64,000 nucleotides of DNA, taken from the NCBI GenBank assembly GCA_015522695.1, contig WALT01000025.1:62001-126000 (forward strand). Direction: 5' to 3'. This DNA is from Nitrososphaerota archaeon. GTDB lineage: Archaea > Thermoproteota > Nitrososphaeria > Conexivisphaerales > Conexivisphaeraceae. Below the pieces are notes generated by a model. It saw only the letters and a program-made list of their open reading frames with translations, searched no databases and was not told the DNA's origin. The position numbers and the translations under genes were made by a program. The stretch's first letter is position 1; each line of letters begins with the position of its first letter. Below are positions 1 to 64,000 of this stretch, one piece after another.

Positions 1-371
1 GGGGGGCGTTTACGGTCGAGCTTAACGGTATAGGAGGCTTCCCCTCGAACAGGAACCCCAGGATCGTGTGGATAGGCATCCATGAAGGATACACGGAACT
101 GCGCGCTTTACACGATGAAGTGGAAGGGGTACTTATACGGCGTTTCCCTCGAGAAGGACGTGAGTTCAAAGCTCATCTCACGATCGCTAGGATCAGGAGA
201 GGAGGCCGAGCCTTAGCGCCACTTCTGGAGAGGTTCGCGGGTGAGGATTTCGGCACGATCCACATCAGAGAATTTAAGCTGAAGCGGAGTGAGCTGACAC
301 CGCGAGGTCCCATATACACCGATATAGAGGTGTACCCACTTGAAGATAGAGGAGATCCTGGAGAGGGCTAG
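1..371 (+). CDS. thpR: RNA 2',3'-cyclic phosphodiesterase (ThpR/LigT), 3' part
   Basis: The frame is open from the first base, so the gene begins outside the window and only its C-terminal half (about 122 codons) is present. The second conserved HxTx motif of the 2H phosphoesterase superfamily is visible as AHLTIAR, and the family's closing segment, ending LTPRGPIYTDIEVYPL, is clear. An internal GTG at 66 gives a shorter frame but would cut conserved sequence. The family hydrolyses 2',3'-cyclic phosphate RNA ends and can ligate tRNA halves in vitro. The 3' end overlaps the CCA-adding enzyme gene by 32 bp; this thpR-cca adjacency is seen in other archaea and fits a shared tRNA 3'-end maturation role. 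Confidence 0.85.
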   Translation, partial: GAFTVELNGIGGFPSNRNPRIVWIGIHEGYTELRALHDEVEGVLIRRFPREGREFKAHLTIARIRRGGRALAPLLERFAGEDFGTIHIREFKLKRSELTPRGPIYTDIEVYPLEDRGDPGEG

Positions 372-1695
372 GGAGGAGCTCAGACCCGGGGAGGAAGAAA
401 GGGAGAGGCTGGGAAGGGTAGCGAAGGGGATCATGGAGAAGGTGGAGGAGATCATGGAGAGGAAAGGCCTCGAAGGGGAGGCCAGGTTAGGAGGATCATA
501 CGCACACGGTACATGGTTGTCAGGTCAAGCAGATGTGGACGTATTCATATTGCTCGAACCCGGGGTCAGCCTCGATGAGGAGGGAGTAGGGATAGCATTG
601 GACTCAGCTAGAGGTTCAAGGGTCGAGATCAGGTATGCTGAGCATCCGTATGTGAGGACGGAGGTTGATGACGTCAGGGTCGAGCTCGTCCCATGTTATA
701 ATGTTAGGCAGGGAGCATGGATCAGCGCTGCCGATAGATCGCCCTATCACACCGAATATCTATTGAAAAGGCTCGATGATGAAATCAGGGATGAGATAAG
801 GTTGGCGAAGGCCTTCATGACCTCCATAGGGGTTTATGGAGCGGAGATAAAGGTCCGTGGTTTCAGTGGGTATCTCATCGAGATACTCGTACTAGCCTAT
901 GGAGGCTTCCATGAACTCCTGGATGAAGTGATAACGTGGAGGAAGGGGGAGATAATATCACCAGAACCTCTCAACGTCGATGTGGGGAGATTTCATAAGG
1001 GAGCTCCATTGATAGTTCCTGATCCTGTAGATCAGAGGAGAAACATAGCCGCTGCGGTCTCCAATGAGAGTTTAGGGACGTTCATTTTAGCCGCCGAACG
1101 ATTTCTGAGAGATCCGAGCATGGCGTTCTTCAGGGGCCGCCCACAGCCACTGACCAGCGTTAATGCTTCCCATCTAGCTGAGAACATCGTGGTCGTAGTA
1201 TTCGAAAAGCCGGATAAGCCCGGAGATATCCTGTGGGGAGAGGTATGGAAGACGGCGAAGGGATTCGCTGCATATCTCAACAGGAGAGGATTTAGGGTTC
1301 TGAGATACACGGCCACCGAGGATTCCTATACTATATCTATAGCGTTCTTGATGGAGACCACGAGATGTTGCAGGTTGAAGACGAGGAAAGGACCCAGCGT
1401 TTTCATGAGGGACGCCAGGAATAAATTCGTGGAAGCTAGGGTCAGGGAGGGAAACAACGTCGTCTGGGTAGGTGAAGATGGACGTCTCTATTCCCTGTCA
1501 CCAAGGTTGGAGACCACGGCGGGGGAGGCGTTGTTGGAAGCGCTGAAGATGCCCGTCGAGGTCGCGGGAGCCGCCAAGGGATTGGTGGACACACTAAAGA
1601 GGACCTCGAGGGTTTTCTGTGGATGGGAGACGGTTGGCGGGGGCTATAAATCGATGTGGCTCAGCGTTCTGGGGGTATCGACGGGACACGCCTAG
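340..1695 (+). CDS. cca: CCA-adding enzyme (class I tRNA nucleotidyltransferase)
   Basis: 451 aa, normal for archaeal class I CCA-adding enzymes. It adds or repairs CCA at tRNA 3' ends; at least two tRNA genes in this window (Pro, Gln) do not encode CCA. The nucleotidyltransferase signature is intact: the Gly-Gly-Ser loop at residues 51-53 followed by metal-binding Asp65 and Asp67, with a third carboxylate around residues 110-115 in VDDVRVELVP. The family element around KVRGFSGYLIEIL follows. The start is TTG at 340, giving a 32-bp overlap with thpR; no ATG near it gives a better fit. The kinase gene at 1706 begins 10 bp after its stop. Confidence 0.93.
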   Translation: MKIEEILERAREELRPGEEERERLGRVAKGIMEKVEEIMERKGLEGEARLGGSYAHGTWLSGQADVDVFILLEPGVSLDEEGVGIALDSARGSRVEIRYAEHPYVRTEVDDVRVELVPCYNVRQGAWISAADRSPYHTEYLLKRLDDEIRDEIRLAKAFMTSIGVYGAEIKVRGFSGYLIEILVLAYGGFHELLDEVITWRKGEIISPEPLNVDVGRFHKGAPLIVPDPVDQRRNIAAAVSNESLGTFILAAERFLRDPSMAFFRGRPQPLTSVNASHLAENIVVVVFEKPDKPGDILWGEVWKTAKGFAAYLNRRGFRVLRYTATEDSYTISIAFLMETTRCCRLKTRKGPSVFMRDARNKFVEARVREGNNVVWVGEDGRLYSLSPRLETTAGEALLEALKMPVEVAGAAKGLVDTLKRTSRVFCGWETVGGGYKSMWLSVLGVSTGHA

Positions 1696-1705
1696 CGTGT
1701 CCCCC

Positions 1706-2482
1706 ATGGAGCTAGCCTCTGAGCATCCAGAGCTATTGGCCTATCCAACCGGTGACCTCGATCTGGCGTTTAAGAGGGCGAAGGTCCTCGTCGATATGGG
1801 CATTGAGGAGGTAATACTCATCGGAGGGAAAACCTTGGGTAAGGTCAAGGTTCTAGGTAAGGGGAAATCCTCGATCGTCGTCGCGTGTAAAACGAAAGGG
1901 AAGATCCTAGCTGCGAAGATCAGGAGGATGGACTCTCCCAGATCGAGTTTGAAGCGGGAGGCCGAGGCGCTGATCTCGGTCAACGAGATAGGAGTGGGTC
2001 CAAGGCTACTGTCCTATACGGATGACGTGATCATCATGGACTTGATACCAGGTGAGCCGCTGCGCATGTTCTTGGCGGAGGCTAGCAACGCTAAACCCGA
2101 TAGATCCCTCGGGCCCCTGCTTTCAGCGATGATCAAAGCTAGGCTCCTGGATAGAGCCGGGATAGATCACGGTGAGCTTCACGACCCCAGAGAACACGTT
2201 GTGGTGATCTGCGGTAGCCTAGCTGAAATAATCGACTTCGGGTCCTCAAGTACCCAGAGGAGGCCAGCTAACGTGACTAAGCTCATCCAAGCCCTATTCA
2301 TAGGAGGACCCTACTCGAAGGTACTCTCCCGCGAGTGGAAGGTGGACGGGCGAAGGCTCATGGAGATGCTCAGGATTTATAAACGGAGGATGGATGAAGA
2401 AAGTTTTGGAGCGACGCTGGAGGTACTGGAGAAGAATATAACTAGTGGGAAGCGTGGCTTCGAGAAGGGGGCCGTCGTCTAG
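1706..2482 (+). CDS. COG2112-type predicted Ser/Thr kinase (Bud32/RIO-like)
   Basis: About 258 aa from the ATG at 1706 (a GTG at 1697 is also possible; the frame is open farther upstream, but that overlaps cca). It resembles the archaeal COG2112 atypical kinases. Seen are a glycine-rich loop near residues 50-57, a likely ATP-binding Lys71 in AAKIRR, the catalytic-loop equivalent DHGEL at 154-158 in place of HRD, and DFG at 177-179. Substrate and role are not established; the context with cca, thpR and a tRNA gene suggests tRNA or ribosome biology, which is inference. Its stop codon lies inside the D-arm of tRNA-Pro, so the last 16 bp of the gene are also tRNA. Confidence 0.8.
   Translation: MELASEHPELLAYPTGDLDLAFKRAKVLVDMGIEEVILIGGKTLGKVKVLGKGKSSIVVACKTKGKILAAKIRRMDSPRSSLKREAEALISVNEIGVGPRLLSYTDDVIIMDLIPGEPLRMFLAEASNAKPDRSLGPLLSAMIKARLLDRAGIDHGELHDPREHVVVICGSLAEIIDFGSSSTQRRPANVTKLIQALFIGGPYSKVLSREWKVDGRRLMEMLRIYKRRMDEESFGATLEVLEKNITSGKRGFEKGAVV
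2435..2443 (+). promoter_or_regulatory. TATA box for tRNA-Pro inside the kinase gene
   Basis: AATATAACT is centred about 28 bp before the first base of tRNA-Pro, the spacing expected for an archaeal TATA element. It lies entirely within the 3' coding sequence of the upstream kinase. Confidence 0.5.
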
Positions 2483-2541
2483 CATGGAAGGATGCCAGCC
2501 TGGGGCGCTGGTGGTCCGGGGTTCAAATCCCCGCGGCCCCA
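2467..2541 (+). tRNA. tRNA-Pro (GGG)
   Basis: The acceptor stem GGGGCCG/CGGCCCC pairs in all seven positions. The anticodon stem CCAGC/GCTGG encloses loop CTGGGGC, giving anticodon GGG, and the T-arm is CGGGG-TTCAAAT-CCCCG. The discriminator is A (2541); no CCA is encoded (ATCATC follows). No intron. The 5' 16 bases overlap the end of the preceding kinase gene. Confidence 0.95.
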
Positions 2542-2783
2542 TCATCAAGATATTCTCTATCTTTACAATTCCCTAGGGTAGACTCCTAAACCCCCTTTAT
2601 CCCCATCGCGCCAAACTTTGTAAAGATAGTAGTTGCCAGCCGATTTCTTTATCACACGGTAGACATTGGATTTTGCCAACAACGCCTCTCCATGGCATCT
2701 CCTCGATCATGGAAGATCCTTGCACGTTTTGTCAGCTTACCCCTTTCACATCCCCCTGACGGTCTCAAATGGTCTTTAACCGT

Positions 2784-3134
2784 TCACGGTCTCTCCCTGT
2801 ACTTCTCATATTCCTCCCATATCGTCCCTTCCACTACTTGAAAGTATAGCCTCGTTGCATACGGCATTTTCTCCAAGTTTGACTCTATGGCATCGATCAC
2901 GAATGGTATCGCCCTTTTCGATATGACCAACTTAAATTTCATCGGTAGATTGGGATCTTGGAGGACGCTGATCTTATCCCTCAACTCATCAGGTGCTTTG
3001 TTCCTGGACTCTTCCTCCACTATCCTATACCACCTATTGAGGACCTCTGGATCCAATCCCTCCTTCAACCTTTCAATCTTAGCGATCATCTTCTCGATGA
3101 ACTTCATTATCACATCGTTGTCCTTGCTGCGCAT
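2784..3134 (-). CDS. Hypothetical protein, 116 aa
   Basis: I do not recognise this protein. It is charged and appears largely helical, with no membrane segment or signal peptide. The ATG at 3134 gives 116 aa; an in-frame Met at residue 10 (MKFIEKMIAKIERL) may be the real start. The codon use matches the bona fide genes around it. It stands alone on the minus strand, 71 bp downstream of the moeA stop. The 242 bp between tRNA-Pro and its stop hold no further gene that I can see. Confidence 0.55.
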   Translation of the reverse strand: MRSKDNDVIMKFIEKMIAKIERLKEGLDPEVLNRWYRIVEEESRNKAPDELRDKISVLQDPNLPMKFKLVISKRAIPFVIDAIESNLEKMPYATRLYFQVVEGTIWEEYEKYRERP

Positions 3135-3205
3135 ACACGCACAACTGTGTACATGAAACTAGTAGGATTTCAAGTAGCCTTCTGTTGATAATGGTGTATA
3201 AGGTG

Positions 3206-4396
3206 TTAAACTAAATATTCGGGAACGTGGACCGTTATCACATCTTCCAAAGTTCCTGGTCCCCCCGTCACAAAACCATTTACATCGCGTAACGATATTC
3301 CATGATAGTCCATGATCATATGAGTAGCCACGGGAGGATAGCTTCCTTCATCCAAGGAAAACCATAGCACATTACGTTCCGTCAGGGTTAGTGGAGCTGC
3401 CAGGCGAGCCTTAACGATCCTATCCACGTTCACGTTGCCCATAAGCGTCCCCATCAACGGTGCCACGACCAGGACGAGCCCATTTATCGCCGGCTGTCTA
3501 GGGCCGGGCAGCATGACCACCGGTTTACCATCGAGCACAGCCCCTGATACCTTGCTGGCGTCGACGACGTCCAGCCCTATGAACGCCTCCGCCGGCCTCA
3601 GGGATAACGCGGATTTTATGGTGACGTCACCGGCACTAGGGCCTGTGCCCCCCACGGTTATCACAGCGCTGAATCGCTTGACCCCGTCCCGTACGTGTCT
3701 TGCTATCTCCATGATATCGTCAGGTACCACCCCCATGTTAGAGGGCGTGCATCCCATTCTTTTCAGTGCCAAGGTTACCGCGAGATGGCGAGTAGTCGTT
3801 TTGAGCTCCGATGATTCATCGAGTGTGATCTCGCTGCCCACCGATAGAACACCCACGATGGGCTTCATGTACACCGGAATATAGTCGCGGCCTAAGCTGT
3901 GCACCAACTCCATGTCCAACGGCGTCAATCTACGCCCTGCCCTCAACAGAGGGGTTCCTCCCTTGAGGCTCGATCCCCTTGGCGCGATGTTTTCCATCCT
4001 GGAAGGCGGACGGGAAACCGTTAACGATCCTTCCCTTTCCACCGCCTCCTCAAGCGGTATCAGCGCCACGTCATCGTCCTTTATCTGACAGCCAGTGCGA
4101 GCCCTGACCGCAGATCCCGGACGCACAGAATCTATCACATCCCCCGGCAGGCACTCCTCTGCGATTTCGAGGTTCAACGGAGGTCGACCTGCCTGCACCT
4201 TCACCAGAAACCCGTCCAGGATACATGTGTTCTCCCGTGGCTCATCTCCAAGCGTCCTTATCTCCTCCGCTAACACGCGACCTAGACCTTCCTCAACTGG
4301 CACATACTCGATGGGGGATCCACCTCTAGGCGCTAGCATCCTGACGGCATCCCCTGGATCCATTCTATGCCGCAGCGCCATCGCTGACATCCCCAC
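3206..4396 (-). CDS. moeA: MoeA-like molybdopterin molybdenumtransferase, divergent
   Basis: 396 aa with the MoeA architecture, in which Mo or W is inserted into adenylylated molybdopterin. Recognisable are the N-terminal region up to the substrate-loop equivalent ILDGFLVK (about residue 60), the central MogA-like domain with SVGSEITL and the phosphate-loop equivalent VGGTGPSAGD, and LPGPRQPAI. Usual family versions are DGYA, SGGxSxGD and LPGNP, so several active-site segments are altered. The start could be GTG 4396 or ATG 4390. The 58-codon ORF just upstream is on the same strand. It may be a second MoeA paralogue with a specialised metal or substrate; no other molybdopterin genes are in the window. 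Confidence 0.8.
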   Translation of the reverse strand: MGMSAMALRHRMDPGDAVRMLAPRGGSPIEYVPVEEGLGRVLAEEIRTLGDEPRENTCILDGFLVKVQAGRPPLNLEIAEECLPGDVIDSVRPGSAVRARTGCQIKDDDVALIPLEEAVEREGSLTVSRPPSRMENIAPRGSSLKGGTPLLRAGRRLTPLDMELVHSLGRDYIPVYMKPIVGVLSVGSEITLDESSELKTTTRHLAVTLALKRMGCTPSNMGVVPDDIMEIARHVRDGVKRFSAVITVGGTGPSAGDVTIKSALSLRPAEAFIGLDVVDASKVSGAVLDGKPVVMLPGPRQPAINGLVLVVAPLMGTLMGNVNVDRIVKARLAAPLTLTERNVLWFSLDEGSYPPVATHMIMDYHGISLRDVNGFVTGGPGTLEDVITVHVPEYLV

Positions 4397-4431
4397 AGCG
4401 ATCGGATTCAGGGTCCTTCAACGGGGCTTCT

Positions 4432-4608
4432 TCATGCTCTGTTCGGGCCGTATCGAGGTGATCCCCCTGTATCCTTTGCCCCTTCACGTAATTCGATGAT
4501 CTCAGCCTCGATCATCCTCCTACCCATGAACTCGAGGAGGAATGGATCCGGAAGGACATAAGCATAACGGCGTTCACCAGATGTTCGAACAACATCCCGA
4601 AACCTCAT
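4432..4608 (-). CDS. Small hypothetical protein, 58 aa
   Basis: An ATG-initiated ORF of 58 codons ending in TGA lies just before moeA on the same strand. The product is rich in Arg and Glu, starts MRFRDVVRTSGERRY and contains LPDPFLLEFMGRRMIEAEI; I recognise no family. An AT-rich promoter-like stretch with TTTAAA and CTTAAA lies 10-45 bp upstream, and the gap to moeA is short, so it could be the first gene of the moeA transcript. Its small size makes it uncertain. Confidence 0.4.
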   Translation of the reverse strand: MRFRDVVRTSGERRYAYVLPDPFLLEFMGRRMIEAEIIELREGAKDTGGSPRYGPNRA

Positions 4609-4675
4609 AATAGTTTATACTAGTTTAAGCATTTAAACACATAGTTTATTATTTGCCCAGAAATATATATGTCAG
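4609..4675. promoter_or_regulatory. AT-rich divergent promoter region
   Basis: This gap is strikingly AT-rich compared with its surroundings. On the plus strand TTTATTAT (about 4645-4652) sits about 25-30 bp before the ECF S-component start, as expected for a leaderless archaeal gene. On the minus strand TTTAAA and TATAAA-like motifs precede the small ORF. Confidence 0.45.
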
Positions 4676-5440
4676 GTGATGAAGGCACGGGAGATATCTG
4701 GGATAGCGATATGTGCAGCCGCCTACGCTTTAGCGATAGGCGCAACAGCATTCATACCTACTCCATGGGGAGTTGGCCATTTTAGCCCTGGCGTCGTCGT
4801 GCCAGGGGTATTCGCGATCTGGATGGGACCGGTCGTCGGCGGCCTCGGTGCAGCGCTCGGCAGATATATCGGAGATGTGCTTTTCCTCACGCCGGCTGGG
4901 CTAACGGACCCTTTACTCGCACTCATAGCCGGTGTGCCGTCGAACTTCGTAGCCTTCTATCTCCTCGGTGCTATGACCCACAAGCTCAAATCATGGCCCG
5001 GCTTCGTCGTCTCCACGATGATCTCCCTGATAGTCGGCAATTTCATGGCGGCATCGCTCGTGGGCCTTTACATGACGCTGATAGTCCCTAAGTGGGCTGT
5101 GATGCAACAGAGCCTTGTGGCCGGGATCGTGGTGGGATTGGCGCTATATTGGATAGTAACGATGGCTCCATTCATGTATATAATCGTTCCAGCAGTGCTC
5201 AGAGCCGGTGGCTTGAAGAGCGTGACCGACAATTGGAAGGAGGGAAGGGCGGCCAGCATGTTGGCGGCGTCCGTGGGGGTCTCACTGCCCTTACTCATCC
5301 TTTATCTAGCATGGATAGCCACGCCGTTCGGCAATCTGATGCGCGGAGTCGTGGGCGTAGGGCTCGAAAACTGGGTCCTGATATCCGCACTGCTCGTCAT
5401 ATCGTTCGGCGCGATCTCCTACAAGATCGGAGGGAGATGA
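4676..5440 (+). CDS. ECF transporter S component-like membrane protein
   Basis: 254 aa and very hydrophobic, with about six to seven membrane segments and the loops typical of energy-coupling-factor substrate-binding (S) subunits: the proximal WGVGHFSPGVVVPGVFAIWMG region and a small-residue-rich helix containing GGLGAALGRYIGD. The start is GTG 4676 or the adjacent in-frame ATG 4679. Substrate unknown. One base separates its stop from the pantoate kinase start, with an SD-like GGAGGG between, so the two are translationally coupled; the inferred substrate is therefore pantoate, pantothenate or another CoA precursor. The EcfA/EcfT energising module is not nearby. Confidence 0.72.
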   Translation: MMKAREISGIAICAAAYALAIGATAFIPTPWGVGHFSPGVVVPGVFAIWMGPVVGGLGAALGRYIGDVLFLTPAGLTDPLLALIAGVPSNFVAFYLLGAMTHKLKSWPGFVVSTMISLIVGNFMAASLVGLYMTLIVPKWAVMQQSLVAGIVVGLALYWIVTMAPFMYIIVPAVLRAGGLKSVTDNWKEGRAASMLAASVGVSLPLLILYLAWIATPFGNLMRGVVGVGLENWVLISALLVISFGAISYKIGGR

Positions 5441-5441
5441 A

Positions 5442-6353
5442 GTGGAGGAGGCACTCGTATTCGCGCCCGCCGCTATATCGACCTTCTATGCACCAAAGGA
5501 TTGTGAAGGCGATGGCAGTCTAACCCTCGCCGGGGCATGGGGTGGGGGATTTAAGCTCGATAAAGGCGTCCTTACACATGTCACGTTAGGGAAGGGAGAG
5601 GATGAAGTGGAGATCGGGGGTGGTTGGAACCCCGGAACGAGCCTCACGGCGGTAAATGTCGCAAGACGGAAGTTAAAATTCCATGGCGCCCTGAAGGTCA
5701 GGCACAGGGTCGAGGTACCGGTGGGGGCAGGATTTGGAAGCAGTGCTGCAGGAGCTGTAGGCGTGGGGGTGGGCTCAGCCCTCTTGGCTGGCGCTAGCTA
5801 TGATATAGGGATAGAGATCGCACATGAGGCGGACATAATCGCCAGGACTGGACTGCAGACTGCCGCAGCTACATCATGTATAGATGGTCCTGCCGGCGTT
5901 ATAGTGGATCCAGGGTACCCAGGTAGCTGCAAGAAGGTGGACGTGCCGAGCTGCGATCTGGCCGTCGTCACGATAACGCTTGGGATTATAGATAAACGCG
6001 AGATCTTGGTCGACAGGAATAGGAACGAGGAGTTGAGGAGTCTGGGGTTGGAGGTGCTCGACAAGGTATCTTCCGAGGGTACGATAGAATCCCTCATGAT
6101 GTGGAGCTATGAATTCGCCCAGAGGGCTGGATTCCTCGATCCGGTCCTGAAGAGGATGCTGGCGGAGATAAGTGCTCATGAGCACGTTATCGGGGCATCG
6201 CAAAACATGATAGGTAGGGCCCTTCATGCCCTCGTGAAGGGGACTGGACATGCCATTTTACTGGCTGAGGGCATTTCAAGCGCCTATCCGGATGCACGCA
6301 TCGATTTATATGGACTCTACTGGAGTAAGCCTAAAGGTCTAATAAGAACCTAA
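5442..6353 (+). CDS. Pantoate kinase-like GHMP kinase
   Basis: 303 aa, matching COG1829 archaeal pantoate kinase in length and layout. In archaea this enzyme phosphorylates pantoate before phosphopantothenate synthetase in CoA synthesis. The GHMP phosphate-binding motif VGAGFGSSAAGAVG is at residues 95-108; the N-terminal FAPAAISTFYAP corresponds to the family APxHITGFF element; HEADIIARTGL follows near 128-138. The segment after RTGL (QTAAATSCIDGP) departs from the usual GDVAAQ, so specificity may differ. The start is GTG 5442, right after the ECF S gene. Its 3' end overlaps the archease gene on the opposite strand by 23 bp. Confidence 0.75.
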   Translation: MEEALVFAPAAISTFYAPKDCEGDGSLTLAGAWGGGFKLDKGVLTHVTLGKGEDEVEIGGGWNPGTSLTAVNVARRKLKFHGALKVRHRVEVPVGAGFGSSAAGAVGVGVGSALLAGASYDIGIEIAHEADIIARTGLQTAAATSCIDGPAGVIVDPGYPGSCKKVDVPSCDLAVVTITLGIIDKREILVDRNRNEELRSLGLEVLDKVSSEGTIESLMMWSYEFAQRAGFLDPVLKRMLAEISAHEHVIGASQNMIGRALHALVKGTGHAILLAEGISSAYPDARIDLYGLYWSKPKGLIRT

Positions 6354-6759
6354 CCGCATAGAGGTCGTCCTTCCTGTATATGTTCATCTCATGATAGGTC
6401 ACGGCCTTGACTTCCCGACCTATACCATGTCTCTGAGGGTCATAGCGTTCCCCCTTCATGTTCGCCTTAAGCACGTAATGGCCATGGCCACATTCAATCT
6501 TAACGTCGAACCTGGAATACGCCCTACCATCTATCGAAAACCTGTTCAGGATGCATTCCAGCCAATTGTAAAGCAGATTCTCCAGATCATTGCCTTCAAC
6601 CTCGCACCCATCGCTCAGACCCCTGCTGGATACGCGACGTATATCCAACATCAACGATAGCAAGGCCCTCGCGGCGTTCGCGAACGCCTCCTCATAGCTT
6701 CTGCCGTATGCCTCTAAGAAGGCATCCGAGCTGTAGTCCAATTGTTTATACCATCTCAA
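6331..6759 (-). CDS. Archease (RtcB RNA ligase activator)
   Basis: 142 aa, the usual archease size. Visible family features are an N-terminal DYSSDAFLEAYG in place of HTADIGIxAxG, the central LENLLYNWLECIL, and the C-terminal Ca-binding region EVKAVTYHEMNI ending FLLDL. Archease speeds GMP loading onto RtcB for tRNA splicing ligation; rtcB itself is not in the window. The gene begins 9 bp after ThiD-ThiN on the same strand, so the two are probably co-transcribed. Confidence 0.85.
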   Translation of the reverse strand: MRWYKQLDYSSDAFLEAYGRSYEEAFANAARALLSLMLDIRRVSSRGLSDGCEVEGNDLENLLYNWLECILNRFSIDGRAYSRFDVKIECGHGHYVLKANMKGERYDPQRHGIGREVKAVTYHEMNIYRKDDLYAVRFLLDL

Positions 6760-6768
6760 CGTCGGTCT

Positions 6769-8163
6769 CTACGATCTCTGCCGATCGCTTAACGTTTTCG
6801 CCAATGTCGATATCCTGTTAGCTACCTCAAGAGGGTTCCTCCCGAACACCATGATCATCGGTTCCTTGCCCATGTCCCCTCTGTGATAGATGACATCCGG
6901 GACTTCACCGATCCTTCTGATCGCCCATTCCACCCCCCATGGAACGCTTGCACCTTCCTTCTCCTTGATCTCCGGGGGTTCCATCCCCCTGTCATAATAG
7001 GATACATGAAGCCCCATCCCTTCAGCCGCTTCAAGGATGGATTCATCGAAGGAGATGTTGGCAGCCGATCTTATCCTAGGATCATGCTTCATGGCCGTCA
7101 GAACGGCCCTCGCCACATGTCTTGATCCATTGAACCTAGGTGGGGATGCTGCCGCCAGGCGGCCACCGACGACGGTGATCCTCCCTGGTATTCCAGCTAC
7201 TTCGCTCTCATCTTTGGCACCCTCTAGGGCGTAGACGAGGTTCATCCTGGTCTCCGGTATCAGCCTCGAAACCTCCATGTGGTTTGACAGCACGACCAGG
7301 GCCCTTTCGAGCGCTTCCACGATCACGTATTTGTCAGCATCCTTGTAGAGTGCAGCCATGGGATTAACTGGACCCACGCCGAGCCCCACCTTGAACCCTA
7401 ACCTTATCGCCTCGGTTACCAGCTCCTTCGCCCTTCCGATGGCGTCAAGTGGATGATGACCACGGGCAATACATGCAGCTATGAACGATGCGAACGAGCA
7501 GCCTGTTCCATGCGTCGTCTCGTCCCCCAACCTCGGGGCCTCGTAGAGTTTCACTCCATCCTTGTAGATGACAGCGTCGGTGGCGTTCTCCCCCATCCGC
7601 ACATGGCCACCTTTGACGACGACGTACTTGGCGCCTCCCTTTAAGATCCTTTTACCAGCTTCCACCATATCCTCCAGGCTTTCTATCCTCATGCCAGATA
7701 GGGCCTCCGCCTCGTATCTGTTCGGAGTCAACACGGTAGCCCTGGGCACGATCAGTTCCTTCATCGCGCTCATGGCCTCCGGCACGAGGAGCGGGTCGCC
7801 GCTCTTCGCCATCATCACGGGGTCCACCACGATGGGGACGTCGATTCCACCGATCTCCTCAACCACGGCCCGTATTATCTCTTCGCTGTAGAGCATGCCG
7901 GTTTTTATCGCGTCCACCCCTATGTCATCGACCACGGCCCGTATCTGACCCCTGACGAGATCCGATGGTAGACCTAGAACCTCCCTTACCTCCTTGGTGT
8001 TCTGGACCGTTATGGCCGTTATTGCGGTCATCCCGAACACGCGGCAAGCCGAGAAGGCCTTGAGATCTGCTTGTATCCCTGCGCCGCCGCCGGAGTCCGA
8101 ACCGGCTATCGTGAGCACCCTGGGCGCGCCGTTATAGATCATCGCGCACATCGAGTATATCAT
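6769..8163 (-). CDS. thiDN: Bifunctional HMP(-P) kinase / thiamine-phosphate synthase, ThiD-ThiN fusion
   Basis: 464 aa. Residues up to about 270 are Thi[20 protein letters not shown] near the N-terminus, [21 protein letters not shown] and the anion hole [12 protein letters not shown]. The remaining ~180 residues are ThiN, the archaeal thiamine-phosphate synthase that replaces ThiE, with the region around [16 protein letters not shown]. The protein supplies thiamine phosphate from HMP and thiazole phosphates. The 8163 start overlaps the upstream gene by 32 bp; the in-frame ATG at 8142, just before the first ThiD motif, is at least as likely. Confidence 0.93.
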
Positions 8164-9202
8164 GTTCTTCTAGATACCTAAAAAGCTCGTCCTCATCATC
8201 GAATATCCTCGTAGAATAATATTTGAAGAAGGGGCTTTCCGGGCCCCTGAACACTACGTATACATCCTTAGCGCTCGAAAAGGCATAGGTCATCTCGGAG
8301 AGGACACCTGGGGACATGACGGGGACGTAATAGTAGATGATCACGAAATCGCTCTGATCTATGAGCTGATAATCCCGTGACACTATCTGGTCGTAGATAT
8401 CCTCCTTCACGCTCTCGACCTCCTTCAAGTCCACCTTGATGCTCTTACCGTCCACGACGATTTCACCCCCCAACTCAGCCGCATCGAGTATATCCGAGTC
8501 CTCTACCTCGCTGGGATCGAATATTATGAGTCCACGACTCCTAAGCCTCGACACGAACTCGTTCAGCCTCACCTGAAATTCATCTGCCTCTTCACCCTTT
8601 AGGTGGGTCATCGGGTAGCTCAGGTAAGCCTTGGGCCTCGAATAATCCCTCACCATCATGTACAATGTTTCAGGGGGCTGCCGTGCTGGGATCAAGTAGA
8701 AGGGCTTTCCCTGGAAGTCAGCTATCGACTTCGTTATGAGCGTCTCCTCGTCCCTCCACACCAACATGTCCTTGAGGCTAAGCCTGCCTCCCCATTGAGG
8801 TGAAGAGTCAAGTCTAGCCTTCACCTTCAGGATCGAGTCGACGACGTTCACATAGAGATCTGGGGATAGAAGGTTCAAGTAATAAAAGTCGAACGCCTGG
8901 AGGAGGTGTTTCCTCCATCTGAAGCAAGCATGGGTGTTAACGATCACGTTATGATGTCTCGAAGATTCCCTCAATATCTTCTCAAACACCGTCGTCCTGA
9001 GATAGTTGAGGGTTGAAGTGGCCAGATTCAGTATTTTGCCCTCAGGGATCTCGACCCCCAGGTTCTCCGCAGTCTCGAACATCAAGCTCCCCACGTCGAA
9101 TTCGACTACCTCAAGATCCCTGGACCTCATGATCTCCACGGCGCTGGATATATAGTCCTCCCTACCGCTTCCGCTCATGCCGGTCACGACCAGTTTAGCC
9201 AT
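8132..9202 (-). CDS. P-loop NTPase-like / nucleoside 2-deoxyribosyltransferase-like fusion
   Basis: 356 aa, two modules. The N-terminal ~180 residues look like a nucleotide kinase fold, with a glycine loop GMSGSGRED at 8-16 in which the usual Lys-Ser/Thr of Walker A is replaced by Arg14-Glu15, and [11 protein letters not shown] at 87-97. The C-terminal ~165 residues resemble nucleoside 2-deoxyribosyltransferases: [10 protein letters not shown] at 191-200, [10 protein letters not shown] near 283-291 and [11 protein letters not shown] at 297-307 with Glu303 in the position of the family nucleophile. Function is unknown; nucleotide salvage or surveillance is plausible. TTTTATC lies about 35 bp upstream of the ATG. 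It is upstream of and overlaps ThiD-ThiN. Confidence 0.65.
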
Positions 9203-9313
9203 ATCCCGCTTTCTTTACAATACGACGAGATAAAATGGTATCCGCTGGGAGCAGTCTATATCGATGAAGGTATAGAATAAAAATGGACGGATATCGCCGT
9301 TTCTAATGTGTCA

Positions 9314-10666
9314 TCATTTAGGTATCGGGCTCTTCACGTAATCGACGAACCAGTTCATGCTCCACAACATGTCATGGTCAGCCCTGGGCACGATCTTACC
9401 ATCTATCCTGACCTTACCATCCTGATCCCTTATCGGCTCCCCTAGATTACCCTCCAGGCTGAAGGGCTCGAATATCAGCTCCTTCATGTCCTCATATCGT
9501 TGCTTGATCAACGTGGTCCATTCGCTCGGAACCACCGAGTTCACGGGAGCTGGATAAACGACGCCCTCAGGTTTACAGCAGGTGCTCTTGTCCTCGGGCT
9601 TCCTCCATCTATAGGGCACGAAGTCGCCTATCCTGCCCCAGATATCCACCGTCTCCCAGCTATCGGTCTCGACCATACGGTAGAAGTCACGGTATATCGG
9701 GCCCCAATTCACTATTTGACCTGTCAAATGGGCATGAGGACCATATTTCCTCATATCGCTGTAGTGGCTAAAGCTCCATACCTTCCTGCCCTTCTTCGTC
9801 GTATACTCCTCGGCGACCTCCAAGGTTGTTGGAGAGTCCTCAGTGAAGGCTAGCACATCGGCATTCCTCTCCTCCACGAGGCTCATCGCAGCCTGCCTAG
9901 TTTTGCCTGGGTTGAACCAGCTGAACAACCACACGACGTAGGCTTTGATGTCCTTTCCGGTCCTCTTCCTATATGAATAGTTCGCGCCCAACGCAAATGC
10001 ATTGATGTGCCTTATAACCTCAGGTGTCGGATAAGCGGCTACATATCCCATTATCCCCGTCTTCGTGACTGCACCAGCGGCGAGACCGCACAGATAATAC
10101 AATTGATAGAACTCGGCGAACGCCGCGCTCATATTTTGTGTAGCATTACCGGCAGCGCCGCTCTTATATCCGGAGATATGTACGAAGTATTTATCTGGAT
10201 GCTTGGCTGCAGCGTCGGCCGTGGCATCCATGTAACCGAAGCTCGTCGTTATCACCAGCTCAGCGCCTTGTGAGATCAGGCTCTCTATGGCGCCTGAGGC
10301 CTCGGCCTCCGGCACGCTCTCCACATATGTGCTCTTCCATCCCGGGACGTGCGAATCGGCCCACTTCCTGCCTTCATCATGTGCATGGGTCCACCCATAA
10401 TCGCCTACGGGACCCACGTAGATATAACCGGCCTTGAGTCCCCTTGCAGCCGTTATCGTCTTCGTAGGTCCTGCAGCCGTTATCGTCTTGGTGAAGGTCT
10501 TCGCGGGTCCTGCAGCTGGAGCGCTTGTCTGCCCAGCGAAGTAACCTATTACACCTCCAGCCACAGCCGTAGCTACTGCAATCCCGGCTGCAGCGGTACC
10601 GGATATCCCCAGGAACTCCCTCCTAGTTAGAAGCTTCCTTTCAGCATCCTTGCTAGTAGATGCCAA
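9314..10666 (-). CDS. BMP-family ABC transporter substrate-binding protein
   Basis: 450 aa. The N-terminus carries a twin-arginine-type signal (TRREFLG with Arg15-Arg16, then an Ala/Gly-rich hydrophobic stretch), so it is probably exported folded and anchored by its uncleaved or lipid-free hydrophobic segment. A short linker contains the repeated motif TKTITAA. The mature domain (from about GLKAGYIYVGP) is of the BMP/PnrA class that binds nucleosides in characterised members. The start codon is TTG. It is the last gene of a four-gene importer operon, 78 bp downstream of the second permease. The exact ligand is unknown. Confidence 0.85.
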   Translation of the reverse strand: MASTSKDAERKLLTRREFLGISGTAAAGIAVATAVAGGVIGYFAGQTSAPAAGPAKTFTKTITAAGPTKTITAARGLKAGYIYVGPVGDYGWTHAHDEGRKWADSHVPGWKSTYVESVPEAEASGAIESLISQGAELVITTSFGYMDATADAAAKHPDKYFVHISGYKSGAAGNATQNMSAAFAEFYQLYYLCGLAAGAVTKTGIMGYVAAYPTPEVIRHINAFALGANYSYRKRTGKDIKAYVVWLFSWFNPGKTRQAAMSLVEERNADVLAFTEDSPTTLEVAEEYTTKKGRKVWSFSHYSDMRKYGPHAHLTGQIVNWGPIYRDFYRMVETDSWETVDIWGRIGDFVPYRWRKPEDKSTCCKPEGVVYPAPVNSVVPSEWTTLIKQRYEDMKELIFEPFSLEGNLGEPIRDQDGKVRIDGKIVPRADHDMLWSMNWFVDYVKSPIPK

Positions 10667-10744
10667 CCTAAATGTTCACCACCATCCTAGAAGCTTGAAG
10701 TGTAATATAAGTTTTCTATACAGGAGGATGTAGATCGATCCACC

Positions 10745-11749
10745 TTATTCCTCTCTCGCATATGGTATTGCAAGCGCCGCTGGGACCCCTATCTTCTTCC
10801 TTATCATCTCATACGAAAGAGCGACCAAAACTATTATCGTCGTCACATATGGCAGCATGAGGAGGAATTGAGGAGCGGTCGTCCCATAGCCCAGAACTTG
10901 AAGCCTGAACTGCAGGGCCTCAACGCCGCCGAAGAGATATGCACCGGCCATCACCCTCAACGGACTCCAAGCCGCGAATATCACGAGCGCCAAGGCCACG
11001 AAGCCACGTCCAGCCGTCATGCCCTCAACCCAGAATGGCTGATATCCTATGAAGAGGAAGGCACCGGCGAGCCCTGCAAGAGCACCACCCAGCAGAGTCG
11101 CGACGTAACGTATCAGATACACGTTTATACCTAAACTATCGGCCATAGCAGGGTTCTCGCCCACGCTCCTTATATTCAGACCAGGTCTCGTCTTAAATAG
11201 AAACCACCATAGCAGTACCGTTAGAACATATGATGCATATATGATGGCGTTCTGCCGGAAGAAGGCTGGACCTATAACCGGTATTTGAGAGAGCAGAGGT
11301 ATCGATATGTCCGGGAGCTTTGGTGTACTCTGTCTATAGGCCATGGACATGGGCAGCGATGGGTTGATCGCCCTGAGTATCCCAACCCTTACATCCGGGA
11401 ATGTCAAATAGCCGCTGAGGCCCAGCCCGAACAGCGTTATCGCCAGACCACTCACTATCTGGTTTAGCCTGAACGATATCGATATCACCGCATGTATCAG
11501 CGCGAGGAGCGTCGCCATCCCCATCGCTACCAAGATCGCCAGCAGATCATTCCCGGTCGCCAGCGTGATCAAATACGAAAAGGCCGCCCCCACTATCATC
11601 ATGCCCTCGACGCCCAGGTTCAGTATTCCAGATCTCTCAGCGTATGTTTCCCCCAGGGCAGCGAGAAGGAGCACCGTGCCAGCTTGTACCGTGCTACTGA
11701 GAAAGGCCCCCAGCCATTCCACACCGACCGCCACTACCTCCGCCCCCAT
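10745..11749 (-). CDS. ABC transporter permease, BMP/nucleoside type (second permease)
   Basis: 334 aa with about nine hydrophobic segments. The signature YAERSGILNLGVEGMMIVGA near the N-terminus and the central SVGENPAMADSLGINV are typical of the NupQ/YufQ half of branched-chain/BMP-type permeases. Its start overlaps the end of the partner permease gene by 16 bp, which indicates coupled translation and a 1:1 heterodimer. Confidence 0.9.
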   Translation of the reverse strand: MGAEVVAVGVEWLGAFLSSTVQAGTVLLLAALGETYAERSGILNLGVEGMMIVGAAFSYLITLATGNDLLAILVAMGMATLLALIHAVISISFRLNQIVSGLAITLFGLGLSGYLTFPDVRVGILRAINPSLPMSMAYRQSTPKLPDISIPLLSQIPVIGPAFFRQNAIIYASYVLTVLLWWFLFKTRPGLNIRSVGENPAMADSLGINVYLIRYVATLLGGALAGLAGAFLFIGYQPFWVEGMTAGRGFVALALVIFAAWSPLRVMAGAYLFGGVEALQFRLQVLGYGTTAPQFLLMLPYVTTIIVLVALSYEMIRKKIGVPAALAIPYAREE

Positions 11750-12831
11750 GATACTTCTAAGCTGTAGCGTTTCAGGAACTCGCCGGTGATCACGAAGAGG
11801 AATATCAACGCCTGGAAAACCTGTATCCCGGAGAATGGTATGCGTAATGCCGCCTGTAAGGCCTCACCGGCGGTCACCAGACCGCCGAATATCAGACCGG
11901 CTGGCACGGCGATCCATGGATTTAGCTCGGAGAGAAAGGCCACTATTATGGCAGTATATCCATACCCGGGCGATGCCCTGGGCCTGAGCCTGCCTATTAT
12001 GCCGCTCACTATGGACAAACCCCCAAGGCCCGCTAGGCCGGCGCTTATCAACATCCCGAGAAGTGCCACCTGCATATAGCTTATGCCAGCATATCTGGCG
12101 GCTGACGCACTCTCACCCACCACCCTTATTTCATATCCGAGTTTAGTCCTAGAGAGCACATAATAGACCAGAATCGCCACCACAACACATGCGATGACTC
12201 CAGATGTTATCGTAGTCCCAGGTATGAGCGGTATGAGGGCGTAATCGGGAAATGGTATCGTCAATGGGAATCCATGTCCATGTGGGTCCTTCCATGGTCC
12301 ATATACAAGGTAGTCGACGAAAAGCATCGCTATGTAGTTCATCATGAGCGTAGTCAGAACTTCGTTGACTTGCAGCTTCGCCCTGAGGAAGGCAGGTATC
12401 AGCCCCCAAATTCCGCCCACGGAGAAGGCGGTGACGACCATCGTTGGCATCATCAGTGCTGGTGGGAGCATGTGGGACGCCGCTCCCCATAGCACCACAC
12501 CTGTGGCTGCGAACATCCCCAGGTATATCTGGCCCTCAGCCCCGATGTTCCAGAAATTCATCCTGAAGGCTACTATCAACCCTAGCGTCGCCAATACTAT
12601 GGGAACGCCACGTGCCATCGACTCACCGAGGAGCCCGGGATCCACGAACACGTGGACTATAACGGCATAAGCCTCGATAGGATCCCTACCTATAGCCCAG
12701 AAGAGCATCGCGGTGACGAACACCGCCAACAAAACAGCACCGATGGAGACCGCCACGCTGACCCAACGGGTGACCATTCGCCTTCTCCTCAATACTACTT
12801 CAACAGGACCTATTCTACGCCTGTAGGACAA
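11734..12831 (-). CDS. ABC transporter permease, BMP/nucleoside type (first permease)
   Basis: 365 aa, multi-spanning, with the NupP/YufP-type segments VAFRMNFWNIGAEGQIYLG and VVGESASAARYAGISY, the coupling-helix region that contacts the ATPase. It lies between the ATPase gene (10 bp gap) and the second permease (16 bp overlap). It forms the channel with that second permease. Confidence 0.9.
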   Translation of the reverse strand: MSYRRRIGPVEVVLRRRRMVTRWVSVAVSIGAVLLAVFVTAMLFWAIGRDPIEAYAVIVHVFVDPGLLGESMARGVPIVLATLGLIVAFRMNFWNIGAEGQIYLGMFAATGVVLWGAASHMLPPALMMPTMVVTAFSVGGIWGLIPAFLRAKLQVNEVLTTLMMNYIAMLFVDYLVYGPWKDPHGHGFPLTIPFPDYALIPLIPGTTITSGVIACVVVAILVYYVLSRTKLGYEIRVVGESASAARYAGISYMQVALLGMLISAGLAGLGGLSIVSGIIGRLRPRASPGYGYTAIIVAFLSELNPWIAVPAGLIFGGLVTAGEALQAALRIPFSGIQVFQALIFLFVITGEFLKRYSLEVSWGRR

Positions 12832-12841
12832 GGCCTGCTCC

Positions 12842-14398
12842 CTAGGCTGGTATTTCCTCCAACCTCTTGGCTCCGGCCATCATCAAACCGACCTCCTCAT
12901 AGCTCGTCTCAGAAGGTCTAACCACTCCCATTATCTGGCCTTCAAATATGACGGCTATCCTATCGCTGAGCTGGAATATCTCCTCGAGGTCCTCTGAGAC
13001 CAGGAATATAGCTGATCCCATCTCCCTGTAGCGTAGGAGCGTCTTCCTGACGTACTCGGTCGCGCCGACATCGAGGCCCCGCGTAGGGTACATCGCGACG
13101 ACGAGCCTTGGCGTCTTGCCACCGGGGCGGCCACCCAGCTCTCTAGCGACTACGACCTTCTGTTGATTTCCTCCGGATAGATGTCTGGTCGTCTCACGGA
13201 CGTTAGGTGTGACTATCTCGAACTTCCTCACGAGCTTTTCAGCGTTCTCATCGACCATGCGCCAGTTTATCACGGCCCTCCTCGAGAAGGGCTCATATCT
13301 GTAGTACCTAAGCACGAGATTTTCCGCCACGTTCATCCCTATCACGAGCCCCTCTCGTTGTCTCTCAGCTGGTATGTACGCTATGCCCTTCTCTATGAAG
13401 GCGCGGGGACCCTTGTTCGTCACATCCACGCCGTCCACTACTACCCTACCATGCGTGACCTTTCTAAGGCCCGTTGCGACCTCGGCAAGCTCCAGCTGCC
13501 CGTTGCCGGTAACTCCAGCTATGCCCAACACCTCCCTTTCCCTCACGATCAAAGTGATCCCCCTCAACGCCGGAACCCCCTTTTCACCCAACGCATGGAC
13601 GTCCTCGAGTTGTAATACAGGACGCCCAGGTTCGACCGACTCTTTCTCCAATCTGAAGAGCACTGGACGGCCGACCATGAGCCTCGCGAGTTCCTCCCTT
13701 GTAGCCTTCTCCATCGACATCGTGGCCACAACTCGACCTTTCCTCATCACGGTAACCCTATTACCGACGGCGAACACCTCCTCGAGCTTATGTGTGATGA
13801 ACACGATGCCCTTGCCCTCTTCCCTCATCTTCTTCAGACTCTCGAAGAGCCCACGCGTCTCTTGAGGTGTCAGGACGGATGTCGGTTCATCGAGTATCAA
13901 TATATCGGCCCCATGATAGAGGACCTTGAGTATCTCCACCATCTGTTTTTCCCCAGCTGAAAGCTGCCATATCCTTGCAAACGGGTTTATCTTCCAGCCG
14001 TACCGGCTCGCTAGATCTGAGATCTCATGTGCCGCCCTTCCGACGTCAAGCTTGAATCGAGGGCTCTTCAACCCTAGTATCACGTTCTCAACCACGGTGT
14101 GTGGGGGGATGAGTTTGAAGTGCTGATGTACCATGCCTATCCCTAGATGTAAAGCGTCCGCGGGAGATCCTATCTTCACCGGTTTTCCTCTAACCAGGAT
14201 CTTTCCTTCATCGGGTCTATAGAGACCATAGAGTATGTTCATGAGCGTGGTCTTTCCAGCACCGTTCTCGCCGAGAAGTGCGTGTATCTCCCCCCTGTAG
14301 AGGGTGAAGTTGACGTGATCATTCGCGAGGACGCCCGGGAAGCTTTTGACGATATCGCGCATCTCGACTAGCTTCTTCGATGGGCTGGTATCCATCAC
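12842..14398 (-). CDS. ABC transporter ATP-binding protein with two ATPase domains, BMP type
   Basis: 518 aa, a tandem ABC protein. The first domain has Walker A LLGENGAGKTTL, the signature LSAGEKQMVEI and Walker B ILILDEPTS. The second domain has the degenerate nucleotide loop GVTGNGQLELAE normal in this family, the signature LSGGNQQKVVVAREL and the Walker B-like VVAMYPTRGLDVG. It energises the two permeases. It is the first gene of the operon; the 108 bp before it are shared with the divergent phosphohexomutase gene and hold its promoter. Confidence 0.93.
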   Translation of the reverse strand: MMDTSPSKKLVEMRDIVKSFPGVLANDHVNFTLYRGEIHALLGENGAGKTTLMNILYGLYRPDEGKILVRGKPVKIGSPADALHLGIGMVHQHFKLIPPHTVVENVILGLKSPRFKLDVGRAAHEISDLASRYGWKINPFARIWQLSAGEKQMVEILKVLYHGADILILDEPTSVLTPQETRGLFESLKKMREEGKGIVFITHKLEEVFAVGNRVTVMRKGRVVATMSMEKATREELARLMVGRPVLFRLEKESVEPGRPVLQLEDVHALGEKGVPALRGITLIVREREVLGIAGVTGNGQLELAEVATGLRKVTHGRVVVDGVDVTNKGPRAFIEKGIAYIPAERQREGLVIGMNVAENLVLRYYRYEPFSRRAVINWRMVDENAEKLVRKFEIVTPNVRETTRHLSGGNQQKVVVARELGGRPGGKTPRLVVAMYPTRGLDVGATEYVRKTLLRYREMGSAIFLVSEDLEEIFQLSDRIAVIFEGQIMGVVRPSETSYEEVGLMMAGAKRLEEIPA

Positions 14399-14506
14399 CG
14401 CCTTTTGGTCCTATTCCAAAATAAAACTTTCCTCATCCATCGGATATAGTCCGCATGGGAAACGATGTGGTCCGGTAAAGAGAATAGTCCCCTCATATCA
14501 AGGGAT

Positions 14507-15877
14507 ATGGAGATGGGCAGGATATTTCGAGCTTACGATATCAGGGGGATATATCCGGATGAGCTCGATGGGGCCCTAGCCTACCGTATAGGCCAAGCTT
14601 ATGCTACCCTGACGAATGCAGAGGAGATCTTCATTGGTAGGGATTCCAGGCTCACAGGTCCGTTACTTCTGAACGCCTTTGCTTCGGGGTCCATGAGCGC
14701 AGGATTATCCTTGATCGATGTCGGCCTCGTGCACACCCCCCTCATATATTGGCTCACATCTAAAAATCCTACTACTGAGGGCGTCATGGTCACCGCTTCT
14801 CACAATCCACCAGAGTATAATGGATTTAAGATATCGTATAGGGGAAGGGCATATTCCTATGAAACGTTCTTCGTAAACGTAGAGGAGGCCATCTCACGCG
14901 GACCCATCAAGAGTACATCATGGGATCATGTAGGCAGCCTCAAACATGACAGCCCGCTCAGGGATTACGAGGAGGACCTCCTATCCAAGATAGGGCGATT
15001 GGAGAGGGGCTTGAAGATCGTCGTGGATGCTGGTAACGGTTCCTGTGGCTTCGCTGCAAGCCTGCTCAAGGAGCTGGGAGCACAAGTCGTGGGCGTTTAC
15101 TTGAACCCGGATGGCAGGTTTCCACACCATATACCCGATCCGCTGAGGCTGGAGGCATATACGGACATCGATGATGTGGTCGTGCGAGAAGGGGCCGACA
15201 TGGGCATACTGTTCGATGGCGACTGTGATAGGGTAGGTTTCGTGGACGATAGAGGTAGACCTCTGAGCGGCGATGTCGCTACGATGATGTTGGCCGAGGA
15301 CGTATTATCCAAGAGGCCTGGTTCTAAGATCGTGCTCAACGTGTTGCTCTCGAGGGCCGTCTTCGAATACATAGAGCGCCTCGGGGGTAAACCGGTGATG
15401 GTCAGGGTGGGCCATTCCTATATACAGGACGCGATGGAGAAAGAGGAGGCTCCATACGCCGGTGAGATCAGCGGGCACTTCTACTTCGCGGACGATTACT
15501 ATGGATTCGATGACGCCATCTATGCAGCCCTCAGGATGTCTCGGATATTATCACGATCGAAGGACAGGTTATCCGATCTCGTGGATCGATTGCCCAGATA
15601 CCGCTCGATACCCGAAAGGAGGATCCACTGTCCGGACGATATTAAGTTCGATGTCGTCGAGAAGCTCAAAGGGAAGTACGAGCGTGAGGGCCTGAGGATG
15701 ATGAACATCGACGGTGTGAGGGTGGAGGTTGAAGGAGGTTGGTGGCTCGTGAGGGCGTCCAACACGGAGCCCGCCCTCGTGATGAGGGCGGAGGCCGACG
15801 ACGAGAGGTCGCTGGAGGAGCTCGTGAGGAAGATGGAGAAGGACGTCATGGAGGCTATGGAGAGGAGCAGAGCCTAG
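14507..15877 (+). CDS. Phosphomannomutase/phosphoglucomutase family protein
   Basis: About 457 aa from ATG 14507 (ATG 14513 is equally good; the frame stays open to 14465, but the conserved IFRAYDIRGIYPDE begins only a few residues after these). All four family motifs are present: the phosphoserine loop VTASHNPPEYNG, the metal site FDGDCDRVG, the sugar-recognition GEISGHF and the phosphate-binding RASNTEPALVMR. It interconverts hexose 1- and 6-phosphates, supplying precursors for glycans such as those made by the cluster at 47.8-52.5 kb. The tail overlaps the DUF429 gene on the other strand by 23 bp. Confidence 0.93.
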   Translation: MEMGRIFRAYDIRGIYPDELDGALAYRIGQAYATLTNAEEIFIGRDSRLTGPLLLNAFASGSMSAGLSLIDVGLVHTPLIYWLTSKNPTTEGVMVTASHNPPEYNGFKISYRGRAYSYETFFVNVEEAISRGPIKSTSWDHVGSLKHDSPLRDYEEDLLSKIGRLERGLKIVVDAGNGSCGFAASLLKELGAQVVGVYLNPDGRFPHHIPDPLRLEAYTDIDDVVVREGADMGILFDGDCDRVGFVDDRGRPLSGDVATMMLAEDVLSKRPGSKIVLNVLLSRAVFEYIERLGGKPVMVRVGHSYIQDAMEKEEAPYAGEISGHFYFADDYYGFDDAIYAALRMSRILSRSKDRLSDLVDRLPRYRSIPERRIHCPDDIKFDVVEKLKGKYEREGLRMMNIDGVRVEVEGGWWLVRASNTEPALVMRAEADDERSLEELVRKMEKDVMEAMERSRA

Positions 15878-16403
15878 GCAAGATATGTATCGTCCCATCG
15901 ATGCCGGTGTATACACTGGTTAATTTGAATATATGATAATAAGCTGTTAGGGAGGCGACCATGGCGTCCAGGATGTCCTCGTCGTTGGGCACGTTCCTAT
16001 ATCCTATCCCGGTCACATCCAAGAGTTGTTCATAAGTCCTGCACCCGCTGGCTATGAGGGAGCTGTGAGGGTGTGTTTCTATCACGATCGCTCCGGCTGA
16101 TCTAAGCTTGCACGCCAGTCTTATTGCCCTCTTCGAGAGCCTTTTCATGGAAGCCCAAGCTGGAGGTAGCAGCTTGAAGCCCGACTTCATGACAATCCTA
16201 TCGACCTCCCTGAAGGAATTCGATGACGTCAACGATAGAGGGGCGTCCATTGCGATTACTCCAGAGCCTGTAGAGGCAGCCAGGAGCTCATCGTCCCCAT
16301 GGATACAATCGGCCGAAATTATCTCCCGTGTGACCGTGTCGAGGATCACATGACCACTGCACTTGGACGATGTCGCTGAGGGATCTATACCCGAAACCTT
16401 CAA
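15855..16403 (-). CDS. DUF429 family protein (RNase H-fold predicted nuclease)
   Basis: About 182 aa from a TTG at 16403. The frame is open farther upstream, but this TTG overlaps the TGA of the preceding gene as TTGA and sits just before the conserved start VSGIDPS. Family landmarks are GIDPS, IAMDAPLSL and VIETHPHS, whose acidic residues are arranged like an RNase H-type active site. Biochemical activity is not established. It follows two DUF5320-like genes and DUF134 on the same strand. Confidence 0.7.
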   Translation of the reverse strand: MKVSGIDPSATSSKCSGHVILDTVTREIISADCIHGDDELLAASTGSGVIAMDAPLSLTSSNSFREVDRIVMKSGFKLLPPAWASMKRLSKRAIRLACKLRSAGAIVIETHPHSSLIASGCRTYEQLLDVTGIGYRNVPNDEDILDAMVASLTAYYHIFKLTSVYTGIDGTIHILPRLCSSP

Positions 16404-16612
16404 ACGCCAGCCGAAGACGACTTGAGCTGGTTTATCCTCGTCCTTATAGCTGAGAGCTGTGCCTCGAGCACTTTCTCCCAATACTCGAGAAAGGCCAGCT
16501 CAGCCTGCGGTGTAAATCCTGGAAATGGATATCCATATTGTGGGTTCGTCAACGTCCATAACCATGGACATCTCCAGCCCCTCCAGGGAGGCCACCACCA
16601 GGACATCTCCAT
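16400..16612 (-). CDS. Small Trp-rich protein, DUF5320-like
   Basis: 70 aa: a Trp/Pro-rich N-terminal third (MSWWWPPWRGWRCPWLW) followed by a helical segment with coiled-coil character (AELAFLEYWEKVLEAQLSAI). The same plan is seen in its upstream neighbour, one base away, so the two look like paralogues. Function unknown. ATG start at 16612; its TGA overlaps the TTG of DUF429 by four bases. Confidence 0.65.
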   Translation of the reverse strand: MEMSWWWPPWRGWRCPWLWTLTNPQYGYPFPGFTPQAELAFLEYWEKVLEAQLSAIRTRINQLKSSSAGV

Positions 16613-16613
16613 T

Positions 16614-16874
16614 TCACCCGCTCAGTTGTTTTTTGAGCTCCTCGAGCCTGGACTTGACACGGGTCAGCTCATCCTCCAATTGTTTGCTGTACTCCTCCAA
16701 TCGACTTAGCTCGTCAGGAGGACTTGGCTGTTGCATCTGCAAGGGATCGGTGTAATATAACCAGGGCGGCCATCCACATGTGAAGGGTTGTTGTACCATA
16801 CCGGTTGGACCCCAGTACGAGCTCCATGGACCTCTACCCCATCCTCTTCTCCAACCACCTTTCCAGCCCCACAT
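16614..16874 (-). CDS. Small Trp/Gly-rich coiled-coil protein, DUF5320-like
   Basis: 86 aa. The N-terminus is Gly/Trp/Arg-rich (MWGWKGGWRRGWGRGPW), the middle is Pro-rich, and the last ~35 residues form a predicted coiled coil (LEEYSKQLEDELTRVKSRLE). DUF5320 proteins are often encoded beside DUF134 and Mrp/NifX-type iron-sulfur genes in archaea; here DUF134 is 45 bp upstream, but no NifX or Mrp is present. Confidence 0.65.
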   Translation of the reverse strand: MWGWKGGWRRGWGRGPWSSYWGPTGMVQQPFTCGWPPWLYYTDPLQMQQPSPPDELSRLEEYSKQLEDELTRVKSRLEELKKQLSG

Positions 16875-16919
16875 CTCATGTTTTTGTGCATATGCACGAT
16901 AATATAAACTTTACCACGA

Positions 16920-17231
16920 TTATCTCTCCTCCACTGGCACTATCACCAGAGGGCGACCTTCTATCATCATCGCAATTACCTTTCTCCTGGCATTCTCAAG
17001 GATCCTCCATAGTGTACCTCTCGAGACCTCCATCAGTTTAGCTGCCTCCTCCTGGAGGAGTCCATTATAGTCGACGAGCCTCAGGGCCTCCAATTCGTCC
17101 AGCGTCAGCGTCACCGGCGGAGGCGTGGGGGGAAGCCTTGTCGATGGGATGAAAACGGGAAATTCGGGCCTGAACCTAACCGTCCTAGGCTTGAGTGGAC
17201 GTCCGCGTCTCCATCTCCATGTGCCGTGCAA
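16920..17231 (-). CDS. DUF134 family DNA-binding protein
   Basis: 103 aa, standard DUF134 (COG1342). The N-terminal basic segment RRGRPLKPR is followed by FIPSTRLPP, then a sigma-70 region 4-like helix-turn-helix: LDELEALRLVDYNGLLQEEA (acidic family signature) and LMEVSRGTLWRILENARRK (recognition helix). Probably a transcription factor for the DUF5320 genes directly downstream. ATG start at 17231, 25 bp after the PIN-domain gene. Confidence 0.88.
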   Translation of the reverse strand: MHGTWRWRRGRPLKPRTVRFRPEFPVFIPSTRLPPTPPPVTLTLDELEALRLVDYNGLLQEEAAKLMEVSRGTLWRILENARRKVIAMMIEGRPLVIVPVEER

Positions 17232-17256
17232 CGTCCTCTCTCGTCTTCGAGGAGTT

Positions 17257-17922
17257 TTAAAGCTTAATTTCAGGAGGGCTCCAGGGCATCCCCTCGCCGA
17301 GGTCTGCGAGCAATCTTCTTACGATATCCTCAGGGGCCTCGAACCCCATGGAGGAAAGCCTGAATATCACCGGCGAGAGTGAAATCAGGATGCCTCGCTT
17401 CCTGGCCAGCACGAACACCTGAAGCGTGCTCAGCACCTTCACGCCCAGGACGTTGGCCATCCTGATCCCCATGCCGGAGTCCACGAGCAATGGTAGGTTC
17501 CTCATCATGGCTAGGGAAAGCGATTCGGCCAATTCTATATCGATCGCCCTGGAGAGCCATTCAGATAGGCCTTGGTCGTATTCATCTTGCTCCAGGAAGT
17601 CCATGAAGGAAAAGAAATCCCTGTCCTTCATATAGAGCTCCTTCTTGACGGATTCCGTTATCCTGAGGCTTCCAAAAAGCTCCTTGAGCAGCCACATATA
17701 GCCTGTTCTCCTGAACACGATGAGCGGACCTGCATCGGCGACCACAGGCCCGTTGAACGGTTCCGGAGCCTCATCCTCCGCCGGCACTAGCAGAAAGGGA
17801 GTCCTCGATGTCCTGAGCTCCTCGAGGAGGTCGTCCACGATGAGCCCGGCCATGTCGGCAGCCTGCTTCATCGACAGCAAGCCATCCAAGTACAGTCTTA
17901 TGCTCATCGCCTTCTCGTCCAA
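17257..17922 (-). CDS. UPF0175-like HTH fused to DUF3368 PIN domain
   Basis: 221 aa. Residues ~7-43 (RLYLDGLLSMKQAADMAGL...) resemble UPF0175, a small HTH-like antitoxin family. Residues ~59-205 match the DUF3368 PIN domain: VVADAGPLIVF with Asp63, an ITESVKKEL segment, the LAES acidic pair near 130-133, LLVDSG with Asp148, and the C-terminal SSMGFEAPEDIVRRLL. UPF0175 and DUF3368 are normally separate adjacent genes of a predicted toxin-antitoxin pair. The acidic residues needed for RNase activity appear retained. Met6 (17907) is an alternative start. A stand-alone regulator is an alternative role. Confidence 0.7.
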   Translation of the reverse strand: MDEKAMSIRLYLDGLLSMKQAADMAGLIVDDLLEELRTSRTPFLLVPAEDEAPEPFNGPVVADAGPLIVFRRTGYMWLLKELFGSLRITESVKKELYMKDRDFFSFMDFLEQDEYDQGLSEWLSRAIDIELAESLSLAMMRNLPLLVDSGMGIRMANVLGVKVLSTLQVFVLARKRGILISLSPVIFRLSSMGFEAPEDIVRRLLADLGEGMPWSPPEIKL

Positions 17923-17972
17923 GCCGATAGATCCATGAGACGGACCGACTAAAAAGTGATCATGCGATCCAT

Positions 17973-19205
17973 CTAGTACTCCTCATATCGCATATCCAAG
18001 GAACCAGCGAATGCCCTGAGCTCCCTCCTGATATCTCCAGGTATCAACACGTGATGGTTACCGAGGCTTCGATCCAGGAATCCCTGCACGCTGGTGTCCA
18101 CCAATTTTATTTCCGCTTGAGTTCTACACATCCCGCTCGATAAGAACCCACTGGCCTCGACGACCACCCTGGTGGCGGCCAGTCGGTCGAGCTTCAGACC
18201 GACCCGTGTCATGGTATACATCCCTCTCCTGAGCGAGGCGGATATCGCCAACGGAAGCCCCGTCTCGAAATGTGGCATCAAGGAGACCGTTTGGGCCAAT
18301 TTCATGGGAGCTGTGCAGTGAGCTAGTATCAGTTTCTCATCCCTTATCGTCGCCGGATTCGCTATCCAGCCCGGGACCCCCATGATCTTGATCGATGCGT
18401 GCATGATCAACAGGCTATAGAGGTCGGCCTCACATGCGACGACGTATCCTTCGCTATTGAGAAGGGAGATCGCCAGACATGGGGTGACCCTGTAAGAATC
18501 GAGGAATCGGAAGCAATCTATTATTCCATATGTGTATCCACCTTCGTCCATCACATCCTTCAACGCCAGATAGACAGCGGCCGCCCTTTCAAGCCCATCC
18601 ATCGGATGCTCCTTTAACCTCTCCGGGATCATCCTGAGGGCTTCGCCCGATGATAGAACATGGCCGAAGGCTTCCCTGATCGTGTTCGTAGATACAGGCT
18701 CCACGACCATCCCCAGCTTCCCATAGAATAAGCTAGCTTGCCCATGCTGCTCATCGCTGTCCAAATACGCTACCTTAAGCCCTTGCAGAGCTGAGGCGGC
18801 CTTGAAGGCTCGAAGATATCTGGAGATCCTGGAGGCATCCAGCTCCTCCGGGTGGTCTGCATATTCCACGATCACGTTACGGCCGGTCGCTTCCAGTCGT
18901 GCCTTGGCCGAGAGGGCCGAGGGGAGGCTATTATGTGAGGCATGTGCTATAAGCACAGCACTGCCCGTCTTGGAGGCCAGCGAGAAGGCGAGTCTGGAGG
19001 TACCGCCGGTGAGCAACAATATGACGACCCCTTCCTTCGAAGGTTCTGGAGCTTCATCCGGCGATGTAAATGGAGGGGTAACCCTCAGGCCTGATGAGGA
19101 GAGAAGATCTGCATAGCGTTCGAACAATTCCGAGTAATATTCCCTGTCGTGAAGTTTCGAGGCTAACGATATGATGTCGAAGACCATCAGCCGGGTTGAG
19201 TTCAA
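17973..19205 (-). CDS. L-fucose isomerase-like protein
   Basis: 410 aa. It resembles the fucose/arabinose isomerase-like superfamily: an N-terminal Rossmann-like half with LLLTGGTSRLA and IAHASHNSLPSAL, and a C-terminal half with VACEADLYSLLIMHASIK and LILAHCTAPMKLA, where Glu and His occupy the positions of the metal-binding residues. The substrate is unknown. A Nudix gene ends 9 bp before its start on the same strand. Confidence 0.65.
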   Translation of the reverse strand: MNSTRLMVFDIISLASKLHDREYYSELFERYADLLSSSGLRVTPPFTSPDEAPEPSKEGVVILLLTGGTSRLAFSLASKTGSAVLIAHASHNSLPSALSAKARLEATGRNVIVEYADHPEELDASRISRYLRAFKAASALQGLKVAYLDSDEQHGQASLFYGKLGMVVEPVSTNTIREAFGHVLSSGEALRMIPERLKEHPMDGLERAAAVYLALKDVMDEGGYTYGIIDCFRFLDSYRVTPCLAISLLNSEGYVVACEADLYSLLIMHASIKIMGVPGWIANPATIRDEKLILAHCTAPMKLAQTVSLMPHFETGLPLAISASLRRGMYTMTRVGLKLDRLAATRVVVEASGFLSSGMCRTQAEIKLVDTSVQGFLDRSLGNHHVLIPGDIRRELRAFAGSLDMRYEEY

Positions 19206-19214
19206 AGATGGATT

Positions 19215-19691
19215 TTAACTTTGACCGTCGACGGTGATCGAGCTCTCCAACGGCAATGTCTGTATCCCACATTTGGTCAATCGCTCCAGAAGCCTTCTCG
19301 TGGTGTTTGTAAGCTCTAAATCCAGGGCTTCCCCGAGCTTTACGATAGCTACATCCAAGGCATCAGATGAGGGCCTGGCAGAATCGAGGCCCCCGTATGG
19401 CTCGACCAGGATATCGATCAGGACGTAATGATATTCTATCCCACGTTCATCGCGCTCTATCAATTCGCCGACCCCTATCGTGCCCATGGGCGCGCCATAG
19501 ATTCCAGTCTCCTCCTCAAGTTCCCTGAGCGCCGCCTCGTATATCGTCTCCCCCAGCCTCAGATGTCCACCGGGGAGACTCCACTTCCCGGCACCAGGTG
19601 GGTTCGCCCTCTTCACCAGGAGAATAGTATCACCACTGATGACCAGTGCACCCACGCCGACCTCGGGTTTTCCTGGATACTTCAAGGCCAC
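19215..19691 (-). CDS. Nudix hydrolase
   Basis: 158 aa. The Nudix box is perfect: Gly42 with five residues to Glu48, then Arg56-Glu57-Leu58 and Glu60-Glu61-x-Gly63-Ile64 (RELEEETGI). The N-terminal VGVGALVISGDTILLVKRA and WSLPGGH resemble ADP-ribose/8-oxo-type Nudix enzymes. Substrate not determinable. ATG 19691 lies 4 bp after the MscS stop. Confidence 0.9.
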   Translation of the reverse strand: MALKYPGKPEVGVGALVISGDTILLVKRANPPGAGKWSLPGGHLRLGETIYEAALRELEEETGIYGAPMGTIGVGELIERDERGIEYHYVLIDILVEPYGGLDSARPSSDALDVAIVKLGEALDLELTNTTRRLLERLTKCGIQTLPLESSITVDGQS

Positions 19692-19695
19692 GTCA

Positions 19696-20397
19696 TCACG
19701 CTATATAATCGGCGCACTTCTCCAATACAGCACTTACGACCTCACTCCTGATGTTAGGGTTGCTCACCGGTATCGTGAGCTCCACCAGAAGTCTGTCCTG
19801 GAATATGTTCTTCACATGAACCTCTATCGCCCTGCCCTCAGCGAGCATCCCCCTCAGCTCGGCGGATATCTCAGCTATTCTCCTCCTGAACGCATCGAGC
19901 CTGTCCCGAGGGATGGCGAGGAACACCTTCGGCCTCACGCCGCCCTTGCCCACGACCCTTATCGGCTCCTCGAGAAGCCTATAGTTCGGATAGTAGATTA
20001 TATCGCCTTCGTCGGTGACTACTATCGTCGAGAAGTTATTCTGAGCTATAACCCTACCGGTTACCCCTCCCACGCTTACCATGTCCCCTATCCTGAACGG
20101 CTGTTGATCCTTGAGATATACGTGGAGGGCGACGTAGCTGGATATCATCGTCCTGAGCGAATATGCAAGGGTGAAGCCCGCTACAGCGAGTATGAGCAGT
20201 ATCGCCCCCGTGCTAACACCTACACTGCCCAGTATGACGATGAGCGCCACGAGCCACAGTATGAATATGCTGGATCCTCGCACCGCTGGATGGATACCCC
20301 TCATGACATACTGTATCGCTGCCGTCAATCCACCTGCGACCACCAAGGTGCCGACGACGAGCATGAGCTCATTAAGCAGCCATCCCTCCATCTTCAC
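19696..20397 (-). CDS. MscS-family mechanosensitive channel
   Basis: 233 aa, a minimal MscS: three N-terminal membrane segments, the pore-lining TM3 region rich in Gly/Ala/Leu (GAILLILAVAGFTLAYSL), the beta domain with PFRIGDMVSVGGVTGRV and the YYPNYRLLEEPI segment, then a mixed alpha/beta C-terminal domain. It releases osmolytes on hypo-osmotic shock. It is divergent from TrkA, with a 46-bp gap that must hold both promoters. Confidence 0.9.
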   Translation of the reverse strand: MKMEGWLLNELMLVVGTLVVAGGLTAAIQYVMRGIHPAVRGSSIFILWLVALIVILGSVGVSTGAILLILAVAGFTLAYSLRTMISSYVALHVYLKDQQPFRIGDMVSVGGVTGRVIAQNNFSTIVVTDEGDIIYYPNYRLLEEPIRVVGKGGVRPKVFLAIPRDRLDAFRRRIAEISAELRGMLAEGRAIEVHVKNIFQDRLLVELTIPVSNPNIRSEVVSAVLEKCADYIA

Positions 20398-20443
20398 CAG
20401 CTAAACTATTTATGCCAGTATTTGAGGGTTGAGGTTGTCGTCC

Positions 20444-21124
20444 ATGATATTAGTGATAGTTGGCGGCGGACGCGTCGGCGAGGAGCTGATAAAGTTCGCT
20501 GAGGGCCTCAATATGGACGTACGGGTAATAGAGAGGAAGGCGACTAGATGTGCTGAGCTCTCGCGCAAATACACCGTGAGGATATATCAGGGGGATGCGG
20601 TCGAATCCAGGATATTGGAGGCTGCTGGCACGGGAGAAGCGGACATATTGATAGCGTGCACGGACGATGATAAGGTGAACATAGCCGTCTCAAAGCTCGC
20701 CAAGGAGAACTTCTACGTTCCATTCGTCGTGGCGAGGACAAATAGCCTCATGACCCCCATCGATGAACTGAGCAGATATGCTGATGCTGTAGTCAGCCAA
20801 GGTGAGATATTGGCCGAGGCCCTAAAAAGGTATCTAGTTGGGAAGACCACCGACCTCCTTTACGACGACAGGAGGATAGCGATAGTGAGGCTCGACCCGC
20901 CGGCCGACTCCCCACTGATAGGCAGCAACCTGGGAAGGTATATTTCAGCTGGTGAACTCGCGATCATGGAGGTTTCCAACGGCAAGCTTAAACCGTTGGA
21001 TAACAAGGACACCATAACCTATGGAAAGAGATACTTGATCGCTGGGAAACGGGACACGATCTTCTTCCTCCTCTCCTTCACGCTTCCAGCCTCGCTGCGC
21101 AGCCCAGAATCCTCCGGAGTATAA
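20444..21124 (+). CDS. TrkA-type potassium channel/transporter regulatory protein
   Basis: About 226 aa from ATG 20444 (a TTG at 20429 adds five residues). The N-terminal RCK domain begins VIVGGGRVGEELIKFA, the GxGxxG NAD-binding fold, followed by VRIYQGDAVESRILEAAG and ADILIACTDDDKVN; the TrkA_C domain is C-terminal. It gates K+ uptake in response to NAD(H). TATTTATG lies about 30 bp upstream, so the mRNA is short-leadered. No Trk membrane subunit is nearby. The last 35 codons run antisense to the APC permease gene (106-bp convergent overlap). Confidence 0.88.
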   Translation: MILVIVGGGRVGEELIKFAEGLNMDVRVIERKATRCAELSRKYTVRIYQGDAVESRILEAAGTGEADILIACTDDDKVNIAVSKLAKENFYVPFVVARTNSLMTPIDELSRYADAVVSQGEILAEALKRYLVGKTTDLLYDDRRIAIVRLDPPADSPLIGSNLGRYISAGELAIMEVSNGKLKPLDNKDTITYGKRYLIAGKRDTIFFLLSFTLPASLRSPESSGV

Positions 21125-22407
21125 TAGAAGGATCGGGCTGCATACTTCCTGAATAGGACATCTGCGACGAGTGAAAGGACGACCCAGCCGACGACTATAG
21201 TCCAGCTCAGCGGGTCCTCTATCAAAAGGAGGAGCATCGCGAGGATGAAGAGGGCCACTGTGACCTGTAATAGGCGGGTGTTGGCCCTGGTTACCGTCCT
21301 AAGCCTGTAATTGGATAGTGTGACGAGGAAGAATATCAACATGAAGGACGCGCTGGAGAGCGCCGAGGCGAACTTAGCGCCATTTGGTGTGGAGAAGCTC
21401 AGCGACGAGAGGAGCGCTATTATCAGGCTCGTTATCGCGATCGGGACGTAGGGGACGCTCCTAGCGCTGAGCCTGGAGAAGTGTTTGGGGAGGATGTTGT
21501 GGATGGAGAGATTATAGGCCACCCTCGAGGCGCCATAGAGGGCGGCATTTAGAGCGGAAGCCGTGGATATCAATCCACCGAGCCCCAATATCGTCGCTCC
21601 AGTGATCCCGATGGACTTCTCGGCGACGAGCGCCAGCGGAGCACCATGCTTCGCCAGAAAATCATATCTTACCACGCCGACGCTGACGAGCGAAACCAGG
21701 ATATACAAGGTAGAGACTATCGCTATGGAAATATAGATAGCCCTCGGTATCGTCTTCTTGGGATCTTTCAATTCCTCAGCCGATGTACCTATTATGTCGA
21801 AACCCTCATAGCCTATGAATATCACCGAGCTTCCCAGCAAAACGGCGAACATGCCGTGGGGAAACATGGGCTCGAAGTTCGACGATGAAATCCTGCCGAG
21901 GGCTGCACCTATGAGGAATACTAGGACGCTGACCTTCGTCGAGACGAGCAGATTTTGAACCACACCCATCTCCCTGACGCCCATCATGTTCACCCCCATG
22001 AATGCGATCACCAACGAGATCGCGACCAGGACGTCCGGGATCCCGCCCAGAAACATATGGGAGTAAAGGGCGAATCCAAGGGCATAGAGGCTCGATGCTG
22101 CAGCATAGGAGAACCATAACATGTATCCCACGAACACCGAGAGGAATCGGCCCCTGAAGGCCCTGTATATGTACGTGAAGCTACCTCCCGACTCGGGGAA
22201 CATCGGCCCAAGCTTCGTGTAGCTATAACCAGTTAAAGCCGCGACGACTGCTGCAAATGCGAACGAGAACACCATACTGGGACCGACTATGCCGGCCACG
22301 ACGCCGATGGCCTCGAATATGGCACCGCCTATCATGCCGCCTATCCCTATGGTAACCGCCTCGAAGAGACCTAGTCGTCTCGCTAGAGCTTTGCTATGCT
22401 CGGCCAA
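21019..22407 (-). CDS. APC-superfamily amino acid permease
   Basis: 462 aa with about 12 membrane segments. The family signature is near the N-terminus, VTIGIGGMIGGAIFEAIG, and YEGFDIIGTSAEELKDPKKT gives the conserved cytoplasmic loop. Substrate unknown. The C-terminal 35 residues are hydrophilic and are encoded opposite the end of trkA. Confidence 0.9.
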   Translation of the reverse strand: MAEHSKALARRLGLFEAVTIGIGGMIGGAIFEAIGVVAGIVGPSMVFSFAFAAVVAALTGYSYTKLGPMFPESGGSFTYIYRAFRGRFLSVFVGYMLWFSYAAASSLYALGFALYSHMFLGGIPDVLVAISLVIAFMGVNMMGVREMGVVQNLLVSTKVSVLVFLIGAALGRISSSNFEPMFPHGMFAVLLGSSVIFIGYEGFDIIGTSAEELKDPKKTIPRAIYISIAIVSTLYILVSLVSVGVVRYDFLAKHGAPLALVAEKSIGITGATILGLGGLISTASALNAALYGASRVAYNLSIHNILPKHFSRLSARSVPYVPIAITSLIIALLSSLSFSTPNGAKFASALSSASFMLIFFLVTLSNYRLRTVTRANTRLLQVTVALFILAMLLLLIEDPLSWTIVVGWVVLSLVADVLFRKYAARSFYYTPEDSGLRSEAGSVKERRKKIVSRFPAIKYLFP

Positions 22408-22460
22408 GCGCGGAACCCTCTACGGCGGCGGCTATAAAAACGGTAACTGCCTGGATTGAG

Positions 22461-23438
22461 CTATCCCATCCGCTGATGGACGGTAGTGATGGCAAAGGAG
22501 TCTAGATACTTGAACCTCTTGGCAGGGTGTGGATGTGTACTGAACAGTTCCTCCAGCAGGCTCGGCTTCTCGGCCTTTATCCTCTCCACGAGCTCGTCTA
22601 TATTGCCATACCATCTGACCGCGTGCTCGGGATTCGATATCAGGAACATCCTGAATGAGTTGGCAGTTGACAACTGCTTCTTGGGTATCCTCCCGGAAGA
22701 GGCGAGGATCCTAGCGAGCGCCCTCTGCAACTTTCTAGCTCCATCTTCCACCGTGAGGGCAGAATGCGCATCGGCGTAGTACTCTCTAAGCCTGCTCATG
22801 TAAAAGACGAACAGATTGAACACGAAGCTCAGCGCGATCAATGACACCCCTATGAGGAGTAATAGGGCGCCACCTTGATCCTCGCCACCGCCCCCGAAGA
22901 AGCCCGAGAAGTATAATGTATAGCCCATATAATAGAGGACAGCGGGGATCATACTTATCGTCATCATGACGATGATATCCTTGTGTTTTATGTGACCGAG
23001 CTCGTGACCGACAACGGCCTCCACCTCATCCTTCGGCAATGAGTCCAGGAGGCCACGTGTCACCGCGACCATGTTCCCCGTAAGTGGACTGCCGTACGCG
23101 AAGGCATTCGGGATATTGACATCCGCCAACATCAGCTTCGGCTTGGGTATTCCACTGACCCTGGCCAGTTTCTCCACAGCCCTATGTAGCCATGGCTCCT
23201 CAGATCTAGGGAGAGGTTTGACCTTGTATGCGGAGTTTATCAGACGAGGACCCCATAGCCATTGAACGATATCGAATAATATCACTATCATGAGTATCCA
23301 ATAAAGGGCTATCCCCAGCCCCAGCAAGCTGAAGACGATTGCCAAGACAAGTGTGGCGACGGCTGTCACTATAGCCCACGTGCCTATCATCGTGAGCCTG
23401 AGCTTCAACAGGGAACCTCTCGGTTTGGCGATCATCAC
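22461..23438 (-). CDS. htpX: HtpX-like membrane zinc metalloprotease (M48)
   Basis: 325 aa. Two N-terminal membrane helices, the zinc motif EVEAVVGHELGHIKHKD (HExxH), then two more hydrophobic segments and the distal Glu region REYYADAHSALTVEDG. It degrades damaged membrane proteins. FAYGSPLTGNMVAVTRGLLD before the zinc site is typical of HtpX. Start ATG 23438 (an in-frame ATG is the next codon). It lies 34 bp upstream of ahbD but on its own, with the ahbD stop pointing away from it. Confidence 0.93.
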   Translation of the reverse strand: MMIAKPRGSLLKLRLTMIGTWAIVTAVATLVLAIVFSLLGLGIALYWILMIVILFDIVQWLWGPRLINSAYKVKPLPRSEEPWLHRAVEKLARVSGIPKPKLMLADVNIPNAFAYGSPLTGNMVAVTRGLLDSLPKDEVEAVVGHELGHIKHKDIIVMMTISMIPAVLYYMGYTLYFSGFFGGGGEDQGGALLLLIGVSLIALSFVFNLFVFYMSRLREYYADAHSALTVEDGARKLQRALARILASSGRIPKKQLSTANSFRMFLISNPEHAVRWYGNIDELVERIKAEKPSLLEELFSTHPHPAKRFKYLDSFAITTVHQRMG

Positions 23439-23472
23439 TAACCCTTAGCGTGGAGGTCCATGGATATAACTG

Positions 23473-24588
23473 TTAATGATCTTCCTTTAGCTTCAGCAGG
23501 GACCTTGGTATATAAGGGCAGGCAGGATCCTCAGCCAAAGGCTTCTTATACTCCGCATATGCCCTGGCCCTGCTCCCACCACACAGATCCCTATATTCAC
23601 ATGCGCCACATCTACCCTCGAACTTGGCAGCCCTGATCGCCTTGAGGAGGGGGTTCTCCTTATATATCCTGGTGAGGCCTTCATCCCTCACGTTGCCGAG
23701 CGGAAGCGGCATGAAACCGCTCGGATACACATCGCCATCGTGCGCGACGAAGATTATACCCTTGCCATCCCTGGTCCCCGTGGTCTGTATACTCGGCTTG
23801 CATTCAGGTTCACCGAGCAGCTCTTTAGCTCTCTTGAGTAGGAACCTGTATAGGGAGCCTTCCCTGAGAGGAAGCCCTTGAGCCCTCATGATCGCAACCC
23901 TCCTAGCGAATGGCCCTTCTACGGTCCTTATCGTCAGACAATACCTTGAGAGGTCATAGAGGAAGTTGGAGAAGTCCTCGTACTCATGAGGGGTGAGTTC
24001 CTCTAGGAGCGTGCCACGACCGACCCTTACAAGGTAGAAGAACTCAATCGTATTAACACCGAGCCTCCTGATGATGGCCGCTATCCCTGGTGCATCGAAC
24101 ACGTTGCTCCTCATCACCACGGTGTTTATCTGGACGGTGAACCCGAGCTCCATGAGCATACGTATCGCCCCCAGGGTCTTCCAAAAGTGGTTCGGAACCC
24201 CCCTTATTTCGTCGTGGATAGCTGGACTTGCTCCATCAAGGCTTATCGAGACGCTCTTTATCCCGAGGTGGAGTAGACGTTCAGCGGTCTCCCTATTGAG
24301 CTTGTCGGTCACGCTCGGGGCCATGGCCACCGGTATCCCCCTCTCCTTGGCATGAGCGACCAGTTCGAATATATCATCCCTCATGAGGGGATCTCCACCG
24401 GTGAACACGAGAACAGGAGCCGGCTTACCGAAGCTAGCGACATCGTCTATCAACTTGAAGCCCTCCTCGGTCGTGAGCTCGCCGGGTAGAGGCTCCGTTA
24501 TCGCTTCCGCACGGCAATGCTTGCAGGCCAACAGACAGGCCTTAGTGGTCTCCCAGAATACTAGTATCGGTCTCTCATCGAAGTTCAT
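23473..24588 (-). CDS. ahbD: Heme b synthase AhbD (radical SAM/SPASM)
   Basis: 371 aa from ATG 24588, whose ATGA overlaps the stop of precorrin-2 dehydrogenase; a longer frame to 24825 is antisense-like filler. The radical SAM cluster motif is Cys18-x3-Cys22-x2-Cys25 (ACLLACKHC), and the SPASM region near the C-terminus has CGACEYRDLCGGSRARAYA, the AhbD hallmark. AhbD oxidatively decarboxylates the two propionates of Fe-coproporphyrin III to vinyl groups, the last step of siroheme-dependent heme synthesis. It is the terminal gene of the hemC-hemD-sirC-ahbD arm. Confidence 0.88.
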   Translation of the reverse strand: MNFDERPILVFWETTKACLLACKHCRAEAITEPLPGELTTEEGFKLIDDVASFGKPAPVLVFTGGDPLMRDDIFELVAHAKERGIPVAMAPSVTDKLNRETAERLLHLGIKSVSISLDGASPAIHDEIRGVPNHFWKTLGAIRMLMELGFTVQINTVVMRSNVFDAPGIAAIIRRLGVNTIEFFYLVRVGRGTLLEELTPHEYEDFSNFLYDLSRYCLTIRTVEGPFARRVAIMRAQGLPLREGSLYRFLLKRAKELLGEPECKPSIQTTGTRDGKGIIFVAHDGDVYPSGFMPLPLGNVRDEGLTRIYKENPLLKAIRAAKFEGRCGACEYRDLCGGSRARAYAEYKKPLAEDPACPYIPRSLLKLKEDH

Positions 24589-25250
24589 CGTCGCCCAGCT
24601 GAATGTACGACCTTCTCGATCACGAGCTTGGCTCCATCTAGATCGCCAGCCTCCACGGCTTTCCACAGATCGCCATCCGAGAACAATCGATGATAAAGGG
24701 GCATCCTGGTCCTGTAGTCGAGTCCCACCTCCTTCATCAGCCTCTTCGCATACCACATGGCCTCCAACATCATCTCTATATCCCTTCTCCCATCTAGGCT
24801 CTCCCTTATCTGATCCGCCACCCACTTGGCGACGAGCGTCGATTTACCCTCGGATGTCACAGCTACCCTGAGCCCATCCACGTGGACTTCCACAGGCATC
24901 GCGACCATGGTCTCGTCGGCGTTCGTGGTCAGGATGAACAACTTGCGCTCGTGTATGCACCGATCATGGACGAGCTTCTCTATCCTCGGTAGCTCTGGGA
25001 TGGTGTATATCACGAGGTCATGTTCCCTTATCAAATTGAGGAGGTTTTTCTCGTCCTTGACGTCGCCTTCGATTATCCTTATCAGCCCGCGTTCTCCAGC
25101 GTCCTTCAACCATTCCGTGAACTTTAGACTGTAGACCGTGAGCTTAGAACCATGTTCCAGGAAACGACGGGTCTTCTTCTCGGCCTCACCGCCGCCGCCC
25201 AGCACCAACACCTTAAGCATGCTCGCCTCGACATACATCGGTATCCTCAT
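24585..25250 (-). CDS. Precorrin-2 dehydrogenase / siroheme synthase N-terminal-type protein
   Basis: 221 aa. The NAD-binding start KVLVLGGGGEAEKKTRRFLEH and the central RKLFILTTNADETMVAMPVE, which corresponds to the family's NxxDxxxxxF segment, identify the CysG-N/Met8/SirC family. It oxidises precorrin-2 to sirohydrochlorin and may chelate iron. It is coupled at both ends by 4-bp ATGA overlaps (hemD upstream, ahbD downstream), so stoichiometric synthesis is likely. Confidence 0.85.
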   Translation of the reverse strand: MRIPMYVEASMLKVLVLGGGGEAEKKTRRFLEHGSKLTVYSLKFTEWLKDAGERGLIRIIEGDVKDEKNLLNLIREHDLVIYTIPELPRIEKLVHDRCIHERKLFILTTNADETMVAMPVEVHVDGLRVAVTSEGKSTLVAKWVADQIRESLDGRRDIEMMLEAMWYAKRLMKEVGLDYRTRMPLYHRLFSDGDLWKAVEAGDLDGAKLVIEKVVHSAGRR

Positions 25251-25987
25251 CTATCATCATACACCCCACTTAGGAACCCTGGGAATCCCCTAATATCAGT
25301 TCCCATGAACACGTTCAGCTCGGCTATCTTGTCGTCGGCCACTAATCGCCCTGCAACCCTTTTGCTGATAGCCGCTGCCATAATTTTGCGACGTGCCCTC
25401 TCCCTGATGATCCTCCAAGCGTCCACGCTCGATCTGGAGGTGAACACGACCAACTTTTTGTCGCTGGGCGTCTCTAGGAGCTTAGCCGCCTCCTTGAGGC
25501 CACGAGCATCCATCGTTATTCGATAGGACTTGACGACGATCCCCTCGAGCTTCCGAATTCTCCCCTCGAGCTTCCTACTTACCTTAGTGGAACACCAGAG
25601 CGTGTACACAGGGCCATCGATGAGCATCTTGATGATACCGGATGAGTTGTTGGGGCTGGCTATGCGGATGTTCGAGGTTATCCCCAAGTTCGATGCCATC
25701 CTTTCCATCTCCACCGCCGTAAGAGGTCCTATCGCTATGCCCCTCGAAAGGAGCCTCGAGAGGAAGGGTTCTCGAAGTAGCCTCGAGGCGACCTCCACGG
25801 ACGTCGGGGATGTGAATATGGACACCTCGGAGCGGGCTGCTGCCTCCTCTGCCTCGTTCACGTCCACAATCATCTCATTGGATAGGACAGGTAAACCGGT
25901 TATAGGAGGCGACCCCATCCTCGTTGAGAGCCACTCGAGCACCCGTCTGGACGATAGAGGGATGATCAACTCGAGATTTTCCTCCAC
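25247..25987 (-). CDS. hemD: Uroporphyrinogen-III synthase
   Basis: 246 aa. Sequence conservation in HemD is low, but the two-domain pattern is clear: VSIFTSPTSVEVASRLL in the first half and LVVFTSRSSVDAWRII in the second, each a family TSxxxV element, with IAIGPLTAVEMERM between. It cyclises hydroxymethylbilane with D-ring inversion. The position, overlapping hemC by 22 bp and sirC by ATGA, supports the call. Confidence 0.85.
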   Translation of the reverse strand: MEENLELIIPLSSRRVLEWLSTRMGSPPITGLPVLSNEMIVDVNEAEEAAARSEVSIFTSPTSVEVASRLLREPFLSRLLSRGIAIGPLTAVEMERMASNLGITSNIRIASPNNSSGIIKMLIDGPVYTLWCSTKVSRKLEGRIRKLEGIVVKSYRITMDARGLKEAAKLLETPSDKKLVVFTSRSSVDAWRIIRERARRKIMAAAISKRVAGRLVADDKIAELNVFMGTDIRGFPGFLSGVYDDR

Positions 25988-26892
25988 GTATCGAGGACCT
26001 CGAGACCGCCAGCTCTAGCGAATTTGGACGTCACGGAGCCAGCGAACTCCCATGCATCCTCCTCGTCGGCCACGTGGCCGACGGCCTCGACCTTCACCAA
26101 CTTCGAGTAATCTGGGGATATCGAGGCGACGATTGCGTTCACGGTCGTCCCCTCGAGCGATGCCAGCACCCCGAGGGGGGTCTTGCAACCAGCGCCCAAT
26201 AGCCTGACTATCGTTTTCTCCGTGATGAGCTCCAGTCTCGAACAATTATCATCGATCGCCCTGAGCGGCCTGATCATATCCTCTCGATCCTTCCTTACAT
26301 GGACCGCAAGGGCACCCTGGCCTGCAGCTGGGATGAACAGATCCGAAGGGAGCCGTGACCATCGTCCCCTGAAGCCCATCCTTTCAAGTCCAGCCTCCGC
26401 CACGACCACGGCATCGATCTCCCCTATTTTCCTCAATCTCGTATCCAGGTTGCCCCTTATCGGCAGGATGTCCAGATCCCTACGGATCGCTTTGATCATG
26501 CTCATCCTCCTCAATGACGAAGTACCGACCTTAGCGTTTGGGGGTAATGTCCATATATCAGAGCCGGTGTTGGAGACGAGGGCATCGAAGGGCGATCTCC
26601 TTCTCGGTACAGCGGCGAGGACGAGCTGGGGTGGGAGTACGGATAGCACATCTTTAGCGCTGTGCACGGCTGCATCTGCCCTTCCCTCCAGCACGGCCCT
26701 GTCGACCTCTTTCTCGAAGATCCCTTTCTCCCACATGATATAGAGCGGGGTTGTTTTGTCGACGTCACCGGTGCTCTTAACCTTGAGCAACTCCACATCC
26801 AAACCCATCTCCCTTAGGGGTTCTATCACCTCCATCGCTTGGGCTATACTGAGCGGACTTGCACGGGCAGCTATCCTGATCTTGTCGACCAC
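25966..26892 (-). CDS. hemC: Hydroxymethylbilane synthase (porphobilinogen deaminase)
   Basis: 308 aa, full length. The N-terminus KIRIAARASPLSIAQA, AAVHSAKDVLSVLPP, the TSSLRRMSMIKA Arg-rich motif, RGNLDTRLRKI and the dipyrromethane cofactor Cys in GAGCKTPLG are all present. GTG start at 26892. It opens the minus arm of the heme cluster and shares a 69-bp divergent promoter region with ahbAB; the minus-strand TTATGC-TAAAAGG element is a TATA candidate. Confidence 0.95.
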   Translation of the reverse strand: MVDKIRIAARASPLSIAQAMEVIEPLREMGLDVELLKVKSTGDVDKTTPLYIMWEKGIFEKEVDRAVLEGRADAAVHSAKDVLSVLPPQLVLAAVPRRRSPFDALVSNTGSDIWTLPPNAKVGTSSLRRMSMIKAIRRDLDILPIRGNLDTRLRKIGEIDAVVVAEAGLERMGFRGRWSRLPSDLFIPAAGQGALAVHVRKDREDMIRPLRAIDDNCSRLELITEKTIVRLLGAGCKTPLGVLASLEGTTVNAIVASISPDYSKLVKVEAVGHVADEEDAWEFAGSVTSKFARAGGLEVLDTWRKISS

Positions 26893-26961
26893 GCGCCATA
26901 GAGGTCAAGAAGAGCCCTTTTAGCATAACGCATTTTTGTCAGGATTGAAGGAGCGAACGGT

Positions 26962-27903
26962 ATGGAACCCATCGATGCACTCATCTTAAATGCGATGCAG
27001 TACGAGCTCGAGATCTCAAGCCATCCTTATGATGGAGCTGCTGAGCTGCTCGGGATGGATACGGCTGAACTGTTGAGGGCGGTTAGAAGGCTCAAGAGGG
27101 CTGGATTCATAAAGAGGATAGGATTTAGCGTCAATCGATCTGCCCTCGGAAGAGTTGGGGCGCTCGTCGCGGCGAGGATATCACATGAGAGATTGAGGGA
27201 GGCGGTGGAGAGGATAAGTGGACGTGGATGGATTAAGCACAGCTATGCTAGATCACATCATCGATATAACCTGTGGTTCACAATAGAGGCTCGGAGCCGG
27301 GAGGAGTTGATGAGGGTCGCCGATGGGATGGCGTCCCTCGCCGGGGCCAGCGAACACATAACCTTGCCCTCCGCCAAGATCTGCAAGTTGAGCGTCAAAT
27401 ACGATCTAGAGAGGGGAGTGAGCTTTTCGAAGCCCAGACTTCTCCCGGAGAACGTCCCGACGATAGAAGGGCTGGGGTTGGAGAAGGAAGTCGTGGAAGC
27501 TATGGCCGATCTGCCGCTGGTGGAGAGGCCGTTCGCCGAGTTGGCGTTGCACATGGGGGAGGGGGAAGGATCCCTGATCGACATGGCCAAAGAGCTCCTC
27601 TTAAGTGGAATCTATCATGATTTTGGTGCAGTACTTGACGGATCTAGGGTTGGTTTCTCGGCCAACGCCATGGTCGCCGCTCGTGGGGACGATGTGAAGT
27701 GTGAGGAACTAGCGCTCGAGGCACCGGAGGCGACACATGTCATCCTGCGTGATGTGCAGGATGGAGGATGGGATAAGCCTGTATTCTTCATGGTACATGG
27801 TAAGGACACTAGGATCGTCGATGCCGTCGTTGAGGATATCACGATGCTCGTGGGGCTGGAGGAGTACGAGCCCATCTACAGTCTATGGGGCGTGACGAAG
27901 TGA
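26962..27903 (+). CDS. Fused siroheme decarboxylase AhbA-AhbB
   Basis: 313 aa containing two Lrp/AsnC-like siroheme decarboxylase halves that are normally separate AhbA and AhbB proteins. Half one (about 1-150) has the HTH (AAELLGMDTAELLRAVRRLK), KRIGFSVNRSALGRVG and the active-site segment ARSHHRYNLWFTIEA at 97-110. Half two (about 172-313) repeats the plan with LEKEVVEAM, SRVGFSANAMVAARG and a family-like end EYEPIYSLWG, but its HWPYN-like active segment reads GGWDKPVFFMVHG. The product makes 12,18-didecarboxysiroheme. It overlaps ahbC by 19 bp. Confidence 0.85.
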   Translation: MEPIDALILNAMQYELEISSHPYDGAAELLGMDTAELLRAVRRLKRAGFIKRIGFSVNRSALGRVGALVAARISHERLREAVERISGRGWIKHSYARSHHRYNLWFTIEARSREELMRVADGMASLAGASEHITLPSAKICKLSVKYDLERGVSFSKPRLLPENVPTIEGLGLEKEVVEAMADLPLVERPFAELALHMGEGEGSLIDMAKELLLSGIYHDFGAVLDGSRVGFSANAMVAARGDDVKCEELALEAPEATHVILRDVQDGGWDKPVFFMVHGKDTRIVDAVVEDITMLVGLEEYEPIYSLWGVTK

Positions 27904-29075
27904 TACCGATATCGGTCATGGTAACTGGGAAGGGCACCGTCTCCCAAAGGATAAAGGGGAGCTTCGGAAGGGGGAGGCCGAGCACGTTCAGTGGCGTGAC
28001 GAGACCGGTCATCGTCTGGAACGTGACCAGGGCGTGTAACCTCAAGTGCATACACTGCTATATTAGGGCTGGGCCTGCTGACAGGATGGAACTCACCAAA
28101 GAGGAGGGCATACGTCTCGTCGCCCAGATGGCCGATGTCGGCGTGCCCCTGCTCATACTTTCAGGGGGGGAACCTCTGCTCAGAAAGGATCTATTCGATA
28201 TAGCGATCGAGGCTGGAGAAAGGGGAATGAAACTGGCGTTGAGCAGCAATGGCACGTTGATAACCAGGGATATAGCTGAGGAGATCAAGAGGGCGGGATT
28301 CCTCTATGTTGGCATATCGATAGACTCACCTCGGCCAGAATGGCACGATGGATTTAGAGGTGTGAGGGGGGCATTTGACGCTGCCCTCAACGGACTTATG
28401 AACGTCGTCAAGGTGGGCGTCCCGGCTGGGATAAGGTTCACCGTTACACGGTATAATGTGGATGATGCACCCAGGATAGTCGAGCTGGCCAGCGGGGTGG
28501 GCGCGAGCAGGGTCACATTCTACCATCTCTCGGCCGCAGGGAGGGCCACCGAGCTGGGAGGGGAGTGGTATGTGACACCGGAACAGTATTGGAGGTTCAT
28601 CGATTATCTGATAGATGTCAGCAGGAGATACGAAGGGAAGATCGAGGTGGAGACGACGATGGCTCCCTTCGATGGTATAGCGATCGCAGATCGTGTGGCT
28701 GGCAGTAGAAGAGAGTTCTGGGATCTGATGGATGTCGTGAAGGCCCAAGGCGGTTGTGGTAGGAAGATAGTGTCCATCTATCCCGACGGCACTATATATC
28801 CCTGTCAATTCATCGACTTCGTGAAGCTGGGGGACGTCAGGGAGAAGACGTTACTGGAGATATTGGAACCCAGCAGGCCGGAGCTGGACTACTTCATCGA
28901 GACGCACAAGTACCTCAAGGGGCCCAAGTGTTCCAGCTGTCCATTCAAGGAGATATGTAATGGAGGTGATAGGATCAGGGCATATCACCTCGGCGGCAGC
29001 CTGGAAGCCGATGATCCGCAGTGTCCGCTCGATACTCAAGATATATACTCCAGATGGTCCGGAAAAGAAAAGTAG
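27885..29075 (+). CDS. ahbC: 12,18-Didecarboxysiroheme deacetylase AhbC (radical SAM)
   Basis: 396 aa. The radical SAM motif is in WNVTRACNLKCIHCYIRAG (CxxxCxxC), with LILSGGEPLLRKDLF as the SAM-binding GGEP. SPASM-type cysteines are near the end (GGCGRKIVS, CSSCPFKEICNGGDRIRAY). The N-terminal region preceding RPVIVWN resembles AhbC rather than AhbD. It removes two acetate side chains to give Fe-coproporphyrin III. ATG 27885 overlaps ahbAB; an internal ATG at 27918 is an alternative. Confidence 0.9.
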   Translation: MGRDEVIPISVMVTGKGTVSQRIKGSFGRGRPSTFSGVTRPVIVWNVTRACNLKCIHCYIRAGPADRMELTKEEGIRLVAQMADVGVPLLILSGGEPLLRKDLFDIAIEAGERGMKLALSSNGTLITRDIAEEIKRAGFLYVGISIDSPRPEWHDGFRGVRGAFDAALNGLMNVVKVGVPAGIRFTVTRYNVDDAPRIVELASGVGASRVTFYHLSAAGRATELGGEWYVTPEQYWRFIDYLIDVSRRYEGKIEVETTMAPFDGIAIADRVAGSRREFWDLMDVVKAQGGCGRKIVSIYPDGTIYPCQFIDFVKLGDVREKTLLEILEPSRPELDYFIETHKYLKGPKCSSCPFKEICNGGDRIRAYHLGGSLEADDPQCPLDTQDIYSRWSGKEK

Positions 29076-29100
29076 TGGGGGAACTGTTCATGGTTCGGGC

Positions 29101-30111
29101 ATGCGATTCCCCACTGTAAGGTCTAGGAGGCTCAGGAAGGACAGGATAATACGGAATGCCGTCGCTCAAACCACGCTCGATCCATCCAGGTTGATCGCTC
29201 CCATCTTCGTCACGGAGAGTGGGAGGGAGCCGGAACCCATAGAGACGATGCCTGGCTTGTACAGATGGCCATTGAATGATGTAGCGGACCACGCTAAGGA
29301 GATCGTCGAGGGCGGTGTAGATAAACTGCTGCTCTTCGGGATTCCCTTGAACAAGGACGAGGAGGCCAGCAGCGCATACAAGCCAGATGGTGTTGTACAG
29401 AAGACCCTGAGGATTCTGAGGGAGGAGCTTGGCGAGAGGGCCCTGTTGATGACCGATGTGTGTACATGTCAGTATACACCACATGGACACTGTGGGATGG
29501 TCGTCAAGGACAGGCGTGGCTCCTGGATCGTGGACAACGATCGCAGTATAAAGGTGATGGCGAAGATCGCCCTGAGCCATGCCGAGGCTGGTGCGGATGT
29601 GGTCGCTCCGAGCAACATGATGGATGGGGTCGTCGGTTACATCAGAAAAACGTTGGATGATGAGGGCTACTCGGACGTGCTGATAATGTCGTATTCCGTG
29701 AAGTACGCGAGCAACTTCTATGGGCCCTTCAGGGAGGCCGCATTTTCGACTCCAGCCTTCGGCGACAGGAGAAGTTACCAGATGGATCCCAGAAATGCGG
29801 AAGAGGCGATCAAGGAGGTATTGCTCGACGTTGAGGAGGGGGCTGACGTGATAATGGTGAAGCCGGCCCTCCCATATCTAGACGTCATAAGGCTCGTTAA
29901 GGAGAGGATACCGTATTATCCCCTCGCAGCGTACAGCGTGAGCGGTGAATATGCTATGATAAAGGCTGCAGCTAAAATGGGATTGCTCGATGAGAAGAGG
30001 ACGCTGATGGAAGCCCTTCATGCGATAAGAAGGGCGGGGGCTGACGTGATAATAACCTACTATGCACTTGAGGCGGCGAAGATCCTGAGGGAGGGTCTTG
30101 ACTTCTTCTAG
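29101..30111 (+). CDS. hemB: Porphobilinogen synthase (delta-aminolevulinate dehydratase)
   Basis: 336 aa from ATG 29101; the frame is open to 28960, but the added residues lie inside ahbC. The zinc site DVCTCQYTPHGHCG, the first active-site Lys in MSYSVKYASNFYGPFREA and the Schiff-base Lys in VMVKPALPYLDVI are all present. It condenses two aminolevulinates. hemL overlaps its 3' end by 14 bp. Confidence 0.95.
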   Translation: MRFPTVRSRRLRKDRIIRNAVAQTTLDPSRLIAPIFVTESGREPEPIETMPGLYRWPLNDVADHAKEIVEGGVDKLLLFGIPLNKDEEASSAYKPDGVVQKTLRILREELGERALLMTDVCTCQYTPHGHCGMVVKDRRGSWIVDNDRSIKVMAKIALSHAEAGADVVAPSNMMDGVVGYIRKTLDDEGYSDVLIMSYSVKYASNFYGPFREAAFSTPAFGDRRSYQMDPRNAEEAIKEVLLDVEEGADVIMVKPALPYLDVIRLVKERIPYYPLAAYSVSGEYAMIKAAAKMGLLDEKRTLMEALHAIRRAGADVIITYYALEAAKILREGLDFF

Positions 30112-31363
30112 GGGGCTCTTCGAGAGGGCCAGGGAGCTCTTTCCGGGTGGTGTTAATAGCCCGGTGAGGGCAGCTGTGAAACCCCAGCCGTTCTTCGTCG
30201 AGGATGCCCATGGAGCGAGGATCACGACCACGGATGGAGACGAGCTCATCGACTGGGTTATGGGCTATGGACCATTGATATTGGGCCATAGAAATGGGAA
30301 GGTCCTGGCTAGGGTCAGGGAGCAGCTCGAGAAGGGTTGGCTTTACGGTGCTCCATCGCGCACCGAACTCGAACTCGCGGAGAAGATACTCCGATATTAT
30401 GGGCCGGGGATGGTGAGGTTCGTGAACTCCGGTACTGAGGCCACGCTCACGGCGATAAGGCTGGCGAGGGCTTATACACGAAGGAGGATCTTAGTGAAGT
30501 TCGAGGGATGTTATCATGGATCGAACGACTCTCTACTCGTTAAAGCCGGGAGCTCAGCCCTTCATTACGGCGTGCCGACGTCGATGGGGGTGCCCGAGGA
30601 GCTCGCAGCGCTCACGATCGTATTACCTTACAACGACATAGAGGCCTTCATGGATGCGATGGGAAGGGTCGGGGAAAAGGTCGCTGCGGTGATCGTGGAA
30701 CCCGTCGCCGCCAACATGGGGCTTGTGCTCCCGAAGGAGGGATTTCTGGAGACCATCAAGGAGGAAGCGAAGAAAGCCGGGGCTCTTTTGGTGTTCGACG
30801 AGGTCGTCACGGGATTCAGGCTCGGCCTGGGAGGGGCACAGGGTGAGTTCGGGGTGAAACCGGACGTGACCACGCTGGGGAAGGTGATAGGGGGAGGCTT
30901 TCCTATAGGCGCAGTAGCCGCCGGGAAAGATTTGATGATGGAGCTCTCGCCTTCAGGACCTGCATTCAATGCGGGCACGTTTAACGCACACCCCGTGTCG
31001 ATGGCTGCAGGACTGGCGACGATAGAAGCCCTCGAAGAGGGTTGGCCCTACAGGATCGCCGACGAGGCGGCTGGAGATGTTGCGGAAGAACTTGGACGTA
31101 TAGCTGAAGATAAGGGGCTCGACGTGACCGTAAATCGCCTCGCCAGCATGCTCCAGATATTCTTCACTGAAGGTCCCATCAGGGACTACTCGGACGTGGC
31201 TAGATCAGATAAGGGAAAGTATGGAAGGATGCAAGAAGCCATGGCCGAAGCTGGTGTATTCATCCCTCCAAGCCAGTTCGAGACATGGTTTGCGAGCGCA
31301 GCGCACACGGAGGAGTGTGTGATGAAGACCGTGGAGGCCGCCAGAAGGGCCTTGGTGCATTGA
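30098..31363 (+). CDS. hemL: Glutamate-1-semialdehyde 2,1-aminomutase
   Basis: 421 aa, normal length. The N-terminal ELFPGGVNSPVRA, VNSGTEATLTAIRLAR, FDEVVTGFR and the PLP Lys in LGKVIGGGFPIGA are family hallmarks. It makes 5-aminolevulinate from glutamate-1-semialdehyde. TTG start at 30098, within the end of hemB. hemA (glutamyl-tRNA reductase), its partner, is not in this window. Confidence 0.95.
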   Translation: MTSSRGLFERARELFPGGVNSPVRAAVKPQPFFVEDAHGARITTTDGDELIDWVMGYGPLILGHRNGKVLARVREQLEKGWLYGAPSRTELELAEKILRYYGPGMVRFVNSGTEATLTAIRLARAYTRRRILVKFEGCYHGSNDSLLVKAGSSALHYGVPTSMGVPEELAALTIVLPYNDIEAFMDAMGRVGEKVAAVIVEPVAANMGLVLPKEGFLETIKEEAKKAGALLVFDEVVTGFRLGLGGAQGEFGVKPDVTTLGKVIGGGFPIGAVAAGKDLMMELSPSGPAFNAGTFNAHPVSMAAGLATIEALEEGWPYRIADEAAGDVAEELGRIAEDKGLDVTVNRLASMLQIFFTEGPIRDYSDVARSDKGKYGRMQEAMAEAGVFIPPSQFETWFASAAHTEECVMKTVEAARRALVH

Positions 31364-32109
31364 GCGGGAAGGTCTACATAATCGGAGCAGGTCCTGGTGA
31401 TCCGGAGCTCATAACTGTCAAGGCGGCGAAGATACTCGGAAGGGCGGACGTGGTGTTGTATGATAGGCTTGTGCCACATGGGCTTGTGGAACGTTACACT
31501 GGGAGGACAGAGCTCATATATGTGGGCAAGGAACCTGGTCAAATAGGATTAAGTCAGGACGAGATAAACAAGATGCTAGCTGAGCATGCTAAGGCTGGAA
31601 GGATCGTCGTCAGGCTCAAGGGCGGTGACCCATTCATATTTGGGCGGGGCGAGGAGGAATGTGCATATCTACTCTCCAGCGGTATCAGATGTGAGATCGT
31701 GCCAGGGCTCACCTCCGCCACTGCTGCACCAGCTTGTGCAGGAATACCGGTCACCAGTAGATGGGCTGCATCGAGCTTTGCCGTTGTAACCGGACGGGAG
31801 GCGTCGGAGAAACCTGTGAAACGTGTCAAACTCACAGATATAGCTTCCACCGTGGATGTGCTGGTCGTGCTCATGGGGGTCTCGAAGCTGGAGGAGGTCG
31901 TGGGAGAAGTGCTGAAGTCGAAGGATCCTAAGACACCTGCGGCGATCATCGTGGATGGCTGCACGCAGAGGCAAAGGGTCGTGACATCCAGCTTGGATGG
32001 GATAGTGGAGGCTGCCAGAAAGGAGCACATAGCGCCGCCAGCGGTATTGATCGTGGGCTCGACGATCGGTATCATGGAGAGAAGGGCTCTAGGGGGACAG
32101 GATATTTAA
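31360..32109 (+). CDS. cobA: Uroporphyrinogen-III C-methyltransferase
   Basis: 249 aa from TTG 31360, which overlaps the hemL stop as TTGA and immediately precedes the conserved KVYIIGAGPGDPELIT; a longer frame from 31285 is inside hemL. VVRLKGGDPFIFGRGEEE, EIVPGLTSATAAPACAGIP and LVVLMGVSKL complete the SUMT signature. It methylates uroporphyrinogen III twice to precorrin-2, the branch point into siroheme and here into heme. Confidence 0.93.
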   Translation: MSGKVYIIGAGPGDPELITVKAAKILGRADVVLYDRLVPHGLVERYTGRTELIYVGKEPGQIGLSQDEINKMLAEHAKAGRIVVRLKGGDPFIFGRGEEECAYLLSSGIRCEIVPGLTSATAAPACAGIPVTSRWAASSFAVVTGREASEKPVKRVKLTDIASTVDVLVVLMGVSKLEEVVGEVLKSKDPKTPAAIIVDGCTQRQRVVTSSLDGIVEAARKEHIAPPAVLIVGSTIGIMERRALGGQDI

Positions 32110-32134
32110 AGGAGACCGATTTCACCTGGATCAA

Positions 32135-33163
32135 ATGAAGCCGATCGGTTTCAGGGTTGCTTCCAGCAGTAGCGACCTCGTCGGATATACGCCCATGGTC
32201 AGGCTCAGCCATCTAGATAGAGATCTGCCGTACGAGATATGGGGGAAGGCTGAATTTCTCAATCCTACCGGTAGCGTCAAGGACCGCATGGCCTTGTATA
32301 TGATCAGGGAGGCCGAGATCAGCGGTAGGCTTAGGCCGGGCATGACGATCGTGATACCCACGACGGGGAACACCGGGATATCGTTTGCAGCTTGGGGCTC
32401 ATACTTGGGCTACAAGGTCCTCATAGTCATGCCCGAAGAGATGAGCTATGAGAGGAAACTCTTGGACATCCTATTCGGAGCGGAATTGACCTATACGCCC
32501 GGAGGCGAAAGCGATGCCATGGGCGCCTTGGAGTATGCGAAGAGGCTCGAGAGGGAACATCCTGACGAATACGTCGCATTAGACCAATGGGACGATGAGG
32601 CCAACGCGAGGGCACATTACGAGACCACAGGGAAGGAGATATTGGAACAGCTGGAGGCGGATAGCATCGCGGGGTTTATCGCAGGCGTCGGCTCCGGTGG
32701 CACTCTCGCCGGTGTTGCCAAGAGGCTCAAGGAGGCGAACTCGAGGATAGTAACGGCCGGCATGGAACCGGCCGAGTGTCCTACGGCGGATGGTTGGTTT
32801 AAAACCGGAAAGGTGGGATCGTGGGGAAGACACGAGATAGAGGGCATAGGCGATGGCTTCGTGCCTGGGATCATAGCCAGATACAATATGTACATAGATG
32901 ATTGGATCACGATCTCAAGCGATGAGGCGATAGAGGCCGCCAGGATCATAGCGAGGGAGGAGGCACTCCCCTTAGGCATATCGTCCGGTGCCAACGTGGC
33001 GGCTGTCATGAAGCTGGCTGAGGATAGGAGGATCAGGGATGGGAGGATCGTGACGATATTGCCCGACTATGCAGCTAGATACTTCAGTACGAGGCTCTTC
33101 CTGAAGAGGAGGCTGACCACTGAGGAGCATAGGCGCATGTTGGAGCTATCGAGGGAAGACTAA
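32135..33163 (+). CDS. Cysteine synthase family PLP enzyme
   Basis: 342 aa. PLP Lys in NPTGSVKDRMA, the asparagine loop PTTGNTGISFA and the phosphate loop VGSGGTLAGVAKR are intact; GISSGAN is at the C-terminal end. It belongs to the O-acetyl/O-phosphoserine sulfhydrylase or cystathionine beta-synthase-like group; the precise donor is undetermined. It begins 25 bp after cobA. Linkage to siroheme genes may reflect sulfite reduction, which needs siroheme and delivers sulfide for cysteine. Confidence 0.85.
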   Translation: MKPIGFRVASSSSDLVGYTPMVRLSHLDRDLPYEIWGKAEFLNPTGSVKDRMALYMIREAEISGRLRPGMTIVIPTTGNTGISFAAWGSYLGYKVLIVMPEEMSYERKLLDILFGAELTYTPGGESDAMGALEYAKRLEREHPDEYVALDQWDDEANARAHYETTGKEILEQLEADSIAGFIAGVGSGGTLAGVAKRLKEANSRIVTAGMEPAECPTADGWFKTGKVGSWGRHEIEGIGDGFVPGIIARYNMYIDDWITISSDEAIEAARIIAREEALPLGISSGANVAAVMKLAEDRRIRDGRIVTILPDYAARYFSTRLFLKRRLTTEEHRRMLELSRED

Positions 33164-33193
33164 AGAACGTCATAGGAAACGTATAGAACGACT

Positions 33194-33478
33194 TTGGCGA
33201 AGGAGATCAGAATCCATATGCACGTATATGGCATGGTTCAAGGTGTATTCTTCAGGGCTAACATGAGAGAGCGGGCTAGGAGGCTTGGATTGAAAGGGTG
33301 GGTGAGGAATTTGTCGGACGGTAGCGTGGAAGCTGTCATAGAGGGGGATGAAGAGAAGATGGAGGAGCTGATCAGATGGGCTGCTAGGGGACCACCGTTA
33401 GCACGGGTCGAAAGGTTCGAGATGAAGCGGGAGGAGTATGAGGGCGAGTTCAAGGACTTCGAGATCAGATATTTCTAG
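33194..33478 (+). CDS. Acylphosphatase
   Basis: 94 aa, the full small-enzyme fold. [17 protein letters not shown] contains the phosphate-binding loop with catalytic Arg21, and [17 protein letters not shown] has catalytic Asn39. It hydrolyses acyl phosphates. TTG start at 33194, 30 bp after the cysteine synthase gene, so probably the end of the same transcript. Confidence 0.93.
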
Positions 33479-33523
33479 AGATAGCTGTCAGCTTTCCTTA
33501 AAAATAGATTCTATAGTGTTATT

Positions 33524-33660
33524 TCAGACCGAAGGCGTCGCCAGCGACACATCCCACGGCTGAAGTTGAGTGATTCCAGTTCATCGTCCTTGAGGGCCAT
33601 CCATCCTTCGGGATGCGTCGATTCAGCCCTACCTGTGAGATGTAATGCACCTCGCCTGCC
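33524..33660 (-). pseudogene. Remnant of IS200/IS605-type TnpB C-terminus
   Basis: Reading the minus strand gives HLTGRAESTHPEGW then MALKDDELESLN (from 33600), a strongly TnpB/OrfB-like C-terminal signature in archaeal elements, followed after a frame change near 33560 by PWDVSLATPSV and a TGA at 33524. A stop also occurs a short way upstream in the frame. Only the tail survives; no TnpA or intact ends were found. Confidence 0.55.
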
Positions 33661-33802
33661 TGAACATCTTCACCAATTTCTGTCTGGGGCCTCATCCAGA
33701 TCTTGATACACGAATTACGCACGAGCGATCCTCTCAAGGTTGTGTATAACGAGATAAAGGGGATGTATTCCTATTTCCTATTCTAGCTCTAGGATCATTC
33801 AT

Positions 33803-33822
33803 CCCATCGTTCGAACGATGGG
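33803..33822. repeat. 20-bp perfect palindrome
   Basis: CCCATCGTTCGAACGATGGG reads identically on both strands. It lies in the non-coding stretch between the TnpB remnant and the Tfx gene, about 160 bp before the likely Tfx promoter. It could be a protein-binding operator or a leftover end structure of the mobile element. Confidence 0.7.
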
Positions 33823-33992
33823 ACCCCTCGTCGGAATCCTGTAATCCCACAACGGTTCCTCAGAGAGACCCCTTCGACTGCATGGTCAAGGGGACGGTAG
33901 ATCGATGGACGAGGACGTCGTCGTCTTACATGGTATATGGGTCGTTGTTAGGGCTCCACTTATATTCATGCTGTTCCAAGAAAAGGGGTTCC

Positions 33993-34421
33993 TTGGTTGA
34001 ACGTAAGGCTAAGGGCTTCCTAACGGAGAGACAACTACTGGTGTTGAAGTTGAGGAGGAAGGGAATGAGCCATGAGAGCATAGCTAAGATCCTCAACACC
34101 ACGAGGGAGAACATCGTGATACTGGAGAAGAGGGCATTCAGGAACATCAGATTGGCGAAGGAGACCCTGGAATACGCTGCCGCAATAGCTGGGGAGACTA
34201 TACACATATCCAAAGGTACACGTATCGTCGACGTTCCAGGGATTATCTTAGGGAGGGCTGATGAGGCAGGTCTCAAGCTTTCGATGAGCATGCCAGCGTT
34301 GATAACCGAAGTCAGCAATAGGATGAGGGCGGTAGCTCGGAGGGGGATCGTGCAACAGGATGTTGATGTCCTGATATTACCGGACGGTAATATCAGCATC
34401 GTGAAGGCTGAGGGCTTCTAG
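33993..34421 (+). CDS. Tfx-family DNA-binding protein
   Basis: About 142 aa from TTG 33993. The upstream in-frame stretch (to 33882) is not conserved-looking, and TTATAT at about 33960-33966 sits 27-30 bp before this TTG. The N-terminal HTH (GFLTERQLLVLKLRRKGMS, ILNTTRENIVILEKRA) is the Tfx signature; in methanogens a Tfx protein binds the fmdECB promoter. The C-terminal domain is less conserved. It overlaps the MFS gene on the other strand by 29 bp. Confidence 0.85.
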   Translation: MVERKAKGFLTERQLLVLKLRRKGMSHESIAKILNTTRENIVILEKRAFRNIRLAKETLEYAAAIAGETIHISKGTRIVDVPGIILGRADEAGLKLSMSMPALITEVSNRMRAVARRGIVQQDVDVLILPDGNISIVKAEGF

Positions 34422-35595
34422 AACGTATTGAGACCATGAGGACCGCTATGGCTGCAGCTTCTACCGCTAAGGTATATGCTAGCGTTACAGTGGGCCGTGA
34501 GAGCTGATAGAGCAAGCCCAGAACGATGCTGCCAGCTGCCCACGCAGCACCAAAGGCTACCCCCACAGTTCCATATGCATATGCTCTAAGTTCTGGACTC
34601 ATGGCATCAGCTATCATCGCCCTGAGGAGGGTCTCATATACTCCTACCGATACCCCCCAGAGCAGCGAAGCTACAAAGATCATGGACAGGCTCTGGGAGT
34701 GCAACAGTAGAGGGGTTGAGGCGGCCGCAAGAAGGGGTGCTACTATGAATATCTTGGGGCCGAGCTTATCGTAGGCATAACCAGATGGCAGCGCCACAAA
34801 CGCATCGGCGAGCATGGCGACAGCGAAGAGCAATGCTATTGCTCCACCGCCGAGTACAGCGTCATGCTCCAATCTATAAGAGGCTAACCCCCAATATAGG
34901 AGGCCCAGAGGAAAGAGCGCCGCGACCGTCGTATAGGGTAGGAGAGGCGAAAGGCTTACTTTGCGGACCCGAGGTCGAGGAGGGGAAACCTCTGGGTATG
35001 CACGGAATGCCGTGTAGAGGACCAGGAGGGAGATCGAGGCCGGGACAGCTAGGGACAGAAACGCCATCCTGTAGCTGCCTGCGAGTAGCGCCGCCATAAG
35101 TAGAGGTCCTGATACCGCACCGATCTGGTCCAGCAACTCATGCAGGCCGAAGCCCTTTCCACGGCCGAGTTTCGATGTAGCCTCAGCGAGTATCACATCA
35201 CGAGGAGGTGCCCTGAGCCCCTTGCCTGCCCTTTCCACGAAGACCAAGAGAAGCACGAGATCCCATCTTCCCATAAGCCCCAGCAGAGGTACAGCCAGGA
35301 GGTTGATGGCGTAACCGGCGAAGACCAGCGCCCATAAGCCCCTACCATTACGCGCAAGGCCAGCTAGGAGGCCGCCAGCGCCTCGCGCCAGATAGCTCAC
35401 CATCTCGCCAACTCCAAGCATGGCGGCTGCAAGGGCATATGCGCCCAGGACGCTCATATAGGCTCCTACGACCGACCTGGCACCCTCGTACGTGACGTCG
35501 GCGAACAGCGAGACCAAACCCAGAAGAAGCAGTAACTTTAGGCCGCGGCTCACAGCTGGCACCGGGATTGTATAGTAAAAAAGGGGAGCGGTCAA
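34393..35595 (-). CDS. MFS transporter
   Basis: 400 aa with about 11-12 membrane segments. The loop between helices 2 and 3 reads LARGAGGLLAGLARNGRG (a degenerate GxLaDrxGrr element), and VERAGKGLRAPPRDVILAEA is typical of a bacterial/archaeal MFS subgroup. Start ATG 35595. Substrate unknown. Confidence 0.83.
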   Translation of the reverse strand: MTAPLFYYTIPVPAVSRGLKLLLLLGLVSLFADVTYEGARSVVGAYMSVLGAYALAAAMLGVGEMVSYLARGAGGLLAGLARNGRGLWALVFAGYAINLLAVPLLGLMGRWDLVLLLVFVERAGKGLRAPPRDVILAEATSKLGRGKGFGLHELLDQIGAVSGPLLMAALLAGSYRMAFLSLAVPASISLLVLYTAFRAYPEVSPPRPRVRKVSLSPLLPYTTVAALFPLGLLYWGLASYRLEHDAVLGGGAIALLFAVAMLADAFVALPSGYAYDKLGPKIFIVAPLLAAASTPLLLHSQSLSMIFVASLLWGVSVGVYETLLRAMIADAMSPELRAYAYGTVGVAFGAAWAAGSIVLGLLYQLSRPTVTLAYTLAVEAAAIAVLMVSIRSRSPQPSRC

Positions 35596-36153
35596 GTCGG
35601 GGCATCATCGAGAGATGTCAGGCCCGATCTAGCGATATGTCGAACACTCGACGACACGTACGGATGGAGCATCCCGGGAAGATGATGACCGGTCTCATCC
35701 ATCCATGAGGAACCCGGTCGAGGTCTGGGTCATGCTCCTGACGAAGCTACATGTGTCTCATCCATCCATGAGGAACCCCTGATGGACGCCTGAACTGCTC
35801 GTATCGTACAAAGTCGTCCGATCACCGATATCTCATGGAAAGGAGGGCAATGCTTTAACTTGAAGAAGAGGGATGGCCTCCGGGAGGCTCGATGTGGTGT
35901 TTGCCGAGTTCCGATTCGGTATGAGGAGCTACAATGACCATAGGGCCTCCTCCCATGGCTGAAACCTCTCCTCACATTACTTGTCGAGATGTACCGCAGT
36001 TATCCGAGCTGAATATGACCGAGCGCTCGGGAGAGCTCATCTATTATATATCGATAGATGATGTATTGATCGTGTTCTCGAGTAGATCTTAGTCGTTATC
36101 GCCAAAGCCTTACTTTAAGGGTCCTTTTAAATTCTATAACGACGATCCATCAT
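35596..36153. other. 558-bp non-coding stretch
   Basis: I see no convincing gene here. It holds the two-repeat CRISPR-like unit (35692-35778), an inverted repeat CATCTAT/ATAGATG at 36038-36060 around an AT-rich core, and the TATA box TTTTAAATT (about 36125-36133) of the next gene. Confidence 0.5.
35692..35778. CRISPR. Candidate two-repeat, one-spacer CRISPR-like unit
   Basis: Two identical 24-nt direct repeats (35692-35715 and 35755-35778, starting GTCTCATC and ending GAGGAACCC) flank a unique 39-nt spacer. Repeat and spacer sizes match archaeal CRISPR arrays, and each repeat can form a short CTCAT/ATGAG hairpin. No third repeat and no cas gene are seen, so a chance or mobile-element duplication is possible. 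Confidence 0.4.
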
Positions 36154-36426
36154 TTGTCGATAAACGCCACGGCCGCCGAGCTGTTCGAGAACTACTTGGA
36201 CAAGGTCCTCGATAGTGCAGAGCAGGTGATAGATCACACCGACAAGAGATTTATCGGGTTCTTGAGGGGAGTGGCTAGACCGGTGTATATACTGTTGATA
36301 TTGCCAGAGCTCATCCTATATTTCAGCCATGTGAATAAGAAGTTGGGAAAGGATATGATAAAGGGAGTGGCGCTCGCCATATTGATAGAGGTATTGACGA
36401 GGCTCTTGCCGATGATCGAGCTCTAG
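36154..36426 (+). CDS. Small hypothetical membrane-associated protein, 90 aa
   Basis: TTG start at 36154, with TATA-like TTTTAAATT about 25 bp upstream, so probably leaderless. The N-terminal half is helical and charged; the C-terminal half has two hydrophobic stretches (PVYILLILPELILYF and VALAILIEVLTRLLPM). No family recognised. It ends 1 bp before the stop of the convergent glycerate kinase. Confidence 0.6.
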   Translation: MSINATAAELFENYLDKVLDSAEQVIDHTDKRFIGFLRGVARPVYILLILPELILYFSHVNKKLGKDMIKGVALAILIEVLTRLLPMIEL

Positions 36427-36427
36427 C

Positions 36428-37639
36428 CTAGATCCATAGACCTCTAGAGGCGACGATGAATATGTTGAGGTTGGTGCCGGTCGGGCCTGTTATTATCGTA
36501 TGGCCCAAGGCTTCGAACACAGAATACGTGTCGCTCTCAAGAAGGGCCCTGTCGATGTCCAGCCCAGCCCTCTCAGCATGATCCCAAGTGTTACTATCAG
36601 CCCACACTCCAGCAGCCCCCGTATTGCCGTCAAGTCCGTCCGTCGCCGCCGCCACGATCCTCATACGACCGAACTTCCAAGCCTCATAGACGAACGACAA
36701 CGCGAGTTCACTGGTCCTCCCTCCCCTTCCCCTACCCTTGACGATGACGTTGGGCTCGCCCCCAGCTATTATCGTGCCGCCTTGCTCAGCCAATATCCAG
36801 GCGAGGGACCGACCAACTTCCTTCGCTTCTCCAGTTAGACAGGATGTAAGTACACGACCACCGATAGCAGAGGAAAGCTTCTCAAGGACATCCCTGTTCC
36901 TGGCAACGACCACCGCCTTATGAGGAAGCGAAGCAGGAGTATCGCGGCCCTTTAATCTCTCCAACATCCTCTTCGTGGATAGTGGTAGTAGACTCCATAA
37001 CCCTCTCCTCTTGAGCACAAGGATTGCCTCATGGGAGGTAGTGGGATCCGGTACCGTAGGACCACTGCCCACGAGGGATTGATCATCACAGGGCACGTCG
37101 CTGGCGATTAGGGTGAGCATCCTTACTCTTCTTCTGGCGGCCTCCAAGCCCAGTCGGCCACCTTTGATCGCGGATAACCTCTTCCTCACGGTGTTCATCT
37201 CCCATATATCCAGACCACGGGAGAGCATCAGCGACCATATATCGCGCAGATCCTCCAACGGTACCAGTGGTACCTCAGCTAGGGAGCTGGCACCCCCGGA
37301 TACCAAGAATATCAGCATGTCATCTTGGCCCAAGCCCTTCACATAGTCCAATAGTGCGGTGCCAGCAGCTAGACTGGAAGGACCAGGGAGCGGATGATCA
37401 CCTTCGATCACTTCAGTTCCCGGTATCGATGGCCTTCTGGAACCACGTGGCACTATGATTATACCATCTCTGATGTCGCTCACGGCGGCCACGGCCTCCG
37501 CCATAGCCGCCGCACCCTTGCCAACCGCTATGAGCTTCCATTCACGGTCAGCGTAGAGGTCCGCGTAGCGCTCGATAAGCCTGTCGAGCCTAGCTGCAGC
37601 TAACCCGATCTCGGCTATCCTCACAGGGTCCGTCCTCAT
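36428..37639 (-). CDS. Glycerate 2-kinase (MOFRL family)
   Basis: 403 aa, two domains of the GckA/TtuD type. The N-terminal DUF4147 part has LIAVGKGAAAMAEAV, EGDHPLPGPSSLAAG and LVSGGASSLAEVP; the C-terminal MOFRL part has IIAGGEPNVIVKGRGRGGR and the DGLDGNTGAAGVWAD segment. It phosphorylates glycerate to 2-phosphoglycerate, linking non-phosphorylated Entner-Doudoroff sugar catabolism to glycolysis. Its ATG overlaps the stop of the upstream methyltransferase-like gene by 4 bp (ATGA). Confidence 0.93.
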   Translation of the reverse strand: MRTDPVRIAEIGLAAARLDRLIERYADLYADREWKLIAVGKGAAAMAEAVAAVSDIRDGIIIVPRGSRRPSIPGTEVIEGDHPLPGPSSLAAGTALLDYVKGLGQDDMLIFLVSGGASSLAEVPLVPLEDLRDIWSLMLSRGLDIWEMNTVRKRLSAIKGGRLGLEAARRRVRMLTLIASDVPCDDQSLVGSGPTVPDPTTSHEAILVLKRRGLWSLLPLSTKRMLERLKGRDTPASLPHKAVVVARNRDVLEKLSSAIGGRVLTSCLTGEAKEVGRSLAWILAEQGGTIIAGGEPNVIVKGRGRGGRTSELALSFVYEAWKFGRMRIVAAATDGLDGNTGAAGVWADSNTWDHAERAGLDIDRALLESDTYSVFEALGHTIITGPTGTNLNIFIVASRGLWI

Positions 37640-38154
37640 CTCCTCCTCAGATCCCTCACGAGCCTCAGGCCGGCGTTAAGACAGCTGGGGCTAAGTGTGA
37701 AGGCTGGAGCGGATGATAGATATCTGTAATAGCTGACTCCGAACCTTGAGAAGCAGTCCGGCTCCTCCACAATCAACACGAAGGCTAAGGCCGCCGCCAC
37801 AGCCCACCCAGAGCCCATGATCGCAGCCGGATATCCTGTTATGAGGGCGAGGCCGATCGGGGTTATTGTGAGCCCCAGATGTTGTGGATGCCTCATACAT
37901 GAATAGATACCTCTCGTCACGAGCCTGTCTGGCCATATACCGGCTCCTGACCTCTCATGGCCGAGCAGTCTCAACGTCCTTCCTGCTGTGAAGTGGAGCA
38001 GCAGAGCCCACGCTGTCAAGGCCAAGCCGACGATCGCGGTCATCCATAGCACTGGCCCGGAGAGGCGGTAAGGCCATGCCAGAATGGGGAAACCTAGAGA
38101 TATTATCCAGACGATAGGCCAGTACAGGAACTTCCATAATCCCGATGGTCCCAT
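37636..38154 (-). CDS. Isoprenylcysteine methyltransferase-like membrane protein
   Basis: 172 aa with four to five membrane segments. The C-terminal half shows the ICMT/PEMT signature: GIYSCMRHPQHLGL for the SAM-binding helix turn and VEEPDCFSRFGVSYYRYLSSAPAF equivalent to the EExxLxxxFGxxYxxY element. Likely a small-molecule or lipid methyltransferase in the membrane. Coupled to glycerate kinase by ATGA, but a functional link is not obvious. Confidence 0.78.
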   Translation of the reverse strand: MGPSGLWKFLYWPIVWIISLGFPILAWPYRLSGPVLWMTAIVGLALTAWALLLHFTAGRTLRLLGHERSGAGIWPDRLVTRGIYSCMRHPQHLGLTITPIGLALITGYPAAIMGSGWAVAAALAFVLIVEEPDCFSRFGVSYYRYLSSAPAFTLSPSCLNAGLRLVRDLRRR

Positions 38155-38308
38155 GTCGAACTCATCGTGCGAGGTCGAATATTTACTTCGTGGTTATATG
38201 AACTGGATGACGGACGGCCTAATCCGATCCATCGGATTCCTCATCTACATGTATAACGTTCAATATCCCCATTGTAAAGTTCAGTTGTGGACGACTTGAA
38301 TAATCGGA

Positions 38309-39199
38309 TCAGAGGCCACCTATTGCGGTCCCAATAGCATATAACACACCGTACAGGAGTACGAGCTGTGCCGTCATAGGATCGGAAGCCTCCGGTACCC
38401 CCTTCGAGAAGATCCGTACGAGCTGCACAGCCTTCGGGAGCGTGACTAGAGCGATCAGGCTCGCCACAGGGAGGAGACCGGCAAAGATCATCGCCACCTG
38501 GATTATGTAGGCGCCGAACAACAGGCCAGCATAGATATCGATCCCCTTCCTCACACCGAACAAGGTGGCTAACGTCTTCACGCCGACGCTCCTATCGAAG
38601 TCGACATCCCTGAGATTATTCGCCAGCAACACTGCAGCAATGAGTAATCCTATCGGTACCGATGCGTACGCCACGCCGACGTCCAAGAGCCCATGGACTA
38701 GGACCATGTAGGTGCCGAGGGCCATCAGTGGTCCCCATGCCAAGAACACGGCGATCTCACCCAACGCCCTGTACTTCAACTTGAACGGAGGTCCTGTGTA
38801 TGCATATGCCAAGAAGGCCCCAGTTGCTCCGAGCGCTAACACGATCGGGCCGCCAAGGATGACCAGATATGCCGCTATCGCAAGCCCACCAGCGAGTGAA
38901 GCCAAACCACCGGCCAGGAGCTTGTTGCCGCTCGTCAGCCCATGGATTATGGGATGCAACCTGTACTTGGTCGTGGGTGCACCATCCCTGTCGACGCCGA
39001 AGACGGTATCGTAGTAATCGTTCAGCACATTCACACTTGAGTGTAACAATACCGTGCCGATCACCACCAGGACATAGGCCACCGGGTCAAGCCATCCTAG
39101 ACTATAGAAAGTATACGCTGCAGCAAAGCTGACAGAGATGACGGTCATCGGAAGGCTCCACGCCCTAACTATCATCATCAATTTCCCGGTCGAGCCCAT
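38309..39199 (-). CDS. UbiA-family prenyltransferase (MenA-like)
   Basis: About 296 aa from ATG 39199; the open frame to 39352 adds non-hydrophobic filler. Two Asp-rich motifs are present: VNVLNDYYDTVFGVD and NNLRDVDFDRSVG, with about nine membrane helices. The first motif is closest to MenA (dihydroxynaphthoate prenyltransferase), pointing to respiratory quinone synthesis, but UbiA specificity cannot be set from sequence reading alone; another lipid prenylation is the alternative. Confidence 0.8.
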   Translation of the reverse strand: MGSTGKLMMIVRAWSLPMTVISVSFAAAYTFYSLGWLDPVAYVLVVIGTVLLHSSVNVLNDYYDTVFGVDRDGAPTTKYRLHPIIHGLTSGNKLLAGGLASLAGGLAIAAYLVILGGPIVLALGATGAFLAYAYTGPPFKLKYRALGEIAVFLAWGPLMALGTYMVLVHGLLDVGVAYASVPIGLLIAAVLLANNLRDVDFDRSVGVKTLATLFGVRKGIDIYAGLLFGAYIIQVAMIFAGLLPVASLIALVTLPKAVQLVRIFSKGVPEASDPMTAQLVLLYGVLYAIGTAIGGL

Positions 39200-39531
39200 C
39201 CGCTGCCCTTTAGGAGGATTATAGGAAGATAATAAGCATGATGTAGGGTGCTTTCTCCATAGCTGCAGCCGCCCGCCTCTCATCCATCGGTTTCGATCTC
39301 GCCCATCGATATGGCCGGTCATCCCGTACATGCGAACTTGAAGTAAACACATTTGACGTTCATCCTTCAGGAGAACTTGGACGATAAAAGCATGATAGCT
39401 TCCTTAATTGTCAATTATTGATCCTTTATCCTGTTTTATTTTATGATAGAGTTTTATCCTTCGTTATCGGTATATCATATCTAGAACCTCCTGAACATGA
39501 GGAGGATGTCGTCATCGATCGTATGCGATCC
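39200..39531. other. 332-bp intergenic region
   Basis: No gene seen. It contains AT-rich tracts near 39400-39460 (for example TTGTCAATTATTGATCC and CTGTTTTATTTTATG), which could be termination signals for the flanking minus-strand genes; otherwise featureless. Confidence 0.4.
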
Positions 39532-40110
39532 TCATCTTCGATGTTCGGATGTGGACAGCATCGTCTTGATCTTGGTGTAGGTCTTGTAGAAGAGGAATAG
39601 TGGTATCGCTATCATAATGGCTATCGTCGTGTAGAGTGTGGACGAGAATAGACCTATGCTGGACCCACCCGTCACCATCGTGAACGAGAAGTAGGTGATC
39701 TCGAGACCCAACAATCCGAGCAGTGCAAGCTCGATGGAGATCACCTCGAACACCATGTTCACGATGGAGCTCCTCTCAGTGGGCGTGAGCCTGTCGCTGC
39801 TCACGAGGATCATGAAGGCCGGCATGTTCACGAGGTATGGATATCGCTCGATCATCGTGTACCTGTATTTGATCACGGCGAGGAGGGCTATGCCCACCCC
39901 CGTCAATATCGCAGGGGCCAGCAGTAGACTGGCCTTGCTGCCCCAGCCATTCGGCCTGCCGTACAGATCGTAATGTGTGGGCACGGTATCTGGAAGGATC
40001 CGATAATAATACGTGGCCACGGCCCATGAGAGCGCGAGGAGGGCTATGCCCATTGCTATGGACGCTTTCCCCCTGAATCTGAGCGACTCCCTTTCTATCT
40101 CCAGGCCCAC
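39532..40110 (-). CDS. DUF1648-containing membrane protein
   Basis: 192 aa, about five membrane segments. The DUF1648 hallmark LPDTVPTHYDLYGRPNGWGSK follows the first helix. Such domains occur in SdpI-like immunity/signalling membrane proteins. Function here unknown. Codon use and length support a real gene. Confidence 0.75.
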   Translation of the reverse strand: MGLEIERESLRFRGKASIAMGIALLALSWAVATYYYRILPDTVPTHYDLYGRPNGWGSKASLLLAPAILTGVGIALLAVIKYRYTMIERYPYLVNMPAFMILVSSDRLTPTERSSIVNMVFEVISIELALLGLLGLEITYFSFTMVTGGSSIGLFSSTLYTTIAIMIAIPLFLFYKTYTKIKTMLSTSEHRR

Positions 40111-40378
40111 GCCGATATCATCGTAAGACTCGGATAAAAATACCTTCTAGAATGGCACACCGTGTCTTCATATACGATACGATCCGAGATCATCACCCGA
40201 CTGCTCGGCATGGATTTGAGACCGAACTTCCAGAACGAGGGTAGATGGTGACATGGAGATCGTTCGACCTTGGCTTTGGCATATATGACCCCGGTTTTAG
40301 TATCGGTGTCAGGGAACCGATCGTGGAGTTCTGATCACTGATGATGTAAAAACTGATTAATGTGACCGATCATTATGT

Positions 40379-40735
40379 ATGATGATGGACGAGGAGAAGA
40401 TAGGTAAGGAATTCAGCCATCCACGTCTGAAGGAGCTAGACGTGGAGGAGATCAGGAGGATATTGGAAGCTGTGAGCGAGTTCCTGAGCAACCTGAAGCA
40501 ACCGATAAAGGAGATGCTGGATGTCATGACCTCAAGCTTGGACGGTGATAGGATAGGGAGGGATGTGGTCTCGTTCTACTCTAAACTTAAGGAGAGCGGT
40601 GTATCGGAGGAGCTCGCCTCCGATATGACGAGGGAATATCTCAGGAGGAGGTTAGAGGTCGTGCCGAGCATCCAAGATTTCCTGGAGACAGCGACCAAGC
40701 ATGGCCCTCCATGGACTAAGAGAGAGAAGGGCTGA
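40379..40735 (+). CDS. Hypothetical protein, first gene of a micro-operon
   Basis: 118 aa, acidic, helical, no membrane segment. Start within ATGATGATG at 40379. I recognise no family. Its C-terminal motif F66-x3-L70-x3-GV(74-75)-x-E77-x-L79, then E86-Y87 and P96-S97 recurs with the same spacing in the third gene of this operon. The second gene, a winged-helix protein, starts 55 bp after its stop. Confidence 0.6.
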   Translation: MMMDEEKIGKEFSHPRLKELDVEEIRRILEAVSEFLSNLKQPIKEMLDVMTSSLDGDRIGRDVVSFYSKLKESGVSEELASDMTREYLRRRLEVVPSIQDFLETATKHGPPWTKREKG

Positions 40736-40790
40736 GGAAGATCGTAGTTAGGGAAAGCTGTTTTAGCATAGGGAATTCCAGAAGGACACG

Positions 40791-41234
40791 TTGACAGACG
40801 TGGAGGAGAGGCTGGAGAAGCTTGAGAGGTTGCTGTCGGATATCATGGAGAAGTTGGATGTTATAGAGTCCATGCTCAGTCCTTCATGGGCTGGGAACGC
40901 TGGTGACGTCGTGAGGATAGCCTCCCAGCTCGTGCTCGCCTTCTCGATGCCTGCACTGACCGCGGTCGAAGCCGCGGCGAGGGTCGTGGGATCGCTTAAT
41001 GCCAGCGTATCGAGGGATGACATTACGCTGGCGACCATCGAAGGCCTGTCGACATGTGAGCCCCTGACGATATCTGAGTTGACCAGGAGGGTGAGGAAGG
41101 CCAGAGGTAGAGCCTCTAGAAGGATAGTCAGAGAGCGTATCCAAAGGCTCACGAGTTCCGGCGTCGTCGTGTTCGTCGGTAGGGAGGGGGAGAGGCGTAA
41201 GGTCACGTTGAGGAGATGTGTTGAAGGTCACTAA
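40791..41234 (+). CDS. Winged-helix-like protein with N-terminal coiled coil
   Basis: 147 aa. Residues ~4-30 form an amphipathic coiled coil (VEERLEKLERLLSDIMEKL), 35-75 are an Ala/Val-rich helical hydrophobic segment, and 88-140 resemble a winged helix (TISELTRRVRKARGRASRR, IQRLTSSGVVVFVGREGERRKVTLR). TTG start at 40791. Probably DNA-binding; target unknown. It sits between two genes whose products share a motif, and overlaps the next by 17 bp. Confidence 0.6.
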   Translation: MTDVEERLEKLERLLSDIMEKLDVIESMLSPSWAGNAGDVVRIASQLVLAFSMPALTAVEAAARVVGSLNASVSRDDITLATIEGLSTCEPLTISELTRRVRKARGRASRRIVRERIQRLTSSGVVVFVGREGERRKVTLRRCVEGH

Positions 41235-41475
41235 GGTGTTTTTGGCATCGATGAGGATATTCATGGCCGCGGTATGGCTGACAGCGTTCAGGATCTCATG
41301 GACAGCGAGGGCCAGATCCGAGAAGTACAAATTCAGGAGAACGTTGGAGAGGAATGGCGTCCCAGAGGACCTTATAAGGGAGCTAGAGGAAGAATATTCT
41401 AAGAAGTTGTCCGGCATTTTCCCGAGCCTGTACAGCCTACTGGCCGCGAAATCGATCGGCTTGGGGCATCGTTAG
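41218..41475 (+). CDS. Small hypothetical protein, third gene of the micro-operon
   Basis: 85 aa from GTG 41218 (TTG 41221 or GTG 41236 possible). The N-terminal ~28 residues are hydrophobic (VFLASMRIFMAAVWLTAF) and may anchor it in the membrane. The rest carries F39-x3-L43-x3-GV(47-48)-x-E50-x-L52, E59-Y60, P69-S70, the same spacing as the first gene of the operon. Confidence 0.6.
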   Translation: MLKVTKVFLASMRIFMAAVWLTAFRISWTARARSEKYKFRRTLERNGVPEDLIRELEEEYSKKLSGIFPSLYSLLAAKSIGLGHR

Positions 41476-41492
41476 CACGATCTGTGGAAATC

Positions 41493-43361
41493 CTATCGCT
41501 CCATCCGTAACTTCTCCTTGAGCCACTTGACCTTTATCTCATACCTCTTCCTCCTGTGTCTGGGCTCAGCCCTTAAGCTGTGAACGTGGCCGCCCTTCTT
41601 GAAGGCTATGAGCGTCGACTCTTTACCTTTGGTGGTGAGGGCGGTGTGCATCGTTAAGGATTGATCGATCGTGCATCTATAGTCCTGCATGCTATGGATG
41701 ATCAGCATCGGGGTCTCCACATAATCTACATGGAAGGCCGGACTGCTTTTGATGTAATCATCAAGTCTAGTGTCAGGTGTACCGGTGAAATAGTCCGGGT
41801 TGAACCAATAGCCTATATCGCTGGTCCAATAGTCCAAGATCCAGTCCGCGATCCCGTTCTCGCTCACGGCAGCCTTGAACCTCGTGGTCCTCGTAACTAT
41901 GATGTTCGTCATGTACCCGCCATAGCTTATCCCGGTGACTGCAAGCCTCTCGGGATCCACCGGGTACTTCTCGAGTACACCGTCCACGAAGGCCATCAGC
42001 TGTTCGTAGTCCAGATCCCCCAACTTCCCCCTGATATCGGCGAACTCCTCGCTATAACCATCACTCCCCCTGGGATTAGCATATGCAACTGCAAAACCCT
42101 CAGAGACCATCAACTGCATCTCCGGGTGGAACCTGTAGCCATACATGCTCTTGGGACCACCATGGATGTAGAGTATCAAGGGATGGGGTCCATCGCCCTC
42201 GGGGAGCATGACCCAGCCATCCACGATCTCATCCTCGACCTTCACTTTCTCGTCGATGGGATCCACGAGTTTAGCGTGATCTACGAGCCTCCGATTGAGG
42301 CCCGTGATCCTCCTGCCTTCACCGCCTTCGTATACGTAGAGCTCTTGCGGCCTCGCTGCAGAGGACATCACGTATGCCACGAGCCCGGAGGCAGCATGAG
42401 CGATGTGTACCCATGCCCTCTCGCCGTCCAGTACCTCTAGGGATCCGCCCTTGAGGACGGCCAGCGGCATGCTTCCAGCATCGGCGTATGTGACCACGAT
42501 GCCACCGTCCAAATCGCCGGCGATTATATGTAGGTTCATGTCGAGGAGCCCGCATGACAGGCATTCCGGTGAACCGTCGTGTATCGTCCAGAGCTTGTAG
42601 TGGCTCGATAGACCTCTCTCACGTTCGTGCATGAGGGTATATAACCTTCCACCGAGACATTTGATCGAGCCCACCGAATAGCCCTCTAACACCACATCTT
42701 TCTCGCCGCTGTTCATGTCCAGGCGCATCAGCCTATGGATAAAGGGAGTCCTCCAGTCCATGGGGATTGCATAATATATGGAGCCATTACAGATCTCTGG
42801 GCAACAGATACCATCCTTCAATTCGAGCTTCTCACATTTCCCAGAGCCAACATCGACCGAATAAAGCGCGGAGCCCAGACCGGCCACTAGGCCGCGGCCA
42901 TCGAACCATAGTGGGAGCCTATCCGTCGTCATGTAATCACCGTCCTCATCATAATATAATCTATGTATGGACTCTGCGGTGGTGACCATAAGCCGTGATT
43001 CATCTATCCATCCCAGTTCATATATGCCATGCTTAAACCATGCGAGCCTCCTGGGCTCTCCAGAGCCGCCCCATATGAATATCCCTGAGCCATCCGCTCC
43101 GCCTCTCCTGCTCGAAAACGCGAGCAGACCGGAGGGCCCCCATCTAGGCGTTGAGTCCTTCTCGCCCACGAGGAAGGCCGATCCACCTCCACCGTTTCTC
43201 CAGAGTATGTGTATCTCGTTCAAGACCTTATTCGTGTCCGGATCGCCCCTGAAGACCGTAAAGGCAATGTCCCCCCGTGTAGAGACGCGGATGTCCTCTA
43301 TCGTGGACATCCTTATCAGGTCATCCACGGTTATCATTCCACTTCCGCTTCCATCTTCCAA
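41493..43361 (-). CDS. S9-family prolyl oligopeptidase-like peptidase
   Basis: 622 aa. The N-terminal ~370 residues form a beta-propeller-like region; the C-terminal alpha/beta hydrolase has VTGISYGGYMTNI with nucleophile Ser479 (GxSxGG), YIHGGPKSMYGYR as oxyanion element, and a catalytic His in KKGGHVHSLRAEP. It resembles acylaminoacyl-peptidases. No signal peptide, so cytosolic. The first Met is 43361; Met9 (43337) just before ITVDDLIRM is the alternative. Confidence 0.92.
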   Translation of the reverse strand: MEDGSGSGMITVDDLIRMSTIEDIRVSTRGDIAFTVFRGDPDTNKVLNEIHILWRNGGGGSAFLVGEKDSTPRWGPSGLLAFSSRRGGADGSGIFIWGGSGEPRRLAWFKHGIYELGWIDESRLMVTTAESIHRLYYDEDGDYMTTDRLPLWFDGRGLVAGLGSALYSVDVGSGKCEKLELKDGICCPEICNGSIYYAIPMDWRTPFIHRLMRLDMNSGEKDVVLEGYSVGSIKCLGGRLYTLMHERERGLSSHYKLWTIHDGSPECLSCGLLDMNLHIIAGDLDGGIVVTYADAGSMPLAVLKGGSLEVLDGERAWVHIAHAASGLVAYVMSSAARPQELYVYEGGEGRRITGLNRRLVDHAKLVDPIDEKVKVEDEIVDGWVMLPEGDGPHPLILYIHGGPKSMYGYRFHPEMQLMVSEGFAVAYANPRGSDGYSEEFADIRGKLGDLDYEQLMAFVDGVLEKYPVDPERLAVTGISYGGYMTNIIVTRTTRFKAAVSENGIADWILDYWTSDIGYWFNPDYFTGTPDTRLDDYIKSSPAFHVDYVETPMLIIHSMQDYRCTIDQSLTMHTALTTKGKESTLIAFKKGGHVHSLRAEPRHRRKRYEIKVKWLKEKLRMER

Positions 43362-43598
43362 ACTGAGGTTTTTCTATATCGGTTCCCTATAAGGATAGGG
43401 ACAGCGTGCGATCCACGAGCTATATCATCCCACTCGAACCTTAAATCTGCTTAGGATCATCGCACAGCGTCTCAGCCTGAGATCGAGCATGATTCCATAT
43501 CGTCTTAGTACGCGTTGAGATCTTTACACAAATTCAACCGACATGAAGCGAGAAATTGAACGGCCTGGGGGCGAGCCCAACGTCATCGTCGATGTCCT

Positions 43599-44084
43599 CT
43601 ATAGGCTCATCGCGCTATAGGTTAATATGAGCAAGAGCACGATCGAGTTGGACAGCAGTCCTCCTAACAGGAGGGCTGGGATCGACCTCTTCTTATCCAT
43701 CCCAAATAGATAAGCGACTATCGCCCCCGTCCACACACCGGTAGCGGGCAGGGGCACGGCGACGAATAGTAGGAGTCCAGCGAATCCATATTTGATGACG
43801 TACTTGAACGCCCTGCGCCTGGCACCATCCAGGTACCTCAGATAGAGGAGCGCAGGCTTCGAGAGCGCGGAAGGTGAATCTTCGGCTAATCCTCGAGCGA
43901 TAGCATCGATGAATGGAAGGACGTGAGGGAGGGTTAGCGATAGCGTGATCACTCCAAGGGATGATAGCAGGAATGAGACCGGGAGGGTTAGACCCAGCGA
44001 GATGCCCACCAACAACGCATATCTTCCTTCAAAGGAGGGGAGGAGTGATAGCAGGAGGACATAGAGGGGCTCCGACATCATCAC
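43599..44084 (-). CDS. Putative small multidrug export protein (COG2426)
   Basis: 161 aa, about four membrane helices. Family markers: SFEGRYALLVGISLGL in place of ExRxAIP, and KYGFAGLLLFVAVPLPATG leading into VWTGAIVAYLFG. Activity is not established for most members. ATG overlaps the stop of the PAP2 gene by 4 bp (ATGA). Confidence 0.78.
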   Translation of the reverse strand: MMMSEPLYVLLLSLLPSFEGRYALLVGISLGLTLPVSFLLSSLGVITLSLTLPHVLPFIDAIARGLAEDSPSALSKPALLYLRYLDGARRRAFKYVIKYGFAGLLLFVAVPLPATGVWTGAIVAYLFGMDKKRSIPALLLGGLLSNSIVLLLILTYSAMSL

Positions 44085-44704
44085 ATGGATCCCTCATAGG
44101 TCCGGCTGTGGCCTACCCTCTCCATGAGGAGGGAAACCCATATCCCGAGCAACACCGAAAAGATGACATCGCTAAACCAATGTGCGTATAGGAGGAGCCT
44201 TGATAGACAGATGAGAAATGCCCAGATCCACACGATTATACCAGCTCTCCCTAGCCTACCTCCCACATAGTAAGCTAGGACTGTTGCCCTGAGGGCATGA
44301 CCGGAGGGGAAGGCGAAGTCGTCTGCGGCGGCCAGTGCTGCCATAAGAGGAAGGGAGGTGTATGAGCCCCCAGGCCTAGGTATCTGAAGGAACGCCTTGA
44401 GGAACCAAACGATCGCCGTACCGAGCACGAGGGCGAGCACGAGCCCGGCGGAGAACCGGCCGATCCTCCTATGTCGGATCAGGTCGTAGCAGACGATTAT
44501 GATGACATATGCTGCGAAGGCCTCGCCTCCCCCGGACAGGGATATCAGCTCGACCCATCTCAAATTCATGGATGGAAGGGTCTCTAGGATGGATCTGTTC
44601 ATTGACCAGAATAAGCCAGCCGCCTCCATGAGCACGAGGGCGACCAGTAGCAAGCCCAAGATCACGACCAGTAGGCCCCTGACGTCGTTCGATCTAATTC
44701 GCAT
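44081..44704 (-). CDS. PAP2-family membrane phosphatase
   Basis: 207 aa, about five to six membrane helices. The three PAP2 motifs are present: KAFLQIPRP, PSGHALRA with the catalytic His, and SRLLLYAHWFSDVIFS with the second His-Asp pair. It dephosphorylates lipid phosphates, perhaps undecaprenyl/dolichyl-type or archaeal lipid diphosphates. Co-transcribed with the small export-like protein. Confidence 0.88.
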   Translation of the reverse strand: MRIRSNDVRGLLVVILGLLLVALVLMEAAGLFWSMNRSILETLPSMNLRWVELISLSGGGEAFAAYVIIIVCYDLIRHRRIGRFSAGLVLALVLGTAIVWFLKAFLQIPRPGGSYTSLPLMAALAAADDFAFPSGHALRATVLAYYVGGRLGRAGIIVWIWAFLICLSRLLLYAHWFSDVIFSVLLGIWVSLLMERVGHSRTYEGSM

Positions 44705-44820
44705 CCAAGGCTAGCATTTCCATGTAACTTTTAAATCATATCACGCCGCTCGGTCGCCTTCCTTATGCTACGATATGGTTCTATATTGAAATAACCGCGA
44801 ACGATTATCTGGGAGATTCG

Positions 44821-46971
44821 CTAGGGCAATAGGTACAGCGCATATGCCAAGAAGAACCCGGCGAACACTATCGCCACGTTGTTCACGAGCTTGATGACTA
44901 TATGCAACGATGGACCGGCTGTATCCTTCATGGGATCTCCCACGGTATCCCCCACAACTGTGGCTTTGTGCGGATCCGATCTCTTGAGCCCCTTAGTCTC
45001 ATAGTACTTCTTGGAGTTGTCCATGGCCGCCCCTCCCGTGTTGAGCGTGAACGCCAACGCGGCGGCCACTAACGTGGTCCCCAGTAGCGTCGCCCCTGCA
45101 GCCGTTGGCCCCAGCACCAACCCCACTATTATCGGCGTCGCCAATACTATCAGTGAGGGCATCACCATGTTCTTCTGCGCTGCTAACGTGACTATATCCA
45201 CGACCAAGGCGTAGTCCGGCTTGACCTTCCACTCCAATATCTCCGGATGTTCCCTGAACTGTCTTCTCACCTCCTCTATTATCGTGGACGCCGTGTGGCT
45301 TACGGCTTTGATCGCTTGACCGGAGAACAGAAATGGCAGGGCTATCCCTATCGTCAGCCCCACTATCACCGATGGCATCGCCAGGTTAAATACATCTATA
45401 TGTGTTACGTCCACGTATGCTTGGAACAGCAGCAATGCAGCCAGCAACGCCGAGCCGACTGCGAACCCCTTCGCCAAAGCCTTCGTCGTGTTTCCCGCAG
45501 CATCCAACAGCTCCGCCGTCTCGCCCACCTTGTCCTTATTTCCCGTCATTTCTAATATCCCGTTCGCGTTATCTGCTATAGGTCCGTAGCCGTCCATCGC
45601 CAGTATTATCCCAGTGAGTGCTAGCATGCCTATCGTCGCCGTCACCGTACCATATATTCCACCTATATGTGGCGATATCCCCACTGCCTGACCATATTGT
45701 AGCCCTAGCGCATAGGCTATTGCCAGCGCTATCGTCACTATTATTATCGGTAGGAAGCTGGATCTGAAGCCCACGCTCAGGCCGGATAACACCGTCGTCG
45801 CTGGACCGGTCTTGGCGTCTTCCACTATCTCCTGTACCGGCTTGTATCTGTCCTCCGTGTAGTACTCCGTTATATATTCTATAGCGAGCGCGGCCATCAT
45901 GCCCGTGACGGAGGCCGCATATAGGAACTCACTATATGGACCCAGCATGTATACAGTCGTGGGATAGAACAACGCTATCGTAAGTATTGTGGTCAATATC
46001 AGGCCCTTTGCGAGGCTTGTGTTGGGATGTTGTCTCTGTTTGGGCACCACTACCGCCTGCCCCGCCAGCGTGGCCAGCAGACCCACCGCCCTGGCGACCA
46101 GAGGGTACATGAGGAAGCCGAACGCAAATGGATATAGTGGCCTCAGGTTCAGTTTGATTATCGCCAAATATATGGCCGCCCCGATTATCATCGAGCCTAT
46201 GTTCTCAGCCGATATGCTCTCGAAGAGGTCAGCTCCCCTGCCAGCGCAGTCCCCGACGTTGTCCCCGACGTTGTCGGCTATCGTCGCCGGATTTCTGGGA
46301 TCGTCCTCGGGTATCCCAGCCTCTATCTTTCCGACGATGTCGGCCCCTATATCCGCGGCCTTCGTGTATATTCCACCGCCGAGCTGGGCAAACAGCGCCG
46401 CAAGGCTTGCCCCGAAGCCATAGGCCATCATTATCAATGGTATTTGAATTGGATGTAGCCCCGTTAGCCACCAGTATAGATAGAATAGGCCGGCTACCCC
46501 CGCCAGCGATAGGGCTACCACGCTCAGGCCCAGGGCCAGGCCGCCAGTGAACGCCACCCTGAGTGGCTTGAGCGGATTTTTAAGCGCCGTCGCCGCCGTC
46601 TTCAGATTGCTCGTTGTGGCTATCTCCATCGATATGTAGCCTGCCAGCAGGCTCATCGCCGTCCCGAGGATGAAGCTGACCGCGACGTAAGGGATCATCG
46701 TGTGGTTGGTGCCGTAATCTATCGCAGCATAGACGATAATCGCTATTAAGATGAGTATGGCGATGACGGTCTTATATTGTCTTTTGAGATATGCCCTGCT
46801 GCCCGTCTTGATCGCGGATGCGACCTCCTGCATATGTTCCGTGCCAGGATCGAGCTTCTTTATCCTGACCGCGACGTAGGCGACCCCAATCATGGCCAGC
46901 ACTATCGAGATCGGTATCACCCAGATGAACTCCTCGACTGAGATGGCTGGAGGTAATATCGGCAGCTGCAT
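44821..46971 (-). CDS. hppA: Membrane-bound proton-translocating pyrophosphatase
   Basis: 716 aa, about 16 membrane helices. The PPi-binding motifs GADIGADIVGKIEAGIPEDD, DNVGDNVGDCAGRGADLFES and the C-terminal TKGLKRSDPHKATVVGDTVG are intact. The residue that separates K+-dependent from independent enzymes is Lys in GNTTKALAKG, pointing to a K+-independent H+ pump. It builds an ion gradient from pyrophosphate. Single-gene transcription is likely; the next upstream gene is rps10, 78 bp away. Confidence 0.96.
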   Translation of the reverse strand: MQLPILPPAISVEEFIWVIPISIVLAMIGVAYVAVRIKKLDPGTEHMQEVASAIKTGSRAYLKRQYKTVIAILILIAIIVYAAIDYGTNHTMIPYVAVSFILGTAMSLLAGYISMEIATTSNLKTAATALKNPLKPLRVAFTGGLALGLSVVALSLAGVAGLFYLYWWLTGLHPIQIPLIMMAYGFGASLAALFAQLGGGIYTKAADIGADIVGKIEAGIPEDDPRNPATIADNVGDNVGDCAGRGADLFESISAENIGSMIIGAAIYLAIIKLNLRPLYPFAFGFLMYPLVARAVGLLATLAGQAVVVPKQRQHPNTSLAKGLILTTILTIALFYPTTVYMLGPYSEFLYAASVTGMMAALAIEYITEYYTEDRYKPVQEIVEDAKTGPATTVLSGLSVGFRSSFLPIIIVTIALAIAYALGLQYGQAVGISPHIGGIYGTVTATIGMLALTGIILAMDGYGPIADNANGILEMTGNKDKVGETAELLDAAGNTTKALAKGFAVGSALLAALLLFQAYVDVTHIDVFNLAMPSVIVGLTIGIALPFLFSGQAIKAVSHTASTIIEEVRRQFREHPEILEWKVKPDYALVVDIVTLAAQKNMVMPSLIVLATPIIVGLVLGPTAAGATLLGTTLVAAALAFTLNTGGAAMDNSKKYYETKGLKRSDPHKATVVGDTVGDPMKDTAGPSLHIVIKLVNNVAIVFAGFFLAYALYLLP

Positions 46972-47049
46972 GACGGATGGCCGTGTTCGGGGTAGGCGTA
47001 TTTAAGCTAATCGGGCCATGGATAATTTCCAGCCGGTCAGATCCCGTGT

Positions 47050-47361
47050 TCAGGTCAGCTTCAGTTGTATCGTGACCGTCTCCGGTATATTTAGCCTCGT
47101 CAGCTGTGCTAAGACACGTGGATCCGTAGCGTCGATATCTATCAATCTTCGATGGACCCTCATCTCCCATTTATCGAATGTGTGACTTCCTTCACCACAT
47201 GGGCTTTTTCTGGTGACCACCCGTAGCTTTTTCGTCGGAAGCGGGATGGGGCCTCGAACCTTTGCACCCATCTTTTCGCTTATTCGCTTTATCTGCTCGG
47301 CGACATCGTTGATGTCCTGTAGGTTTGCTGAGATGAGTCTTATCCTCGCTCTGTGGGGCAT
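47050..47361 (-). CDS. rps10: 30S ribosomal protein S10 (archaeal S20e type)
   Basis: 103 aa, full length. HRARIRLISANLQDINDVAE, MGAKVRGPIPLPTKKLRV and MRVHRRLIDIDATDPRVL are S10 hallmarks. It is separated by 26 bp from the RPA-like gene on the same strand. EF-1alpha, which often precedes it in archaea, is not here. Confidence 0.97.
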   Translation of the reverse strand: MPHRARIRLISANLQDINDVAEQIKRISEKMGAKVRGPIPLPTKKLRVVTRKSPCGEGSHTFDKWEMRVHRRLIDIDATDPRVLAQLTRLNIPETVTIQLKLT

Positions 47362-47387
47362 GGTCTTCGTGGTGCTGATGTTGTTTT

Positions 47388-47699
47388 TTAAGGATTGCGT
47401 AGGTTGACTAGCCTGCCATAGAGGCCTATGTTGAGTTGAAGCTGGCCTTTGAAGCTCGTGACGTATCCATTCTCCACCCTGATCTTATCGCCTTCACCAG
47501 CCTTATCTATGTCGTAGTTCCAGAGCGTTATCGTTATCGCACCTGTATCGTCCTCGAGCTTCGCGATCGTATATTTAGCTGGCTGGAGGGGTTCTGGGAG
47601 CTCGAGGAACTTCACGGGACCCATCTCCTTCAGCGTTCCCTCAACGTCTATCCTCCTTGAGCCCCTCTTGAGTTGAGCTATCTTGACGAGCAAGCTCAT
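47388..47699 (-). CDS. Single OB-fold RPA/SSB-like protein
   Basis: 103 aa with one OB fold: VDVEGTLKEMGPVKFLEL, YTIAKLEDDTGAITITLWN and IRVENGYVTSFKGQLQLNIG. It resembles archaeal RPA/SSB-type proteins that bind single-stranded DNA or RNA. It has no acidic C-terminal tail. ATG at 47699; upstream of rps10, suggesting coexpression with translation genes. Confidence 0.8.
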   Translation of the reverse strand: MSLLVKIAQLKRGSRRIDVEGTLKEMGPVKFLELPEPLQPAKYTIAKLEDDTGAITITLWNYDIDKAGEGDKIRVENGYVTSFKGQLQLNIGLYGRLVNLRNP

Positions 47700-47772
47700 G
47701 TTTTTAGAGCAGGAGCTGAGGCCTAAACTATTTATGTGCGCCGGTGTTGACCGCTGTGTCGTTTAGTGCACA

Positions 47773-48735
47773 TTGTTTGTGGACGTCGTAGCTCTCGTGT
47801 TGGGGTTTGCTGTATCCGCTCTGAGCGCGTGGGCACTCGCTGTCCTCCTGCCGCGAGCTGGGCTCACAGTGCCGGATGTGATGAAGGGCGGTAGGGCTGT
47901 CGCGCACCCCGGTGGGCCAGCATTGTTCGCTGGACTGGCGATCGGGCTTGGGATCCTCTGGGCTTTGTGGGGGGATGTCAGGGTCCTAGCTGTCCTCATG
48001 GCCGCCGGGGTGGCGCTCGTGATAGGGCTCGCGGACGACTTTCTGGTTCTACCTGGACCGTTAAAGGTGGCAGGGACCGTGCTCACGGCCGTGCCGATAT
48101 TACTGCTCGGTGCATATGTACCCAGGCCATTGTTGCCGTTCGTGGGAGCGGCCAGGCTCACGCTCGTCTATCCCCTCGTGATACTCATAGGGATGCCCGT
48201 GGCGGCTAATGCTGTGAACATGATCGATGTCGTTAACGGGGTTGTGTCGGCTGGGAGTGCAATGGTGGCGCTGGCCGTGGCTGGATATGAAGCCATCGCC
48301 GGGAGCCCGGAGGGGATGACGGTCGCCCTCATGGTAACCTCTGTCAGCCTGGGCTTCTGGCTTCTTCACAGATATCCGAGCAAGATCCTGCCGGGAGATA
48401 GCGGGAGCCTCATGCTCGGGGCAACGCTCGCAGCTCTAGCGTTCTCATATAGGGCGGAGATGGTGGTCGTGGCGGCGATGCTTCCGGAGGCCATGAATGG
48501 ATTCTTCATAATATCCAGCGTGAAAAGCCTGGTCGAGCACAGGAGGATGGAGGCTAGGCCGACGGTCGCCAAGAAGGGTATGGTCGTCGCCAGCCGAGAT
48601 CCGAGAGCACCCATCACGCTCGTGAGGATGCTGGCCGCCGGTGGACCACTATCCGAGAGACAGGTAGGGAGAAGGCTGTTAGCGCTGCAGGCATACAGTT
48701 GTCTACTAGCTTTATTGACGGGGTTGATGATTTGA
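47773..48735 (+). CDS. GT4-family UDP-GlcNAc/sugar-phosphate polyprenyl transferase (AglH-like)
   Basis: 320 aa, about ten membrane helices. Active-site motifs VIGLADDFLVLPG (DDxxx), NAVNMIDVVNGVVSAG and ILPGDSGSL identify the MraY/WecA/Alg7 superfamily, and the overall order fits archaeal AglH. It loads a sugar phosphate onto dolichyl phosphate at the start of N-glycan assembly. The start is TTG 47773 or GTG 47779. A 4-bp TTGA overlap joins it to the next gene. Confidence 0.87.
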   Translation: MFVDVVALVLGFAVSALSAWALAVLLPRAGLTVPDVMKGGRAVAHPGGPALFAGLAIGLGILWALWGDVRVLAVLMAAGVALVIGLADDFLVLPGPLKVAGTVLTAVPILLLGAYVPRPLLPFVGAARLTLVYPLVILIGMPVAANAVNMIDVVNGVVSAGSAMVALAVAGYEAIAGSPEGMTVALMVTSVSLGFWLLHRYPSKILPGDSGSLMLGATLAALAFSYRAEMVVVAAMLPEAMNGFFIISSVKSLVEHRRMEARPTVAKKGMVVASRDPRAPITLVRMLAAGGPLSERQVGRRLLALQAYSCLLALLTGLMI

Positions 48736-49010
48736 TCTTGGACAGGGAGATGACCCTTTTGATCGTGTTGCTGACGGCTGCATGGGCCCTGATGTTGATA
48801 GCGTTCATCGCGATGGCCTTGTTTGTGGCACCTCTTCGGGTTGAGGGACCTCGCTGGCTGATCGTGACGGTGGGGGCCGGGAAGGTCATAGCCGGGGCTG
48901 CCATATTGACGGCATGGGTCTATTCATATCTCAAGCTCAGGGACTTCTTCGCAAAGATCGTGCTCCAGTCTTCTCCCAATGTTCCATCTTCCCGTCGTAG
49001 ACGCTCCTAG
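48732..49010 (+). CDS. Small membrane protein of the glycan cluster
   Basis: About 92 aa from TTG 48732, which overlaps the stop of the AglH-like gene as TTGA; the open frame to 48699 is inside that gene. Two hydrophobic segments (TLLIVLLTAAWALMLIAFIA and a second around WLIVTVGAGKVIAGAAI) flank a short loop; the C-terminus is basic. No family recognised. It may be a subunit or partner of the transferase. The 3' end overlaps the acetyltransferase on the opposite strand by 74 bp. Confidence 0.55.
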   Translation: MILDREMTLLIVLLTAAWALMLIAFIAMALFVAPLRVEGPRWLIVTVGAGKVIAGAAILTAWVYSYLKLRDFFAKIVLQSSPNVPSSRRRRS

Positions 49011-49440
49011 AGTAGATCGACCTCGCTGGGGCTCCTGCGACCACGATCTCGGGCGGTACATCCCTGGTGACGACGCTCCCCATGGCGACGACGCTTCTCC
49101 TTCCGATCCTCACCCCTGCAAGCACGACGCTCCTAGCGCCTATCACGGCCTCATCCTCGACCACGGCGCCCACAAGCCTCCTGCTGGGCGGATAGGGATC
49201 GTTCGTGAAGACGGCGGATGGCCCTATGAACACGCGTTTCCCTATCACCGTGCCAGGGGATATGTAGACGAGCCCCTCTATCCTCGTGCCGTCACCTATC
49301 ACCACGTTGTAGTCCACATGTGCGAGGCTACCTATCACCACATCGTCCCCGATCACGGTGTTATCGCCGACATATGCGAAGTGCCATATCTTGACATCTC
49401 TACCGAGCTTAACGTTCCTGCCTATATGATTGACTATCAA
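48937..49440 (-). CDS. Hexapeptide acyltransferase, WbpD/WlbB-like
   Basis: 167 aa left-handed beta-helix protein. Hexapeptide repeats run from DVKIWHFAYVGDNTVIGDD to GRRSVVAMGSVVTRDV, and FTNDPYPPSR is typical of UDP-2-acetamido-3-amino-2,3-dideoxyglucuronate N-acetyltransferases. With the Gfo/Idh gene upstream (4-bp ATGA overlap) it fits synthesis of a diacetamido-uronic acid for surface glycans. Confidence 0.85.
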   Translation of the reverse strand: MIVNHIGRNVKLGRDVKIWHFAYVGDNTVIGDDVVIGSLAHVDYNVVIGDGTRIEGLVYISPGTVIGKRVFIGPSAVFTNDPYPPSRRLVGAVVEDEAVIGARSVVLAGVRIGRRSVVAMGSVVTRDVPPEIVVAGAPARSIYSRSVYDGKMEHWEKTGARSLRRSP

Positions 49441-50375
49441 GATCGAGGCACTTCCATAGGCTTGGAGAGGCGGGCGCTCTCCTCAGCGGCCTCGGCCACC
49501 AGGGTGGTCCTCAGGGCATCCTCTCCCGTGATGAGCGGTTTTGCCCCTCCGTGGACCGCGTCGATGAAGTTCTCGAGCTCCGCCTTGAGGGGTTCCTTCC
49601 TCTCTATCCTGGGCTCCCAACCACCGCCCTCGTCGTCTATCCTCAGCGTGGCCTCCACGAAGTTCACGGTGGCTATCCCCCCGGAGAATACAAGGGTCAT
49701 CCTCCTCTCCTTCTTCGGCGTTATCCAGTTAGCCGTGAGCACGGCCGTTCTGGGCTCGTCGAATTCCATGATGAGCGTGGCATAGTCCTCATGTGGACCT
49801 GCGATCCTCCCGAGCCTTGCGTACACCTTGTTGGGCTCCCCGAGAAGCCAACGGGCGGTGTCGATATCGTGCACTACGGTATCATGAAGTATGCCGACGT
49901 CCACTATGTGGGCTGGCCTTCTACTCTCCCTGTGAAATTCAGCGAAGAGCGGGGAACCTAACCTTCCCTTCTCCATGATATCCCTCAACTCCCTGACGGC
50001 GGGATTGAACCTCTCTATATAACCGCTGGCGAGGATCGCCCCCACATCCTTAGCCTTCTCCACTATTAGCCTCGACTCATCGCTGGTAGGGGCCAGCGGC
50101 TTCTCGACCAATACGTGTTTGCCCTCCTCTATCAACCTCAGGGCCACTTGAACATGTGTAGAGGTGGGGGTTGCGACCACCGCAGCATCTATCCTCTCCC
50201 TTTCCAGCATCCTGTCGACGCTGGTGTAGCCGGGAACACCATACATCCCCGAGTACTTGACAATCCTTTCGGGGTTTATATCACAGATGGCCGCGAGGAC
50301 CCCGAGCTCGCTCAAGACCCTCGCATGGTTCTTGCCCCAACCACCTACCCCGACGACTGCTACCCTCGAGTTCAT
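49437..50375 (-). CDS. Gfo/Idh/MocA-family oxidoreductase (WbpB-like)
   Basis: 312 aa. The Rossmann start VAVVGVGGWGKNHARVL, the catalytic-lysine motif VLVEKPLAPT and YIERFNPAVREL are family features. In bacteria the homologue WbpB oxidises the 3-position of UDP-N-acetylglucosaminuronate. Coupled by ATGA on both sides, to the degenerate dehydrogenase upstream and the acetyltransferase downstream. Confidence 0.9.
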   Translation of the reverse strand: MNSRVAVVGVGGWGKNHARVLSELGVLAAICDINPERIVKYSGMYGVPGYTSVDRMLERERIDAAVVATPTSTHVQVALRLIEEGKHVLVEKPLAPTSDESRLIVEKAKDVGAILASGYIERFNPAVRELRDIMEKGRLGSPLFAEFHRESRRPAHIVDVGILHDTVVHDIDTARWLLGEPNKVYARLGRIAGPHEDYATLIMEFDEPRTAVLTANWITPKKERRMTLVFSGGIATVNFVEATLRIDDEGGGWEPRIERKEPLKAELENFIDAVHGGAKPLITGEDALRTTLVAEAAEESARLSKPMEVPRS

Positions 50376-51493
50376 ACCTCTACTGCCTCGGGCTCAGGTA
50401 CGCTTGCTTTTAACAATATCTTGCCCGGAAGCCAACGGGGGGAGGACATCAGAGCTTCCTCATCGCCAGGCGTACAGACGAGTACGAGGTCCCTCCTCTC
50501 CAACGTCAAGCGGCTGGGAACCTCGAAGCTCACGTCAACGAAGGCACTCGTGAGGGCCTCCTTAAGCCTCGAGAGAGCCCACGTCCCCTCACCCCTAGCC
50601 GACCTCGTATCGTAGCTCCAGGACACCAGTATCCTAGCTCTGCTGATCTTCATCCCCTTCTCCTTAAGGAGCTGCTTTATCGTGGATACCAACCTCTTCA
50701 GATATGTAGTGAAGGATTTCCTCATGAAGTTGTGGAGGTTATATAGGGGGTTGCTCGCCTCCACGGTAGAACCAACCAGGAAGGACTCAAGCATCCCTCT
50801 AGCTAGATCCCTTATGTAGCAACTGGGTCCGGAGCCCAGGGATGCGGATATGAACGAAGGGAGAACCTTGGAGAACACCGTTCCAAAGTGCATCCTCTCC
50901 GCCTCCTCGAGGTCTATGGCCTCGCCCAGATCGGACAACCAACCCGGGATCTCAGCATCCCCTGAGGAGCCTAAAACTCCACTGGGTCCCGAGAGGAAGA
51001 CGGGCGCATATAAATAAGAAGGCCTTCTCCCAGTCTTGGACTCCACCAAGGCCATGAGCCTCGAATTCTCGCCGAAGCCGACCGGCAACATGTTGATGAT
51101 CGTGGGGGAGCCCGCGGCGGAAGATACGACCCTCTCCATGTGCCAGGAGATATCGTTGAGGCGAGAACGTCTATCATCTATATGTGTATACTTGGGTGCA
51201 TAGATTATCGTGGACGCGGAGGAGAGAGCCCGCTCAGCAGGCAGTATCGGCGTGAGGGAGTCTAGAGAGAGGAGGGTTGTGGGTGGAGATCCGGGATCGA
51301 GGTGATAGGCGACCCCCATCACTTCATCGATGAGATAGGTGTCTGTAGAACCCGCTATCTTAGAGGCGAGCCTAGCGAGCTCCGATGAGAATCCATAGAT
51401 GACGACGGACAGCGGCCCACCCCCCGAACGGAATAATAAACACCTGTCTTGGGATTTAAAGTCTTGGAATGGTTGGAGTCTGGCTCGACGCAC
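50372..51493 (-). CDS. Degenerate UDP-glucose/GDP-mannose dehydrogenase-like protein
   Basis: 373 aa as an open frame. I see the fold of nucleotide-sugar dehydrogenases: VVIYGFSSELARLAS as a worn NAD-binding start, the middle TIINMLPVGFGENSRLMALV and YLYAPVFLSGPSGVLG corresponding to STvppG and PEF segments, and a C-terminal ARILVSWSYDTRSARGEG. The catalytic Cys segment GGxCfpKD is not found, so activity is doubtful. The ATG at 51493 lies inside the divergent DUF354 gene; TTTATTATTC at 51433 suggests the mRNA may start later, leaving the real start unclear. Confidence 0.5.
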   Translation of the reverse strand: MRRARLQPFQDFKSQDRCLLFRSGGGPLSVVIYGFSSELARLASKIAGSTDTYLIDEVMGVAYHLDPGSPPTTLLSLDSLTPILPAERALSSASTIIYAPKYTHIDDRRSRLNDISWHMERVVSSAAGSPTIINMLPVGFGENSRLMALVESKTGRRPSYLYAPVFLSGPSGVLGSSGDAEIPGWLSDLGEAIDLEEAERMHFGTVFSKVLPSFISASLGSGPSCYIRDLARGMLESFLVGSTVEASNPLYNLHNFMRKSFTTYLKRLVSTIKQLLKEKGMKISRARILVSWSYDTRSARGEGTWALSRLKEALTSAFVDVSFEVPSRLTLERRDLVLVCTPGDEEALMSSPRWLPGKILLKASVPEPEAVEV

Positions 51494-52506
51494 TCACACC
51501 TAAACAATTTCTATTCATGGCCTGTGTGGCGGAGGAGTTGAAAGGGGCAGGGGTCGATGTCCTGCTCACGACGCGTGAGTATGATGAGCTCGATGCCCTC
51601 GCCACAAGGATCGGGATTGAAGTTACACCTGTAGGTAGACATGGCGGTGCGGCGCTCGAGAACAAGTTGGAAGCCAGTATAGAGAGGATGGGGCTCCTAT
51701 ATCCTATGATAAAGGAGTTCAAGCCAGATGTTGTGGCGACCATGGCGAGCCCCGAGGCAGCGAGGATAGCGTATGGACTCGGCACTCCACTCATCATCTT
51801 CAACGACTCACCGCACTCCACGGCCGTGGCCAGGCTAGTGGTCCCCCTTGCGACTGCGCTCTACTCCCCTTGGCCTATAAGGTTGAGGGACTGGGTGGAG
51901 GCCGGTACATCGCCGCATCACTACGATAGATACAAGGCCCTCGATCCGGTGGCATGGCTGAGGAGGAGGAATATTTGGCCGAAGAGGATGCCGTGGGAGG
52001 ATGCACGGGGAGCTGTCGTGATCAGGAGCGGTGAGAAGAGGGCATACTATTATCATCAAGGGAAATCGAGCGAGGAAGAGCTCGCGATGGAGCTAGCGAG
52101 ACGCTTCCGGGTGATATTGTTGGCGAGATATGGTGCGTTAGAAAGGGGTATCCAGCTGCCCGAGAACGTTAGAATAATGGGCCCCGGTTTCTTCGGGCCC
52201 TATATGCTCGAGGGAGCGCTAGCGTTCGTGGGCTACGGCGGAACAATGACGCAGGAAGCTGTCCTTCTAGGTGTTCCGGCGCTGAGCGTTCATCCATCGA
52301 GGTATAGGATAGAGGAATACCTCGAGGAGAGAAGGCTTCTTCGTAGATTGGAGGAGATTGGGGACGTCGTGGACGTCGTGGAGGAAGCTGTAAGGACCAG
52401 GAGGGACTACTCCAGAATGGCCGCAACGTTCGAGAGAAGGTTGGAGGACCCAGCGGTGTTCGCCGCCGAGAAGATAATGGAGGAAGTTGCCAAACAATCT
52501 TTATAG
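51469..52506 (+). CDS. DUF354 family glycan-synthesis protein
   Basis: 345 aa. Start ATG 51469 (VGVWLDALTPKQF) and the pattern VVATMASPEAARIAYGLG, IIFNDSPHSTAVARL with the glycosyltransferase-B-like C-terminal part VGYGGTMTQEAVLLGVPAL match COG1817/DUF354. The family resembles UDP-sugar transferases/epimerases of GT-B fold and is found in surface polysaccharide clusters; exact reaction unknown. Its stop codon overlaps the tRNA-Gln TATA box. Confidence 0.85.
   Translation: MVGVWLDALTPKQFLFMACVAEELKGAGVDVLLTTREYDELDALATRIGIEVTPVGRHGGAALENKLEASIERMGLLYPMIKEFKPDVVATMASPEAARIAYGLGTPLIIFNDSPHSTAVARLVVPLATALYSPWPIRLRDWVEAGTSPHHYDRYKALDPVAWLRRRNIWPKRMPWEDARGAVVIRSGEKRAYYYHQGKSSEEELAMELARRFRVILLARYGALERGIQLPENVRIMGPGFFGPYMLEGALAFVGYGGTMTQEAVLLGVPALSVHPSRYRIEEYLEERRLLRRLEEIGDVVDVVEEAVRTRRDYSRMAATFERRLEDPAVFAAEKIMEEVAKQSL
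52499..52506 (+). promoter_or_regulatory. TATA box for tRNA-Gln
   Basis: CTTTATAG ends 26 bp before the tRNA-Gln 5' base and includes the TAG stop codon of the DUF354 gene. Confidence 0.5.
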
Positions 52507-52531
52507 GATCCTAGCGGGCGTCCTAATCCTC

Positions 52532-52604
52532 AGCCCGGTCGTCTAGTGGCCAAGGATGCTGGCCCTTGGAGCCAGTGACAGGGGTTCGAATCCCCTCCGG
52601 GCTA
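52532..52604 (+). tRNA. tRNA-Gln (TTG) with C at position 33
   Basis: Acceptor AGCCCGG/CCGGGCT, anticodon stem CTGGC/GCCAG, T-arm AGGGG-TTCGAAT-CCCCT and discriminator A are all well formed. The anticodon loop 52564-52570 is CCTTGGA, giving anticodon TTG but a C, not the near-universal T, at position 33 (52565). CCA is not encoded. No intron. Confidence 0.88.
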
Positions 52605-52789
52605 CCTAAATTTATGATGTTTCGTTTGGAAGTTCACGTCTTCAACCGACGGAGGTCAAAGTCCAGCAAATGTTCGACGTTCTACAATTTCTCGAGCTCG
52701 TCTCGCGCCTCCACCACTTCTCCATGGTAACACAGAATGCCGATTCCTCGTGATCATAAATATAATCCTGGTCCATTCATGTCGACCTG

Positions 52790-53632
52790 CTACACGATCG
52801 TGGCCGTGAGTATCTCCAGGAGCTTTCTCGACCGGTTCTGGGGGATGCTGGAAAGCTCCTTAGCTGCAGCGCTCGAGTAGCTGTTGGCCAGCTCCAACAT
52901 CTTCCTCTCCGAGGTCGGCGGATCCAGCATCCTCAGGATCTCTCCAGCCCTCCCGGCCCTAACATCCTCAACATCGTCCGCAAGCTGGTAGCTCATACCG
53001 AGGTTCCAGCCGAACCTGGAGGCGAGGCCGGCACAATAGCTCTTGCCGGAGAGGAGTGAGCCTATCTCGGCCGCGGCCTCGAACAGCGATGCCGTCTTCA
53101 AGCTTATCACGGTCAAGTATTCGTCGAAGGTCACGAAGTCCCTGGATAGCAGCTGAAGCTCGCGGTCCTCGCCCTCACTCATCAGCATGGCGGTCCTGGA
53201 GATCACCTCCAAGAGCCCAACAGTCCTATAACTGGCTGCTATGTCCAGTATCATCGAGAACACGAAGTCGGCCAACAGGAGGCTGCTCCCGATCCCATAG
53301 ATCTTATAGAAGGGCTTCCTACCCCTCCTGGTCGTCTCCTTGTCTATCACATCATCATGAACCAGTGATATCGTGTGCAGGAGCTCCCCTATGAGGGAAG
53401 CCGGGTAGGGGCTCTCATCGCCTCCACCTAGAGCCTCATAGACGAGAACTGTTATCAGGGGCCGTAACCTCTTGCCGCCCCCGATGGCATATGTGAGCCT
53501 ATCTGAGAGGGGATGGCCCGAGTACCTGGATAGCAGCTCCGATAATTCCCTATTTATCCTTCCGATCCTTGAACCGAAGATCGATCTATATTCCTGAACG
53601 CGCTTGTCCAGATGTTGCCAGCCTTCCTGCAA
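52790..53632 (-). CDS. Geranylgeranyl/farnesyl diphosphate synthase family protein
   Basis: 280 aa. GGGKRLRPLITVLVYEAL precedes the first Asp-rich motif SLVHDDVIDKETTRRG; KTASLFEAAAEIG and the second Asp-rich motif YQLADDVEDV are present. The second motif has Glu-Asp where most members have Leu-Asp (DDVED rather than DDxLD). It condenses isopentenyl diphosphate into C15-C20 or longer chains for archaeal lipids. The ATG at 53632 gives 280 aa, a little short for the family. Confidence 0.9.
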   Translation of the reverse strand: MQEGWQHLDKRVQEYRSIFGSRIGRINRELSELLSRYSGHPLSDRLTYAIGGGKRLRPLITVLVYEALGGGDESPYPASLIGELLHTISLVHDDVIDKETTRRGRKPFYKIYGIGSSLLLADFVFSMILDIAASYRTVGLLEVISRTAMLMSEGEDRELQLLSRDFVTFDEYLTVISLKTASLFEAAAEIGSLLSGKSYCAGLASRFGWNLGMSYQLADDVEDVRAGRAGEILRMLDPPTSERKMLELANSYSSAAAKELSSIPQNRSRKLLEILTATIV

Positions 53633-53713
53633 AGCTCTGGACGGTAGGCGTGCGAGCCAATAAAAACTTGACTAACGCTTATAACCGGCGGACGGATATG
53701 AACGAGCCGAGGG

Positions 53714-54106
53714 ATGCATCCGCCCTGTGAGATAGTCATCAAGGTCGTGTTACCAGCATTCCGCTCCCTCGTCGCAAGGAGGCTCAGGGACTATGGGATG
53801 CCGCAGACCGAAATCGCTGGGCTCCTTGGGATCACACAAGCATCGATAAGCTTCTATTTGTCCAATAGGAGGGGCAAAAGTATAGAGTTACTCGAGTCGA
53901 ATCCGAGGATTACCGAGCTGGCCGATATGGCGGCCAGATTGCTCAAGGACGGGGTTGACGACATCGAGCTCGAAAGGATATTCTGTGAGGTATGCACGCT
54001 CGTGAGGAATTCGCGAAGGACCAAGGACTTGGAAGCCTTCTTGAATAACAACGGTAAGAGGGTCAAAATCAGTGTAGACCTCGGTGAGGGTAGAGACAAG
54101 GTATAA
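53714..54106 (+). CDS. COG2522 XRE-type transcriptional regulator
   Basis: 130 aa. The N-terminal HTH is clear (LRDYGMPQTEIAGLLGITQASISFYLSN), followed by the helical C-terminal part with CEVCTLVRNS typical of archaeal COG2522. Divergent from the prenyl synthase by 81 bp. The structured RNA-like hairpin downstream at 54118 begins 12 bp after its stop. Confidence 0.85.
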   Translation: MHPPCEIVIKVVLPAFRSLVARRLRDYGMPQTEIAGLLGITQASISFYLSNRRGKSIELLESNPRITELADMAARLLKDGVDDIELERIFCEVCTLVRNSRRTKDLEAFLNNNGKRVKISVDLGEGRDKV

Positions 54107-54117
54107 TCCATCCTTCC

Positions 54118-54155
54118 TCGGCTTATAGGGGCCAGGTTCTACCTGGCCGTGCCGA
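54118..54155 (+). other. Possible structured RNA element
   Basis: A long hairpin: outer stem TCGGC/GCCGA (54118-54122 with 54151-54155), an asymmetric internal loop, inner stem GGCCAGG/CCTGGCC (54130-54136 with 54142-54148) and loop TTCTA. It sits between the COG2522 gene and the next gene with no coding sequence. It could be an intrinsic terminator-like fold, a leader element of the 54198 gene or a small RNA. Confidence 0.4.
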
Positions 54156-54197
54156 AGCCTTCACAGGGTTTGCGGTGGCCTAAAGGAATCCTCCTCT

Positions 54198-54728
54198 ATG
54201 ATTACGGCTTGTGGCCGCCCCGTTTCTAGGAGGGATGAGATCTATGAGATAGTAGCGAGGATCTCGAGGTTTGAAGGTTGTAAAGGGATCATCAGGGTGG
54301 CAGCCGACGACGGTTACCTCAGGTTGCTAGGTCGAGGGGCGGCCAAGGTAAAGTACAGGGCTCCAGTCACGTTGAGTAGGCTCGTGACCGCCATGCGCAG
54401 GAAGGAGAGGATACTGACGCCTGATGAGGCGTTGGCCACAGCTCTGATGCTCAAGGGGATGGGGGCGACGACCGTGACCCTCCTCTCCTCGAGGATCTGG
54501 CGGGCCGAGAGGGCCTCGTGGAACGCGAGGACGTTGAAGTGGACCGTCACCATGGCTATCGAGGATCTTCTATCGGCGGCGTGGGAGGATGAGGACGTGC
54601 TCCTATACCCGTTGGAGGATGGGATGATCTCGTTTGAGGGGACGGTGAAGGGGGAGGGGATGACGATGGACTCGAGCATCCTCAGCAGTTGGTGTAAACA
54701 TGAACGACATCTCTCGGGCGGTCGATGA
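54198..54728 (+). CDS. Hypothetical protein, 176 aa
   Basis: ATG start at 54198. I recognise no family. The protein starts MITACGRPVSRRDEIYEIVAR and contains an Arg/Lys-rich central part (LVTAMRRKERILTPDEALATA) and LKGMGATTVTLLSSRIWRAE, followed by an acidic segment. No membrane segment or signal. Codon use fits the neighbours. It is 46 bp before tRNA-Glu and follows the COG2522 gene by about 90 bp. Confidence 0.55.
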   Translation: MITACGRPVSRRDEIYEIVARISRFEGCKGIIRVAADDGYLRLLGRGAAKVKYRAPVTLSRLVTAMRRKERILTPDEALATALMLKGMGATTVTLLSSRIWRAERASWNARTLKWTVTMAIEDLLSAAWEDEDVLLYPLEDGMISFEGTVKGEGMTMDSSILSSWCKHERHLSGGR

Positions 54729-54774
54729 TTAGCCGGGAAAGGTTTTTACGAAGAGCATCAGCCATGGTGGTTTA

Positions 54775-54853
54775 GCTCCGGTGGTGTAGCCCGGTCAAGC
54801 ATAGCGGCCTTTCGAGCCGCTGATCGCGGGTTCGAATCCCGCCCGGAGCACCA
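54775..54853 (+). tRNA. tRNA-Glu (TTC), CCA encoded
   Basis: Acceptor GCTCCGG/CCGGAGC, anticodon stem GCGGC/GCCGC with loop CTTTCGA (anticodon TTC), T-arm GCGGG-TTCGAAT-CCCGC, discriminator A at 54850 followed by encoded CCA (54851-54853). Unlike the Pro and Gln tRNAs of the window it carries its CCA. GGTTTTTACG about 30 bp upstream may be its TATA element. It also supplies the substrate for heme synthesis. Confidence 0.95.
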
Positions 54854-54863
54854 AAATGGCTTA

Positions 54864-54868
54864 TTTTT
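54864..54868 (+). terminator. Oligo-T terminator after tRNA-Glu
   Basis: TTTTT starts 11 bp after the encoded CCA, as expected for archaeal termination at a T tract. Confidence 0.4.
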
Positions 54869-54982
54869 ACAAAGAAAGTTAGATGATTGTACTAATTCCA
54901 TTAAGAAACTTAAAATTTAGAGGTTTGTACCATAACGCCTTAATTAATCTATGTTCAGCAAATGGAGTGGGAGGTGATACGT

Positions 54983-55423
54983 ATGAAAACATGGGCAAAG
55001 ATGTTACCTATTCTTGCCACCGCTTTAGTCTTAATCCCCGCGATATTCTTTGCAGTCCATGCACAGGCATCGACTGCGACGGCGCCGACAGCAAACCCGA
55101 ACAATGATGTAAACGAGCAATATCCCAATTATACTGGTTCCATAAAAGCCCCAGAAAATGCCACTGAACAGCAGCTTGCAACTCTAGCGAAGATTAGCCC
55201 GGACCAGGCAAAAGCCTCAGCTCTTAAAGATCCCACGGTCGCTGGAGGTACAGTTACTAGCGTTTCAATAGACAATGAAAACGGAAACCTAGTCTATTCA
55301 GTACAGATCATCAAAGGCTCAACAAGTTATGATGTGAAGGTAGATGCAGGAACTGGAAATATACTGTTCATTGAACAAGGCATCGAGAATGAAATCGGCA
55401 CAGCAGAAAATATAGAAGACTAA
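54983..55423 (+). CDS. Secreted PepSY-domain protein
   Basis: 146 aa from ATG 54983, preceded by a good SD (GGGAGGTGAT); a longer frame from 54962 lacks one. A typical Sec signal (MKTWAKMLPILATALVLIPA) ends near AHAQAS. The C-terminal ~80 residues form a PepSY domain: ISPDQAKASALKDPTVAGG, VSIDNENGNLVYSVQII, VKVDAGTGNILFIEQ. PepSY proteins may inhibit peptidases or act at the cell envelope. Codon use (A/T-ending) differs sharply from most of the window. Confidence 0.87.
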   Translation: MKTWAKMLPILATALVLIPAIFFAVHAQASTATAPTANPNNDVNEQYPNYTGSIKAPENATEQQLATLAKISPDQAKASALKDPTVAGGTVTSVSIDNENGNLVYSVQIIKGSTSYDVKVDAGTGNILFIEQGIENEIGTAENIED

Positions 55424-55489
55424 CATTGATGGCTAAGCCAGAGACTTTAATTTCCCTTCTTTTTAGCGTATGGATGGAGCCGATGATGT

Positions 55490-56044
55490 TTGAAGGAACT
55501 CCGCGGAACGAGGAAGAAAATTTATGAATACATATATGCACATCCTGGCTCCCATTTACGTGAGATCGGGAGGAATCTAAATTTGGCGGTTGGCGACCTT
55601 CAGTATCACTTATATGCGCTGGAAAGGGCAGGCTATGTTATTTCTAAGAGAAGGGGGCTGTATAAGCGCTTTTATCCAAGCAAGATATTTGATGAAAGAC
55701 AAAAAGATATTATAGGGGCATTATCGCAGGAGACTTCAAGAAAAATTTTGCTTTTACTACTGCAGAAGCCCGGTGCTAGTCAAGGGGAAATTGCAAGGTT
55801 TGCAAGGGTGTCAGCTCCAACTGTAACATGGCATATGAAACGGTTGGTTGATGAAGGGTTAGTTAAGGCACATCGTGATGGACGAGTCACGAAGTACTAC
55901 ATCAGTAGTTCCGTTGGCGAGATTGAAAAGCTTATGAAGAGCTACCACCCAAGATTCTGGGAAAAGTGGGCGGATAGATTTGCAGAAGTTTGGCTAGACC
56001 TATCAACATACAAGAAAAAGAAGGAGAAACAAGAAAATGTTTGA
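55490..56044 (+). CDS. Two-winged-helix transcriptional regulator
   Basis: 184 aa with two winged-helix modules. The first is residues ~5-65 (RKKIYEYIYAHPGSHLREIGR, YHLYALERAGYVISKR); the second ~75-140 (SRKILLLLLQKPGASQGEIAR, VTWHMKRLVDEGLVKAHRDGR). The C-terminal ~40 residues are basic. TTG start at 55490. It overlaps the membrane protein gene by 8 bp, so the two probably form a regulator-membrane sensor pair; AT-rich like its neighbours. Confidence 0.85.
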   Translation: MKELRGTRKKIYEYIYAHPGSHLREIGRNLNLAVGDLQYHLYALERAGYVISKRRGLYKRFYPSKIFDERQKDIIGALSQETSRKILLLLLQKPGASQGEIARFARVSAPTVTWHMKRLVDEGLVKAHRDGRVTKYYISSSVGEIEKLMKSYHPRFWEKWADRFAEVWLDLSTYKKKKEKQENV

Positions 56045-56312
56045 AGAATTAGACATACCAGAACTGCTTAAACTAGGCTCCGGACTATTTGCCCTCATGC
56101 TTCTGGCCATATCTCTACTAGCATATCACAGAAGTAGACAGAGAAGACTTCTTTTTGTTTCAGGTGCATTTGGACTGTACTTCATTAAGATAATAACCGA
56201 ACATTTAGATCTCTTCTTCCCTAATCTAGAAACTTCACTCTTAGACTTGCTCTTGGCGTTCATCGACTTCATCATACTCTTGCTGTTTTTCCTTGCAATA
56301 ATAAAAAGATGA
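56037..56312 (+). CDS. Small three-helix membrane protein, partner of the wHTH regulator
   Basis: 91 aa with three hydrophobic stretches (GLFALMLLAISLLAYH, LLFVSGAFGLYFIKII, LLDLLLAFIDFIILLLFF) separated by short polar loops. It resembles the small membrane proteins often encoded just after archaeal two-winged-helix regulators (DUF7521-like). Function unknown; sensing or tethering of the regulator is likely. Confidence 0.7.
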   Translation: MFEELDIPELLKLGSGLFALMLLAISLLAYHRSRQRRLLFVSGAFGLYFIKIITEHLDLFFPNLETSLLDLLLAFIDFIILLLFFLAIIKR

Positions 56313-56459
56313 TCGCCACTGAACATCGAGGCAGCAGTTTTCCACCCTTGTTCTACTCACTTGGCTTACTCCACTTACACTTGTTGACGCTATATATTAT
56401 GGTACAGGAAATAACAATAGAAACTATAGGAATTGAGAGAAATCCACATGAATATTTTA

Positions 56460-56805
56460 CTAATTCTGGTTTTTAACTCTTGTAATAATCCTAACATACA
56501 AGCTGTGGCTTTTTTTCAGGTAGATTGCTGTTGCGATAGCTGTGATAAGTAAAACTGCACCGCTAAGCCTAACGGATCCAACTATTTGATTGTGCATGAC
56601 CAATTTTTTCCCAGCCATTATATGTTAATATGAGTGATCCAATAATTGTAAATAGGACAAATTTACACATATTCATCCTGCCCATCCCAGCTGATAAAGA
56701 AATATATGTTCTGACGGCTGGCATAATTCTTCCAAGGAAAACCGTTATGCTGTCATTATTTGTTGAATCATTTCGTAGACCTTTCTGGTGATGAATCTGG
56801 CTCAT
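56460..56805 (-). pseudogene. Decayed DedA/SNARE-associated membrane protein gene
   Basis: On the minus strand TVFLGRIMPAVRTYISLSAG, MNMCKFVLFTIIGSLI and GWEKIGHAQSNSW match the C-terminal half of DedA (GRFIPGVRTFISIPAG and GSxIWN). The frame then stops, while a shifted frame continues with a hydrophobic GAVLLITAIATAIYLKKS to a stop at 56460. The N-terminal half of the family is missing upstream of 56805. Clearly a broken relic. Confidence 0.6.
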
Positions 56806-57149
56806 CGATTTCTGTGACCTATTTGCCTACTATTAGGGTTTTCGTGTTTAAAAAATTACTTAAATATTTTGTTTTACTTGCTAAGAGAAATTAAAAGATC
56901 ACAGTCCGGGTGCAAATCGGAAATTCTCCCTACTGAAACATGCTCAAATATTAGTTTAGGTTTTGATTTTATATTAAGAATGAAAAACGGCTTCCAGAGG
57001 CAGAAACTGTATAAAAACGACGTTTAAACATACTCTAGAGCACCAAGGCAGCGACCATGCTGGACATTAATCCCCCGTTAGAGTCCGAGGAAATGACGTA
57101 AAGCGTATTTCTCATCGTGAGAACAGTCCATTTTCCGGCTTTCGGTGAG
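56806..57149. other. AT-rich non-coding stretch
   Basis: No gene seen. Base composition is much more AT-rich than most of the window up to about 57050, then returns to the normal range as the broken radical SAM gene approaches. Confidence 0.5.
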
Positions 57150-58789
57150 ATGCCTAAGATAATTTTGACCGCCGATAGGGCATTGTTCACGGATTTCTCG
57201 GGAGCAGATTCCCTCGGCTTCGGCTTGTGCCTTCCGGTAAGGCTGATACCCAGCTTTGTAGAATATAATATGCCGGCGCCGCCTGTCCCGGTCGACAATG
57301 GAAGGGCGCTTTACGCGCCCTAGGCAAGGTTGAGGCCTCGCTGTTAGCCTCCGGTTTCAACAGGAATGATGTGGTGATAGTCCCGCCGGAGTTTCTCGAA
57401 AAGATGATCGACAAGGACACCGAGGTCATCGGCGTTCACACCGTCGACCCGCAGGGCCTAGCGCCCGTCTCGTGGACCTTGAGGGTCATGACCGGCGGCG
57501 GGGTCACTTATACGGCCTACGAGTTTGAGAAACTAATGATTAAGCTCCAAGCCCTCAAGGGGCGCTACAAGTTCAAGACCATTGTTGGGGCCCAGGGGGG
57601 TGGCAGCTTAGAGGGCTAGAGCGGAAGTTCGGCATAGACGTGTTATTCGATGGCGAAGCAGAGCTGAACCTGCCCAGAATCGTTAGGGACCTACTCGACG
57701 GACGGGAGGTGCCAAACTTCTTGGCCAAGGGTGTTACCCCGCCTGACAGAATACCCCTGATCCTGACGTCGTCGAGGAACGGGCTTGTGCAGATCACGAG
57801 GGGCTGCCCGAGGGGGTGCCAGTTCTGCAAGCCGACAACGTCGTTCTTCAGATCCGTTCCGCTCAAAACGATACTCATGGAAGCCGCATTGAACGCAGCC
57901 GCCGGGGCGAGGGAAATAAGCTTCGTGACGGAGGACGTGCTTCTCTACGGGGCTAGAGGGCTAAACCTCAATCCCGATGCGGTTAAGAGGCTCTTCAAGG
58001 AGGCCCTGAAAATCGTTAGAAGGGTCTCGTTCAGCCATGTAACACTGTCCTCCGCCCTGGTGGCTAAGGACGCTGTGAGATATATAACAGAGGCCAACGG
58101 ATTATCGAGCGATGACCCGCTCCTGCCACAGGTGGGGTTTGAGAGCGGGAGCCCGAGACTCGTCGGAAGGTACTTCAGAGGGAAGCCTTATCCATGGAAG
58201 CCCGAGGACTGGCCCTGGATAGTCGCTGAAGGCAGCAAGCTGCTCAACGACAACTACTGGTACCCCTGCCTAACATACATAGTCGGCTTCCCAGACGCCA
58301 CGCCGGAGGACTATGTCAAAACCACTGAGCTTATCGACAGGCTGCAGGACGAAGGGTTCATGGGATGGACTTTCCCGCTGCTCCTAGTGCCGATAGGGGG
58401 AACAAGGATCGAGGGGAAGGCCGGCTTCAAGGTTTTCAAGGAGCTGCCCCCGGAGGCGATAGATAGCATAGTCGCCGGCTGGAAGCTGAGCATAAAGTTC
58501 TCCTACTACATCTACCCGAAGATAATAGCGCCCCTCAAGAATCCGTTGACGAAGAGGATCGTCAATGCCCTAATAGGCTCTAGAAGTGATGGAGATGTGG
58601 ATCTCGTTAATCAGGGAGAGGCCCGATGTCGTGGAAACGGATTTCCCAGCGATAAACATAAGGAGTATAAGTGGGTTACTAGCCAACGCTACCAGAATAA
58701 TCCCGCTCGGCCCCCGCCGCCATCCCACAAGTAAAAAGATTCACCGGGAGCAACTATTGGCCACCGCGCAACCCCCCTTTCGTTCATGA
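57150..58789 (+). pseudogene. Broken B12-binding-type radical SAM protein gene
   Basis: A single radical SAM protein is spread over three reading frames. From ATG 57150 (PKIILTADRALFTDFSG), the frame breaks near 57304-57320 in a GGGCGC/GCGCCC repeat; residues continue as RALGKVEASLLASGFNRND through IGVHTVDPQGLAP; a second break in a G run near 57590 leads to GWQLRGLERKFGIDVLFDGE and the radical SAM motif ITRGCPRGCQFCKPT. A third near 58585 moves the native-looking C-terminus (ISGLLANATRIIPL) to the frame ending at 58789. Architecture: N-terminal cobalamin-binding-like domain, then radical SAM. Decay or sequencing error are both possible. Confidence 0.75.
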
Positions 58790-59332
58790 CCTTTTAGACG
58801 GAGCAGCTGGCATCTCCAATGACTCCCCGGATGGATCGGGCAGAGACCAGGCCTCAGCACAAGTCTAAACGTAGGCCCAGTAGGAGGACCGCCGTCAACT
58901 AGGCATAACCTATAACGAGTAACGCGTAGAGGATCTGTCAAAGCCCCTCACAGAGGAGGCCTGGCGATCGCGATTCGGCTTTCCCACATGGCCGGTTATG
59001 AGGGGATCTGAACGCGTCTCGAGAATTGGCGAGAGGATCCTTGATCGCGTCTCGATGCTATGATGGAGATATCGAGAAGGATCGCCCGGCCTACACAGAT
59101 TGACCCTTCTCGATGTGACGGCCATACCCCTTACTCCGCCGGAGGGCTATCGACGAATCGGCGATCATGTGGAAGGGGATCTTGAGGGTCGAGAGCCGGC
59201 GCTGGGTGATCCACGATCATGTCCAGAAGCTATGTCGTCGATCGTTATCGTGCGTCAAATCGAGGAGGACTCCAGGGTGGCCGAATGCCATCAAAAACAG
59301 CTTAAACTACCTTGAGGAGAGAATGGGATGCG
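58790..59332. other. About 540-bp non-coding stretch
   Basis: No convincing gene. Short repeats CGCGTCTCGA occur at about 59013 and 59046. TTAAACT near 59303-59309 lies about 25 bp before the M32 peptidase ATG and is its probable TATA box. Confidence 0.45.
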
Positions 59333-60862
59333 ATGATTGAAAACGATGTTTTTCATCATCCGTTGGTCGTGGAACTGTTGGATGAAACCCGCACGTTGTG
59401 GGCTCTGGGACACGCGATGTCCCTCATGGGATGGGATCTGGAGACCAACATGCCCGGGAAGGGGGTGACTGCGAGATCGGAGGCATTCTCGAACTTGGCT
59501 GTCCTGCAGAGGAACCTCCTATTGAGGGATGAGATCGTGAAGACCGTGGACAAGCTCTCTGAGGGGATCGAGGAGCTCGACGACTACGAGAAGGGGGTAG
59601 TGAGGGTGCTCTCGAGGGAGATAAGGATAGCGAGGGCGCTACCTGAGGAGCTGGTGGCCAAGCTGGCCAAGGTCACGAGCGAGGCCACCAGGATCTGGAG
59701 CGAGGCCAAGAAAAGGAACGATTTCGATCGCTTCAGACCACATCTCGAGGAGATAATGAAGCTCGTACGGGAGAAGGCCGAAAGGCTCGGTTACGATCAG
59801 CATCCATATGATGCCCTTCTCGACCTCTATGAGGAAGGCCTCAGGACGAGGGATGTGGAGGAGATCTTCTCATCGTTGGTGCCGACGACCAGGAGGATAC
59901 TGGATAAAGTGCTATCGGATGACTTCTACCCTCGTAAGCATCCTCTGGAGGACTTCAGCTACGATCCGGAAAGGGCACGGGAGCTCATGAAGGAGATCTT
60001 ACTGAAGCTCGGCTGGGACTGGAACAGAGGAAGGCTGGACGAGTCCCCACATCCGTTCACCATGGGGCTGGACGTGGATGACGTCCGTATAACTACACGT
60101 TATGAAGGTAAAGATATACGTAGGGCACTGTATTCCGTCATTCACGAGTTCGGCCATGCGCTCTACGAACTGCAGATAGACCGCAGGATCTCCATGACGC
60201 CCATAGGGGGCGGTGTCAGTCTCGGAGTTCACGAGAGTCAATCCAGGTTCTGGGAGAACATGATCGGGAGAAGCCACTGGTTCCTGAAGGGAGTCGAGGA
60301 AATCATCGCAAAGTATCTAGGCGCCGTGGCTGAGCATAGCTGGTTAGAACTGTATCGCTACGTGAATACGGTGAGGCCAGACCTCGTGAGGGTGGATGCC
60401 GACGAACTCACATATAACCTACATATATATCTGAGGTTCCAACTGGAGAAACGGCTCATCTCCGGGGACGCACAAGTCGGCGAGCTGCCGGAGCTCTGGG
60501 ATAGCGGTATAGAGGAACTCTTGGGGATAAGGCCGAAGAACTACTCGGAGGGAGTACTCCAGGATATCCACTGGAGCCATGGTAGTATAGGTTATTTCCC
60601 CACGTACACCCTGGGTAACCTGATAGCTGCACAAGTGTGGGGAAAGATGCGCTCGGAGATCGACGGATTGCCTGAGCTGGTCGAGAAGCTCGATCTACAG
60701 CCGATACGGAGATGGCTCAGGGATAGGATACACAGGTGGGGCGCCACATATCCTCCATCGTCGCTCATCCAGAGGGTACTTGGAGAAAGACCTAGCACAG
60801 AGCATATAACCAGATACTTCGAGTGGAAGTACCTAAAGCTACCCGACGAACTGAGGAGGTAA
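59333..60862 (+). CDS. Carboxypeptidase Taq (M32 metallocarboxypeptidase)
   Basis: About 509 aa from ATG 59333; the open frame to 59312 is less likely because a TATA-like element sits 25 bp before 59333. The zinc motif SVIHEFGHALYE (HExxH) and the downstream GVHESQSRFWEN with the third zinc ligand Glu are present, with LWDSGIEELLG and DIHWSHGSIGYFPTYTLGN as further M32 features. It removes C-terminal residues from peptides in the cytosol. Monocistronic. Confidence 0.95.
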   Translation: MIENDVFHHPLVVELLDETRTLWALGHAMSLMGWDLETNMPGKGVTARSEAFSNLAVLQRNLLLRDEIVKTVDKLSEGIEELDDYEKGVVRVLSREIRIARALPEELVAKLAKVTSEATRIWSEAKKRNDFDRFRPHLEEIMKLVREKAERLGYDQHPYDALLDLYEEGLRTRDVEEIFSSLVPTTRRILDKVLSDDFYPRKHPLEDFSYDPERARELMKEILLKLGWDWNRGRLDESPHPFTMGLDVDDVRITTRYEGKDIRRALYSVIHEFGHALYELQIDRRISMTPIGGGVSLGVHESQSRFWENMIGRSHWFLKGVEEIIAKYLGAVAEHSWLELYRYVNTVRPDLVRVDADELTYNLHIYLRFQLEKRLISGDAQVGELPELWDSGIEELLGIRPKNYSEGVLQDIHWSHGSIGYFPTYTLGNLIAAQVWGKMRSEIDGLPELVEKLDLQPIRRWLRDRIHRWGATYPPSSLIQRVLGERPSTEHITRYFEWKYLKLPDELRR

Positions 60863-61225
60863 ACAGATCGGTCGACGAGGACGATTGGTGACCATGGTCA
60901 AATCTGCTGTGCCCTTCGGCCGCTCGTGCTTAACGATCACCTGTAGCCTCCTTGTCACTGAAGAAAGATACCGAATCGATTTTCGTCGATAGAGGACTTC
61001 ACAGTATTGAGAGATCAACCCTCGGCATGGGTGTACTTCACCTGAGGTTCGAGGAGGAAGTCGATTTCTCTCATGTTCAAGGGATGCGCCTGGGATCCCT
61101 GGGTGAAGGCTTGGAGCTGAAGGCCTGAGTGTCGGGAAGGGTTCAGCACGATGGGTGAGATGATGAGGAAGGATTCGGGCGGCATCCTTATATATCGAAA
61201 TTCGATCGAGATCCTCCAGTGGTCC
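60863..61225. other. 363-bp intergenic region with a doubtful small ORF
   Basis: Mostly unassigned. A plus-strand frame from TTG 60952 to TGA 61126 (58 codons, starting LSLKKDTESIFVDRG) has plausible composition but no promoter or family. TTATATAT at 61188-61195 is the probable TATA box of the next gene. Confidence 0.4.
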
Positions 61226-61501
61226 ATGAGCTCTAAAGAGAAGAGGAGAAGCATATTCGATGAGATATTCGGTGGTCCATCGTTCGAGGAATTCAAGGAG
61301 ATATCCGGGCTAGATGAGGGCTATTCGATCTCGATAATCCAAACCCCAGAAGGTACTGAGGTCGACGTGAAGGCTGGGAAGGATATGGATGTAGGTTCCC
61401 TGAGGAAGGAGTTGGAGAGGAGATATCCAGGTGCGAAGATAAAAATAGAAGGCGGCAGGTCGAGGCCCTTGATAAGGGAGATCGAGGAGGACGACGAATA
61501 G
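61226..61501 (+). CDS. Small acidic hypothetical protein, 91 aa
   Basis: From ATG 61226, 30-35 bp after TTATATAT (the frame is open to 61151, which would place the TATA box inside the gene). The sequence starts MSSKEKRRSIFDEIF and contains YSISIIQTPEGTEVDVKAG and a basic segment ending LIREIEEDDE. No family recognised; compact and cytosolic. Confidence 0.6.
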   Translation: MSSKEKRRSIFDEIFGGPSFEEFKEISGLDEGYSISIIQTPEGTEVDVKAGKDMDVGSLRKELERRYPGAKIKIEGGRSRPLIREIEEDDE

Positions 61502-61606
61502 TTCCTGAACCGTGCAGCTCCTGATTCACGACCGCCCATGAAATTATCCGACTTCATATACTGAGGAGAGAACCTTTATCCTCCTCCATCCCCATCTCGC
61601 TCAGTG

Positions 61607-62578
61607 ATGGAATTGATAGTCATACCAACCGTGAAGGTGGAGGGCCTGCTGGACATGGAGGGACTCATGAGGGAGATGGAGAGGGCCTTCCGGGAGTTCT
61701 TGGAAGGGCATGTGATGATGCCGAAGCGCATGATACTCGATGTCCCGGGGAAGGGAAATGCACTCTACATGCCGGCGCTGGTCCAGGGATATATGGGCTT
61801 TAAGGTGATAACGATATACCCGTCTAATGCCGACAAGGGGCTTCAGACGAGCTATGCCCTCATGATATTACAGGACGGTGAGACCGGGATGCCGTTGGCG
61901 GTCATCGACGGAGATGTATTGACGGCCTATAGGACAGGTGCTGTCACGGGGATTGCGGCGAAGCACCTCGCCAGGGAGGATGCAAGGATCATCGGCATAA
62001 TAGGGGCCGGAAGACAGGCAAGGACACAGCTCCTGGCGTTGACGAAGGCCACCGGCGCCAGGGACGTGATCGTGTACGATGTTGATAGGGAAGCGGCGAT
62101 GTCCTACACCTCCTGGGCTGCTGGCATGGGACTGACTGCGTCCGTGCTCGAAACCCCGGAGGATGTGGCTAAACGTTCAGACATCCTTGTGCTCGCGACG
62201 ACGTCTAAGGATCCTGTGATAAGGGGAGATTGGTTGCGAAACGGCGAGCTCTTGATCTCGATAGGATGGGCTGGAGCTAGCTCGAGGGAGGTCGATGATA
62301 GCACGTTGTTGACCAGCGATAAGATAGTCGTCGATAGCATCGAGGCGGCATTGGAGGAGTCAGGCGATATCAGGATACCACTGGAGAAGGGGGTTATAGA
62401 TAGGAGGAGCATATACGCCGAATTGGGAGAGATAGTCGCCGGTAGGAAGAGGGGAAGGGAAGGTCTGGATGAGAAGATATTCTTCAAGAGCGTGGGTCTA
62501 GCGTTTGAGGACGTCGTGGCGGCCAAGTACGTGTATGAAAAGGTTAGCGCGACGAAATCTAGTCGAGGGCCTCTCTGA
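61607..62578 (+). CDS. Ornithine cyclodeaminase / mu-crystallin family protein
   Basis: 323 aa from ATG 61607 (GTG 61604 just before it). Family features: GFKVITIYPSN, LTAYRTGAVTGIAAKHL, the Rossmann GIIGAGRQARTQLLAL and LISIGWAGASSREVDD. The family includes ornithine cyclodeaminase, archaeal alanine dehydrogenase and amino-acid reductases; which this is cannot be told. TATA-like CTTTATCC lies about 30 bp upstream. The 3' end overlaps the aminotransferase on the other strand by 20 bp. Confidence 0.88.
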   Translation: MELIVIPTVKVEGLLDMEGLMREMERAFREFLEGHVMMPKRMILDVPGKGNALYMPALVQGYMGFKVITIYPSNADKGLQTSYALMILQDGETGMPLAVIDGDVLTAYRTGAVTGIAAKHLAREDARIIGIIGAGRQARTQLLALTKATGARDVIVYDVDREAAMSYTSWAAGMGLTASVLETPEDVAKRSDILVLATTSKDPVIRGDWLRNGELLISIGWAGASSREVDDSTLLTSDKIVVDSIEAALEESGDIRIPLEKGVIDRRSIYAELGEIVAGRKRGREGLDEKIFFKSVGLAFEDVVAAKYVYEKVSATKSSRGPL

Positions 62579-63746
62579 TAACCTCGGCCAGTATGTGGAT
62601 GCCCTCCACTATCTCCTCCTCGCTTGACGGTCCAAGGCTCAGTCTGATGCTCCCTCTGCTTCCATCCGGGATGAAGAAGAGCTTTGCAGGGACATATATC
62701 ACCCCTCGCTCGATCGCCGTCGGCAGTCCATTCTCGGCGTCGAACCCATGTGCATCTATCAACTGGAAGAGCCCGCATTCGCCCGGTTCCCAGGAAACCT
62801 CGGGGGGCATATAGTCCTCGAGTGCCTCCTCCATGACCCTCCTCTTCCTGCTGTAGTGACCTCTGAGCTTGGCCGCTGTATCTTCAACGAGCCCGCGGCG
62901 GAGCGCTTCGAGGGCTATATGTTGTGTGAGGGTCGATATCGCGATATCGTAATTCTCGAGCAGGGATATCCTCTCGGCGAGCTCAGGAGGTGCGGCCACC
63001 CAACCTATCCTGAGGCCAGGAGCTAAGATCTTGCTGAGCGTCCCCACATAGACGACGCGGGATTCTCCATCTAGGGACACCAAGGCTGGAGGTGGTCTGC
63101 TCGAGAAGGACCTATAGGGATCGTCCTCGATCACGATGGAATCATATCTGTACGCGATCTCGAGTAGCTGTCTCCTGTCATCCTCATCCATCGTGAACCC
63201 TGTTGGATTGTGGCACGTCGGGATCGTGTAGAGCAACGTTCGGCTGGAGCCCATCAGAAAGCCATCCAGTGAACCGAGATCCAACCTTCCACCTCTGAAG
63301 CCCACCCCGAGGACGCGGCCAGCCCTGAGTTTAAGGGGGGCTAGGGTCTCGTAGAACGTGGGACTTTCACAGACGACGACTACGTTCTCGTCCACGAGCA
63401 CCTCGGAGAGGAGCTTGAAGGCATGTTGGGCGCCGCTGGTCACCACTATCTCATAACCACTGGACAGGCTGATCCCCGACCTCTCCATGAATCGACGTAT
63501 CTCTCGACGTAATTCTTCGAGGCCGCCCGTACCTGGATACACCAAAGCATCATATCCAGCTATGTTGAAGACATCGCCGGCTATCTCCTGAAGTTCCCTG
63601 ATGGGGACTATGGTCGGGTCTGGATTACCGCTGGCTAGGTTGATAAGCCTGGCCTTCACGGCGTGAACCCTTTGGTATGCCTTCTCGACAGGGGAGTATT
63701 CGAGCCTCCCAGCCTCCCTCGTAGACCATCCTACAAGTTTATCCAC
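62559..63746 (-). CDS. PLP-dependent aminotransferase, class I (MocR/2-aminoadipate type)
   Basis: 395 aa. NLASGNPDPTIVP, TSGAQHAFKLLSEVL, YTIPTCHNPTGFTM, EDDPYRSF and the PLP Lys in VGTLSKILAPGLRIGW match the fold type I family that includes archaeal 2-aminoadipate/aromatic aminotransferases. No HTH is present. Substrate undetermined. Convergent with the ornithine cyclodeaminase gene. Confidence 0.92.
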   Translation of the reverse strand: MDKLVGWSTREAGRLEYSPVEKAYQRVHAVKARLINLASGNPDPTIVPIRELQEIAGDVFNIAGYDALVYPGTGGLEELRREIRRFMERSGISLSSGYEIVVTSGAQHAFKLLSEVLVDENVVVVCESPTFYETLAPLKLRAGRVLGVGFRGGRLDLGSLDGFLMGSSRTLLYTIPTCHNPTGFTMDEDDRRQLLEIAYRYDSIVIEDDPYRSFSSRPPPALVSLDGESRVVYVGTLSKILAPGLRIGWVAAPPELAERISLLENYDIAISTLTQHIALEALRRGLVEDTAAKLRGHYSRKRRVMEEALEDYMPPEVSWEPGECGLFQLIDAHGFDAENGLPTAIERGVIYVPAKLFFIPDGSRGSIRLSLGPSSEEEIVEGIHILAEVIREALD

Positions 63747-63794
63747 GCCAGCGGTTTAAACGAGGCAGTCTATATAATCTGTGTGATAGACCTG

Positions 63795-63868
63795 TGGGCC
63801 CGGGGGGACTCGAACCCCTGACCTACCGGTTATGAGCCGGCCGCTCCGCCTGGCTGAGCTACGGGCCC
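63795..63868 (-). tRNA. tRNA with CAT anticodon (Met elongator or Ile2)
   Basis: On the minus strand: acceptor GGGCCCG/CGGGCCC, D-arm GCTC..GAGC, anticodon stem GCCGG/CCGGT with loop CTCATAA (anticodon CAT), T-arm with GTTCGAG, discriminator A, no encoded CCA. It is not the initiator. Whether C34 is lysidine/agmatidine-modified (Ile) cannot be told from sequence. AT-rich GAATTTTAATTTTT upstream contains its TATA box. Confidence 0.93.
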
Positions 63869-63946
63869 CACAATCGGGGGACAATAGGAACCTTGGGCTG
63901 AATTTTAATTTTTCCCCAGGTGCCCATCGGGGATGCTAGAAAAGGT

Positions 63947-63953
63947 TATAATG
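63947..63953 (+). promoter_or_regulatory. TATA box for the terminal tRNA
   Basis: TTATAAT lies about 25 bp before the 5' base of the partial tRNA at 63975, the canonical archaeal distance. Confidence 0.6.
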
Positions 63954-63974
63954 AGCATGGACGTTGTCCTTGAC

Positions 63975-64000
63975 GCCGCCGTAGCTCAGTTGGTAGAGCG
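63975..64000 (+). tRNA. tRNA, 5' part only (window edge)
   Basis: GCCGCCG followed by TA and a D-arm GCTC-AGTTGGTA-GAGC is a tRNA start; the window ends before the anticodon, so identity is unknown. Confidence 0.85.

Follow-up and report, generated by a model that had tools for sequence, protein, structure and literature searches.

Three small open reading frames, genes A, B and C, lie together in the window (the whole 64,000-nucleotide stretch of DNA analysed here), and they raise the question of whether they form a functional unit and what such a unit might do. In the initial annotation they were described as a micro-operon at 40379–41475, in which a winged-helix protein lies between two small proteins with a common motif and overlaps the last gene. 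The positions of all three frames are correct, as is the place of B, which overlaps C by 17 nt. Coordinates are given in Table 1.

Table 1. Genes of the trio and candidate operator sites upstream of it (positions in the window)
Feature	Position	Strand	Description
Gene A	40379-40735	+	118 aa, soluble, all-helical; conserved VEE(I/L)xxxL helix, then hairpin common to A and C
Gene B	40791-41234	+	147 aa, TTG start; coiled coil at the N-terminus, then a long helix that includes a hydrophobic stretch, then a winged helix at the C-terminus in which RGxASRR is near invariant
Gene C	41218-41475	+	85 aa, GTG start; N-terminal transmembrane segment and A-type hairpin
TGATCA	40332..40337		perfect TGNNCA palindrome; lies 47 bp before gene A
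TGATTA	40354..40359		degenerate TGNNCA-like, 1 mismatch; +22 from TGATCA site
TGACCG	40363..40368		degenerate TGNNCA-like, 1 mismatch; +31 from TGATCA site

Matches to the A profile were found in 87 of 398 Thermoproteota genomes and matches to the B profile in 85. Both proteins are present in 84 genomes and one occurs without the other in four (Fisher p about 1e-81). At 83 of the 87 B loci A lies no more than 1.6 kb away, and three of the four remaining loci belong to genomes that have A on another contig. C is recognisable beside A and B at nearly all loci examined and is missing at a few (L109, L125 and L131). The homologues are thus found together, which agrees with the check proposed in the initial annotation, and the unit is wider than first seen, extending to more than 80 genomes of one phylum.

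The order of the genes is A-B-C at 19 loci, A-C-B at 14 and B-A-C at 14. It largely tracks the phylogeny of B, and the trio stays together across all three arrangements. An all-against-all comparison of neighbours at the compared loci returned no other gene widely common across families, which argues for a self-contained unit that stands alone in many contexts. The trio is usually chromosomal, with one locus per genome, and is missing from many relatives. The first pairs of A and B in Geothermarchaeales-type genomes were found by single-protein searches, and in five genomes of this type A and B are separated by the gene of a small membrane protein. The metagenome-assembled genome AUK086 carries the trio in A-B-C order, as in the window. 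Weak B-profile matches in Nitrosopumilaceae-like genomes were mostly dismissed as generic winged helix-turn-helix (wHTH) proteins, since A was not found alongside.

Some loci depart from the usual composition. A few genomes have a second A-B pair (G591, at L114 and L131; G699, on C2 and C3), and C was not recognised in the second G591 copy. In G417 (L132) an A-like protein is present and B was not detected. Within family f14, A is interrupted by an in-frame TAG in G165 (L068, 5298–5760, minus strand), and in G345 (L069, 5040–5315 and 5743–6113) C contains an in-frame TAG and B is frameshifted. A reading of these codons as pyrrolysine was not supported; no pyrrolysyl-tRNA synthetase scored over the cut-off in either genome, which points to decay or assembly error and not to recoding.

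The motif F-x3-L-x3-GV-x-E-x-L, on which the pairing of the first and third proteins had been based, is matched exactly in A (FYSKLKESGVSEELASDMTREYLRRRLEVVPS) and in C (FRRTLERNGVPEDLIRELEEEYSKKLSGIFPS). In both, EY starts 12 residues after the G, and PS follows the E of EY by 10 residues. These two details are confined to the sub-clade of the window copy; the core conserved throughout the family is F/Y-x2-3-L-x3-G-[IVM]-P-x3-A-x2-[ML]-x3-[YF]. Comparison of profiles built from 52 A and 48 C proteins gave a probability of 91% (E 1.1e-6, score 38.9) over 50 columns centred on the motif, versus a top score of 11.6 among 100 column-shuffled C profiles. The corresponding probability for A and B was 0.6%, and that for C and B was also below 1%. 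The matches are reciprocal, in that the A profile finds C members directly and the C profile finds A members. The shared motif is therefore not a product of chance, and on this profile evidence A and C are homologous through a real shared helical hairpin.

In the AlphaFold model of A the hairpin is formed by helices 56–72 and 77–93, with pLDDT of about 90 and above at residues 61–90. Values elsewhere are modest (mean pLDDT 71), so the model as a whole is moderately confident; a Foldseek search with it against the PDB returned no match. The proposed division into a soluble and an anchored protein holds, with an N-terminal hydrophobic segment predicted in C and none in A. The hairpin of C follows the transmembrane segment, and of the two flanks of that segment the one towards the hairpin carries more positive charge (3.6 versus 2.3), a bias that weakly favours a cytoplasmic location of the hairpin. 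As a separate matter, residues 1–25 of A in the window (40379–40453; MMMDEEKIGKEFSHPRLKELDVEEI) are 52% identical to a stretch preceding an ABC-transporter ATPase domain in the same genome (L002 1501–1575; G000:C5:23051–23125), and other A proteins do not have this N-terminal stretch.

The AlphaFold model of B comprises a coiled coil (residues 3–28), a long helix (36–73) and a winged helix (77–140). The best Foldseek matches are to the DNA-binding domains of Fur, ArsR and MarR proteins (best E 4e-3, probability 1.0), and the model together with these matches identifies a wHTH fold with a DNA-recognition helix. The recognition region, RG-x-A-S-R-R, is near invariant among 40 diverse members, as expected if the DNA target is conserved. 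Judged by sequence, B is an ordinary, generic wHTH. Models of autorepressor type are matched weakly, an ArsR/SmtB model by 17 of 40 B proteins and the NCBIfam SdpR model by two (E 0.0056); the window B matches neither. The NCBIfam models of Lrs14, Sta1 and Sul12a, which are likewise small archaeal (crenarchaeal) wHTH proteins, are each matched weakly by one or two B members at a generic wHTH level; B differs from them in its N-terminal coiled coil, the RGxASRR sequence and its constant partners A and C. The long helix of B is moderately hydrophobic (19-residue mean 1.52 in the window). A wHTH and a transmembrane segment on a single polypeptide were not found in the trio, where the clear anchor is the separate protein C.

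Searches of Pfam and NCBIfam with A, B and C gave no match worth counting. For A and C no family relative was seen in these libraries, and PADLOC and PHROGs gave nothing convincing; A also lacked a relative in a sequence search of the PDB, and Rfam returned no match. The original statement that no known family describes the system accordingly stands for A and C in the libraries searched. A description of such a system was not found in the literature searched, which included work on membrane-bound regulators and lay mostly outside subscription journals.

A possible target for B emerged from the region upstream of the trio. In 46 trio loci representing 29 families, the palindrome TGNNCA occurs at 7.8 per kb, versus 2.7 per kb in 220 control upstreams from the same loci. 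The sites are concentrated 30–90 bp ahead of the first gene, and the distances between them cluster at 10–12, 22, 32 and 43 bp and hardly ever take other values, so that the palindromes are spaced one to four helical turns apart; the control upstreams have no such pattern. Phased pairs are present in 20 of the 46 trio upstreams (12 of 29 families) versus 3 of 220 controls, an enrichment that gives p 2e-10 with each family counted once. Because TGNNCA had first been spotted by inspection, the same test was applied to 1,280 two-block patterns, among which TG..CA ranked first by both measures and by a wide margin. Counts of exact 5-mer dyads and of 6–8-mers did not reveal the element, which came to light in its gapped form. 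By inspection, one layout recurs, in which a pair of sites separated by one turn is followed by a TATA-like stretch rich in A/T and then by a third site at +32 or +43.

Fewer than half of the trio loci have the phased pair, and most loci with B first lack it; among the loci in B-A-C order, L105, L106, L111, L121, L125, L126, L129 and L130 are mostly without it. In the window only TGATCA is perfect, scoring 10.3 with a palindromic matrix from the upstreams of related loci. The degenerate TGATTA and TGACCG, both in phase with it, are each weak evidence alone, and the +22 spacing of the former agrees with the phased spacing in relatives. The phased array is a putative operator in the trio's own promoter, and conservation and position suggest B as its presumed ligand. 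The regulatory character proposed in the initial annotation gains support from this dedicated element, and autoregulation of the operon is a well-supported prediction from these sequence comparisons.

The array appears to be specific to the trio. Across 1.3 Mb of G487 the 11-bp tandem pattern was counted five times, one of them at the trio; a 380-kb sample showed no further three-site array and no phasing. As a side observation, TGNNCA-N5-TGNNCA is found 5 times in G487 and 8 times in G492, where the reversed pattern used as a control is found 42 and 36 times, respectively; the tandem is thus depleted genome-wide in both, yet present at the G487 trio promoter.

This restriction bears on whether the trio could be a tether between chromosome or nucleoid and membrane, with B on the DNA, C in the membrane, A as a bridge or modulator and autoregulation as a side feature. 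A DNA-binding protein combined with a membrane protein and a soluble adaptor would suit such a device, as would the usually single chromosomal copy, the lack of conserved regulon-like neighbours and a coiled-coil B with generic matches to archaeal chromatin-type wHTH proteins (Lrs14, Sta1, Sul12a). However, a phased array that appears limited to the trio promoter, with few tandem sites genome-wide, no associated ATPase or parS-like cluster, and the many relatives that do without the trio all speak against it, and we regard a tether as improbable. The SegAB system of Sulfolobales is comparable, being likewise small, archaeal and chromosomal and including a DNA-binding protein (PMC12284271). Its SegA is a ParA-type ATPase (PMC12284271), whereas no Walker-type ATPase partner, as in SegAB or ParABS, is conserved in or beside the trio at the loci compared. 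No reliable match to the trio was obtained in family f42, whose genomes are large and which is taken to be Sulfolobaceae.

The trio appears to be a real, previously undescribed and self-regulating system. Our preferred reading, to which we give a little less than an even chance, is a regulatory module of Thermoproteota that is autoregulated and linked to the membrane, with B under the control of the hairpins of A and C. B would dimerize through its coiled coil and bind TGNNCA palindromes that, at intervals of one to four helical turns, share a single face of the promoter, and its occupancy would set the expression level of its own operon. The hairpin would exist in two forms, free in the cytoplasm as A and tethered to the membrane as C, which could compete for B or co-assemble with it (or with each other). 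The state of the membrane or envelope might in this way be relayed to the occupancy of B on DNA, much as in the membrane capture of an autorepressor, and the activity of B would follow the balance of soluble and membrane-bound hairpin proteins. The control of B by A and C is presumptive here, as are the sign of regulation, every contact among the three proteins and the signal.

The closest parallel in regulatory logic is SdpR/SdpI of Bacillus subtilis, an autoregulated operon in which an ArsR-type wHTH repressor can be captured by a small membrane partner. The trio would share with it the logic of a membrane-captured autorepressor and, in 12 of 29 families, a putative operator array in its own promoter; two of the 40 B proteins match the SdpR model weakly. 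SdpI, however, is a multi-pass protein with no soluble paralogue in its operon, whereas the archaeal trio encodes a pair of hairpin paralogues. Nothing homologous to SdpI was seen. In transmembrane transcription regulators of the ToxR/CadC type the membrane is likewise linked to transcription through a wHTH (surveyed in PMC10269533), but the trio divides the DNA-binding domain and the anchor between separate proteins and adds a soluble paralogue of the anchored part.

A stronger form of the preferred reading, a phylum-wide signalling module in which paired soluble and membrane hairpin proteins gate an autoregulating wHTH on a helically phased multi-site operator, seems rather unlikely. If true, it would be a three-protein relay from membrane to DNA without a kinase, protease or ligand-binding domain.

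Predicted autoregulation may by itself be compatible with a main job other than regulation. A and C could conceivably form a structural or envelope complex, for example in membrane remodelling or stress protection, with regulation by B as a servant of its synthesis. Mean column identity in the alignments is 20% for A, 20% for C and 34% for B, and greater variation in A and C, with the hairpin alone common to both, would fit such a role, as would a putative operator that controls the trio operon only, as far as seen. Set against this, neither the fold nor the family comparisons of A and C point to an envelope function, and we judge that such a complex has a low probability.

The trio is a strong candidate for a basic system of regulation or cell organisation that has been overlooked. 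That status rests on adjacency throughout a large part of a phylum with hyperthermophilic members and on two families new to the libraries searched, and the operator-type element common to a dozen families adds to it. This is a rare case in which the likely binding site of an archaeal transcription factor can be read across a whole phylum, and the conserved operator and the pair of soluble and anchored paralogues lead to immediately testable predictions.

How the trio reached the window genome also bears on its nature. Among 20 genomes of the window's order it occurs in the window genome only. The contig belongs to that genome, as indicated by a CCA-adding-enzyme gene in the window. This gene is 50–52% identical to its counterparts within the family, and identity to the rest of the order is about 40% or less. 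In the B tree the window protein falls within the ABC clade, beside AUK086 (support 0.91) and apart from its class-mates. The trio probably reached the window genome by horizontal transfer from a donor of Thermoproteia type, and the placement of B in the ABC clade suggests transfer of the whole trio, in keeping with a functional unit. The same picture could, however, arise from sparse sampling or from multiple losses.

Likely horizontal acquisition, an apparently autoregulated operon of small genes with a tiny membrane protein, and the degraded copies in family f14 might also be expected of a toxin-antitoxin-like or defence module. C would then act as the effector, A would be its soluble antagonist and B would serve as an autorepressor. 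The trio does not have the patchy, multi-copy, mobile-element pattern of such modules. Its single-copy chromosomal occurrence disfavours this reading, as does the absence of B from the plasmid collection and the IMG/VR contigs searched. A and C, moreover, have no convincing PADLOC or PHROG match and no conserved defence-island neighbours, and they are paralogues, unlike typical toxin-antitoxin pairs. A module of this kind is therefore quite unlikely.

Elsewhere in the window, a tetrapyrrole-biosynthesis-like run of open reading frames, recognised by eye from the translations, occupies 25247–33163. It comprises hemC-, hemB-, hemL- and uroporphyrinogen-methyltransferase-like frames and a radical-SAM protein, and is followed by a pyridoxal-phosphate-enzyme-like frame.
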